DNA from: a virus
Reading direction: 5' to 3' (one strand)
Length of the DNA: 36,388 bases
IMG/VR virus record: IMGVR_UViG_3300036823_000093
Coordinates: 1 to 36,388 of that record
The position numbers and the translations under genes were made by a program. The notes under the pieces were generated by a model. It was not told the origin of the DNA, made no database searches, and saw nothing but the letters and a program-made list of their open reading frames with translations. Positions 1 through 36,388 of this stretch are shown here, in pieces. Position 1 is the stretch's first letter; every line of letters begins with the position of its first letter.

Positions 1-403
1 TGCTATGGGAAGTGGTCTAATGACATCAGGTTTTGGTCAATCTTTAGGAGCTGCGGGAGCTAACCTACAAACTCAATTAGCTCAAATGAAAGAACAATAT
101 CGCAGACAATCGATCAATGACCTATTGCAACAATACAATCAATTATCCAGTAATGCCCTTGGAACCAATACATTTGAAAACACATATACGCCTCCAACTC
201 AAGACCCACTAATGGAAATTATAAAAGGTGTAACGCAAGCAGGTGCAAGTATAATAGGTGGGCCATTAGCTAAAGCCGGAGTAGATTATTTTATGAATAA
301 ACCCTCTAACAATCAAACTCAATCGCAGCCTTTCTCTGCTGGAACTCCTGGAAATGGATATCAAGGTCGTTTTGGTGAACTTCCTAACTATGCGGGGTAT
401 TAA
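1..403 (+). CDS. Ejection-type virion protein, 3' part (5' part at the window end)
   Basis: This is the C-terminal portion of a gene that starts at 36044 and runs across the contig join. The first ATG inside the window (position 5) is not the true start: bases 1-73 repeat the last 73 bases, where the frame is already open. The protein is rich in Gln, Asn, Gly and Ala, with a Gly/Ala segment around 'GASIIGGPLAKAG'. The joined product is about 202 aa. It leads a three-gene set followed immediately at 403 by the next virion gene (stop and start overlap). Gene order matches the small ejection protein position of P22-like phages, but no sequence motif proves that role. Confidence 0.75.
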   Translation, partial: AMGSGLMTSGFGQSLGAAGANLQTQLAQMKEQYRRQSINDLLQQYNQLSSNALGTNTFENTYTPPTQDPLMEIIKGVTQAGASIIGGPLAKAGVDYFMNKPSNNQTQSQPFSAGTPGNGYQGRFGELPNYAGY

Positions 404-1836
404 TGGTCACTATTCTTCCTCCTAAGCCAAATGCCGGATTATCAATAGCCCAAGGCTTCAATGAAGGTCTTCAATCAACTTTTCAACCGGCTATTCAACA
501 AGAATATCAAAGAGGTAAACTTCAGCAGGCTCTAGGAAAATTAAGGGAACAAAGTAATGATCCTAACTCTACCCCCCAAGATCGACTCTATAATCTAATT
601 GAAGCTAGCCAATATTCGCCAGAAATTGGCCGTAATCTTCCTCAGCTTTACGCAGAATTAAATAAAGCTAGAGAAGTCGATGCGACGAAGAATGTAAATT
701 TTGGAGAACAACAACAAGGTTTTCAACCAGGGGGAATTTCAAGACAAAATCAGAGAGCTAACCCAGAAATTGAAAACGCTATTCAACAAAATCAATTTTT
801 TCCTAAAAATGCTGGGGCACAACAAAAACCAGGGAATTTACCTCAGGAAGCAACGCATGGCCAAGTTAAACCTGTTTTAAGTGGTGATGAATTACTACAA
901 AAAACACAGCAACGACAAGCTGAATTTGCTAAAAATGGAATAATTAAGAATTTTGAGGATGTTTACAATCAAGTTTCGAATGAAAATCAACAAAACGATT
1001 TATATAATCAACGAATTGAACTTGAAAGACAGAAAAGAATTGAATCTCAGCAACACTATGGAGAATTGGCAGAGCAAAGATTAAAAAAATTAATTCCTGA
1101 TGCCTCGGACGAAGAATCAGCCATAGCCAGAAAAATTGGAGAAGAAGCAGCTGGAGAAAATCGAAGCCAAGCGGATATTGATAGATTAATCACTAGACAA
1201 GTTAATGATTATAAAAATTCATTATCTAATATTGAAAAGGATCTTCAAGCGCCAAGGATTCAAAATAAATTGCAGCGTATATTTTCAGGAAAAAGCACAG
1301 ATTATCAAAAAGTTGAACAAGACGCGCGAGCAGCTATAAAGCCTTTAATTGACCGTGGATTGTATGAAAAATCCCGTACAATGCTAGCTAATGCCGGGTT
1401 CTACCCGGAAGAAAGAGAGAATATCATCTTTGGAAAGATGCCAAGAGAAATAAAATCTACTGTTGATAAAATTCCTAAAGCATCCTATGAAAAAACAAAA
1501 TCACTTCCCATAACAATGGGGGCCGGCATTCCAGCAGGAAATAAAAACTTAGTAAAGGAATACGATCTAAAAAGTAGGGTAAATCTGTTTGATAATCTTT
1601 CAAAAGTTTGGGGAGAGGGTAAAAATGATCAAGTCAATCTATTACAGTTAAGAAAAGAATATGAAGACAAGGGTTACGATTGGAGAATGTTTAAAGACTC
1701 AATGAATGAACTTGTAAATAGTGGTCAAATCCAATTAAATCCAGACCAAACAAATACTTATAATTCATATTTAAATAATCCTCCTTTAAATGCACTAGAA
1801 TCAATCTTGCATAATTTAGGATTAAGAGGTCGTTAA
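403..1836 (+). CDS. Gln-rich ejection (injection) protein candidate
   Basis: This 477-aa protein has a composition typical of podophage ejection proteins: Gln/Asn-rich, highly charged, predicted helical, with no signal peptide. Residues 1-90 are a helical region with 'IAQGFNEGL' and Q-rich stretches. The middle (about 150-300) looks like coiled coil, and the C-terminal 100 residues look like a compact folded domain. Its start overlaps the stop of the preceding gene and its stop overlaps the next start, so the three genes are translationally coupled. By position it matches P22 gp20 or gp16-type proteins that leave the capsid with the DNA. The assignment rests on synteny and composition only. 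Confidence 0.65.
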   Translation: MVTILPPKPNAGLSIAQGFNEGLQSTFQPAIQQEYQRGKLQQALGKLREQSNDPNSTPQDRLYNLIEASQYSPEIGRNLPQLYAELNKAREVDATKNVNFGEQQQGFQPGGISRQNQRANPEIENAIQQNQFFPKNAGAQQKPGNLPQEATHGQVKPVLSGDELLQKTQQRQAEFAKNGIIKNFEDVYNQVSNENQQNDLYNQRIELERQKRIESQQHYGELAEQRLKKLIPDASDEESAIARKIGEEAAGENRSQADIDRLITRQVNDYKNSLSNIEKDLQAPRIQNKLQRIFSGKSTDYQKVEQDARAAIKPLIDRGLYEKSRTMLANAGFYPEERENIIFGKMPREIKSTVDKIPKASYEKTKSLPITMGAGIPAGNKNLVKEYDLKSRVNLFDNLSKVWGEGKNDQVNLLQLRKEYEDKGYDWRMFKDSMNELVNSGQIQLNPDQTNTYNSYLNNPPLNALESILHNLGLRGR

Positions 1837-3299
1837 TGTCACCTTTAACACAAGCTATTTCACAAGGGTTTAGTTCGGAACAAGTTATAGAGTATCTGTT
1901 GAGACATTTCCCTAAATATTCAAAACAAATTAATCAAGCATTAGGGCAAGGATTTTCAGCTAACCAAGTTTTGAAATATTTAAATAAAGGAAGAAAAGGG
2001 GTAAATGAATTCGAAGGGGAATTGACAGAACATGAAAAAACAAGAAAGTCAGATAAAGAGAAACAAAAAAATTTAGAGAAGAATATAGGGAAAGGAGCAT
2101 TAGCATTAGGTGCAGCTGGGTTAGGTGCGTATGCATTAAATAGAGGGGCACAATCAATTGTACCTGAAGTTTTGCCAGCTCTACAACAACCCAATCAACC
2201 TAATGAAGGGATAGAAATAGATCTAACTCCTAAAATCACGAATCAGCAAAGACAACTGCAACACCAAGCCCCTAATCAATTGATCCAGCAGGCTAAACAA
2301 CCCCAGCCGAACCAACCTATTGATCAGCCACAAGCTCCACAAATGCCTAATGCTCCAATAGCTGAACAATCTCAAAATGCGGGTGCTATCCTTCAGCAAC
2401 TAGGAATAAAAGAAAAGGTAGACGCTTTAAGACAAAATAATCCCCCCGAAATGATTCCTAAAATATTAGCAGCCACTTTGCCAAAGAATATAAATCAAGC
2501 ATTGCAAAAACAAAATATTCCCGTAGATCAATTAATTTATGAATATATAAAAACAGCTCCTCCAGTTCAAACATTGCAAGCTAAGCAAGCTCAAGGTGTA
2601 CCATTTAGAAATAATCCTCCTGCTGGAATGGGTCAAAATCAACCCGAAAACACCCCATTACAGCCACAAAATACCCCTATTCCTGCCAATACTCCTTATG
2701 AAAGTGGATTTAAAGATCTGATAGAAGAAGGAAGGAATAAATTTAATGAGCACATGAATGTTCAAGAAATTCCAGAAAAGCCAAAAAATAGAGAACTCAA
2801 GCTAAACAGAGGCTCTACTGTTCTATTACCTGATGGAAATCTAGGTGAGATTGAAGATGTAAAGCAGGGGATAGCTAAGGTTAAAGTTGGCGATAAAATA
2901 CGCCATAAAAAACTTGACGAATTGATGGAATCCCCTAAAGAAGCAGCGAACGCAGCCCTAGAGTTGATTAAGAGTTTTACACCTGAATCTAAACGTTCAT
3001 CTCACCATGCTCTAAATACTTATGATCCTGTCACTAATTCTGCTCAATTTTTATTTCATAACGGAGATGGTTATTTAGTGGAGGACATTTCTCCTGAAGA
3101 ATACGAAAAATTATCGAATGAAATAGAAGAGGCTACAACAACAGGAAAAAATAAAATAGGCGCTTGGGCGACTGGGGAAGGATCTAGAGGAGCAGCCTAT
3201 CAAAAGATAGTAAAAAAACTGAAAAAACCTTATCGAAAAATACAAGTTGGATATAATCTCTTTAAAGAATTCCAAAGGTTAGTCAATGAAAAAGAATAA
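1836..3299 (+). CDS. Large ejection-type virion protein with Gly/Ala membrane segment and KTSC-like C-terminus
   Basis: The protein is 487 aa. Residues 1-50 hold two similar helical units ('ISQGFSSEQVIEYL' and 'LGQGFSANQVLKYL'). At about 90-108 is a Gly/Ala-rich hydrophobic segment that could insert into a membrane. A long Pro/Gln linker follows (about 120-290). Around 330-370 lies a small SH3/KOW-like beta segment ('STVLLPDGNLGEIEDV'). The last 110 residues resemble a KTSC-type domain ('YDPVTNSAQFLFHNGDGYLVEDI'). A membrane segment plus helical repeats fits a protein delivered across the cell envelope during infection. Function is inferred from context. It overlaps the start of a 37-aa gene at 3286. 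Confidence 0.6.
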   Translation: MSPLTQAISQGFSSEQVIEYLLRHFPKYSKQINQALGQGFSANQVLKYLNKGRKGVNEFEGELTEHEKTRKSDKEKQKNLEKNIGKGALALGAAGLGAYALNRGAQSIVPEVLPALQQPNQPNEGIEIDLTPKITNQQRQLQHQAPNQLIQQAKQPQPNQPIDQPQAPQMPNAPIAEQSQNAGAILQQLGIKEKVDALRQNNPPEMIPKILAATLPKNINQALQKQNIPVDQLIYEYIKTAPPVQTLQAKQAQGVPFRNNPPAGMGQNQPENTPLQPQNTPIPANTPYESGFKDLIEEGRNKFNEHMNVQEIPEKPKNRELKLNRGSTVLLPDGNLGEIEDVKQGIAKVKVGDKIRHKKLDELMESPKEAANAALELIKSFTPESKRSSHHALNTYDPVTNSAQFLFHNGDGYLVEDISPEEYEKLSNEIEEATTTGKNKIGAWATGEGSRGAAYQKIVKKLKKPYRKIQVGYNLFKEFQRLVNEKE

Positions 3300-3399
3300 T
3301 CAAAAACTATCCTCATCTCAAGTTGAGAATTTCAAAAAACTCTTTTTCACAATGAAATCTATTCAAAAAGAGCTTTCTAAATCTAAGAAAAAATCCTGA
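3286..3399 (+). CDS. Small basic hypothetical protein (37 aa)
   Basis: This short reading frame begins ATG AAA AAG and overlaps the end of the upstream virion gene by 14 bases. It has a Shine-Dalgarno-like AAAGG about 10 bases upstream. The product is Lys/Ser-rich, helical and soluble, ending in a run of lysines. The tight overlap with the ejection cassette suggests it is expressed. I do not recognise a family. Confidence 0.45.
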   Translation: MKKNNQKLSSSQVENFKKLFFTMKSIQKELSKSKKKS

Positions 3400-3414
3400 A
3401 TTAAATTTGACCCG

Positions 3415-3432
3415 ATAACAATTCTTAAGCAC
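3415..3432 (+). repeat. 18-nt direct repeat, copy 1 (second copy at 22437)
   Basis: The sequence ATAACAATTCTTAAGCAC occurs here upstream of the first tail-fibre gene and again at 22437-22454 between the terminase and portal genes. A shorter related stretch (CAATTCTTAAG) occurs on the minus strand just upstream of the secreted-protein gene that starts at 6426. All three lie upstream of genes or modules, so a shared regulatory site is possible. Confidence 0.5.
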
Positions 3433-3435
3433 GGT

Positions 3436-3458
3436 GAAACCTTAAAACAAGAGGTTTC
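3436..3458 (+). promoter_or_regulatory. Hairpin over the ribosome binding site of the first tail-fibre gene
   Basis: GAAACC (3436-3441) and GGTTTC (3453-3458) can pair across an 11-base loop. The right arm overlaps AAGAGG, the ribosome binding site of the gene starting at 3461. Such a stem could hold back translation until the transcript is long or bound by a factor. Regulation is inference. Confidence 0.3.
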
Positions 3459-3460
3459 CA

Positions 3461-4174
3461 ATGGGCAAAATATTATTAGCAACAGGTGTATCTCAGGATC
3501 AGGTCAAAGTTCTTCCTCCTCCAAACACCTCAAATAGATCTCCCATATCTAATGATACTAATTTTGACATAGGTCAAATATGGTTCAATAAAAATACTGG
3601 CCAATTTTACATTTATCAAGGCGGAACAGGTTCCGACAACTGGATACTTTTTTCAGGATCTCTTCCTCCGGCAGTTGCCACGCAATACGTCACTGACGTC
3701 AATTCACCTGCAATTCCTGCGGCAAATATTCTAAATGAAATAGGTCGTTCAACGACTGCCAATAATAATAACGGAGTTAGAACGGATGGAAGTTCAGGAA
3801 GCAACACATTAACGATTCAATTGACAAATAGATTGCAAGGCACGACTTCAACAGTTGGAGCAGTAACGTCTGTTATTTCTAGTTTTACTCCGACAATCAT
3901 AGGGACTTATGCAATAGAGTATAGAGTTGCAGCCTATAATACAACAGGATCTTTAGGTGCAGGTTATAGCATATTTGGAACCGCTCGTTTTGATGGTACT
4001 GATTCTAATCTTTGCGGAACTGCCGATAAAATTACAAATGAAGAAGGGTCTATGACATCCGCTAATGTAACTATGACAAATTCATCAGGTGCAATCTTAG
4101 TTAATGGTGTTGGTTATGCAGGACAAACGATTAATTGGTCAGCAGTTGGTTTATATACATTCGTGGGGGTTTGA
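3461..4174 (+). CDS. Tail-fibre-like protein
   Basis: The 237-aa protein begins MGKILLATG. Residues 38-65 contain 'GQIWFNKNTGQFYIYQGGTGSDNWILF', a short beta unit common at the N-terminus of phage fibre proteins. The second half is a Ser/Thr/Gly/Asn-rich beta-strand region ending in 'NWSAVGLYTFVGV', which resembles a C1q/TNF-like trimeric tip by its alternating hydrophobic pattern. It follows the ejection genes and precedes the larger S74 fibre gene. The ribosome binding site AAGAGG lies just upstream of the ATG and within a hairpin. It is probably an adsorption-apparatus protein; the receptor is unknown. Confidence 0.65.
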   Translation: MGKILLATGVSQDQVKVLPPPNTSNRSPISNDTNFDIGQIWFNKNTGQFYIYQGGTGSDNWILFSGSLPPAVATQYVTDVNSPAIPAANILNEIGRSTTANNNNGVRTDGSSGSNTLTIQLTNRLQGTTSTVGAVTSVISSFTPTIIGTYAIEYRVAAYNTTGSLGAGYSIFGTARFDGTDSNLCGTADKITNEEGSMTSANVTMTNSSGAILVNGVGYAGQTINWSAVGLYTFVGV

Positions 4175-4177
4175 TTA

Positions 4178-4485
4178 CATCTACATAGAATAATTCTAAA
4201 AGGATTTATTATGCCATCTTTAGTTGGTTTGAAAAATATCTTCATATTTTTCTTAGTGAAGCTAAAGAAGGATTTTTCTTAAATATTGAAAAAAATAATA
4301 GTTGTTGGAATTGGAAAGGTAATATTGAAGAAGGTAAATTGATTTGTCATACTTGTGATAATCCTTCTTGTGTAAATCCTGATCATCTTTATCAAGGGAC
4401 TTTAAAAGATAATCATCAAGACATGGTAAAACGAGGTAGATTTAAACCTCGAGGTAAAATACAACCCCTAAAATGTTGTAAATGA
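4178..4485 (+). pseudogene. Degenerate HNH homing endonuclease fragment
   Basis: The open frame has no usable ATG. It encodes 'NSCWNWKGNIEEGKLICHTCDNPSCVNPDHLYQGTLKDNHQDMVKRGR' (shown here as separate known pieces of the family: the CWxWxG motif, CHxCDN, CVNPDH, and the LxxGTxxDN tail). Intact relatives have about 25 residues, including an AHR motif, between the WKG and GKLICH parts. Those are missing here, so the nuclease fold is incomplete. The fragment lies in a different frame from the fibre gene that follows and ends directly before that gene's in-frame sequence resumes at 4484. It looks like the remnant of a homing element that landed in the 5' end of the fibre gene. Confidence 0.7.
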
Positions 4486-4516
4486 GGTAATTATTTCTGG
4501 ATTTGACAACGATATA

Positions 4517-6136
4517 ATGTACGCGAAGAACGCTGATTTCACTAAAGCTGATAATCAGGCAGTATCTGAAAATAACGGTTTGATTACTGATGGTCAACTG
4601 TGGATTGGAAGAACTTCCGTTAATGCGGGGGGTACTCACATAGACGTAAATACTCTTACTGCTGGTTCAGGAATAAATATTGTAAATGGCGCTGGCTCAG
4701 TTACTATTGAAACAAGTGGTGTGGCAATCACTACTATTGATGGAGACACTGGGAGTATAGCGGGTTCGGTAGTGACAATTGAGACTGGAGTATCGACAAA
4801 TAACTCTGGTTCTACAATCGAATTTAATAATTCTGGAACTACATCTGTGTTGAATTTGACTAATAAAACCAATCACAGCACTTGTTTGGGTCAATTATCT
4901 GGAAATTCAGCTATGGCTGGAAGCAATAACACAGCGTTAGGATACTCCACATTTTCAAATGATCTTACTGGGAACAACTCGGTCGCTATCGGAGCCTCAT
5001 GTTTATCTAACAGCAATGGTTCTCAAAATAATATTGGAATCGGGGTATCGGTTTTACCTAATGTAACAGGGTCTAACTGCGTCGGAATTGGATTTAACTC
5101 AATGTTAAACGCTGTAAATTCTTCCAACTGCGTCGCAATTGGTTCTCAGACACTAGGAGATGTTTCCCCAACAAGCTGTATTGCTATCGGTTTTGACTCG
5201 ATGATAAACGCTTCGGGTAGTATCAATAATGTGGGTATAGGTGAAAGTACACTTTCTAATTCAAGCGGATCTAATAACGTCGCTATCGGTTTTAACAGCA
5301 TGTTAAATTCTGCTACCTCATTACAAAACGTTGCAATTGGATCTCAGACGCTTAGAGATCCAACAGCTTCGAGCAACGTAGCTATAGGTTATAACTGTAT
5401 GTTTGACGCTGTTGGTAGCATCAACAATGTTGGTATAGGTCAACTAGCCTTGGCTAATAGCACCGGTAACGCAAATGTGGCTCTAGGATTAGGTGTAATG
5501 CAAAGCGCTACTAGTGCTTCATTTAATATAGCATTGGGTTTCAATTCTCAATTTAGCAATTTGTCTGGGAACGATAACATCGCAATCGGAAGCCAAGCAT
5601 TAAACAATGCCACAGCTCCAACACTAAACACTGTTTTGGGATTTCAATCGGGTGGTAATTATAGCTCCACAGAATCCAGCAATATTATTTTAGGTGCTTC
5701 AGTAACTGGAACCACTGGAGAATCAAATGTTGTGAGAATTGGAAATCAAGGTTCCGGATCTAGCCAACAAAATACTTGTTTCATTGCGGGTATTACAGGC
5801 GCCACTGTCACAGGAACAGCGGTTCTTTGTGCAACTAATGGTCAATTGGGCACTGTTGTTTCATCCGAGAGATATAAAGAAAATATATTTGATATAAAAG
5901 ACGATATTTCAGTCTTAAATTTAAGACCTGTCGAATTTAATTACAAAAAAGATCAATCTAAATCAAGATGTTACGGTTTGATTGCTGAAGAAGTTGATTC
6001 AGATTTTAAGTATCTTTGTTTTTACAATGATCAAGGAAAACCTGAAAGCGTCAAATATCACGAACTGCCTGTTTTTCTTCTAAAAGAAATTCAACGTTTA
6101 AATGCTAGAATAGAAAAATTGGAAGGTAAATCATAA
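4517..6136 (+). CDS. Tail fibre/tailspike with YadA-like repeats and S74 intramolecular chaperone
   Basis: The 539-aa reading frame begins MYAKNADF. Residues about 125-420 are many copies of a 13-16 residue motif of the form 'SNNVAIGxxxL', the left-handed beta-roll of trimeric YadA/Hia-type head domains. The C-terminus (about 450-539) is a peptidase S74 intramolecular chaperone, with 'SSERYKENIFDI', 'LRPVEFNYK' and 'GLIAEEVD', followed by a short coiled coil. In this family the chaperone trimerises the fibre and then cleaves itself off just before the conserved Ser. The true N-terminus may be lost or separate: in-frame sequence is open from 4484, and an ATG with a good ribosome site (4211, MPSLV) lies in the same frame but is cut off by the HNH remnant. 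Confidence 0.85.
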   Translation: MYAKNADFTKADNQAVSENNGLITDGQLWIGRTSVNAGGTHIDVNTLTAGSGINIVNGAGSVTIETSGVAITTIDGDTGSIAGSVVTIETGVSTNNSGSTIEFNNSGTTSVLNLTNKTNHSTCLGQLSGNSAMAGSNNTALGYSTFSNDLTGNNSVAIGASCLSNSNGSQNNIGIGVSVLPNVTGSNCVGIGFNSMLNAVNSSNCVAIGSQTLGDVSPTSCIAIGFDSMINASGSINNVGIGESTLSNSSGSNNVAIGFNSMLNSATSLQNVAIGSQTLRDPTASSNVAIGYNCMFDAVGSINNVGIGQLALANSTGNANVALGLGVMQSATSASFNIALGFNSQFSNLSGNDNIAIGSQALNNATAPTLNTVLGFQSGGNYSSTESSNIILGASVTGTTGESNVVRIGNQGSGSSQQNTCFIAGITGATVTGTAVLCATNGQLGTVVSSERYKENIFDIKDDISVLNLRPVEFNYKKDQSKSRCYGLIAEEVDSDFKYLCFYNDQGKPESVKYHELPVFLLKEIQRLNARIEKLEGKS

Positions 6137-6141
6137 TCGTC

Positions 6142-6426
6142 TTATTTTTTAAGACAATCTAATTTATCAATCTTAGTTTCTATTAAATATTTACAGTCTT
6201 TAAAACACCTAAGTCTGTCATTGTGAATAATTATGTAATTTTGACAATGGAAATCATCAGGATCTATCTGGAAATTTTCAATAGCTATTTCTGTTTTAAG
6301 GATCTCATATTTCAAGTATTCAATTACTTGCATTTTTGCAATTTCATAATAAACACAAGGAACTGCCTGACTTTCTGCGATCAAAAAAACAGGAAACGAC
6401 AGTAAAGTTATTAATAAATTTTTCAT
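6142..6426 (-). CDS. Small secreted Cys-containing protein
   Basis: The 94-aa product begins MKNLLITLLSFPVFLIAESQA, a convincing Sec signal peptide with likely cleavage after AESQA. The mature part is charged and has four cysteines that could form disulfides in the periplasm. An SD-like AGAGGA lies about 5 bases before the ATG. It is encoded against the direction of the fibre genes, at the boundary between the late and early halves, as lysogenic-conversion or superinfection-exclusion genes often are. No family recognised. Confidence 0.6.
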   Translation of the reverse strand: MKNLLITLLSFPVFLIAESQAVPCVYYEIAKMQVIEYLKYEILKTEIAIENFQIDPDDFHCQNYIIIHNDRLRCFKDCKYLIETKIDKLDCLKK

Positions 6427-6471
6427 AAGTCCTCTTAAGAATTGCCGGATATTTGCTCATTTTCAATTTTT

Positions 6472-6499
6472 TTGTCAATATAGATTTTTTAATTACATT
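6472..6499 (+). promoter_or_regulatory. Possible promoter for the Xre-type regulator
   Basis: TTGTCA (6472-6477) and TACATT (6494-6499) lie 16 bases apart in a very AT-rich segment immediately upstream of the regulator ATG at 6513. The resulting leader would be very short. The match is moderate and AT-rich DNA produces many such pairs. Confidence 0.3.
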
Positions 6500-6512
6500 T
6501 TTTGTCATATTT

Positions 6513-6998
6513 ATGTCTAGACCTCATTTCTTAATTCAACCACCTACTTCTTACACCGGAATAATTACAGAGCCTTCTAATAGATTAATCTCACTAACCA
6601 CTCAACAAATTATTGCTTCGTTAAGAGATGAAGGTATTCCTCTTTCTATCATTGCACAAATTGCAAAAGTTGAGCGAAAGACCTTTTATTCTTGGCTTAA
6701 TGGAAAGTCAATACGCATAGATAATCAAGAAAGGTTAGAAAAACTATATGAATTACTTTTCAGAGATAAACAATCATCTCTACTATATCTTTATCGTTAT
6801 TGGAATCGAAAAACAGCTACGGGATTATCTTTGTGCAATCTTTTCACAGAGGATAATTTAAATTCGACAGTGATAAATAAGGCCTTATTAGAACTATGGC
6901 CACTTGCAAAGAAATATGAACTCGAATTGTGTGAAGACTATATCGAAGCTAACGAAGACAAAGGGCAGTTGGAAGTAATTAATGATTGGCGAAACTGA
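6513..6998 (+). CDS. Xre/ParS-antitoxin-like HTH protein
   Basis: The 161-aa product starts at MSRPHFLIQPP; an upstream in-frame ATG at 6453 would add a hydrophobic, unlikely N-terminus. Residues about 35-80 form a helix-turn-helix ('IIASLRDEGIPLSIIAQIAKVERKTFYSWLNGKSI'). The C-terminal half (about 85-150) has the helical layout of the Xre/MbcA/ParS toxin-binding type. It stands alone between oppositely oriented genes, with no RES or other toxin gene beside it. It could be a repressor of the leftward early operon whose end it faces, or an orphan antitoxin used against host toxins. The HTH is fairly clear; the role is inference. Confidence 0.65.
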   Translation: MSRPHFLIQPPTSYTGIITEPSNRLISLTTQQIIASLRDEGIPLSIIAQIAKVERKTFYSWLNGKSIRIDNQERLEKLYELLFRDKQSSLLYLYRYWNRKTATGLSLCNLFTEDNLNSTVINKALLELWPLAKKYELELCEDYIEANEDKGQLEVINDWRN

Positions 6999-7009
6999 TC
7001 CATTGCATA

Positions 7010-7216
7010 TTATTCTTTTGGTGGTTTCGGTAGTGGCATCCAATGCGTAATTCCAAACACCATTCCATCACCCGCATATGAACCTAAAGGACTACATACC
7101 CAACTTGGATATTCATTATGTATATCTCGATAAGCTCGAAAAACACCATCCTCTCCATAAACTAAAACTAGATCGTAGGGTGCTGGCAACCTATCTATGC
7201 ATTTAATCCATTCCAT
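7010..7216 (-). CDS. DUF551 family protein
   Basis: The 68-aa protein begins MEWIKCIDRLPAPYDLVLVYGEDG and ends ITHWMPLPKPPKE. These are the hallmark ends of DUF551, a small family common in phage early regions with no known activity. It is the last gene of the leftward operon and overlaps the gene upstream (7195-7485) by 22 bases. Confidence 0.8.
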   Translation of the reverse strand: MEWIKCIDRLPAPYDLVLVYGEDGVFRAYRDIHNEYPSWVCSPLGSYAGDGMVFGITHWMPLPKPPKE

Positions 7217-7485
7217 TCAGCCCTTTCAAAATCATATTCAGGCCAATATTTGCATAACATTTTAAAATAGTGATCAGTCATATTTTTATATCCTGCTGAA
7301 TAATAAACATCCTCAACACAATCATTGACAATTTGAAAATTTGCACCCAACGCATTAGCTAATATTACCATATTTGGGAACGGATTATTTGGATGGCAAA
7401 TCCCAGGAAATTTAATTGAGAAATCTAGAGGTGGTTCGATTAATTCTTTTCTTAAATGATCCATGGCTTGATAATAAATTCCCAT
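7195..7485 (-). CDS. Hypothetical early protein
   Basis: This 96-aa acidic protein begins MGIYYQAMDHLRKEL and has the ribosome site GAGGCAAG just before the ATG. It shares the opening MGIY and a similar size and aromatic content with the gene at 8524-8892, but the rest does not align well by eye. No family recognised. Confidence 0.55.
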   Translation of the reverse strand: MGIYYQAMDHLRKELIEPPLDFSIKFPGICHPNNPFPNMVILANALGANFQIVNDCVEDVYYSAGYKNMTDHYFKMLCKYWPEYDFERAEWNGLNA

Positions 7486-7523
7486 CTTGCCTCAAATTTT
7501 AGTGATGTGTCTGATATCATAAA

Positions 7524-7637
7524 TTATATTTTAGAATCTTTATCATAATGGGCACGACCTTTCATTTTATGAATAAATTTTTCCACCTTTTTACAGTCAT
7601 TATAATCTCCTCTAAAATAGATAACTGCACATCCCAA
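7524..7637 (-). pseudogene. Possible gene remnant lacking a normal start
   Basis: A 37-codon frame opens with TTG and encodes 'GCAVIYFRGDYNDCKKVEKFIHKMKGRAHYDK' in pieces that look like real protein (balanced composition, amphipathic helix). No ATG or ribosome site precedes it, and the frame is closed 5 codons further upstream. It may be the 3' end of a truncated gene. Confidence 0.25.
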
Positions 7638-7666
7638 ATGTGGCGCGTAACTTTAGAAAATCTTTT

Positions 7667-7774
7667 TTATTGTATAATTTCATTAATATCCTTAGATAGT
7701 TCAATTTGATTCTCTGAAAAAGCTTCTGTGTCATATCCACCACTTGTGGATAAAACGTTTCCACAGAGGCACAT
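7667..7774 (-). CDS. Small hypothetical protein (35 aa)
   Basis: This short frame starts with ATG preceded by GGAAAG and encodes MCLCGNVLSTSGGYDTEAFSENQ... followed by an amphipathic helix. Composition is protein-like and acidic. It lies in the leftward operon. Function unknown. Confidence 0.35.
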   Translation of the reverse strand: MCLCGNVLSTSGGYDTEAFSENQIELSKDINEIIQ

Positions 7775-7833
7775 TAACTTTCCAGTTTTACCTCAAGTTT
7801 TAGGATATCTATATCCGATAATCGTCGTTATGT

Positions 7834-8250
7834 TTAAGAATTTTCACAATTTCCAATGTATTTTTCTGAATTTTCGTCAATCCACAATCTTTTATTTAAT
7901 TCCAGCATAGCGAAAATAAACAACCCTTCAACATAATCCGAAAACTCAGCATTTGTGAATGAACTTCCTCGCAGAAAAATATTTAATACAATATCTTTTT
8001 TCAAACGATCTAAAATTCCTTCAGCAGTTTCTGGATTTAAGTTAAAATTTTTCCATTCAGTGCTATATTTTAACATGTCTTCAAACTTATCAAAATATTT
8101 TCCACGGAAGTAATAATCGTCTTTATAATTATCAGGCCATATTTTCTTAGCTTCTTCTTTGTTAAGATATTTTCTTGGTATGGATATTTGAAATGTTCCA
8201 TCTTCGTGCTTATATAGCCTTTTTTCTAAATCTTGTAGTTCATTTTCCAT
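7834..8250 (-). CDS. Hypothetical early protein
   Basis: The 138-aa protein begins MENELQDLEKRLYKHEDGTF, with AAGGA 8-10 bases before the ATG. It is rich in charged and aromatic residues and appears mixed helical, with no transmembrane or metal motif. Its start overlaps the end of the upstream Cys-rich gene by 11 bases, which supports expression in one transcript. No family recognised. Confidence 0.55.
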   Translation of the reverse strand: MENELQDLEKRLYKHEDGTFQISIPRKYLNKEEAKKIWPDNYKDDYYFRGKYFDKFEDMLKYSTEWKNFNLNPETAEGILDRLKKDIVLNIFLRGSSFTNAEFSDYVEGLFIFAMLELNKRLWIDENSEKYIGNCENS

Positions 8251-8434
8251 CGTTTAAATCCTTCTCATCCATATTATTCAAAGTACACCACAAACAAATA
8301 CAAGATTTATCTTTTATACAAATATTTTTGCATTGAGTGCAAATTGAAAATTCGTTGCCTTCAGGGGGATATATTATTATTTCCATTCCCTGAGAAGGGA
8401 GTTCAATTCCACTCCATGCGTCATCTTCCATCAT
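8240..8434 (-). CDS. Cys-rich putative zinc protein
   Basis: The 64-aa protein has 'CTQCKNICIKDKSCICLWC', that is CxxC followed by CxC and a further CxxC-like spacing, which suggests one zinc site. I chose the ATG at 8434 over an in-frame TTG one codon earlier. It is coupled to the following gene by overlap. Function unknown. Confidence 0.5.
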   Translation of the reverse strand: MMEDDAWSGIELPSQGMEIIIYPPEGNEFSICTQCKNICIKDKSCICLWCTLNNMDEKDLNDGK

Positions 8435-8523
8435 CAACTCACAATATTTTATTTAATTTTTGATTATCAGGAAACATTTCCGATGTGATACAGGAATCTT
8501 GTCGTTGAAGTTCATGGTTTTAT

Positions 8524-8892
8524 TCAACTTAACTTCATATTTTTTTTATTTATTTTACAATACTCCATTGCTTCAACAAGGTTAACACCATGCTCCAAGT
8601 CATACACATGTTGAATATCTTTAGGTTCCCATTTTTCTAAAACACATCTCAATTTTTTAGATATTCTTGCACATTGAGAAAATGTAAATATTCCATCACA
8701 GTCACTATGAGTTAAAAAAATAAGCCAATCCTTATCCCATTTACCCCAATCTTGCTGAACCCATTTAAAATTCGAATCGATTTCTAAAGTTAAACCCAAT
8801 GATTCTGCAACTCTTTTTCTAAATCTATGAAATCCTGTGTAAGACCATCGGGCTTTGCAATCGTAATCTAGTACATGAAAATAAATACCCAT
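8524..8892 (-). CDS. Hypothetical early protein
   Basis: The 122-aa protein begins MGIYFHVLDYDCKARWSYTGFHRFRKRVAESLGL and contains 'WLIFLTHSDCDGIFTFSQCARISKKL'. The ribosome site GGAAAG precedes the ATG. The HSDCDG segment is conspicuous, but I cannot tie it to a known catalytic motif. The 90 bases between this gene's stop and the next gene downstream hold only a short frame with no start. Confidence 0.55.
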   Translation of the reverse strand: MGIYFHVLDYDCKARWSYTGFHRFRKRVAESLGLTLEIDSNFKWVQQDWGKWDKDWLIFLTHSDCDGIFTFSQCARISKKLRCVLEKWEPKDIQHVYDLEHGVNLVEAMEYCKINKKNMKLS

Positions 8893-8968
8893 ATTTATTT
8901 CTTTCCTTCATTTTCCATCCATCAAATCCTTCTAGTTTATTCCTAAAATATGTTCAAGCAATTCGTTT

Positions 8969-9280
8969 TTAGGATTGAAACCTTTTAAATCTAAAAGTTT
9001 CTGCCGTATTTGGTAGACTGGATCTTTTCTTATAGTTTTTAATCTTTTCTTTATATTCCGCTTCTTCAATTTTCTTCCGCTCATATTCCTCATAAAATTT
9101 TTCTAAAAAACTCATAAATTCCTTTTTTTTTCCCACGTCTTGATCTCTAATTTTTTTCTTAGATAGTGGAATTATTCTATTCTGAACCTTCTTATACATG
9201 CCTAGTAATCGATCTAAAAGATAAGGATCAAAATATTTAGTGATTAGGGGTGGAGGTAAGCTAATCGTCGTTGTTTTCAT
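8969..9280 (-). CDS. Charged coiled-coil-like hypothetical protein
   Basis: The 103-aa product starts MKTTTISLPPPLITKYFDPYLLDRLLG. I chose the ATG at 9280 because AGGAAA lies about 8 bases upstream and the longer frame would run into the zinc-protein gene at 9348. The C-terminal half is Lys/Glu-rich and likely a long helix. Function unknown. Confidence 0.5.
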   Translation of the reverse strand: MKTTTISLPPPLITKYFDPYLLDRLLGMYKKVQNRIIPLSKKKIRDQDVGKKKEFMSFLEKFYEEYERKKIEEAEYKEKIKNYKKRSSLPNTAETFRFKRFQS

Positions 9281-9347
9281 GTATTTATTTCCTCGCATCG
9301 AAGCACCTAGATTCCTTTTTATACATACCATCCTGAGAATAGGGCCA

Positions 9348-9509
9348 TTATTTTCTTTTTTTATCTTTATGATTTTCGTCATAAGTTTTTTGATATTCTT
9401 TTCGGCATTCTTTACAACTACCGGCACGTCCTAGCTTTCCATTTTTTTGTTTGTAAAATCTTCGAACATCTTTGAAAATCTTACATGTATTGCATCTTTT
9501 TTTTACCAT
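9348..9509 (-). CDS. Small zinc-binding protein (53 aa)
   Basis: This short frame encodes MVKKRCNTCKIFKDVRRFYKQ and then 'SCKECRKEYQKTY'. The two CxxC pairs (about residues 6-9 and 32-35), with 'F..F' spacing between them, match the zinc half of small phage HNH-like or zinc-ribbon proteins. Those often bind DNA, but the catalytic His motif of a complete HNH is absent. It lies in the leftward operon between two hypothetical genes. Confidence 0.65.
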   Translation of the reverse strand: MVKKRCNTCKIFKDVRRFYKQKNGKLGRAGSCKECRKEYQKTYDENHKDKKRK

Positions 9510-9569
9510 CAAAAACCCTCCATTTTCACAGAGAGAATAATTGAAGCTTCTTTACATGTAAAACCGGTT

Positions 9570-9773
9570 TTACATTTCATCTTCAATTTCCCTAGCCAAC
9601 TTTCTAGCTTCTTTATAATTACGTAACCTCACTTTAGAAGATAGATTGTTAGCTGCCTCCCAATTCAGCTTAAATTTTCGCATTAGCAAAGCGGAGCTAG
9701 GATTAAATGAATGTTCGTTGCAATATGCGTAGGCTAAATCTTCCATGTTTTCTAACATAAAAGTCCATTGCAT
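9570..9773 (-). CDS. Hypothetical early protein
   Basis: The 67-aa protein is helical and charged (MQWTFMLENMEDLAYAYCNEHSF...). A second ATG five codons in (MLENMED) is an alternative start. The gene overlaps the end of a 37-aa frame upstream. No family recognised. Confidence 0.5.
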   Translation of the reverse strand: MQWTFMLENMEDLAYAYCNEHSFNPSSALLMRKFKLNWEAANNLSSKVRLRNYKEARKLAREIEDEM

Positions 9774-9865
9774 ATATTAGATTTGAGAAACTCTAACCCA
9801 ATTCTTAGCTCTTTTACTTCTTTATGTAATCCATTAATACGGGCATGCTGACCTTTTCGAAGCAT
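9752..9865 (-). CDS. Small helical protein (37 aa)
   Basis: The frame starts ATG CTT CGA with AAAAGG 5-6 bases upstream. It encodes a basic helix with 'LHKEVKELRIGLEFLKSN', a short leucine-heptad pattern. It overlaps the next gene in the operon. Expression is plausible but unproven. Confidence 0.35.
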   Translation of the reverse strand: MLRKGQHARINGLHKEVKELRIGLEFLKSNICNGLLC

Positions 9866-9920
9866 ATTAACCTTTTCTATCAGAGTGGCTATTTATCTGT
9901 CGTGGCGCTTGTCTGAGGGT

Positions 9921-10535
9921 TCAGGAAACAATTCCAACTGTATCATGATTCCTCTTTTTCCTTTTAGGTATCCCTTCAGGCGGTATAAGAGCCTGTAGAC
10001 ATTGCCAAAATTCAAATTCTTTTTCAATCATTTCTTCTATAAACGATTGATCTCGTTTGACTTCTAAAATTTTTCCTTTGTTACCATCAAAAGAGTAATA
10101 GAAGACAAAATCAAGACCGGACACTTCTATTTGATGTTGTAATTGCGGGTAATACCGAGGATCAACTACACCATTTAAAGCTAGATCATGACTCTTTTTC
10201 CCACCGCATTTAATTTCGACTATAGAATCCTGCTCAATCGTCATTCCATCGAAAGAAGCGGCCATCCACCTATTTTCATGTTCTACTACGCAAGGAAACA
10301 TAATCAAACCTGATTCTTTTTCGAATGCCTCTAAAGCGATTGGTTCAAGCTCAATACCACGTAACATGTAAATGTTAGGAACTTGTTCATAACACTTAGT
10401 TTTTTCCTCGTACAATTTTTGAATGCTTTTGAAATTGCATGTGCCCATGATGATATTTGCATCACTCGCGCAAATTCTGTTGCGTCGCCACTGCAACCAC
10501 TTGCTTGATCTTTGTTCTAAGTTAATTAGTTTCAT
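9921..10535 (-). CDS. YqaJ-type viral exonuclease (lambda exo-like)
   Basis: The protein has about 204 residues from MKLINLEQRSSKWLQWRRNRICASDANIIMG. The 'SxxWLxWRxxxIxASD' opening is the family signature. The PD-(D/E)XK core follows: Glu in 'LRGIELEPIALEAFE', Asp in 'AASFDGM', Glu-x-Lys in 'VEIKCGG', and a Gln-containing helix in 'YYPQLQHQIEVSG'. Such enzymes degrade one strand of duplex ends to give 3' tails for an annealing protein, here the ERF protein 178 bases upstream in the same operon. I start at the ATG at 10535; an in-frame TTG at 10556 is possible. No strong ribosome site is visible at either. Confidence 0.88.
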   Translation of the reverse strand: MKLINLEQRSSKWLQWRRNRICASDANIIMGTCNFKSIQKLYEEKTKCYEQVPNIYMLRGIELEPIALEAFEKESGLIMFPCVVEHENRWMAASFDGMTIEQDSIVEIKCGGKKSHDLALNGVVDPRYYPQLQHQIEVSGLDFVFYYSFDGNKGKILEVKRDQSFIEEMIEKEFEFWQCLQALIPPEGIPKRKKRNHDTVGIVS

Positions 10536-10566
10536 AATTTTATTTTTATTACCCAATCTGAAAAAC

Positions 10567-10710
10567 TTAAACCTTCCTCATTATTTTTTCGTTCGGAAAA
10601 GTTTCTTGTCTAATTTTTAGATAGTACAGTAGTTCATTTTCAGCATTCAGAATACATTGCTCTATCATTGATTTATTGATATGATCTTGAATATCTTCTT
10701 CACTAATCAT
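10567..10710 (-). CDS. Small acidic protein between ERF and exonuclease (47 aa)
   Basis: The frame begins MISEEDIQDHINKSMIEQ and has the ribosome site AAGGG at the right distance, formed by the end of the ERF gene. It is helical and acidic. Its position between an annealing protein and its exonuclease suggests an accessory to recombination, but no family is recognised. Confidence 0.5.
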   Translation of the reverse strand: MISEEDIQDHINKSMIEQCILNAENELLYYLKIRQETFPNEKIMRKV

Positions 10711-10712
10711 TT

Positions 10713-11345
10713 TTACCCTTCTTTTTTTTCAATCAATGCTTTTTGTTTTTCAATATTTTCTAAGCATCCCTTCTTCAGCTTATAAAACATACTTTCTTTC
10801 ATAGCGCAAAAAGATTGTAGGCTTTGTGAAGTTAGATAATCCCAAATATTCTTTTGATACTCTTGATCACACTTCTCAATTAGATAATTAAGCTCAGTCC
10901 ATTGAGTTTTATTTGTTAATTTAGGTTCTTGATTTTTTTGTTGTTGCCTATCCATCGCTTTCTCTCCATCATCGTCATCAGTTTCTGACACTACCCCTAT
11001 TGCAGCGCTCAAGGCATATCTTTTTCCATACGAAACCGCTGATCCGACGGCCTGCGCATCCTTTTTATTAAGGGGTATTTCAAGGGGCCCAAACTCAACC
11101 CATTGCCCTGAAGCGTGACACACTCTAGTTACTATTGAGATGCCATTATCGCTTGATAAAACATCCTGTAGAACGGTGAGATTATTCTTAGATAATGGAT
11201 CTCTAATAACTTCCCACACTTGAGCAAGAGTTGAATAGGTACTCTTAAAAAATGGATTCACCGTTGATTTAGAAGCCGGTTTAATTTCTCCTTGAGCTAT
11301 AGATAATGCTTTTGCAACTTGATCTATTTCAGTAGACGTTTTCAT
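10713..11345 (-). CDS. erf: ERF superfamily single-strand annealing protein
   Basis: This 210-aa protein begins MKTSTEIDQVAKALSIAQGEIKPASKSTVNPFFKSTYSTLAQVWEVIRDPLSKNNLTVLQ. 'NPFFKSxYxxLxxVWxxIRxPLxxNxL' is the ERF signature. The core continues with 'VCHASGQWVEF', 'DAQAVGSAVSYGKRYALSAAIGV' and an acidic DDDDGE linker to a charged tail. ERF proteins form rings on single-stranded DNA and anneal complementary strands, allowing genome circularisation and recombination. The exonuclease gene lies downstream in the operon. A good AAGGGG ribosome site precedes the ATG. Confidence 0.93.
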   Translation of the reverse strand: MKTSTEIDQVAKALSIAQGEIKPASKSTVNPFFKSTYSTLAQVWEVIRDPLSKNNLTVLQDVLSSDNGISIVTRVCHASGQWVEFGPLEIPLNKKDAQAVGSAVSYGKRYALSAAIGVVSETDDDDGEKAMDRQQQKNQEPKLTNKTQWTELNYLIEKCDQEYQKNIWDYLTSQSLQSFCAMKESMFYKLKKGCLENIEKQKALIEKKEG

Positions 11346-11354
11346 GGTTACCCC

Positions 11355-11621
11355 TTAAAAGTTTTGAGCTTCAACATAATGTTCTAAATAATAATCTTTA
11401 AATGCATCAAAGTCGTCCAATAAGGCCAAAAAATGTCCTTTATCTAAATCCAATTCATCTGATATCTTTTCAGCTGCGGACAAGGATTCTTGCCAGCAAT
11501 AAACAAACATTGTGATAAATGACTGTTTTGATATTTCATCTTTGAAATGCGCGATCGACGATAGGCTTCTCAGGGCGGAATCTTTGACTCGCAGCATTTC
11601 GTTTTCAATAAATTCATTCAT
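11355..11621 (-). CDS. Hypothetical early protein
   Basis: The 88-aa protein starts MNEFIENEMLRVKDSALRSLSSIAHF. The longer frame from 11675 would begin with a Tyr/Asp-rich stretch made by a short repeat (TAGTCGTAA units) and is unlikely. It ends ten bases before the ERF start. Acidic and helical; no family recognised. Confidence 0.5.
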   Translation of the reverse strand: MNEFIENEMLRVKDSALRSLSSIAHFKDEISKQSFITMFVYCWQESLSAAEKISDELDLDKGHFLALLDDFDAFKDYYLEHYVEAQNF

Positions 11622-11697
11622 AGATTCTTCTTTTTTGTAATAGTCGTAATAGTCGTAATACATAGTTATACTCACTTATATACAGTTATACTCGATT

Positions 11698-11871
11698 TTA
11701 GATATAATTCTTAATCTCTTTAAGTTCGTTTGCTATTTTAAATGATTGCCAACTCATTTGTTCTAAACACATCTGTAAATCGTAACTGAACTTCATCTCA
11801 TCATTTGCAGCTTTCTCTAATCGATCACTTAACCGATTTGCTGTTTCTATTAATTCTTCTAAGTTTGTCAT
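11698..11871 (-). CDS. First gene of the leftward operon, small helical protein (57 aa)
   Basis: This frame begins MTNLEELIETANRLSDRLEKAAND and has a strong AGGAG ribosome site 8 bases upstream. It is acidic and wholly helical, with regularly spaced leucines. It is the first gene after the leftward promoter, where lambdoid phages carry antitermination or anti-host proteins. No family recognised. Confidence 0.6.
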   Translation of the reverse strand: MTNLEELIETANRLSDRLEKAANDEMKFSYDLQMCLEQMSWQSFKIANELKEIKNYI

Positions 11872-11984
11872 ATGCACAACTCCTAATTTAATTTCTCACG
11901 CTATCACTGACACTTCTCTTAGCTTCTCAACCTGCTGAGTTTGGTAGCTCAGTCGACAGGGAGAATTTCGCTTTTGTACTCCAA

Positions 11985-12013
11985 AATATAGCAGATCAAC
12001 GATTTTAAAGCAA
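11985..12013 (-). promoter_or_regulatory. Leftward early promoter
   Basis: Read on the minus strand, TTGCTT and TATATT are separated by 17 bases (-10 at plus 11985-11990, -35 at 12008-12013). It sits about 115 bases upstream of the first leftward gene and faces away from the rightward promoter at 12030. This is the expected divergent switch arrangement. Confidence 0.55.
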
Positions 12014-12029
12014 TACGAAAAAATAACAT

Positions 12030-12058
12030 TTGATCTAAAATTAACCATCACGTAAGAT
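12030..12058 (+). promoter_or_regulatory. Rightward early promoter
   Basis: TTGATC (12030-12035) and TAAGAT (12053-12058) are separated by exactly 17 bases and lie 27 bases upstream of the Cro-like gene at 12086. TTGATC also occurs on the minus strand inside the leftward promoter spacer (plus GATCAA, 11994-11999), a candidate shared operator half. Confidence 0.55.
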
Positions 12059-12085
12059 AAAAATATAAAAACAAGGAGAATTCAC

Positions 12086-12298
12086 ATGTTGTTAAGGAAC
12101 AATCAAATGAAGTTAAAAGATTATTTATATTTTAAAGGGATGACTATCCAGGATTTTAGCGAATTGATTGGATATAGCCGCAATCATCTATCAGGGATCA
12201 TAAATAAAAGACTGAAGCCCACTAGAAAAATGGCCCAGTATATAGAGAAAATGACAGACGGCGCAGTAAAAGCGGAAGAATTAATGAGAGGGGAGTGA
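12086..12298 (+). CDS. Cro/C1-type HTH regulator
   Basis: The 70-aa product (MLLRNNQMKLKDYLYFKGMTIQDFSELIGYSRNHLSGIINKRLKPTRKMAQYIEKM in overlapping pieces) is a single Xre-type helix-turn-helix domain. Helices 2-3 are 'TIQDFSELIGYSRNHLSGIIN'. AAGGAG sits 8 bases before the ATG at 12086; an internal ATG (MKLKDY, 12107) could also be used. First gene of the rightward operon with divergent promoters behind it, so a Cro-like role at the early switch is likely. Confidence 0.8.
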   Translation: MLLRNNQMKLKDYLYFKGMTIQDFSELIGYSRNHLSGIINKRLKPTRKMAQYIEKMTDGAVKAEELMRGE

Positions 12299-12299
12299 T

Positions 12300-12392
12300 A
12301 TGGACTCAACGACATGGGCAATTATTAGAACAGGGATTGTGATAGTCGGTGTTAATATTGCATTGTTAATATTGCATTATTTGCAGCATTAG
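12300..12392 (+). CDS. Small membrane protein altered by a 14-bp tandem duplication
   Basis: The ATG overlaps the stop region of the HTH gene and follows AGGGGAG. As written it encodes 30 residues with one hydrophobic segment ('GIVIVGVNIALLIL') and stops at 12390. Bases 12351-12364 (GTTAATATTGCATT) are exactly repeated at 12365-12378. Removing one copy continues the frame as 'NIALFAALATLMKIK' and ends at the TAA at 12413-12415, a natural-looking membrane protein of 34 residues. The duplication therefore shifts the frame of what was probably a longer gene. Confidence 0.55.
   Translation: MDSTTWAIIRTGIVIVGVNIALLILHYLQH
12351..12378 (+). repeat. Perfect 14-bp tandem duplication
   Basis: GTTAATATTGCATT occurs twice with no spacer. 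It lies inside a small membrane-protein frame and changes its reading frame. Confidence 0.9.
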
Positions 12393-12414
12393 CGACATTA
12401 ATGAAGATCAAATA

Positions 12415-12587
12415 ATGTCTCATTTGATTAAACGCAAAGAAATCGTCTTGAAAAAGCTATAAGAAAAATAGGAAAACGAATTTATTTCAGACAATATTTG
12501 TTTGATGACTGGATAGAAAACCATCAATTTTTAGGAGAAGAAAATCTATATATCTATGATCTTAACGAAATCTTAAAAAATTTCTAG
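12415..12587 (+). pseudogene. Frameshifted excisionase-like (HTH_17) gene
   Basis: An ATG at 12415 starts MSHLIKRKE and stops after 14 codons. In a shifted frame the same region reads 'RLEKAIRKIGKRIYFRQYLFDDWIENHQFLGEE' up to a TAG at 12585. 'KIGKRIYFRxxxxDxWIE' is the typical C-terminal half of MerR/excisionase-type HTH_17 DNA-binding proteins, and 'LIKRKE' is a typical beginning. The middle is missing and the frames do not join, so the gene looks broken by a small deletion or frameshift. Confidence 0.5.
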
Positions 12588-12861
12588 ATAAAATAGCGTG
12601 ATCAGCGTACTGTAAATTATAATAAAAAATAGTATACAGTTTAAATGGCGAATGTAAATAAAATACTTTACTTTCTCACAAAACCGTTGATTACGCAAAT
12701 AATCTACTCGATTTATATAATAAATTTTGGTATATATTGCGTAAATAAAAAAGGCCAGACTAGAATCTGGCCTTTAATGTGCTTGCTAATGCAAACAATG
12801 AACTTGGGTAGTTCCATTGTAGCATTACCCGCATATTCAATCAACGATTTTGTGGGGCGCT
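12588..12861 (+). promoter_or_regulatory. Non-coding leader before the replication initiator
   Basis: This AT-rich stretch holds no convincing gene. It contains an inverted repeat ACTGTA...TACAGT (about 12610-12642), an inverted pair TTACGCAA...TTGCGTAA about 50 bases apart with a TATAAT hexamer between them, and the terminator at 12747-12777. The paired arms around a -10-like hexamer could be operators for the HTH protein; this is inference. Confidence 0.35.
12747..12777 (+). terminator. Bidirectional rho-independent terminator
   Basis: AGGCCAGA (12752-12759) and TCTGGCCT (12766-12773) form an 8-bp stem with a 6-base loop, preceded by a run of A and followed by TTTAAT. It can stop transcription in both directions. 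It lies between the Cro-like/small genes and the initiator, so the initiator needs readthrough, antitermination or its own promoter. Confidence 0.7.
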
Positions 12862-13845
12862 ATGTCTAATTTTGGTTATTTTTCTTTGCCACGTTCTTTA
12901 ACTAGAACTAAAATCTGGAATGATCTTCCTCTCTCATATCATAAAGTTTTCACGGTCTTAGTAGATCACGCATGTTTTAACACTTACAAATTTGATGATC
13001 ATGGACGTGTCTTTGATTTACAACCTGGTCAATATTGCGCTTCCTATGCAGAAATTAAGCAACTTTGCGGTAAACATGTTGAAGTGATCGATGTTGAGCG
13101 CGCTATCAAGAAATTTATTTTGTACGGATTTGTGAGCCAAGAAGTGAGGTATAGGAAATCAATAATAACGATCACTCATTCAGATACTTACAACCTAATT
13201 ATAAGAGGTTGTGAGGTGAATCGTGAGGTAAACTTGAGGCAAACTTGTGGTAAACTTGAGGTGCAAAGTAATAATATAAATACTGAAGAGAATGAAGAGA
13301 ATAATATTTCGCGCGAGGCGCTCAACGGAAAAATTATCGGTTTAGATTTTGTTAATGAAAATTTTGAACAATTTTCATCAAACGAAAAAGAGTCGTTAAA
13401 AAACAAACCAGATAAAAAAAAGAATAACCCATCAGAATTAGCATTTTCTCTATTAGACTTTTTCTATAAATCCTTAGAAATTCACATTCCTACACAAAGG
13501 TCTATCCAGAAAAACACTCAAAAACTCACAGAAATGGCCCGCCATTTCGACAAAATATTAAAAACGTATTCTGAGTTGGAAATTCGTGATTGCGTTAACT
13601 ACGGCCATTCTAATGACTTTTGGAAAAATAATGGGATAATCAAGAATCCTCGAAAATTAGAAGAGCATATGGGAACATTACTAACTCAATTGAAAGGGAA
13701 ATCTAATGAAAAAAATCAAAAAAATCCGATATCTGATGAATCTCAATATGATTTGAGTGATATCGACCCATTTTTAAAAAAACGAGCTATAGAGCTGCAA
13801 AAAGAATTTGAAAAGATACAAAAACAGGCTAAAAATAATGAATGA
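12862..13845 (+). CDS. Replication initiator, lambda O-like
   Basis: The 327-aa protein starts MSNFGYFSLPRSLTRTKIWNDLPLSYHKVF; I use the ATG at 12862, four codons inside the longest frame. Residues 1-115 are a winged-helix-type N-terminus ('IWNDLPLSYHKVFTVLVDHA', 'YCASYAEIKQLCG', 'IKKFILYGFVSQE'). A hydrophilic Asn/Glu-rich linker follows, within which the DNA holds iteron-like repeats. The C-terminal 130 residues are helical ('PSELAFSLLDFFYKSLEIHIP') and would contact the helicase. It overlaps the helicase gene by eight bases. Gene order and internal repeats match lambda O. Function inferred from domain style and context. Confidence 0.75.
   Translation: MSNFGYFSLPRSLTRTKIWNDLPLSYHKVFTVLVDHACFNTYKFDDHGRVFDLQPGQYCASYAEIKQLCGKHVEVIDVERAIKKFILYGFVSQEVRYRKSIITITHSDTYNLIIRGCEVNREVNLRQTCGKLEVQSNNINTEENEENNISREALNGKIIGLDFVNENFEQFSSNEKESLKNKPDKKKNNPSELAFSLLDFFYKSLEIHIPTQRSIQKNTQKLTEMARHFDKILKTYSELEIRDCVNYGHSNDFWKNNGIIKNPRKLEEHMGTLLTQLKGKSNEKNQKNPISDESQYDLSDIDPFLKKRAIELQKEFEKIQKQAKNNE
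13205..13268 (+). repeat. Iteron-like repeats inside the initiator gene (candidate origin)
   Basis: Head-to-tail 11-12 base units begin at 13205 (partial), 13213, 13225, 13236, 13247 and 13258. The three central units are GAGGTAAACTT, GAGGCAAACTT and GTGGTAAACTT. The following 60 bases are A/T-rich with AATAATAT stretches that could melt. In lambdoid phages the origin lies inside the O gene as iterons next to an AT-rich block, so this is a strong candidate origin. Confidence 0.75.
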
Positions 13846-15262
13846 TAAGACTTACGCTTTATTTGACCATGACGAAGGTTTACAAACTCAAGGCAGGGTA
13901 TACTTGTCTGACCGTGCTTTAAGCGTTCCAATGGCTCGCAAATGCGGAATTTGCAGCCTCGGAGACGCTCTATACTTTGCATATCGATCAAATGGTGAGA
14001 TTGTTCGTTGGAAGATGCGGTCTATGCTCGATAAAAAAGAAACTCGATTCAATAACTTACCGGAAGAGCAGAAAAGCAATTTTAAAATGCCTTTTTATAA
14101 CCAACAAAATTGGCCTGATAAGGATTTTTTAATAATAACCGAGGGAGAATTCGATTGCATAGCTTTAATGCAACTGATGGGAAGAAATGTTGTATCTTTA
14201 CCCAACGGCGCAGGATCAATTGAAACAACATTTAGAAATCAATACGAATACTTACAAGATTATAAAATAATCTACATTTGCACTGATATGGACGAAGCGG
14301 GTGAAAAAGCAGCTCAAAAAGCTATGGCTATGCTAAGTCCCGCAAAATATCGAAGAATGATGTTACCCTACAAAGATGCAAATGAGTGGGTAATTAAAGA
14401 CCCGTATCTTGAAAAGAAAGATGTTGAATTTGTTATGCTCAATGCTCAAAGAATTCAAGATGATTCTTTTAAAGATCTTAGATTTTTAGATGATGATGTT
14501 TTTGAAAAAATCGATCTAGGCGTTCCTACAGGATGGAAAGGTTTGAATGAGGTTTTGGGTGGTATGAGAATCGGAGAAGTGACCGTGGTTTCTGCGGATA
14601 CAGGAAGTGGAAAATCTACATTTTGCGTAAATCTAATGCATAATATTGCTATTCAAGGTTTGGGAATTTGGATAAATAGTTATGAAATGGATTATAAAAT
14701 TATAATAAGAAAATTAGCTGGAATTGTTTTGGGAAAGAAAATGAAGTTTGATAAATTTAATGATAGCGATATATCAGAATTCAAAGGTTGGTGTGATAAA
14801 AATTCAGTATATATAAATAAATCTATTTCTAGAATAGATTTAAATGTTTTGAGAAATCAATTTGAGAAAGCTGCGTATGCTTATAATGTTAAATATATTT
14901 TATTAGATCACTTAGATTATATTCATTCTTCTGGAAATAAAGAGAATTCTTTTGAAAATATCGATGAAGCGGTTAGAGAAATTCACATGTTAGCTATGGA
15001 GTTTAAAGTTGGGGTGATTTTAGTTGTGCATCCAAAACAGGTTAAAAATGGTCAAGAAATTTCAATGGCAGATTTAAAGGGTAGTTCAGGGATAAAACAA
15101 TTTGCTGATAATATTTTAGTTTTGACACGAATGGATAGATTAGATCCAAATGATATTAATCGAGTAAAGATCCGTGTGTGGAAAAATCGTCTATGTGGCA
15201 TTGAAAAAGCGTTTTTTTTAAGGTATTTATCAGAAATAGACAGTTACGTTGAAGGAGTTTAA
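13838..15262 (+). CDS. Toprim-DnaB helicase (Twinkle/T7 gp4-like)
   Basis: The 474-aa protein starts MNDKTYALFDHDEG at 13838, overlapping the initiator stop. The Toprim domain shows 'ITEGEFDCIALMQ' (about 100-112) and 'TDMDEAG' (149-155). A DnaB/RecA-type helicase follows with Walker A 'ADTGSGKST' (253-261), Walker B-like 'YILLDHLDYI' (about 365-374), and 'GVILVVHPKQ' with 'DLKGSSGIKQFADNILVLTR'. No zinc-finger domain precedes the Toprim fold, so primase activity is uncertain. It is the ring helicase loaded by the initiator at the origin just upstream. Confidence 0.92.
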   Translation: MNDKTYALFDHDEGLQTQGRVYLSDRALSVPMARKCGICSLGDALYFAYRSNGEIVRWKMRSMLDKKETRFNNLPEEQKSNFKMPFYNQQNWPDKDFLIITEGEFDCIALMQLMGRNVVSLPNGAGSIETTFRNQYEYLQDYKIIYICTDMDEAGEKAAQKAMAMLSPAKYRRMMLPYKDANEWVIKDPYLEKKDVEFVMLNAQRIQDDSFKDLRFLDDDVFEKIDLGVPTGWKGLNEVLGGMRIGEVTVVSADTGSGKSTFCVNLMHNIAIQGLGIWINSYEMDYKIIIRKLAGIVLGKKMKFDKFNDSDISEFKGWCDKNSVYINKSISRIDLNVLRNQFEKAAYAYNVKYILLDHLDYIHSSGNKENSFENIDEAVREIHMLAMEFKVGVILVVHPKQVKNGQEISMADLKGSSGIKQFADNILVLTRMDRLDPNDINRVKIRVWKNRLCGIEKAFFLRYLSEIDSYVEGV

Positions 15263-15616
15263 ATGATTGAAATAATTAATTTTAGAGAAATTAAGAAAGG
15301 GTGTTTAGATTCAAAGATAAGTGTAAAGATCAAAGAATGGGGATTTGTAATAAATAGAATTGCAGTATTTAACAAGGATGGAAAACGTTGGATTAGTCTT
15401 CCAAGTGAAATGTATGAAGATAATGGAGAAAAGAAATATTTTTCGTTAGTAAAATTTGATGATCAAAAGAATATGACCAAATTTCAAGATTCAGTCCTTG
15501 AAGAACTAGATAAGTATTGTGATAAAAACAAAGAAAATCCCTCTGTTTTTGGATCTGCTCCGAAAAAGGTTAATGAAATAAGAAAAGAACATCATCAAGA
15601 TGATTTGCCGTTTTGA
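15263..15616 (+). CDS. Putative single-strand-binding-type replication protein with DDLPF tail
   Basis: This 117-aa protein starts at the base after the helicase stop. The first 95 residues are mixed beta ('SVKIKEWGFVINRIAVFNKDGKRWISLPSEMYED', 'KKYFSLVKFDD') and read like an OB or SpoVG-like small domain. The protein ends 'HHQDDLPF', matching the acidic, Phe-terminated tip by which bacterial and phage SSBs recruit partner proteins. The position after the helicase agrees. The tail is clear; the DNA-binding domain is inferred. Confidence 0.65.
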   Translation: MIEIINFREIKKGCLDSKISVKIKEWGFVINRIAVFNKDGKRWISLPSEMYEDNGEKKYFSLVKFDDQKNMTKFQDSVLEELDKYCDKNKENPSVFGSAPKKVNEIRKEHHQDDLPF

Positions 15617-15684
15617 TAGACTGGATTGAATTAGAAAAAGATATTGTAAATAATCTTTGTAATAAAAAATGGCTTAAAATGCGA

Positions 15685-15784
15685 ACACCCGATAAGCCTC
15701 TTCCAGTAGTCTCGCAAACCACTGTCAATACCTCGGGTGTCTGATGAACTTGTGAAGTTCTCACTTGATAACTGAGTTAACTTC
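15685..15784 (+). ncRNA. Structured block, candidate RNA element
   Basis: ACACCCGA (15685-15692) pairs with TCGGGTGT (15733-15740). Between them CAGTAG (15704-15709) pairs with CCACTG (15719-15724, one G-T wobble). Immediately downstream GAAGTTCTCA (15754-15763) pairs with most of TGAGTTAACTTC (15773-15784). Three stable stems within 100 bases of AT-rich DNA suggest a folded RNA or a protein-binding site. A weak frame opening with TTG at 15613 runs through part of it (43 codons), and I do not trust it. Function unknown. Confidence 0.4.
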
Positions 15785-15832
15785 ACTATACCAAAGAGGT
15801 CTCATGTTGATCAAGTATATTAAGTTGATAAG

Positions 15833-15937
15833 ATGATGAAAAAATCTTACGGGAGACTATTGGGATACGATATAGCATGTGGGAGAAATTTATTGAGATT
15901 AATGAAGGAAAAATATGGTAATCAAGCAAAAACATGA
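15833..15937 (+). CDS. Small basic protein (34 aa), tentative
   Basis: ATG ATG AAA AAA opens a frame encoding MMKKSYGRLLGYDIACGRNLLRLMKEKYG..., a basic amphipathic helix with an ordinary composition. No strong ribosome site. It overlaps the next short frame. Confidence 0.3.
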   Translation: MMKKSYGRLLGYDIACGRNLLRLMKEKYGNQAKT

Positions 15938-16040
15938 ACTTATAAATTTAGATCTAGTGACAGATTTCAGTAATGCTCATGAAAGTGAAGAAGGGCTAAT
16001 ATTTTTTTCATCTTTTATTGTACAGGGATTATATCTGTAA
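15915..16040 (+). CDS. Small hypothetical protein (41 aa), tentative
   Basis: This frame has AAGGAA about 5 bases before its ATG and encodes MVIKQKHELINLDLVTDFSNAHESEEG... with a hydrophobic end. The ribosome site and overlap with the preceding frame support it slightly. The bases from 16041 to 16140 hold no frame I trust. Confidence 0.3.
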   Translation: MVIKQKHELINLDLVTDFSNAHESEEGLIFFSSFIVQGLYL

Positions 16041-16140
16041 AACAACGTTAATATTTGACTCTAAAAAAAATAGAGATGATGGATTAAAGAAATTATTTGA
16101 ATATTACCGATCGCAAGTGCAAGTTTGTGAGTTAGATTAA

Positions 16141-16164
16141 AAAGGCTAGCCACGGCAGCTAGCC
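16141..16164 (-). terminator. Rho-independent terminator, minus strand
   Basis: GGCTAGC (16144-16150) and GCTAGCC (16158-16164) form a 7-bp stem with a 7-base loop. On the minus strand the stem is followed by a run of five T. On the plus strand no T-run follows. No minus-strand gene lies to its right, so it would stop antisense transcripts. Confidence 0.6.
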
Positions 16165-16315
16165 CAAACTTCGCTTAACAAAAAAACTAAGATCCCTAAA
16201 AAACCAGTAGGAGTGATTGTGTAGGTAAGACGATATTATATCAAATTGAAATTTTAATCAAGCTTGATCTAAATTAGCCGTTTGTCAAATATGAAGTTAA
16301 ACAATTAAGTGGCAG

Positions 16316-16708
16316 ATGAAAACGATACAGTGTTGGCGCTTGAAGACTGAGATTGCTAACGAAGCAAACTCAACAGAGTATTGGGCTAAGAAAAACGCAC
16401 GACACAAGCAACAGAAAATTTCGATTAAAAAAGCTTTCTTGATTGATAAACCTATTATGAAACCACCCTTCACTTGCATTCTAACTAGGATAGCACCCAG
16501 ACAACTGGATTTTAGAGATAATTTGCCGATGTCGATGAAATGGGTGTTCGATGCGATTTGCGATTGGTTTTACCCTGGAAAAGCAGCGGGTCGGGCTGAC
16601 GATACGAAAGAGATCACCTGCGAGTATAAGCAAGAAAAGGGAAGAGTAAGAGAGTATGGATTAAGAATCGAAATTATAAAGGAATCAAATGAATCAAGTA
16701 CTAATTAA
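16316..16708 (+). CDS. RusA-like Holliday junction resolvase candidate
   Basis: The 130-aa protein contains 'LTRIAPRQLDFRDNLPMSMKWVFDAICDWFYPGKAAGRADD' (in pieces) and 'EYKQEKGRVREYGLRIEI'. The pattern of D-x-x-x-N, a following helix with Asp, and a later Asp pair resembles RusA-type resolvases, which cut four-way junctions with clustered aspartates. In the common family the second helix has 'DNLxxAxKxxxDxxxD', and here most positions fit. Phage genes of this type usually follow the replication block, as here. The call is by motif memory and should be tested by profile. Confidence 0.6.
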   Translation: MKTIQCWRLKTEIANEANSTEYWAKKNARHKQQKISIKKAFLIDKPIMKPPFTCILTRIAPRQLDFRDNLPMSMKWVFDAICDWFYPGKAAGRADDTKEITCEYKQEKGRVREYGLRIEIIKESNESSTN

Positions 16709-16871
16709 ACAATTTATTAAAATTAAAACGAAATGGAAGAAGTTTAAGAATTTTAGAAATTTGACTCACGATTCTATTAATAACATTGATGATTCTGCTT
16801 ATTTAACGATGCTTGATAGAGAAAGAATGATAGATAATTTAATAAATATGATCAATCATACCAATGCTTAA
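16689..16871 (+). CDS. Small basic hypothetical protein (60 aa)
   Basis: The ATG follows AAAGGA by five bases and lies inside the end of the RusA-like gene, so the two are coupled. The product is Lys/Asn/Ile-rich and helical (MNQVLIKQFIKIKTKWKKF...). No family recognised. Confidence 0.5.
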   Translation: MNQVLIKQFIKIKTKWKKFKNFRNLTHDSINNIDDSAYLTMLDRERMIDNLINMINHTNA

Positions 16872-16935
16872 GGAAATTATCGAATATATAAAAAGATTTA
16901 TAAACAAACATTACCCTCCACCCCCAGCATTTTAA
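16864..16935 (+). CDS. Very small protein (23 aa), tentative
   Basis: This frame overlaps both neighbours (ATG inside the previous gene, stop in TAATG of the next). It encodes MLKEIIEYIKRFINKHYPPPPAF. The double overlap suggests it is translated, possibly only for coupling. Confidence 0.35.
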   Translation: MLKEIIEYIKRFINKHYPPPPAF

Positions 16936-17285
16936 TGAATATTACTTTATCCGCAGATGATATTTTAGACCTAATATTAGAAATGGAAATCGAACGTGAA
17001 GATTGTTCAATCTCCTCTACCGCATCATTTCTTGCAATTATGGCTATGCTAGAAATTAAACTGAGTATTAAAAATTATGTTCAATCAAATCAATCAGATA
17101 AACTCACCTGCAAGATTCAAGCATTTAACGATAAAATGACTCAAATCATACTTGAAAAAGAATCGCTCGCACTTGCAATAACTGATCAAATCCTTAGATC
17201 TGATATCCACACAGAAATCATTATTTACAACGAAATGCTGTCCGAATACAATAAAATTTTCGATAATATACTACACAAAGAATGA
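16935..17285 (+). CDS. Hypothetical helical protein
   Basis: The 116-aa acidic protein (MNITLSADDILDLILEMEIE...) is predicted all-helical with no membrane segment. Its ATG overlaps the preceding stop. No family recognised. Confidence 0.5.
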   Translation: MNITLSADDILDLILEMEIEREDCSISSTASFLAIMAMLEIKLSIKNYVQSNQSDKLTCKIQAFNDKMTQIILEKESLALAITDQILRSDIHTEIIIYNEMLSEYNKIFDNILHKE

Positions 17286-17288
17286 CTT

Positions 17289-17426
17289 ATGAGAAAACTT
17301 AGCATTGTGCTTATCTTATTGCTAACTGGTTGTACCGCTCTGCAAAAAAACTCGGATGAATTGAAAAAAATCGGACATGACATTGTTGATGAAGAAATAG
17401 ATAATGGTTTGTCAAATCCTCAATAA
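17289..17426 (+). CDS. Small lipoprotein (45 aa)
   Basis: The product begins MRKLSIVLILLLTGCTALQKN. LLTGC is a good lipobox, so the protein should be lipid-modified at Cys15 and anchored in the envelope, with about 30 mature residues. It is followed two bases later by a single-pass membrane protein. A lipoprotein next to a membrane protein could be a spanin-like or exclusion pair, but the mature parts lack the Pro-rich linker or periplasmic coiled coil usual for spanins. Confidence 0.7.
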   Translation: MRKLSIVLILLLTGCTALQKNSDELKKIGHDIVDEEIDNGLSNPQ

Positions 17427-17427
17427 T

Positions 17428-17628
17428 ATGAAATTTACTATAGAAATCTTGGCTACTCTGATGATTACCATTACGTTAATTCTTTTAGCATTTACATTTA
17501 TAAATATTTTAATCGGATGCACTTATTCAATTAATATGATGCATACTCAAGGATCTAAAGATATGATTGAGGAGAGTCAAACGGCTGACCCTAATATTGA
17601 TCCAAATTTAAGTTTGAGTGGAATATGA
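17428..17628 (+). CDS. Single-pass membrane protein
   Basis: I start at the ATG at 17428 (MKFTIEILATLMITITLILLAFTFINILIGC), two bases after the lipoprotein stop. One long hydrophobic segment spans about residues 5-31, with an acidic, Asn/Ser-rich C-terminus ('QTADPNIDPNLSLSGI'). With no holin recognised elsewhere it is a lysis-protein candidate by default only; an envelope accessory role is equally possible. Confidence 0.6.
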   Translation: MKFTIEILATLMITITLILLAFTFINILIGCTYSINMMHTQGSKDMIEESQTADPNIDPNLSLSGI

Positions 17629-17909
17629 CAGGTAAAGAAGTGCAAGAAATAATAAGTAATCTGGAGGATATTAGCAATCTGCTCATTACTTCTGACCCTT
17701 CTAAACACTCATGCGAAAAAATAGCACTTTACAAATTGGGAAGGTTATCCCAACGATTAGAACATATGCTTCATTCAATCCGACAGCTGAGAAAGAAGAT
17801 GAAATGTGAAATATGCACTAAAAAAATAAGGCCGACTGAGATTTATACTAATTTTTATTATTGCGGGAATTGCAACTGGACTTATGAATATGAAAGAAAA
17901 AAAGATTAA
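17625..17909 (+). CDS. Helical protein with C-terminal zinc ribbon
   Basis: The 94-aa protein has a helical N-terminal 60 residues and then 'CEICTKKIRPTEIYTNFYYCGNC', a CxxC...CxxC zinc ribbon. It overlaps the previous stop by four bases and abuts the endonuclease VII gene. The ribbon might complement that short nuclease, which lacks a first cysteine pair. Confidence 0.6.
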   Translation: MTGKEVQEIISNLEDISNLLITSDPSKHSCEKIALYKLGRLSQRLEHMLHSIRQLRKKMKCEICTKKIRPTEIYTNFYYCGNCNWTYEYERKKD

Positions 17910-18176
17910 ATGAATAGAGTTATTGATTATCCAAAACTGTATTGCCCATTTGTTAAAGATGAAAATCACAAGATTATTGATCAATTAGAACCAGGTTTTG
18001 AGTGGATATATGATAAAGGTGTTTGTGTAGTTGATCATTGCCATGAAGAAGGAAAAGTTAGAGGTTTACTTTGTCATACATGTAATATTAAAATTAAAAT
18101 CGTTGAAGGTGATCTGGAAATTTTAAAAAAATCTTTAAAATATGTAGGAAAATATGAGTCCTTTCAAAAGTGTTAA
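17910..18176 (+). CDS. Endonuclease VII family nuclease core
   Basis: The 88-aa protein carries 'VCVVDHCHEEGKVRGLLCHTCN' (in pieces, about residues 38-59), the signature of T4 endonuclease VII-type His-Me finger nucleases. The family is 'VDHCHxTGxVRGLLCxxCN'. These enzymes resolve branched DNA before packaging. T4 gp49 is 157 aa; this protein is short and has only one cysteine (Cys12) before the core, whereas the family uses two CxxC pairs. It may be a minimal or partly degraded version. Confidence 0.82.
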   Translation: MNRVIDYPKLYCPFVKDENHKIIDQLEPGFEWIYDKGVCVVDHCHEEGKVRGLLCHTCNIKIKIVEGDLEILKKSLKYVGKYESFQKC

Positions 18177-18285
18177 ACAAAAAAATTATTTATTCAGCCA
18201 AAAACCAGAAATTGCAAAAGAATTTGCCGAGCATACAAGCAAAGAAAGAATGAAGAAATTACCTAAGAAGGTTAAGAAGAAATGA
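18154..18285 (+). CDS. Small phage protein of the 'PFKS...EIAK...KLPKKVKKK' type (43 aa)
   Basis: The ATG lies inside the end of the endonuclease gene. The product MSPFKSVKQKNYLFSQKPEIAKEFAEHT... ending KKLPKKVKKK matches a very common small phage family ('MPFKSxAQRRYLxxxxPEIAxRWxxHT...LPxKV') of unknown function. Its stop overlaps the next start (ATGA). Its end carries the first copy of the GGTTAAGAAGAAATG junction. Confidence 0.7.
   Translation: MSPFKSVKQKNYLFSQKPEIAKEFAEHTSKERMKKLPKKVKKK
18271..18284 (+). repeat. Recurrent gene-start junction, copy 1
   Basis: GTTAAGAAGAAATG ends at the ATG of the gene at 18282. Near-identical copies end at the ATGs at 18782, 18999 and 19707. Upstream of copy 1 is AAG, of copy 2 AAGGAG. 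The copies range over four successive accessory genes. Confidence 0.75.
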
Positions 18286-18785
18286 TAGATATGGATGAAT
18301 ACGAAATTTTACCTGGTTTAAATTTAGATGAATTGAGTTTGGAAGAAATTGAATCTGGGAAAATTATCTCAAAAGATAATACGTTCGATGTAAGAATGGA
18401 AAAAGAAATTTTAAAAAAAATTCTTATTCATTATAAGAAAGGAGAAAATTTATATAGTTTTCTTAAATCATTATCTGATGATGATCTTCATTTAATGGGA
18501 AATTGGCCGGATACTAGAAACGAAAAAGCTTTTGGAAAGATTATTTTTCTTATCACCATGTCTTTAGGATTAGAAAATCCTAAAAAAAGAATCAATACTT
18601 TACAGATTAAAGAAATTACACCAGCATTTTGCGTGATGTGTATTTTGGCATTATTTGAAAAAAATGGATTAAATAAAATTACAGATAAGTCTAAGTGGTG
18701 GGTTCCTGATTCAGAGTTAACAATTGAACTCACAGATAAATTTTGTGAGATGAATGGATTGCTGAAGGAGGTTAAGAAGAAATGA
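18282..18785 (+). CDS. Hypothetical acidic protein
   Basis: The 167-aa protein (MIDMDEYEILPGLNLDELSLEEIE...) is helical and acidic and ends in EVKKK, a tail created by the recurrent junction. No catalytic motif recognised. It starts and ends within the GTTAAGAAGAAATG junctions. Confidence 0.5.
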   Translation: MIDMDEYEILPGLNLDELSLEEIESGKIISKDNTFDVRMEKEILKKILIHYKKGENLYSFLKSLSDDDLHLMGNWPDTRNEKAFGKIIFLITMSLGLENPKKRINTLQIKEITPAFCVMCILALFEKNGLNKITDKSKWWVPDSELTIELTDKFCEMNGLLKEVKKK

Positions 18786-18976
18786 GTCTTAAAAATTTAG
18801 ACATATGGATAGATTTTACAGAAGCGTTCCCTGTACCTGAAGCAAAAATAAAAGTAAAATTCTCGGATGATTCGGAAGGAATATGCTTTTATACTCCTTA
18901 TAATAGATATCAAAAATTATGGGAATATGGTGACAAAAATCATGGTAAAAGAGCTACTCATTGGAAAATAATATAA
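18782..18976 (+). CDS. Hypothetical protein (64 aa)
   Basis: This small mixed alpha/beta protein (MSLKNLDIWIDFTEAFPVPEAKIKVKFSDD...) overlaps the previous stop by four bases. The ribosome site is the strong AAGGAGG in the recurrent junction. No family recognised. Confidence 0.5.
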   Translation: MSLKNLDIWIDFTEAFPVPEAKIKVKFSDDSEGICFYTPYNRYQKLWEYGDKNHGKRATHWKII

Positions 18977-18998
18977 AAACAAAGAAAGTTAAGAAGAA

Positions 18999-19316
18999 AT
19001 GAAATTTTTTGAAACTCTAGATGCAATATTTGTCAATGTCGATGAAATCTCTTACATCGGCCATGAATATGAAAATGCATCACATAAATACTATTCCTAT
19101 ATTTATTTAAAAAATGGAAAAAAATTAGAATTTTTAGATTTACCAGATTTATTTGAAGACAATAAAAAATTTGATAGCAATCATTTGGTAACTTTGCATA
19201 GATATGCTGTCGGAATTTTATGCTCTTCAGAAGAATATTTGGTTAAATATGATGATTTGATGGAATCATCTTGGGAACTATTCATTACAGAATTTGATCG
19301 TGCAAATATAAAATAA
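18999..19316 (+). CDS. Hypothetical protein (105 aa)
   Basis: The acidic protein (MKFFETLDAIFVNVDEISYIGHEYEN...) is a likely alpha/beta fold rich in Tyr and Phe. Start after junction copy 3 (AAGTTAAGAAGAAATG). No family recognised. Confidence 0.5.
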   Translation: MKFFETLDAIFVNVDEISYIGHEYENASHKYYSYIYLKNGKKLEFLDLPDLFEDNKKFDSNHLVTLHRYAVGILCSSEEYLVKYDDLMESSWELFITEFDRANIK

Positions 19317-19363
19317 TCAATTGGGATAACTTAATTTGTAATTGTGAAAGATGTAAAGAAAGG

Positions 19364-19690
19364 ATGAAGGAATTGCCTAAGATTAAAAGAATGCAAAAAA
19401 TACTTAAAATTCCTGAACTGATGAAAACAATTGGAATTTATGGATCTTGGAAGATTACAACTGAGTTTAGGTTAAATAAATTTAGCCAGATGGAAATAAA
19501 ATGTAATTGCGAAAATTGCAAAAAGGAAAAATGGTTTGTAAAATATCAACTTTTAGAAGAAAGAAAATGTCAAAATTGTAGATCAATTAATCGCACAAGA
19601 AATAATTACAGAAGAAAATCAAACCGTTTAAATCCTATAGGAAATTTTAGAGAAAAGGATAGAATAAGAAATATAGAAAAGTATGATTAG
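19364..19690 (+). CDS. Zinc-ribbon protein, possibly missing its N-terminus
   Basis: The 108-aa frame holds 'IKCNCENCKKEKWFVKYQLLEERKCQNC', a CxC..C...CxxC zinc site. The frame is open upstream of the ATG to 19302 and there encodes 'LICNCERCKERMKELPK', a second copy of the Cys motif with no start codon. The upstream DNA also resembles the end of the 43-aa gene at 18154. This suggests duplication and truncation by recombination. It may bind DNA. Confidence 0.45.
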   Translation: MKELPKIKRMQKILKIPELMKTIGIYGSWKITTEFRLNKFSQMEIKCNCENCKKEKWFVKYQLLEERKCQNCRSINRTRNNYRRKSNRLNPIGNFREKDRIRNIEKYD

Positions 19691-19706
19691 GTAAGGTTAA
19701 GAAGAA

Positions 19707-19925
19707 ATGATCATTCAGCTTAACCCTCCGATTTTTTTAAATAGTCCCAAAGGATTATGCCTAGCCCATTTTCTGATTGATTACGGAATCGAAGACGATC
19801 TGTATTGGACTGTATTTCAACAAGACACCGGCGAATGTTGGACGTGGAACAATAAAGATATTAGAGCGCAGAAAAACATAACGATTGGTCGAAATTATGG
19901 AAATGACATTGAGAGAAGCAGCTAA
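19707..19925 (+). CDS. Hypothetical protein (72 aa)
   Basis: Begins MIIQLNPPIFLNSPKGLCLAHFLIDYG and contains 'DTGECWTWNNKDIRAQKNITIGR'. It has the look of a small conserved phage protein of the type found before terminase. It starts after junction copy 4 and overlaps the next gene. Confidence 0.6.
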   Translation: MIIQLNPPIFLNSPKGLCLAHFLIDYGIEDDLYWTVFQQDTGECWTWNNKDIRAQKNITIGRNYGNDIERSS

Positions 19926-20076
19926 AGTTTGTTCTATCTCTAGACATGCTTATTATGCTGTTAGATCATATAAGATTAAATCTCATAAAATTAAAGGGGA
20001 ATGGGTAATTTATTTGAGTGATGTACTTGAATATAAGAAAATTATGAGTATTAGAAGTGAAGGGAATCGATTATGA
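19897..20076 (+). CDS. Excisionase-type (HTH_17) DNA-binding protein
   Basis: The product from the ATG at 19897 is MEMTLREAAKVCSISRHAYYAV followed by a wing 'KIKSHKIKGEWVIYLSDVLEYKK'. This is the MerR/excisionase-like helix-turn-helix pattern. It overlaps the preceding gene by 29 bases. With no integrase in the genome, a transcriptional role just before the packaging genes is more likely than excision. Confidence 0.65.
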   Translation: MEMTLREAAKVCSISRHAYYAVRSYKIKSHKIKGEWVIYLSDVLEYKKIMSIRSEGNRL

Positions 20077-20261
20077 GTTCCGAATTATCAGTTACGATTA
20101 AAGACTCTGAAAAATCACTGACTAAGAAATATCTTCAATATGAAATATATGCAGTACATGAAGAAGATTTTGTCATCAAAAATGCGATTCAAGAGACATT
20201 GGCTAATTTCGATGGAGAACCTGAAAATATAATAGTGAAGATTAAGATGGAGATTCAATAA
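20073..20261 (+). CDS. Hypothetical protein before terminase (62 aa)
   Basis: Begins MSSELSVTIKDSEKSLTKKYLQYEIYAVHEEDFVIKN. Acidic alpha/beta small protein. It overlaps the HTH gene by four bases and the TerS start by one base, so it is co-expressed with terminase. Family unknown. Confidence 0.55.
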   Translation: MSSELSVTIKDSEKSLTKKYLQYEIYAVHEEDFVIKNAIQETLANFDGEPENIIVKIKMEIQ

Positions 20262-20710
20262 TGGGTATTGGTCGTCCTAGAATATATGACAGAGAAAAGA
20301 TATTCCAAGATTTATTAGAATGGGCTAAATTGCCCGATAGCATTAATCTTTGTAAATTCTGTGCTATTAATGAATTAGATCCGGATTTAATTTTACAATG
20401 GTCAAGAGATGAACCAGAATTATCTCGAACGTATAGAACCGTTAAATCTTTTATAGGTGCTAGAAGAGAAGAGTTACTAAATAAGAATAAATTGCATACT
20501 AAAGCCTATGACCTAAATGCAACAAACTATGATTTTTTTCTAAAAGATGAAAAGCGCCAACAACTTGAATATGAAGCTTCTCTCAAAAGTTCCCAAGATT
20601 CCCAAGAAAATACTTATCACATAAAAGTGAACTATGCAGGTCCTACAATTGAAGTATCACCCGAGACCTTATCAGCAGAAAATCCTGACAGCGCTTCAGA
20701 ACGGAATTAA
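20261..20710 (+). CDS. terS: Terminase small subunit
   Basis: The 149-aa protein opens MGIGRPRIYDREKIFQDLLEWAKLPDSINLCKFCAINELDPDLILQW (in pieces), a DNA-binding HTH of the type seen in small terminases. A helical oligomerisation region follows ('RTVKSFIGARREELLNKNKL', 'NATNYDFFLKDEKRQQLEYE'). TerS recognises the packaging start on phage concatemers. It overlaps the large subunit by 77 bases, an unusually long but coherent overlap. Confidence 0.83.
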   Translation: MGIGRPRIYDREKIFQDLLEWAKLPDSINLCKFCAINELDPDLILQWSRDEPELSRTYRTVKSFIGARREELLNKNKLHTKAYDLNATNYDFFLKDEKRQQLEYEASLKSSQDSQENTYHIKVNYAGPTIEVSPETLSAENPDSASERN

Positions 20711-21929
20711 ACGAGCTGTTTGGTGTTGCCATCGCAGAGCGGGAAAAGATATCACAATACTTAATTGGTGTATTGGAAAGCTATGTGAAGAGACGCAAAC
20801 TTGTTTTTACATTATGCCTTCCTATGCTCAAGCTAAAAAGGTTATTTGGGACTCCGTAACTAATGAAGGAATGCGTATCTTAGACTATTTCCCTCAAGAG
20901 CTTATCTCACAAAAAAATTCTCAAGAAATGAAAATAAGGCTAAAGAATGGAAGCTTATTTCAGCTCATCGGTTCTGACAATATTGATAGTCTTATGGGTA
21001 CAAATCCTAAGATTGTTGTATTTTCTGAGTATGCCCTTCAAGATCCAATTGCATGGGATTATATCCGCCCTATTCTGCGTGTTAATAACGGCTATGCTAT
21101 TTTTATTAGCACTCCAAGAGGCAGAAATCATTTTCATGAAATTTTTCGCACTGCTCAGACTACTATAGGCTGGTTTCATGAGAGATTATCTATCGATGAT
21201 ACAAATATTTTATCTACTGAAGATATATCTAAAGAGCGTTTAGATGGAATGAGCGAAGAGCTTATTCAACAAGAATTCTACTGTTCCTTTGATCGAGGCA
21301 TAGAAGGCTCTTATTATGCTAATCTTATTCGTAATATGATGGATAATGAACGAATAGTTCCATTTGACTATGATAGTTATAGACCTGTGCATTGTGCTTT
21401 TGATTTGGGATGGGATGATTCAACGGCTATCATATTCTTTCAAATATTTGGCAATGAAATAAGGGTCATAGATTGTGAAGAACATAGTACGCAAACGCTT
21501 AAATGGTATAAGGATCTCTTAGATAAAAAAGGTTATAAATATGGAGCTTATCTTTTTCCTTTCGATGTTGAAACCACAGATGGACTTATATCAGGATGCA
21601 CTCGCAAAGAATTTCTAGAGGGATTAGGTATTTCTGTCACTGTAGTTCCTAAATTGCTAATTTCTGATGGTATCGAAGCTGTAAAGGCATTAATGTCAAA
21701 TAGACTTTATATCAATAGCAAGAAATGCCAACCTCTAATTAAATCTTTAGAGCATTACCATAGAGAATGGGATGATAAGCATAAGGTTTACAAAAATGCT
21801 CCTCGCCACAATTGGGCATCCCATTACAGCGATGCTCTACGTTATTTAGCTATTGGATTGCATAAAATACATGATGGGAGTAGTTCAGTCGATAATGATT
21901 TAAAAGCTTTAAGAGCTTATTGGGGATAG
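20634..21929 (+). CDS. terL: Terminase large subunit
   Basis: The 431-aa protein has an ATPase domain with Walker A 'CHRRAGKD' (about 32-39), Walker B 'IVVFSE' (about 127-132), and motif III 'IFISTPRGR' (157-164). The RNase H-fold nuclease has Asp in 'HCAFDLGWDDS' (about 253-263), 'FPFDVETTDG', and the terminal Asp in 'NWASHYSDALRYLAIG'. It translocates DNA into the procapsid and cuts it. With the permuted ends of the contig, headful cutting is likely. The start inside TerS preserves the conserved 'YHPRPYQQ' opening. Confidence 0.95.
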   Translation: MQVLQLKYHPRPYQQKILTALQNGIKRAVWCCHRRAGKDITILNWCIGKLCEETQTCFYIMPSYAQAKKVIWDSVTNEGMRILDYFPQELISQKNSQEMKIRLKNGSLFQLIGSDNIDSLMGTNPKIVVFSEYALQDPIAWDYIRPILRVNNGYAIFISTPRGRNHFHEIFRTAQTTIGWFHERLSIDDTNILSTEDISKERLDGMSEELIQQEFYCSFDRGIEGSYYANLIRNMMDNERIVPFDYDSYRPVHCAFDLGWDDSTAIIFFQIFGNEIRVIDCEEHSTQTLKWYKDLLDKKGYKYGAYLFPFDVETTDGLISGCTRKEFLEGLGISVTVVPKLLISDGIEAVKALMSNRLYINSKKCQPLIKSLEHYHREWDDKHKVYKNAPRHNWASHYSDALRYLAIGLHKIHDGSSSVDNDLKALRAYWG

Positions 21930-21969
21930 ATGAAAATGTTGAAAATGCTGACAATCCTTGAGAGGAATT

Positions 21970-22284
21970 ATGAAACGTGATGTTATAGCTAGAAGAATTC
22001 GAGAGGCACGCGAACGGTGTGGCATGTCTCAGCAAGAATTGGCGAATTTAATGGGATGGGAAAGCCACGTTTCGCTAGCTGCAATTGAAAGCGGAAATCA
22101 AGGTGTGAAAACCTGGGAATTGCTGAAATTTGCGAGTATTATGAAAGTGAGTCTCGAATCTTTATACAGTGAAGAAATACAAGAAATGCCAGTACGCCAG
22201 GTAATACTTTGGAGAAATAGGGCTGTTGACATTAATGTAGTTCTTAGCGAAGAACGCTATGTTATTCAACATTGTGAGGACTAG
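21970..22284 (+). CDS. Xre-family HTH regulator between terminase and portal
   Basis: The 104-aa protein from MKRDVIARRIREARERCGMSQQELANLMGW has a clear HTH (about 5-60: 'MSQQELANLMGWESHVSLAAIESGN'). GAGAGG precedes the ATG by five bases. The C-terminus 'MPVRQVILWRNRAVDINVVLSEERYVIQHCED' resembles the 'VLWR' segment of HTH proteins that pair with ImmA/IrrE peptidases, but no peptidase is present. A regulator inside the packaging module is out of place for a P22-like genome. It could be a late-gene switch or a moron. Confidence 0.75.
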   Translation: MKRDVIARRIREARERCGMSQQELANLMGWESHVSLAAIESGNQGVKTWELLKFASIMKVSLESLYSEEIQEMPVRQVILWRNRAVDINVVLSEERYVIQHCED

Positions 22285-22304
22285 CGTTTGATAAAAAGGC
22301 TTTT

Positions 22305-22320
22305 AGGTGATTCTTCACCT
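22305..22320 (+). terminator. Short hairpin after the Xre gene
   Basis: AGGTGA and TCACCT pair across a TTCT loop about 20 bases after the stop. No T-run follows on the plus strand, so it may be a weak terminator, a processing site or a barrier. The rest of 22321-22436 holds nothing I can name. Confidence 0.3.
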
Positions 22321-22436
22321 CCACTTAAACAACTTCCCTGCGAAAATTATGACATTACAACGGTTGATAACTCTTGGGCAAACTTATAGGTTCGCTCCTT
22401 TCATCTATCGAAATTTATAACTAAAATCTACCACAA

Positions 22437-22454
22437 ATAACAATTCTTAAGCAC
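22437..22454 (+). repeat. 18-nt direct repeat, copy 2
   Basis: ATAACAATTCTTAAGCAC is identical to 3415-3432 upstream of the first tail-fibre gene. It lies upstream of the portal gene if the antisense HNH gene is ignored. Confidence 0.5.
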
Positions 22455-22477
22455 TTTGTGATTAAATACACAGGTGA

Positions 22478-22966
22478 TTAAGATGAATTGCGCGATTTTT
22501 CTAAAGCTTCTAAGGCTTCCTCTTGAGTGTCAAACTCTCCAACGAGAATCATTTTATAATCTTTCATATATCTTGCACGCCATTTTCCAGACTCTTTTCT
22601 ATATGAAGCGCCTTTGTTTTCTCCTCTTGATCTTACTAGTCTTTCCTTTGAAATCATATCTTGATTATTTTCTTTCGGGGTACCAAGGAAAAGATGTTGA
22701 GGGTTTACACACCAAGCATTATCGCAATGATGACAAACAAACTTCTCCTCTGAGATTTCACCATGATAAAGATAATAAGCTATCCGATGAGCTCTATAAT
22801 CTTTTTGTTTCAAAATATAGTGACCATATCCGCTTTCAAAAAGACATCCATTCCATCGCCAACAATGTCCTTGCCATTTTTTTGCATGTCTTATTATTTT
22901 CGAGGTTTTATCTATCGAAGTTTTTTGCCAGAATTTTGCTATATCTAAAGGTTTCATTTTTATCAT
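22478..22966 (-). CDS. HNH homing endonuclease with AP2-like domain, antisense
   Basis: The 162-aa product starts at [14 protein letters not shown]. It has '[16 protein letters not shown]', '[14 protein letters not shown]', and the HNH core '[27 protein letters not shown]' in pieces (about 60-100). The C-terminal part '[17 protein letters not shown]...[18 protein letters not shown]' matches the AP2-like DNA-binding domain found in phage homing nucleases. Intact, with all motifs, on the strand opposite the late genes, and filling most of the terminase-portal gap. An in-frame GTG at 22999 is an alternative start. It is a free-standing mobile endonuclease. Confidence 0.88.
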
Positions 22967-23017
22967 GGACAAATTATAAACAAAACCATCATTTATCACA
23001 ACAGGATTGTTTAAGAT

Positions 23018-25054
23018 ATGGCTAGGAACTTCGATCCTGTTTTTTGGCCCGACGAAGAATTTTCTTTATCTTTACGTCAAACAAGAGATAAACACTACGA
23101 CGATTGCATAAATATTCTCCAAACCCAATGGACACAGGCTGATTTAGATCAACGGTGTGCTATGGGCGAATCTGATCTATGGGGCCAATTATTTCCAGGC
23201 GTCAATAATTTTCGTCGGAAAATGTTTAACTTTAATATCACTAATCCTCATATCCAGATGATTAGCGGTTATCAAAGACGCAATCGTAAAAGCACAATCG
23301 TAATACCTATAGCCAATTCCAATCAAAAAACCGCAGATCAGATAACTAAGTGCCAGTATCACGTTCATAACCGTAGTGGTGCCTATCAAGTCTATTCTGA
23401 CGCATTTGAATTAGGCGCTGTTACTCAGGGTCTTGGATTCGTTTCTATCTATAATTCGCTTAAAGATGATCCAATTTCGGGCGATATCTGCCTACGGTAT
23501 ATTGATATGAAGGCCTGCCTATACGACCCATTCTTTAGGCGTCACGATATGACTGACGCAAGGTACTGGTGGACAAGGCAATTCTTTGATCGTCAAGAAG
23601 CGGCTCTTCTTTATCCAGATTTGCATGATAAGATTATGTCGATGCCACGCGGAAATTATAATGATGGAAAATTCTACTATATGCCGGAAGTTTTTCAAAT
23701 CCAATTTCCTGATCTATTAGCGGTGGATGAATATTGGTATCTCTCTACGCGTAAGGCTCATTACATCATAGATATAGAAACAGAAGAAGCGCAAGAATAT
23801 AAAGGTGATGAAGAAGAATTAAGAGATATCTTGAGAATGTTTAAAGGCCGTTTGAAACAAGTTACCAAGCCTAAACAAACCGTTAGACGCGCAATATTCA
23901 TGAATGACAGAGTGGTATTAGATGAACCCGATCCAAACTCTATTGATCGCTATCCAGTTGTGCCATTTTTGGGATACTTTCAACCAGATACTCCATATTA
24001 TGGTTTTAAATTCAGGGGTATTGTAAGGGATCTCAGAGATCCTAATTACCTTTTTAATCGTTTAAAAGTCAGCGATTTAGATACGATAGAATCTCAGCAA
24101 CAAGGAATTAAGGCTAAAAAAGGCGCTCTAATTACCCCTGACGATGCTTTGAATACAGGAAACGGTCGCGCTCTGATTATAGACCCTAAATTCCAAATGG
24201 ACGATGTCCAACAGATGGACATTCACCCTCCTTCTCCTGTCCGTTTAGAAATGGAAAATATGCTCAAGGAAGTGATGAGCCAGATATCAGGTGTTAATGA
24301 AACTATGTTGGGCACAGATGTCAATGATAAAGCTGGTATTATTTCCATGCTACGCACAGCTAATGGAATGACTACTCTCACTAAGTTCTTCGACCAGTTT
24401 GATGAATCACAAAGATTATGTGGCGAAATTATTAATATGATTATCCAACAAAAATGGACTTATGGAAAGGTGAGACAAGTAATTGGAGAAGAACCAACAA
24501 GTGAGTTTGATAGTAAATTATTTCTTAAGTACGGTTGTAAAGTAATACAAGGCGCACTGACTGAAACACAACAGCAATTAGAACTCGGTCAATTATTGCA
24601 TTTGAGAGAGATACTAGGTGAAAGTACTCCCCCAGCTGTTATTTCTCGGATTATTGATGCAATGTATATCACTGGAAAAGATGAGCTTAAAGAAGAAATA
24701 GAAAAATACCAGAAGGGAATGTCTGAGCAACAATCTAAACGCGCTGAGCTAGAAATGCAACAATTGCAGGTTGATAACGCAACTAAGTTGGGATATGCTC
24801 ATAGTCAAGATGCACTAGCACAAGAAAGAATAGCTAAGATAGAGACAGATAAAGCAGTCGCACAAGATAAGTTGAAGAGGGCCAATCAAGAAGATACCCA
24901 CTCATTGTTGAATCTAATCAAGGGTATCAAAGAACTGGAAGGAATGGATATTGAACATCTTCAGCAAAGATTAAATATTGTTAAAGATATCAATACAGAT
25001 AACATTGCAAATCAAGAAAGAATTAATCAAAAAAACCGTGAGGTTGGTGTATGA
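23018..25054 (+). CDS. Portal protein, P22-like
   Basis: The 678-aa protein (P22 gp1 is 725) begins [30 protein letters not shown]. It has typical segments '[17 protein letters not shown]', '[17 protein letters not shown]', '[13 protein letters not shown]', '[15 protein letters not shown]' and '[19 protein letters not shown]'. The last 130 residues are a long Gln/Glu/Lys-rich helix, the barrel region of P22-like portals. Twelve copies form the DNA entry vertex and headful sensor. It is followed at once by a small His-rich gene (ATGA overlap). Confidence 0.93.
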
Positions 25055-25314
25055 AAGAACATAAAGGTCATCATATGAAAGAGCATAGAGGACAAATGAA
25101 AGATGCGGCCGAATCCCATAGAGGTAAAATGGCTCATAAGGGTTACGAACAAGGCAATATGAGTCCAGAAGTAGAAGATTGTCAACGTCCAAGATCTAAC
25201 TACGCTGAACAAGATTTCAGTAAGACCACCTCTTACGTTGAGCGCCACAATAAATTTGAAGGAAGAGAAGCTGCTGATATCAGAAAACAAGACTATAAAG
25301 GGCGTTATTCATGA
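25051..25314 (+). CDS. Small His/Lys-rich protein after portal
   Basis: The 87-aa product begins [27 protein letters not shown] with repeated EHKG/EHRG/SHRG units. The second half is polar. The start overlaps the portal stop. Such short, charged genes often follow P22-like portals; role unknown, perhaps DNA binding or metal binding. Confidence 0.6.
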   Translation: MKEHKGHHMKEHRGQMKDAAESHRGKMAHKGYEQGNMSPEVEDCQRPRSNYAEQDFSKTTSYVERHNKFEGREAADIRKQDYKGRYS

Positions 25315-25469
25315 GCAAGAAAGTTTCGGTTCAAAAAGGGCCGCTCAAACTCAATGAACCAACCATGAAGAATCAAAGCTATCAACAAAGAGCTATGGAA
25401 GACCATAGAAATGATATGCTAAGAAAGAGCATGATGATTGAAGAGTTGATGACTCCTAGGCAAAAATAA
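25311..25469 (+). CDS. Small basic protein (52 aa)
   Basis: The ATG overlaps the previous stop (ATGA). MSKKVSVQKGPLKLNEPTM... with several Met residues and a helical C-terminus 'MMIEELMTPRQK'. Coupled to the two preceding genes; function unknown. Confidence 0.55.
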   Translation: MSKKVSVQKGPLKLNEPTMKNQSYQQRAMEDHRNDMLRKSMMIEELMTPRQK

Positions 25470-25473
25470 AATT

Positions 25474-25541
25474 TAGGGCCTAATGTAACAGAAGCATCCC
25501 ATCATTCTGATGGTTGATCAGGTGCAATTCCTGAAGCCCTA
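25474..25541 (+). tRNA. tRNA-like cloverleaf with an abnormal anticodon arm
   Basis: Acceptor TAGGGCC (25474-25480) pairs with AGCCCTA (25535-25541), six of seven pairs. A 3-bp D stem ATG/CAT (25483-25485, 25495-25497) has a 9-base loop without the usual GG. The next stem CCATC/GATGG (25499-25503, 25509-25513) closes a 5-base loop ATTCT. After a 4-base variable loop, a perfect 5-bp T arm TCAGG/CCTGA holds the 7-base loop TGCAATT, one base off the tRNA consensus. No CCA is encoded. The arm order is right for a tRNA on this strand, but the short anticodon loop and D loop argue against normal decoding. It is a degenerate tRNA or tRNA mimic. Confidence 0.5.
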
Positions 25542-25742
25542 TTAATCTTCTTCCAAATCTTCAAATGGTTCTAATTCAAACCATTCATGACCACAAGATG
25601 GACATTTTGTATTTATTCTTTTCATTTCACATGATTCACGATTTTCTTTCATTTTACATTCATAGCATCTCTGTTCGCAAGAAGGAGAACTTAAATAAAT
25701 TATCTTCTGACAATCAATACATCTTCTGTAATATAAACTCAT
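25542..25742 (-). CDS. Zinc-ribbon protein
   Basis: The 66-aa product MSLYYRRCIDCQKIIYLSSPSCEQRCYECK and 'KCPSCGHEWFELEPFEDLEED' shows three CxxC pairs and an acidic tail. One or two zinc sites are likely. Its stop abuts the tRNA-like element, and its start overlaps the stop of the next upstream gene by one base. Confidence 0.6.
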   Translation of the reverse strand: MSLYYRRCIDCQKIIYLSSPSCEQRCYECKMKENRESCEMKRINTKCPSCGHEWFELEPFEDLEED

Positions 25743-26302
25743 TAAACTCCCATCAAAAACATATTCGATTGCTCAATCTTAACTTTCTTCTCCTCTAACT
25801 TCTTATCTTTCCAGTTCAAGTTAGGTATCCAATGGCCCATAGGATCTTTACAAAACCCAAAATGCCAATAATCTTCATTCTTATAAGCCTTGATTTGTTG
25901 CACCATTTCATTTTCGAACAGATTTGCATTATTCAATATGTTATCCATTTCAGACCAATGAGGTAAACACCAGCAAAACTCTACTTTATTAGTTTCAGGT
26001 TCTACGTAAAAAACAATCGTGTCATCTTCTGGAAAAGGGCGATAAACTGTAGTAATCATTCGTCTTAATATGGCCCTCGGCATCATAAGATCTTTCTTTT
26101 CATGCACAGTAATATAAAAAGGCCTATTTTCATATGGTTTAGATTCTATAGTATCATTCAGATCACAAACTAGTGAAGATTGGAGTTCTCTTGTTAGATC
26201 TCCATTCTCAACAGTTTCGCCAGGTTTTACCGCTAATGCGGCATCACGATAAATTGCACCGATTGTTTTTCTATTTGCATCATATTTACTTTGATTTTCC
26301 AT
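25742..26302 (-). CDS. Hypothetical protein in the portal-scaffold gap
   Basis: The 186-aa protein begins MENQSKYDANRKTIGAIYRDAALAVKPGETVENGDLTREL. It contains 'HEKKDLMMPRAILRRMITTVYRPFPEDDTIVFYVEP', then 'HFGFCKDPMGHWIPNLNWKDKKLEEKK'. Well-formed soluble alpha/beta protein. I have the impression of a conserved phage family at this locus but cannot name it. It is encoded opposite to the late genes. Confidence 0.55.
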   Translation of the reverse strand: MENQSKYDANRKTIGAIYRDAALAVKPGETVENGDLTRELQSSLVCDLNDTIESKPYENRPFYITVHEKKDLMMPRAILRRMITTVYRPFPEDDTIVFYVEPETNKVEFCWCLPHWSEMDNILNNANLFENEMVQQIKAYKNEDYWHFGFCKDPMGHWIPNLNWKDKKLEEKKVKIEQSNMFLMGV

Positions 26303-26326
26303 TTGAAGCCTATTAGTTATAGATTT

Positions 26327-26346
26327 AAAAATGCTTAAGCATTTTT
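26327..26346. terminator. Symmetric AT-rich terminator-like palindrome
   Basis: A perfect 20-base palindrome (five A, TGCTTAAGCA core, five T) lies between two leftward genes. The stem is weak in G/C but is followed by T-rich DNA in both directions. It could separate the transcript of the 26620 gene from the next. Confidence 0.4.
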
Positions 26347-26353
26347 AATTAAT

Positions 26354-26620
26354 TTAGGTTTTCCAATTAACTTTTGGCGCAAGACATTTTCTAATCCAAT
26401 ATTCTTTATCCTTTCTTGATTTTCCTTCTTTAGCGCATTCATCCGAACAATAGACATCTTTATGAGATGGAACTTTAGATTTGCAGATTTTGCATAGCTT
26501 GAATTTTATAACGTATTTAGAAAATAAAGAGATTTTTTTTTCATAAACACATTTGTAGCAAACATCAGATTTATAAAAATCTTTAATTCTTCGTTCTTTC
26601 TCACATCGCTTACAAAGCAT
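26354..26620 (-). CDS. Small zinc-binding protein
   Basis: The 88-aa product MLCKRCEKERRIKDFYKSDVCYKC... has CxxC, CxxC, then 'CKICKSK...CSDEC', indicating two treble-clef-like zinc sites. GGAGG sits six bases before the chosen ATG at 26620. The spacing resembles the zinc half of HNH-like phage proteins and the 53-aa protein at 9348-9509. Confidence 0.6.
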   Translation of the reverse strand: MLCKRCEKERRIKDFYKSDVCYKCVYEKKISLFSKYVIKFKLCKICKSKVPSHKDVYCSDECAKEGKSRKDKEYWIRKCLAPKVNWKT

Positions 26621-26793
26621 CAATTACCTCCATGTCAATTGGAAGTAATAATGCCATAAAAAATGATAATTTCATTTAACAAATTCGTACCTACTAAAAC
26701 ATTTCTTATTTAGGGTCAAAATCAAAGGCTATACGCGCCAAAAGACGTATTAATCGGGGTAACGTGCCTTCTCCAGCACAAAGGAAAATTAAC
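26621..26793 (+). promoter_or_regulatory. Leader of the scaffold-capsid genes
   Basis: No gene is seen. The segment is AT-rich up to about 26720 with a -10-like TGATAAT at about 26663, then less AT-rich with TACGCGCC...GACGTA and GTAACGTGCC stretches. Being the divergent gap between the leftward accessory gene and the scaffold gene, it should hold the promoter for capsid genes. I cannot fix its position. Confidence 0.3.
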
Positions 26794-27516
26794 ATGGAAG
26801 AGTTTGATCAAAGCTCAGAGGAACAGGCAGCACCTGTCGAAACTCAACATGAAGAGCAGACACAACAACCGGTTGAAAATCACCAAGAAAAAAATTGGCG
26901 TGAACTCAATCGCGTCAAGAAAGAGTTGGAAAGAAAAACGCGCGTGCAAGAAGAGTTTATCGAGAGATTAATGCAGCAACAGCAAGTTCCTGTTATGCAA
27001 GCTCAGGAAGCGGATGAATTAGACACCATTCCGGATGATGACCATCTTGTCAAAAGGCAGCAAAAGAAACTTGTGAGAAAGGAAGTTGAACCTCTTCAAA
27101 AAAGGATTGACGAACTTGAATCTCGGCTTCAAAAGCAATCTCAAATCGATAGATACGAGAGTCTTAAGCGTAAATTTCCCGACTACGAAGATGTTGTGAA
27201 TGCAGAAACAACAGCAATTTTAGAAGAACAAGAGCCGGAACTTACCCAGAATATCATAGATATGAAAGACCCCTACAAAATAGGGATGCAAACTTACAAA
27301 TACATCAAAGCTTTGAATATTTCCGATCAAGTACCAAAAGCTAGGCGTGCCAAAGAGATCGATAAGAAGCTTGAAAGCAACTCTAAAACTATGCAGTCGC
27401 CTCAGGCATTCGATAAACGACCGATGGCCCAAGCATTTAAACTAACAGAGGCGGAAAAGAACAAGCTGTATGAGGAAATGATAGGTTATGCAAGTCAGGT
27501 AGGTTTCAGTTATTAA
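26794..27516 (+). CDS. Scaffolding protein
   Basis: The 240-aa protein from MEEFDQSSEEQAAPVETQ is preceded by AAAGGA. Acidic disordered N-terminus, a long charged coiled coil (about 35-130: 'ELNRVKKELERKTRVQEEFIERLMQQQ', 'VRKEVEPLQKRIDELESRLQK'), then a helical C-terminus that would contact the shell. Position directly before the capsid gene and this architecture are those of phage scaffolds. Confidence 0.82.
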   Translation: MEEFDQSSEEQAAPVETQHEEQTQQPVENHQEKNWRELNRVKKELERKTRVQEEFIERLMQQQQVPVMQAQEADELDTIPDDDHLVKRQQKKLVRKEVEPLQKRIDELESRLQKQSQIDRYESLKRKFPDYEDVVNAETTAILEEQEPELTQNIIDMKDPYKIGMQTYKYIKALNISDQVPKARRAKEIDKKLESNSKTMQSPQAFDKRPMAQAFKLTEAEKNKLYEEMIGYASQVGFSY

Positions 27517-27529
27517 AAACTGAGGAATC

Positions 27530-27876
27530 ATGACCGTTTCTATTTCAACAATGCCTTCACAGATTCAGCAAAGGTATAATCAAAAGCTTATCTCAACACC
27601 TGAGAAGAACCTGATTTATAACCTATTTGCCACACCTGTAGAGCTACCAGATAATATGGGCTTTATCGATAGACAAAGCCGTTATGACAGACTAGATCTG
27701 TTCCCTGTGCCTCTAGATGATGCACAAACTAACCCACCAGCACAACAGCTGAATAGGGTCGATGTGGATAAAATAGGCAGTCCACATATTAGTAATGAAC
27801 TCTTACTTTGTGCCGCGTAAGAGTATATAGCACCTATATCGTATTAACGAGACAGGTGACCATTACTAACGAGGAT
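27530..27876 (+). CDS. Major capsid protein, exon 1 (interrupted by about 44 extra bases)
   Basis: MTVSISTMPSQIQQRYNQKLISTPEKNLIYNLFATPVELPDNMGFIDRQSRYDRLDLFPVPLDDAQTNPPAQQLNRVDVD, written here only for recognition of its parts, is the N-terminus of an N4-gp56-type coat protein (about 80 residues). The frame then runs to TAA at 27818. The expected continuation 'YSTYIVLTRQVTITNED' lies in another frame at 27826-27876. About 44 bases in between do not fit the family. Exon 1 ends at T27876, the U of a U-G pair in intron helix P1. GAGGA precedes the ATG. Confidence 0.8.
27776..27819 (+). other. Frame-disrupting insert in the capsid gene
   Basis: Boundaries are approximate. Removing 44 bases here (or 41 or 47) joins VDVDKI to RVYSTYIVL in frame. 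The insert contains TTAGTAATG (27789-27797), the exact reverse complement of CATTACTAA (27861-27869) next to the intron splice site, and a small hairpin AGTAA/TTACT (27791-27807). No standard -1 slippery heptamer is visible. It may be a translational bypass element, a scar of homing, or an inactivating mutation. Confidence 0.5.
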
Positions 27877-28617
27877 AAAATTGTGTCCTCGATAAACCTA
27901 AGATGATTGACTTGGAAGCCCTCGCAGTTCAACTGGAGGGTGACAAGGGGCAAGTGAATATAAGGTTTTAACTGGATGATCGCGAAATCGGGAATTAATA
28001 GATCGAAGCTCAAGGTAACATTGATATCTAATATCATGGATTTCTTGAGAAATTTCTTTCTTTTGAAGCCTACGATGCTTTGTGAATGTGCTTCTCATTC
28101 GTATCATGATTTCACAGTGTCTTTTTTTAACAATGAGAAAAGGATAAATTTTTGGAATAAGATCATCGAGAGTCTCACCACTAATTTGAGAGTTGTAAAT
28201 CGTTCTTTCTTTCTTAGAAACTCTGGTTTTTCTCTCTTGTTGATTATTTGTTGCGTGAGCATTTTCTTTAATCCAATCCATCAAATCCTTATCGGTGTTA
28301 GAAATTTTAATGTAGGTGTGATAGTTGAGGAGATTTTTAGTGGCTTTTGTTCGAAAAAGTCCAATAAAAAAACAGCCTTCGCCGTCAATAATTCCTGCGA
28401 GATAAGCCAGTTCAGTATCAGTCATATAACTCCTTTAGTTGAGTACTATGCAGTATACAATAAATACAATATATTTGTACAGCCTGAACGACTAAGTTCT
28501 TGGGATATCAGCAATGATATATGCGATAGTCTGAACTCCACGTATAAAAAAAGGTGGAGAGGAGAATCCGAAGAGGTTTTCCCGCTTGCAAATGCAAGTC
28601 ATAAAAGTAACAGATTG
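27877..28617 (+). other. Group I intron in the major capsid gene
   Basis: P1 is CGAGGAU/GUCCUCG (27870-27876 with 27885-27891), with the U-G pair at the 5' splice site. P7 is GACUA (28490-28494) with UAGUC (28527-28531). P8 is ATATCA/TGATAT (28505-28520) with a GCAA loop. P9 is CTCCAC/GTGGAG (28536-28559). The last intron base is G28617. Joining 27876 to 28618 gives 'TITNED-PVLNSAA', as expected for the capsid family. Length 741 nt. The endonuclease gene inside is antisense. Confidence 0.88.
27898..28425 (-). CDS. LAGLIDADG homing endonuclease, antisense within the intron
   Basis: The 175-aa protein has one motif 'LAGIIDGEG' (residues 9-17), so it should act as a homodimer. The remaining fold has 'YHTYIKISNTDKDLMDWIKENA' and 'YPFLIVKKRHCEIMIRMRS', typical of single-motif group I intron nucleases. 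AAGGAG precedes its ATG by five bases. Encoded on the strand opposite to the intron, it must be expressed from a leftward transcript, which is uncommon. It would cut intron-less capsid alleles to spread the intron. Confidence 0.92.
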   Translation of the reverse strand: MTDTELAYLAGIIDGEGCFFIGLFRTKATKNLLNYHTYIKISNTDKDLMDWIKENAHATNNQQERKTRVSKKERTIYNSQISGETLDDLIPKIYPFLIVKKRHCEIMIRMRSTFTKHRRLQKKEISQEIHDIRYQCYLELRSINSRFRDHPVKTLYSLAPCHPPVELRGLPSQSS

Positions 28618-29265
28618 CCAGTTTTGAATAGCGCAGCAGCACGTTTGGGTCAATCCGGACGTGAAACTCAAGACGTCTTGCAGCGCGATAACCTCGAAAG
28701 TACGGCGAGTATAATCAACTGTGTAAACGGATCTAATGGCGATTTGCCTTGTGAGATGACTGGAGACGATGTTTCAGATGTCGTAACCCTTCTACAAAAC
28801 AATTCAGGGGAATATATTACAAATATGATTCCTGGTCAGTTGAAGATCGGAACATCACCAATTGGTGATTCATACGGTTGTATGAGTCCGACTCAGATGA
28901 TTCCAACATTTAACGGCATGACTGGTTTTACCCGTAAATTTGCTTACCCTAATGTGTCAGAGACACTTAGTGTCGAATGGGGGGGCATCAACAATACGAG
29001 ATTTTTCGTGTCGGATCAAGGAAGTATTACTCCAGGGGCATCTCTTGCAGGTAATGACGTAGCCAATAACTTCGTTGTCGCAAAAGAGGCCTATAAGGTT
29101 GTTTGGCAAGCTGGTGGAAAGATGAAGTTCATTTATCTACCTCCAGGATATAACAACGACCCTGGAATGCTCAGACATACGGCGGCTATAACTTTCTATC
29201 AAGGTCAGTGTATCACCCAAGACCTTTGGATCATGAATTTACGCGCAACCATGTTTAAATCATAA
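28618..29265 (+). CDS. Major capsid protein, exon 2
   Basis: Begins in phase with 'PVLNSAAARLGQSGRETQDVL' and continues 'RDNLESTASIINCVNGSNGDLPCEMTGDDV', 'LNVSETLSVEWGGINNTRFFVSD', 'GNDVANNFVVAKEAYKVV' and 'TQDLWIMNLRATMFKS', all features of N4-gp56-family coat proteins. With exon 1 and without the insert the protein would be about 316 aa. The open frame from 27976 to 28617 upstream of this point is intron, not capsid. Forms the icosahedral shell with the scaffold's help. Confidence 0.88.
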   Translation, partial: PVLNSAAARLGQSGRETQDVLQRDNLESTASIINCVNGSNGDLPCEMTGDDVSDVVTLLQNNSGEYITNMIPGQLKIGTSPIGDSYGCMSPTQMIPTFNGMTGFTRKFAYPNVSETLSVEWGGINNTRFFVSDQGSITPGASLAGNDVANNFVVAKEAYKVVWQAGGKMKFIYLPPGYNNDPGMLRHTAAITFYQGQCITQDLWIMNLRATMFKS

Positions 29266-29275
29266 GGAGGGCAAT

Positions 29276-30307
29276 ATGTTACCTTTTCAAATGATTGCCG
29301 GTGGAACTTATGTTACGACTGGTAATAACATTTTAGTAGAATGTCAAAGTCAAAATCCTCCTGATTTTATTGTTACAAGAACAATTACAGGGTGGGGAGA
29401 AGCTAGCCAAGCTCAATCAATTGAGTGGTGGTGGGAACGTTCGATGCCTCAATACACGGCAAAAGGGATTCAACAAGCTTCAAATGCTACTTTGACCTCT
29501 ACATTTCTTGCTACGTTAGGAATTAGTCATTATGACACGTCAAACCCTCCAACTTTTGCACCTTTAGCTGCGACGGCTATCACCGGAAGCACTGGAGCAT
29601 TTGTTGTCTCAATGACTAACACAGGCAATATTTCAGTAGGCGACTATGTTCGTTTGACTGGAACAACAGGTGAATTGCAAATTGCAGGATATGTTTTCCA
29701 AGTAACGGCTGTGACTGTAAACACTAGTATTACGCTAGGTTATATGGCATCTAGTGGAATTACTTTTGCTGCTGACGCAACAGCTGCAAGCGTGGCAAAA
29801 TTTATCCCAGGTAGATTTTACCCTCACTGGGCATATATTGCGAATATCACTAAAGCACCTCAAGCAGTAGTTTCTTTTACGGCTGAGAATGATTTCACTC
29901 CTGGTGAATTCATTTCATTTAGAGTTTCTCCTGATTTTGGGATGAGTGAGATTAATTTCAAACACGCAAGAGTTTTGAGTGTGACTAATAGTGCAACGGA
30001 ATCTTCAATTACGATTGACTTAGATACTACTGGCTATACGACATTCACATTTCCAACAAGTGCTAATGCTGTAAATACAAGTCCAGCTGTTTGTGTGCCC
30101 GCTTCATCTGGAGTTGTGCCTTTTAATGGAAGCGCGACAATTCCTCAATCACCTCCAGGAACTAATTTGCAAGATGCATTCGATAATCGAAACAAACGCT
30201 ATATCGTGTTTGGGTCTGGTTTATTTAATGTGGCTTCTTTTATTCCAACTGTGGGTGATACGTGGATGTGGCAGGCCTACAAGTACGATTCGTATAATAA
30301 TCAATAA
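29276..30307 (+). CDS. Virion protein with Ig-like repeats
   Basis: The 343-aa protein follows AAGGAGG. N-terminus 'MLPFQMIAGGTYVTTGNNILVECQSQNPPDFIVTRTITGWGEASQA', a middle beta region (about 95-180, 'VGDYVRLTGTTGELQIAGYVFQVTAV'), and a C-terminal domain that is repeated as a separate gene at 30716. Beta-rich, Thr/Ser-rich, no cysteines of note. Likely head-decoration or connector-side protein; precise role unknown. Confidence 0.7.
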   Translation: MLPFQMIAGGTYVTTGNNILVECQSQNPPDFIVTRTITGWGEASQAQSIEWWWERSMPQYTAKGIQQASNATLTSTFLATLGISHYDTSNPPTFAPLAATAITGSTGAFVVSMTNTGNISVGDYVRLTGTTGELQIAGYVFQVTAVTVNTSITLGYMASSGITFAADATAASVAKFIPGRFYPHWAYIANITKAPQAVVSFTAENDFTPGEFISFRVSPDFGMSEINFKHARVLSVTNSATESSITIDLDTTGYTTFTFPTSANAVNTSPAVCVPASSGVVPFNGSATIPQSPPGTNLQDAFDNRNKRYIVFGSGLFNVASFIPTVGDTWMWQAYKYDSYNNQ

Positions 30308-30313
30308 TATATT

Positions 30314-30335
30314 AGGGGCTGAAAGGCCCCTTAAA
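30314..30335 (+). terminator. Terminator or attenuator after the Ig-like virion gene
   Basis: AGGGGC (30314-30319) and GCCCCT (30326-30331) form a 6-bp G/C-rich stem with a 6-base loop, followed by TTAAATTAA. The T-run is poor, so it may only reduce expression of the downstream virion genes. Confidence 0.5.
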
Positions 30336-30353
30336 TTAACTGAGGAATAGAAC

Positions 30354-30716
30354 ATGCAGATTAAAGAATTAGGAAGAGTTTCTAAGAAATTCCTATCAAA
30401 AGAGCAATTCGATGAAAGAATTAAAAAATTGCGAAAAGAACATGAAAAGCCAGTTAAAGGCATGTTCGAATTTCTAGATGCTCAAGGTGGATGGTTAGAT
30501 TTTGCTTATCGCATTTTCCCTGAAGATCCTTTGTACACGATTCGTTTAAATCATGGGGAAATCACAGAGTTACCAATGGGAATTGTTAAACATCTTAACA
30601 ACACCAAAAAGAAAGTTAGAAAAATGCCAAGTGTTCTTAACCCTGGAGAGAGGGGAGTAGGGGTCGTTTGTGAATATAATTCTAGAATCCGATTCACTCC
30701 AGTAGATGTTTTGTAA
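30354..30716 (+). CDS. Hypothetical virion-region protein
   Basis: The 120-aa protein (MQIKELGRVSKKFLSKEQFDERIKKLRKEHEKPVKGMFEFL...) has a basic helical N-terminus and a beta-rich end with 'VVCEYNSRIRFTPVDVL'. GAGGA precedes the ATG. It shares stop and start bases with the next gene (TAATG). Probably a small structural or assembly protein. Confidence 0.55.
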   Translation: MQIKELGRVSKKFLSKEQFDERIKKLRKEHEKPVKGMFEFLDAQGGWLDFAYRIFPEDPLYTIRLNHGEITELPMGIVKHLNNTKKKVRKMPSVLNPGERGVGVVCEYNSRIRFTPVDVL

Positions 30717-31072
30717 TGACTAATAACGCCTTCTTTCCTCGATGGAGATATATCACGAATATTAGCAACGAGCAATATGCTGTTGTAACTTTCTTAGATT
30801 CTCCAGATTTTTTAGAAGATGAAATCATCTCATTTAGAGTCACTAGACCCTACGGGATGTTTGAAATCAATGAGAAAAGAGCAAAAGTTTTATCTGTAGA
30901 TGACATGACTGTCACTATTGATATAGACACAACTTTTTTCAATCCTTTTATTTATCCAGTTGTCGGAGCGAATACGCCTCCTGTTTGTGTGCCAGTAGGA
31001 TCCGGAATTAATTTTGATTCTGCTTTTGCTTTCACGATTTTGAATGATGCATTTGATAATTTAAGGATTTAA
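30716..31072 (+). CDS. Partial paralogue of the Ig-like virion protein
   Basis: The 118-aa protein aligns with the C-terminal part of the 29276 product: 'FFPRWRYITNISNEQYAVVTF...EIISFRVTRPYGMFEINEKRAKVLSV' against 'FYPHWAYIANITKAPQAVVSF...EFISFRVSPDFGMSEINFKHARVLSV' (pieces). Both end in a 'PPVCVPVGSG'/'PAVCVPASSG' segment and an 'AFDN' end. A domain duplication, perhaps giving two forms that attach to the same partner. Confidence 0.75.
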   Translation: MTNNAFFPRWRYITNISNEQYAVVTFLDSPDFLEDEIISFRVTRPYGMFEINEKRAKVLSVDDMTVTIDIDTTFFNPFIYPVVGANTPPVCVPVGSGINFDSAFAFTILNDAFDNLRI

Positions 31073-31073
31073 A

Positions 31074-32129
31074 ATGTCGATAGGTACTCTAAGGGATATC
31101 ATAACTAAAGCTAGAAAACTCTCTGGAACTGCTACAGACTTTCAATTAACCGATAATCAAATTATCGATTATATCAATAGTTTTTATCTTTATGATTTTC
31201 CAGCTCAGTTCAGAAGTTTAAAATTAAAAGACATTTACACTTTTGACACTATCAGAGGAATTAACGTTTACCCTTTCGATTCTGAAGGCTATACCACGAT
31301 TCAACAACCTGTTACGTGTGCTAAAAGGCCTATTCAACTATTCCAATCTCCAAATAACTTTTTTGGTATGTGGTACAATTGGCAGTTTCAGCAAAACTTT
31401 GCGATCGGAACAGGTAGTATAGGAACAACATATATTGGATTGGCACAAAATACTCCCATCATTAGAAGCGTGAACAACCTTCCTGGTGTTGTTGATCCCA
31501 TTCCTTATCCAGCTTCTAGAGTCCAAAATATCCTAATTACAGTTAATAATTCTTTAGGAAACACCTTAAATGTGACTGATGACGGGTTTGGTAATTTAAT
31601 CGGAGATATTGATCCGACTGGAGTCAATACCATCAACTATGAGAGTGGCGCTATTAGTGTTAAATTTGGGAATGGGATAAGTGCAGTTGCAGTGACAGCT
31701 GGTCAAACAATCCAGCTTCAATACATCCCTACCAATATGACTATTCCTCAGGGAATATTATTTTTTCAGAACCAATTCACGCTCATGCCCTGTCCTGATC
31801 AAGGCTACACTATCGAAATGGTAGCCTATCGTCAACCCTCTCAAGCCTTACTTAAATCACAAGAAGGAACTGCAGATTTTACAGGCGTGCCTGAGCTTAT
31901 CGAATGGTGGGAATGTCTAGCGTGCGGAGCAGCAAAAAAAATCTATGAAGATCGCTTGGATACTGATGGCATTATGGTAATGGATAAGATGCTGGATGAA
32001 AGGTATCAAGTTGCTTATACCCGCACTTGGGCGGAACTAGGTAAACAACAAGCACAAACAATTTTCAGAGATCAACTAAATAACAATTATTTAATGGGAT
32101 ATGGCTTTTTCGGTCAGGGAGGAAATTAA
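31074..32129 (+). CDS. Head-to-tail adaptor or tail-completion candidate
   Basis: The 351-aa protein (MSIGTLRDIITKARKLSGTATDFQLTDNQIIDYINSFYLYDFPAQFRSL...) has an N-terminal helical adaptor-like region ('LTDNQIIDYINSFY'), a central beta domain (about 130-235) and a helical end ('ELIEWWECLACGAAKKIYEDRL'). Its place between capsid and nozzle genes, and helices at both ends, suit a connector protein such as P22 gp4-type or T7 gp11-type. Motif support is weak. Confidence 0.5.
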   Translation: MSIGTLRDIITKARKLSGTATDFQLTDNQIIDYINSFYLYDFPAQFRSLKLKDIYTFDTIRGINVYPFDSEGYTTIQQPVTCAKRPIQLFQSPNNFFGMWYNWQFQQNFAIGTGSIGTTYIGLAQNTPIIRSVNNLPGVVDPIPYPASRVQNILITVNNSLGNTLNVTDDGFGNLIGDIDPTGVNTINYESGAISVKFGNGISAVAVTAGQTIQLQYIPTNMTIPQGILFFQNQFTLMPCPDQGYTIEMVAYRQPSQALLKSQEGTADFTGVPELIEWWECLACGAAKKIYEDRLDTDGIMVMDKMLDERYQVAYTRTWAELGKQQAQTIFRDQLNNNYLMGYGFFGQGGN

Positions 32130-32311
32130 TGGCTAAAGAAAAATGGATACAAAAAATGCATATGAAAAAAGGCGCTTTGCATGAGGATTTAGAAGTGAAG
32201 AAAGGAAAAAAGATCCCTGAATCAAAGCTAAAGAAAGCGGAAAAATCGAAAAATCCAAAACTCAAGAAGAGAGCGGTTTTAGCTGAGACTTTAAAGAAAT
32301 TAAGGAAATAA
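32129..32311 (+). CDS. Small basic protein of a common phage family (60 aa)
   Basis: MAKEKWIQKMHMKKGALHEDLEVKKGKKIPESKLKKAEK... matches the frequent phage small protein pattern 'KWIQxAIKKPGALHxxLxVPxGKKIPxxKLxKA'. GGAGGAAA lies upstream and overlaps the preceding stop. Basic and disordered; function unknown, possibly DNA-associated in the virion. Confidence 0.7.
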   Translation: MAKEKWIQKMHMKKGALHEDLEVKKGKKIPESKLKKAEKSKNPKLKKRAVLAETLKKLRK

Positions 32312-32315
32312 GTTT

Positions 32316-32906
32316 ATGACTTACACATTAGGGATACCCGCCGACGGGCAAAGTTTAGGAAATTCGAAGCCACAAGTTCGACAAAACTTTACTACGATTT
32401 TCAACGCATTTGCAGTTAATCACGTTGCGCTTGATTCCCTGCCTCAGGGTGTACATAATAGAGTAGACCTACAACAGGTTTCAACTCCAACTCCTCCTCC
32501 TACGTTAAATACTCTATTTACTCAGGTCACGGCAATTCCTTTAGGAGAGCTATTTTATGTTAGGGGAGGGAGTGTAACTCCCGTTCAGATGACAAATGGC
32601 GACCCAATTAATGCATCTACAGGCGTAACGTTTCTTCCTGGAGGTATTCTGATTCAATGGGGTTTAGTCACTCTAAATAGTAGTGGAGTATTAGCTAATA
32701 TTCCATTCTCTCCTAATTTTAGATTGCTAGGCGCAAATAATCCTCCTTGGAGCATACAAGTTACATATGCAGACACAACGTTTAATAGCGGATTATTGTT
32801 TAGAAGTGTTGGAATTTCCGCATATGCTTTTGATAAATTTTCAATAAGCAGTGCTGGTGGAAATAATCAGGATGTTTTCTGGGTGGCAATAGGGCCTAGA
32901 ACATGA
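32316..32906 (+). CDS. Tail/fibre-associated protein
   Basis: The 196-aa protein begins MTYTLGIPADGQSLGNSKPQVRQNFTTIFNAF, the typical opening of a fibre or tail-needle-like protein that trimerises through 'NSKPQVRxNFxxI'. The C-terminus contains 'LPGGILIQWGLVTLNSSGVLANIPFSPNFRLLG', the 'GxxIQWG' knob seen in many phage fibre tips. Its stop overlaps the next gene's start. Confidence 0.7.
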   Translation: MTYTLGIPADGQSLGNSKPQVRQNFTTIFNAFAVNHVALDSLPQGVHNRVDLQQVSTPTPPPTLNTLFTQVTAIPLGELFYVRGGSVTPVQMTNGDPINASTGVTFLPGGILIQWGLVTLNSSGVLANIPFSPNFRLLGANNPPWSIQVTYADTTFNSGLLFRSVGISAYAFDKFSISSAGGNNQDVFWVAIGPRT

Positions 32907-35464
32907 CACCTTTACAACCTTTCACAATCGCAGGCTACACATCAGGCCTCCAGACAGACAAGAAACCTTTCCTTATACCTGATAAGGCTTTTTCTGTATT
33001 GAGGAATGGTTATGTATTTCGTGAGAGGGTAATCAAGCGTCAGGGTTTGGAATTAGTCGGAAGACTAAGCAGAAATTTCCCTGGATTGACTTTTGGTGCC
33101 TTTCCTTCTGTTACTGCCCCTCCTCCATTCACACGCATTACATTTACAGGTAATTTATATACCACCGCGGGAATTGTTCCGGAGGCTAGCGCTACAATTG
33201 CGGCAGGCTCTGTTTCTATTTCATCTCTTGGAGGTGGATACACTTGGCAAGATTCAAATTTAGATGGAAATTTGATCACTACTGCTACTTCTGGAATTGG
33301 ATACAATGGTGTAATTACAAATATTGTCTCAGGGGCTACAACAACTATTTCAATTATTGCAGCTAATTCACTAATTGCCGGGGATACAGTTTATTTATCA
33401 GGAATTTTAGGAACACTAGGCGATCAATTAAATAATCAATATTTCACTGTATTAAGTTCTACACCAACAGATTACGTTATAAATGTTGCTACTACAGGAA
33501 CATTTATAGCAGGAGCCGGAACATCTTCATTTGTTGCTGGTCAAGTAAATTATTTAGCAGGAACTTTTATTTTAAGCGTTAATAATGGACTTCAAAGCTC
33601 ATCAATTACAGGATCTTTTTCTTACAATCCAAACTTGCCTGTTATGGGAATTGAATCAAGAGACCTTAACACCATAAATAACGAACAAACTATATTTTTT
33701 GACACAAAATACGCCTATATATTTGCTACAAATCAATTCAACTGGATTGCGCCCTATACATGGTCAGGAACAGATAAAGACTTTTTTTCTTCAACGAATT
33801 ATCAAGGTGCCGACTCTTCAATTAGGACTTTCTTTGTAACCAACTTCGTTGATGATCCTGGTTCACCTGTACGCTATACTCAAGACGGATCAACATTTAT
33901 TGATTTTGCCCCCGTATTAGATGGAGTGGGAACTAAGCTATTACAAGCAAGAATCTTTATTCCCTACTATGGAAGACTTTTAGCCTTTAATACAATTGAA
34001 GGCCCAGCTTTAGGCATGGGAGGAAATAAAAACTTTTTCACCCGTGTTCGATTTTCACAGGAAGGAAATCCCCTAGATTCTGATGCCTGGAGAGTTGATA
34101 TTTTTGGAAGAGGTGGCTTTGCTGATGCCCCTACAGCCGAAACAATTATTGGTGTTGCTTTTTGGAAAAATACTTTAATTGTCTTTTTCGAAAGATCGAC
34201 TTGGCAATTACGCTTTGTGGGAGAATACGGCACACCTTTTCTTTTCGAGCGCATTAGTTCAGATTTTGGATCAGAAAGCACATTTTCAAGTCTAGTTTTC
34301 GATCAAGGCATTTTAGCAATTGGTGATAGAGCGATTATCTCTGCCACTTCAACAAGTGTAAACCGCATAGATGAAGCTATCCCTGATCAAGTTTTTGACA
34401 TAAGAAATGTTGAAGCAGGGCCGGAAAGAGTGCAAGGAATTAGGGATTTTCAGCGAGAATTAGCATTCTGGTGTTTTACTGACGATGAAATCGCCGATGG
34501 CACTCAAAAATATCCAAATAGCGTTCTAGTTTATAATTATAGAAACAATACATTTGCAATTTTTAGGGATAACGTCACAGCATTTGGAACCTTACAGCCA
34601 GCAACAGGCATCACCTGGGACTCTCTTAATGTTTCTTGGGATGACACAAATACGACATGGGATTCGGTGCAAAATAACGCTCTATTCCCTAAAATCGTTT
34701 CGGGGAATCAACAAGGATTTATCCACTATTACGGATACGTAAGACCTGATGAGCCGTCTTTAGGCATTACAAATATAGATCTAACCGTCACGCCAATTAC
34801 AATCACTGTTCCTAATCACAATCTTGAGAATGACGAAATCGTTTATATTCAAAATTTATCTTTTGTTGATACATCCGTTATTCCATTCATCCCTTTAGGT
34901 TCAGATTTAAATAATAAAATTTACCTAGTTAAAAAAATAGATGATGACAATCTTTCTTTATTTAGATGGTCAGTTCAAAATCAGCAGTATTTTTCCAACT
35001 TCTCTTTTACTCCAATATTTTCCCCTTCCTTAGGTTATTTAGGAAGTGGAGTATTGAGTTTATTCCCATTATTGGACGTGCAAACTAAAGATCTCAATCC
35101 TTTTGCTCCAAAAGGAAAACAGCTAAAAGCTTCCTATATCGATTTTCTGATGTCTAAAACAGCAAGCGCAGCGTTTAGCATCAATCTATTTTTCAACACA
35201 ACTTCACCCATAGTTGGCACTATTCCTACAGGAAATGTAGGTCAATTTAGCTCTGAGACTTATAATGCACAACCCTACTACGGAAATAACACTAACCCAG
35301 ATATTTTATGGCATAGATTCGCCCAAACTATTGCAGGGCAGTTTATACGAGTTCAAATGACTTACAGCGATGATCTCATGAATGATTTAAACACACACGA
35401 ACAAGATTGGGAATTGAACGCTATGACACTTCACTTGCGCGAGGGTGGTAAAATATTATTTTAA
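32903..35464 (+). CDS. Tail nozzle-type protein (P22 gp10-like), beta-propeller
   Basis: The 853-aa protein begins MTPLQPFTIAGYTSGLQTDKKPFLIPDKAF, a hallmark start for nozzle-type proteins. Beta-strand segments fill almost all of its length, including 'FGNTYAYIF'-like repeats ('FDTKYAYIFATNQFNWI', 'RVRFSQEGNPLDSDAW', 'LAFWCFTDDEIADG', 'VLVYNYRNNTFAIF'). Two inserted FCCH-like modules appear at about 135-195 and 630-690 ('NHNLENDEIVYIQNLS'). It is larger than P22 gp10 (472 aa) because of these modules. Probably forms the tail tip through which DNA exits. Confidence 0.72.
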   Translation: MTPLQPFTIAGYTSGLQTDKKPFLIPDKAFSVLRNGYVFRERVIKRQGLELVGRLSRNFPGLTFGAFPSVTAPPPFTRITFTGNLYTTAGIVPEASATIAAGSVSISSLGGGYTWQDSNLDGNLITTATSGIGYNGVITNIVSGATTTISIIAANSLIAGDTVYLSGILGTLGDQLNNQYFTVLSSTPTDYVINVATTGTFIAGAGTSSFVAGQVNYLAGTFILSVNNGLQSSSITGSFSYNPNLPVMGIESRDLNTINNEQTIFFDTKYAYIFATNQFNWIAPYTWSGTDKDFFSSTNYQGADSSIRTFFVTNFVDDPGSPVRYTQDGSTFIDFAPVLDGVGTKLLQARIFIPYYGRLLAFNTIEGPALGMGGNKNFFTRVRFSQEGNPLDSDAWRVDIFGRGGFADAPTAETIIGVAFWKNTLIVFFERSTWQLRFVGEYGTPFLFERISSDFGSESTFSSLVFDQGILAIGDRAIISATSTSVNRIDEAIPDQVFDIRNVEAGPERVQGIRDFQRELAFWCFTDDEIADGTQKYPNSVLVYNYRNNTFAIFRDNVTAFGTLQPATGITWDSLNVSWDDTNTTWDSVQNNALFPKIVSGNQQGFIHYYGYVRPDEPSLGITNIDLTVTPITITVPNHNLENDEIVYIQNLSFVDTSVIPFIPLGSDLNNKIYLVKKIDDDNLSLFRWSVQNQQYFSNFSFTPIFSPSLGYLGSGVLSLFPLLDVQTKDLNPFAPKGKQLKASYIDFLMSKTASAAFSINLFFNTTSPIVGTIPTGNVGQFSSETYNAQPYYGNNTNPDILWHRFAQTIAGQFIRVQMTYSDDLMNDLNTHEQDWELNAMTLHLREGGKILF

Positions 35465-35492
35465 ATGTAAAGCCGCTTTACAAGGACTTTTA

Positions 35493-35990
35493 ATGATCTC
35501 CTCAGACCAACCCCTGGTATCAAATCAAATACCAATTTCACTTGATTTCCCTGATGACGTGGATGAATTAAATCTATTCGTACAAATGCTTCTTAAAAGA
35601 ATAGCCAACGCCACCAACACGAAGGAATCGGGCCTATATTTACCCATTGAGACAGCTACTTTTATATCCTATTTTACTCCTACGAATACGCAAAAATTTC
35701 GTGATGTATACAGAAAATTATTTGACATGGTGGCATTAAATGGGGGGCCTATTCCGCCACTTACAACCCTTACTTTTCCTCATAATATTAAAGGAATAGT
35801 AGCATGTACCCGAATATATGGCACAGCGACAACGAACGAGTCAACAGTTAGATTTATTCCCCTACCTTATGTTTCACAACTAGAAAGCGACGAAATAGAA
35901 ATATCTCTTAATCCTACAAGTGTAACTATTGCAAACGGAACTCTTACGCTTAATCAAGTTTATATAATAGCAGAATATGTCAAAACATAG
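35493..35990 (+). CDS. Tail protein candidate, beta-rich C-terminus
   Basis: I start at ATG 35493 (MISSDQPLVSNQIPISLDFPDDVDEL), preceded by AAGGA, rather than in the end of the nozzle gene. The 165-aa product has a helical N-terminus followed by 'GIVACTRIYGTATTNESTVRFIPLPYVS', 'EIEISLNPTSVTIANGTLTLNQVYIIAEYVK', the last like a fibre tip. It lies between the nozzle and the ejection genes. Confidence 0.6.
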   Translation: MISSDQPLVSNQIPISLDFPDDVDELNLFVQMLLKRIANATNTKESGLYLPIETATFISYFTPTNTQKFRDVYRKLFDMVALNGGPIPPLTTLTFPHNIKGIVACTRIYGTATTNESTVRFIPLPYVSQLESDEIEISLNPTSVTIANGTLTLNQVYIIAEYVKT

Positions 35991-36043
35991 ATTTACATTT
36001 GAAGATTTCTGCAGCAATTTAAAAACAAAAATCTAGGTGAAAT

Positions 36044-36388
36044 ATGGCATTATTAGACACTATTGTTGCACCCAGGGGTTCAGGTGGCGGACATGAACAA
36101 TTAGCGACAAAAACGCCTCAACAGCAAAAATTACTGAATCAAAATATCCAACAAGCTCAAGACTTGCAACAAGGTGGATACAAAGATGCGATTGGACTAT
36201 TGCAGCAATACTTAGACCCTAACTCAGACGTTTACAAAAACTTTGAAAAACCCTACATGCAAGAATTTGAACAGCAAACATTGCCGGGGATAGCCAATCG
36301 GTATGCTGGCGCCAATGCTATGGGAAGTGGTCCAATGACATCAGGTTTTGGTCAATCTTTAGGAGCTGCGGGAGCTAACCTACAAACT
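36044..36388 (+). CDS. Ejection-type virion protein, 5' part (continues at 1-403)
   Basis: Starts MALLDTIVAPRGSGGGHEQLATKTPQQQKLL with AGGTGA about 5 bases upstream. Gln-rich helix ('QQAQDLQQGGYKDAIGLLQQYLDPNSDVYKNFEKPY') and 'QQTLPGIANRYAGANAMGSG'. The last 73 bases repeat bases 1-73, so the gene continues into the window start. One base differs (C at 36333, T at 18), giving Pro or Leu. Confidence 0.75.
   Translation, partial: MALLDTIVAPRGSGGGHEQLATKTPQQQKLLNQNIQQAQDLQQGGYKDAIGLLQQYLDPNSDVYKNFEKPYMQEFEQQTLPGIANRYAGANAMGSGPMTSGFGQSLGAAGANLQT
36316..36388 (+). repeat. Terminal overlap with bases 1-73
   Basis: The last 73 bases match the first 73 with a single difference (36333 C against 18 T). 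The overlap falls inside a coding frame that continues across, which indicates a circular or permuted genome rather than a phage end repeat. Confidence 0.95.

What the first reader, a model, noticed from the sequence alone, without database searches (positions are those of the whole stretch)
27770..27825. About 44 extra bases disrupt the capsid frame just before the intron
The capsid N-terminus is in one frame to VDVDKI (27775) and then reads through unrelated codons to TAA at 27818. The expected YSTYIVLTRQVTITNED follows in a different frame from 27826. An insert of 41, 44 or 47 bases explains it. This resembles the mobile translational-bypass elements linked to homing nucleases (T4 gene 60 skips 50 bases). 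Since the capsid gene is essential, either decoding skips it, a second RNA processing event removes it, or the genome is defective.
Basis: partly seen in the sequence, partly recalled or inferred. Interest (0 to 1): 0.85.

Follow-up and report, generated by a model that had tools for sequence, protein, structure and literature searches.

The report
Tiny intron lacking its own ribozyme
A soil phage's major capsid gene is interrupted by a 41-base insert that carries the splice-site guide pairings of a group I intron but no catalytic core; it is apparently cut out of the RNA by the full intron 66 bases downstream, and it makes protein translated from unspliced RNA end in a destruction-tag-like tail.

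Summary
It is not an assembly error: the same site is interrupted (38-59 nt) in 20 other phage loci, while 86 relatives lack both insert and downstream intron. It does not look like translational bypass. It has group I splice-site grammar: exon U before it, G at its end, a 6-bp P1 to the 5' exon (21/21, with G-C to C-G covariation) and P10 to the 3' exon (86/95 pairs, covarying). It has no catalytic core. Every carrier also has a complete group I intron 66 nt downstream (21/21; Fisher 1e-19); in the window that is the only core found. Best reading: a guide-only mini-intron spliced by its neighbour's ribozyme (inferred; no RNA data). Second finding: translation of unspliced RNA ends in "AA-stop" in 20/21 minis (LLLCAA, NYAIAA, YALAA), like SsrA degradation tags; over all capsid-gene introns 61/85 readthrough ends do, against 6/320 control stops. 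The downstream intron has AA-stop only where the mini is absent (0/21 with, 3/3 without). I found no report of either.

The parts
27530..27769 (+). capsid exon 1, ends ...LNRVDVD
   Evidence: tblastn against relatives
27770..27810 (+). 41-nt mini-intron (guide-only insert)
   Evidence: exact gap between exons; 21 homologous inserts
27764..27769 (+). P1 5' strand in exon 1 (GTGGAT, U at the splice site)
   Evidence: 6/6 pairs with 27780-27785; covaries in relatives
27780..27785 (+). P1 3' strand, internal guide (GTCCAC)
   Evidence: P1 hairpin predicted
27776..27779 (+). P10 guide strand (GGCA)
   Evidence: pairs with 27811-27814; covaries
27811..27814 (+). P10 partner at the start of exon 2 (TGCC)
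27791..27807 (+). small hairpin AGTAA/TTACT in the 3' half of the mini
   Evidence: RNA fold
27810..27810 (+). terminal G (omega-G position) of the mini
   Evidence: G in 21/21 minis
27770..27820 (+). readthrough tail KIGSPHISNELLLCAA-stop (SsrA-like C-terminus); TAA at 27818-27820
   Evidence: AA-stop in 20/21 minis, 61/85 readthrough ends vs 6/320 controls
27811..27876 (+). capsid exon 2, CRVRVYSTYIVLTRQVTITNED
   Evidence: tblastn
27877..28617 (+). intron 2, complete group I intron, proposed source of the catalytic core
   Evidence: core model hits at both halves, E 5e-9 and 7e-9
27870..27891 (+). P1 of intron 2 (CGAGGAT 27870-27876 / GTCCTCG 27885-27891)
   Evidence: sequence
28461..28548 (+). 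3' half of the intron 2 core (P7, P3 3' strand, P8)
   Evidence: core model
27898..28425 (-). LAGLIDADG homing endonuclease ORF inside intron 2
   Evidence: Pfam LAGLIDADG_1 E 4.5e-6
28618..29265 (+). capsid exon 3, PVLNSAAARLG...
   Evidence: tblastn

Best explanation
The 41-nt insert is a guide-only mini-intron. It keeps the two pairings by which a group I intron marks its splice sites (P1 to the 5' exon with a U.G pair at the cut, P10 to the 3' exon) and the terminal G, but lacks the P3-P9 ribozyme. It is removed from the capsid pre-mRNA by two transesterifications catalysed by the core of the complete group I intron 66 nt downstream, either in the same transcript or after that intron is released. 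Until then, ribosomes entering from exon 1 read into the mini-intron and stop at an Ala-Ala C-terminus resembling an SsrA tag; the truncated capsid fragment is presumably destroyed, and exon 2 and intron 2 stay free of ribosomes. Shown by sequence: the insert, its boundaries, P1 and P10 covariation, absence of a core, linkage to intron 2, and the AA-stop excess. Inferred: RNA-level removal, intron 2 as catalyst, degradation of the tagged fragment.
For: P1 is 6/6 in 21/21 loci with a G-C/C-G switch, and the last nucleotide is G in 21/21. P10 makes 86/95 pairs against 24-41 in slid registers, p=0.00025 on exon shuffling. Removal restores the conserved VDVD-CRVRVY in every case although lengths are 38, 39, 41, 42, 47, 48 and 59 nt. 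The 5' exon codon is GAT in 20/20 carriers counted against 51/88 mini-free loci. Mini with intron 2: 21; mini alone: 0; intron 2 alone: 3; neither: 86; Fisher 1e-19. The window holds only one core, that of intron 2, and its ends overlap by 73 bp at 98.6%, so the genome is probably near complete. Intron 2 readthrough ends AA-stop in 0/21 with mini and 3/3 without; L189 looks transitional (DLEAL-stop against DLEALAA-stop); the more distant mini-free L191 and L192 are also AA. This is expected if transcripts that have lost the mini but kept intron 2 are rare. Engineered precedent: trans-excision ribozymes use P1, P9.0 and P10 to remove up to 28 nt (PMC4094466).
Against: No RNA or protein data. 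In engineered trans-excision ribozymes the recognition strands are in the ribozyme; here they lie in the substrate, and no contact other than P1/P10 that would recruit the intron 2 core was identified. Mini and intron 2 are only 66 nt apart, so co-transfer could create the linkage without functional dependence; exon 2 is indeed more alike among carriers (0.82) than exon 1 (0.75). L020 has only 3 P10 pairs and L189/L193/L195 miss the first; L186 ends GG; L023 lacks the AA tail. Carriers are related, so shuffle and Fisher p-values overstate independence. A 6-bp P1 allowing G-U occurs in about 10% of shuffled inserts, so the weight rests on covariation and 21/21 consistency.
Confidence: 0.72

Rival explanations
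1. The mini is a group I-type mini-intron spliced by some other core or factor (another phage or host group I ribozyme, or a protein), and its link to intron 2 is only hitch-hiking by co-conversion during homing.
For: The two lie 66 nt apart; exon 2 is more alike among carriers than exon 1 (0.82 vs 0.75); intron 2 usually carries a homing endonuclease ORF.
Against: No mini without intron 2 in 110 loci, and none in relatives with introns only elsewhere in the gene; no other core in the window; the intron 2 tail is lost exactly where the mini is present.
Confidence: 0.15
2. Translational bypass element: ribosomes take off at GAT and land after the insert, as in T4 gene 60 or mitochondrial byp elements.
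For: Short frame-breaking insert with an early hairpin and a nearby homing endonuclease gene.
Against: Take-off codon and landing triplet never match; bypass does not explain P10 covariation, terminal G, or linkage to intron 2.
Confidence: 0.05
3. Defective genome, pseudogene or assembly error.
For: The reading frame of an essential gene is broken.
Against: Present at the same site in 21 distinct loci with conserved pairings and a selected tail, including a bacterial assembly.
Confidence: 0.02
4. The AA-stop tails are a by-product of RNA structure or composition rather than a selected degron.
For: Many full introns share a core segment read as LIDLE, so the tails share ancestry; mycobacteriophages are alanine-rich.
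Against: 61/85 against 6/320 control stops; different sequences and frames give the same end in minis; L187 keeps the frame by compensating indels.
Confidence: 0.15

Closest known systems
Group I introns of phage structural genes (e.g. mycobacteriophage LittleE capsid and BAKA tail introns, PMC3706429)
   Same: exon-terminal U, intron-terminal G, guide pairing, capsid gene, antisense LAGLIDADG ORF in the neighbouring full intron
   Different: 38-59 nt with no P3-P9 core and no G-binding site; cannot be self-splicing
Engineered trans excision-splicing ribozymes and spliceozymes (PMC4094466)
   Same: a group I core removes a short internal segment defined by P1 and P10
   Different: engineered; recognition strands lie in the ribozyme, here in the substrate; no natural example found in the library searched
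Group III and spliceosomal-type introns (own knowledge)
   Same: introns that lost their catalytic core and rely on one supplied elsewhere
   Different: group II lineage and lariat chemistry; here group I splice-site grammar
Split (trans-splicing) group I introns of organelles (own knowledge)
   Same: more than one RNA segment is needed for splicing
   Different: there the core is divided; here intron 2's core is complete and the mini keeps both of its own splice sites
T4 gene 60 and mitochondrial byp elements (own knowledge)
   Same: short frame-breaking insert with a hairpin near a homing nuclease gene
   Different: no matched take-off and landing codons; covarying P1 and P10; linked to an intron
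tmRNA (SsrA) tag
   Same: C-terminal AA before the stop; NYAIAA and YALAA resemble the E. coli tag (own knowledge); the tmRNA in the assembly holding L118 gives ADNSEQEFLQAA
   Different: encoded in the intron itself and reached by in-frame readthrough

Membership tests
Group I intron | U at the end of the 5' exon paired with G in P1; G at the intron end | tested here: met
   21/21 for both
Group I intron | Internal guide sequence forming P1 and P10 | tested here: met
   P1 21/21; P10 86/95 pairs
Group I intron | Catalytic core P3-P8 with P7 G-binding site | tested here: not met
   38-59 nt; the core model finds only intron 2 in the window
Group I intron | Self-splicing | not testable with these tools
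   no RNA experiment; not expected without a core (inference)
Trans-excision substrate of a group I ribozyme (works like) | A core near by, with P1 and P10 defining the excised segment | tested here: met
   intron 2 in 21/21 carriers; P1 and P10
Trans-excision substrate of a group I ribozyme (works like) | Excision depends on that core | not testable with these tools
   needs mutational splicing assays
Translational bypass (byp) element | Matched take-off and landing codons | tested here: not met
   GAT against TTG/ATG/AGG/GTG in 21 loci
SsrA-like degron | C-terminal Ala-Ala immediately before the stop, above chance | tested here: met
   20/21 minis; 61/85 readthrough ends against 6/320 control stops
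SsrA-like degron | Recognition by ClpXP or another protease | not testable with these tools
   needs a reporter stability assay

The most novel reading that the evidence does not exclude
A natural non-autonomous, guide-only group I intron, a parasite of a parasite that lost its ribozyme and is spliced by its neighbour's, which also works as a translational gate: an SsrA-like tail stops and marks protein from unspliced message, and full-length capsid appears only where intron 2 has folded and acted. More broadly, phage group I introns encode degrons in their readthrough frame, as seen also in two mycobacteriophage introns with published splicing evidence.
Probability: 0.62. Interest if true: 0.95.

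Novelty: categorically new. Interest (0 to 1): 0.9.

Why it matters
Loss of a catalytic core with dependence on another intron's core is the step invoked to explain how group II introns gave rise to spliceosomal introns. A group I counterpart of about 40 nt, in a phage and with covariation-defined splice sites, would make that transition directly testable in a small system. Intron-encoded SsrA-like tails would show how phages tolerate introns in highly expressed, assembly-prone capsid proteins when translation is coupled to transcription: truncated capsid from unspliced message is marked for destruction. It also warns that 38-59 nt introns escape current annotation; Rfam missed even the full intron here.

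Tried and rejected
Bypass element: take-off and landing codons do not match. Assembly error or defective genome: 21 loci. Rfam group I model: no hit to mini or intron 2 by gathering score or E-value, so a covariance model was built. A full-length ancestor intron at the exact D^C site: none found; the 261-nt insert of L045/L051 proved to be a 59-nt mini plus a separate intron further on, and the 763-nt intron of L014-L018 and L021 lies a few codons downstream. Other mini-introns in other genes: none evident in the HSP-gap scan of the loci fetched by then (a few weakly supported small gaps were not pursued). Pattern hits without capsid exons near by were treated as chance. T4 nrdB and Lactococcus phage Tuc2009 readthrough ends are not AA-stop, so the tail is not universal. 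A first T4 fetch missed the intron genes. One script run gave nothing because of an emptied query file and was repeated. Literature searches found no natural core-less group I intron and no intron-encoded degron; the library holds open-access papers only.

Full report
What is there. The major capsid gene of this phage starts at 27530 and is broken twice. Exon 1 (27530-27769) ends in VDVD. A 41-nt insert follows (27770-27810). Exon 2 (27811-27876) encodes CRVRVYSTYIVLTRQVTITNED. A 741-nt intron follows (27877-28617), and exon 3 (28618-29265) completes the protein. A full-length homologue (L001) matches phrog_1357, major head protein.

Relatives. Scans of viral contigs and one scan of bacterial genomes gave 110 distinct capsid loci in which the exons could be placed. 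In 86 of them neither the insert nor intron 2 is present, and where nothing is inserted VDVD runs straight into CRVRVY. In 21, the window included, an insert of 38, 39, 41, 42, 47, 48 or 59 nt sits at exactly the same D^C site. One of these, L118, comes from a bacterial (Acidobacteria) assembly rather than from IMG/VR. This excludes an assembly error.

Splice-site grammar. In all 21 the six exon bases before the insert pair with six bases inside it. Where the exon has GTGGAT the insert has GTCCAC; where the exon has GTCGAT (L031, L036, L037, L038, L187) the insert has GTCGAC. The pair at the cut is U.G, as in P1 of group I introns. The bases just before this guide pair with the start of exon 2, as P10 does: exon TGCC with GGCA, TGCA with TGCA (L031, L044), TGTAG with CTACA (L188), TGCAGG with CCTGTG (L199). 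Over 19 distinct sequences 86 of 95 possible P10 pairs form, against 24 to 41 when either side is slid; shuffling exons among sequences reaches the observed value with p=0.00025. That test keeps composition but not relatedness, so the p-value is approximate. Every insert ends in G, 20 of 21 in UG, and intron 2 ends likewise. The exon codon is GAT in 20 of 20 carriers counted, but GAT or GAC (51 and 37) in mini-free loci (p=1e-4). RNA folding predicts the P1 hairpin in 20 of 21 and a second small hairpin in most. Nothing resembling P3-P9 can fit in 38-59 nt.

Who could splice it. Intron 2 is a complete group I intron. P1 (CGAGGAT/GTCCTCG) and P3 to P9 can be read by eye in its shortest relative (L023, 223 nt), and most helices are recovered by RNAalifold on eight cores (P3 and P7 cannot both be drawn without a pseudoknot). 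A covariance model of the core finds only the two halves of intron 2 in the 36-kb window (E 5e-9 and 7e-9; the next hit is at E 0.5). The window's ends overlap by 73 bp at 98.6% identity, so the genome is probably nearly complete. All 21 carriers have intron 2 at GAGGAT^CC; no locus has the mini without it; three have intron 2 without the mini; Fisher p=1e-19, again inflated by relatedness. Relatives with introns elsewhere in the gene but no intron 2 do not have the mini. The best explanation is that intron 2's core removes the mini. The alternative is that the two merely travel together, since 66 nt lies well inside a homing co-conversion tract; exon 2 is indeed more alike among carriers (0.82) than exon 1 (0.75).

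The readthrough tail. Exon 1's frame continues into the mini and ends in Ala-Ala-stop in 20 of 21: LLLCAA, LMLCAA, NYAIAA, YYALAA, CLLAA, WLLAA, NAA, EYAA, LYAA. The solution differs between classes. In the 38/41-nt class the stop lies in exon 2, read out of frame; in the 39/42/47/48/59-nt class it lies inside the mini. In L187 indels compensate so that the frame is kept, and in L199 and L200 the guide is read in another frame yet AA-stop is retained. Most full introns of these capsid genes, at about a dozen sites, do the same (e.g. ETYDYALAA, DLELLAA, GDRAQAQAA). In all, 61 of 85 distinct readthrough ends are AA-stop, against 6 of 320 control stops in other frames or further downstream. The tmRNA in the assembly holding L118 encodes the tag ADNSEQEFLQAA. 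Two unrelated mycobacteriophage introns show the same: BAKA DDLAAAAA-stop and LittleE VATAAA-stop; their splicing is reported in PMC3706429. Mycobacteriophages are GC-rich, so alanine is common there. T4 nrdB and Tuc2009 do not show it.

The tail moves with the mini. Intron 2 itself has AA-stop readthrough in the three loci without the mini (DLEALAA) and in the more distant L191 and L192, but in none of the 21 with the mini, where it reads NED-stop, NEDK-stop, SSINLR-stop and the like. L189 carries the mini together with the intron 2 type of the mini-free loci, now ending DLEAL-stop. If ribosomes in carriers normally stop at the mini until intron 2 has gone, the intron 2 tail is no longer needed. 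This suggests (inference) that the mini is not removed before intron 2 has folded or spliced, which fits removal by that core.

Mechanism and standing. Shown from sequence: insert, boundaries, P1/P10 covariation, absence of a core, linkage, AA-stop excess. Inferred: RNA-level excision (about 0.9), intron 2 core as catalyst (about 0.75), degradation of the tagged fragment (about 0.7). Engineered trans-excision ribozymes and spliceozymes show that group I cores can remove internal segments set by P1, P9.0 and P10 (PMC4094466); there the guides are in the ribozyme, here in the substrate.

Membership. As a group I intron it fails the defining core test, so it is not filed as one, although it works like a group I splice-site module. 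As a bypass element it fails the matched-codon test. I found no description of a natural core-less group I intron or of intron-encoded SsrA-like tails in the library, which holds open-access papers only.

Noticed in passing
L094, L103, L112, L031, L083, L036, L045, L186 (capsid genes): Capsid genes of this phage family carry group I introns at about a dozen sites, up to four or more per gene, many only 204-260 nt; most read through to AA-stop.
   Followed up: partly
L205 (BAKA, JF937090) and L206 (LittleE, JF937101): Mycobacteriophage introns also read through to DDLAAAAA-stop and VATAAA-stop, suggesting that intron-encoded degrons are wider than this family.
   Followed up: partly
window 27877-28617: Rfam finds no group I intron here by gathering score or E-value up to 1, although the core is plain to a family-specific model.
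   Followed up: yes
window 1-73 and 36316-36388: The two ends of the record overlap by 73 bp with one mismatch; the genome is probably circular or terminally redundant and nearly complete.
   Followed up: no
window 22478-22999 (-): HNH endonuclease (Pfam HNH_3 E 3e-12, AP2-like domain) lying antisense between the terminase and portal genes.
   Followed up: no
window 27976-29265 (+): The frame of capsid exon 3 is open through most of intron 2 (429-aa ORF), antisense to the LAGLIDADG gene; an annotator would call a wrong start here.
   Followed up: no
L112 4307-5440: An intron further on in exon 2 carries a LAGLIDADG-like ORF on the sense strand, unlike the antisense ORF of intron 2; its readthrough ends NLLVA-stop.
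   Followed up: no
L118 (CAJCHM010000019.1): A carrier of the mini sits on a 40.7-kb contig binned as an Acidobacteria genome, a possible hint at the host group.
   Followed up: partly
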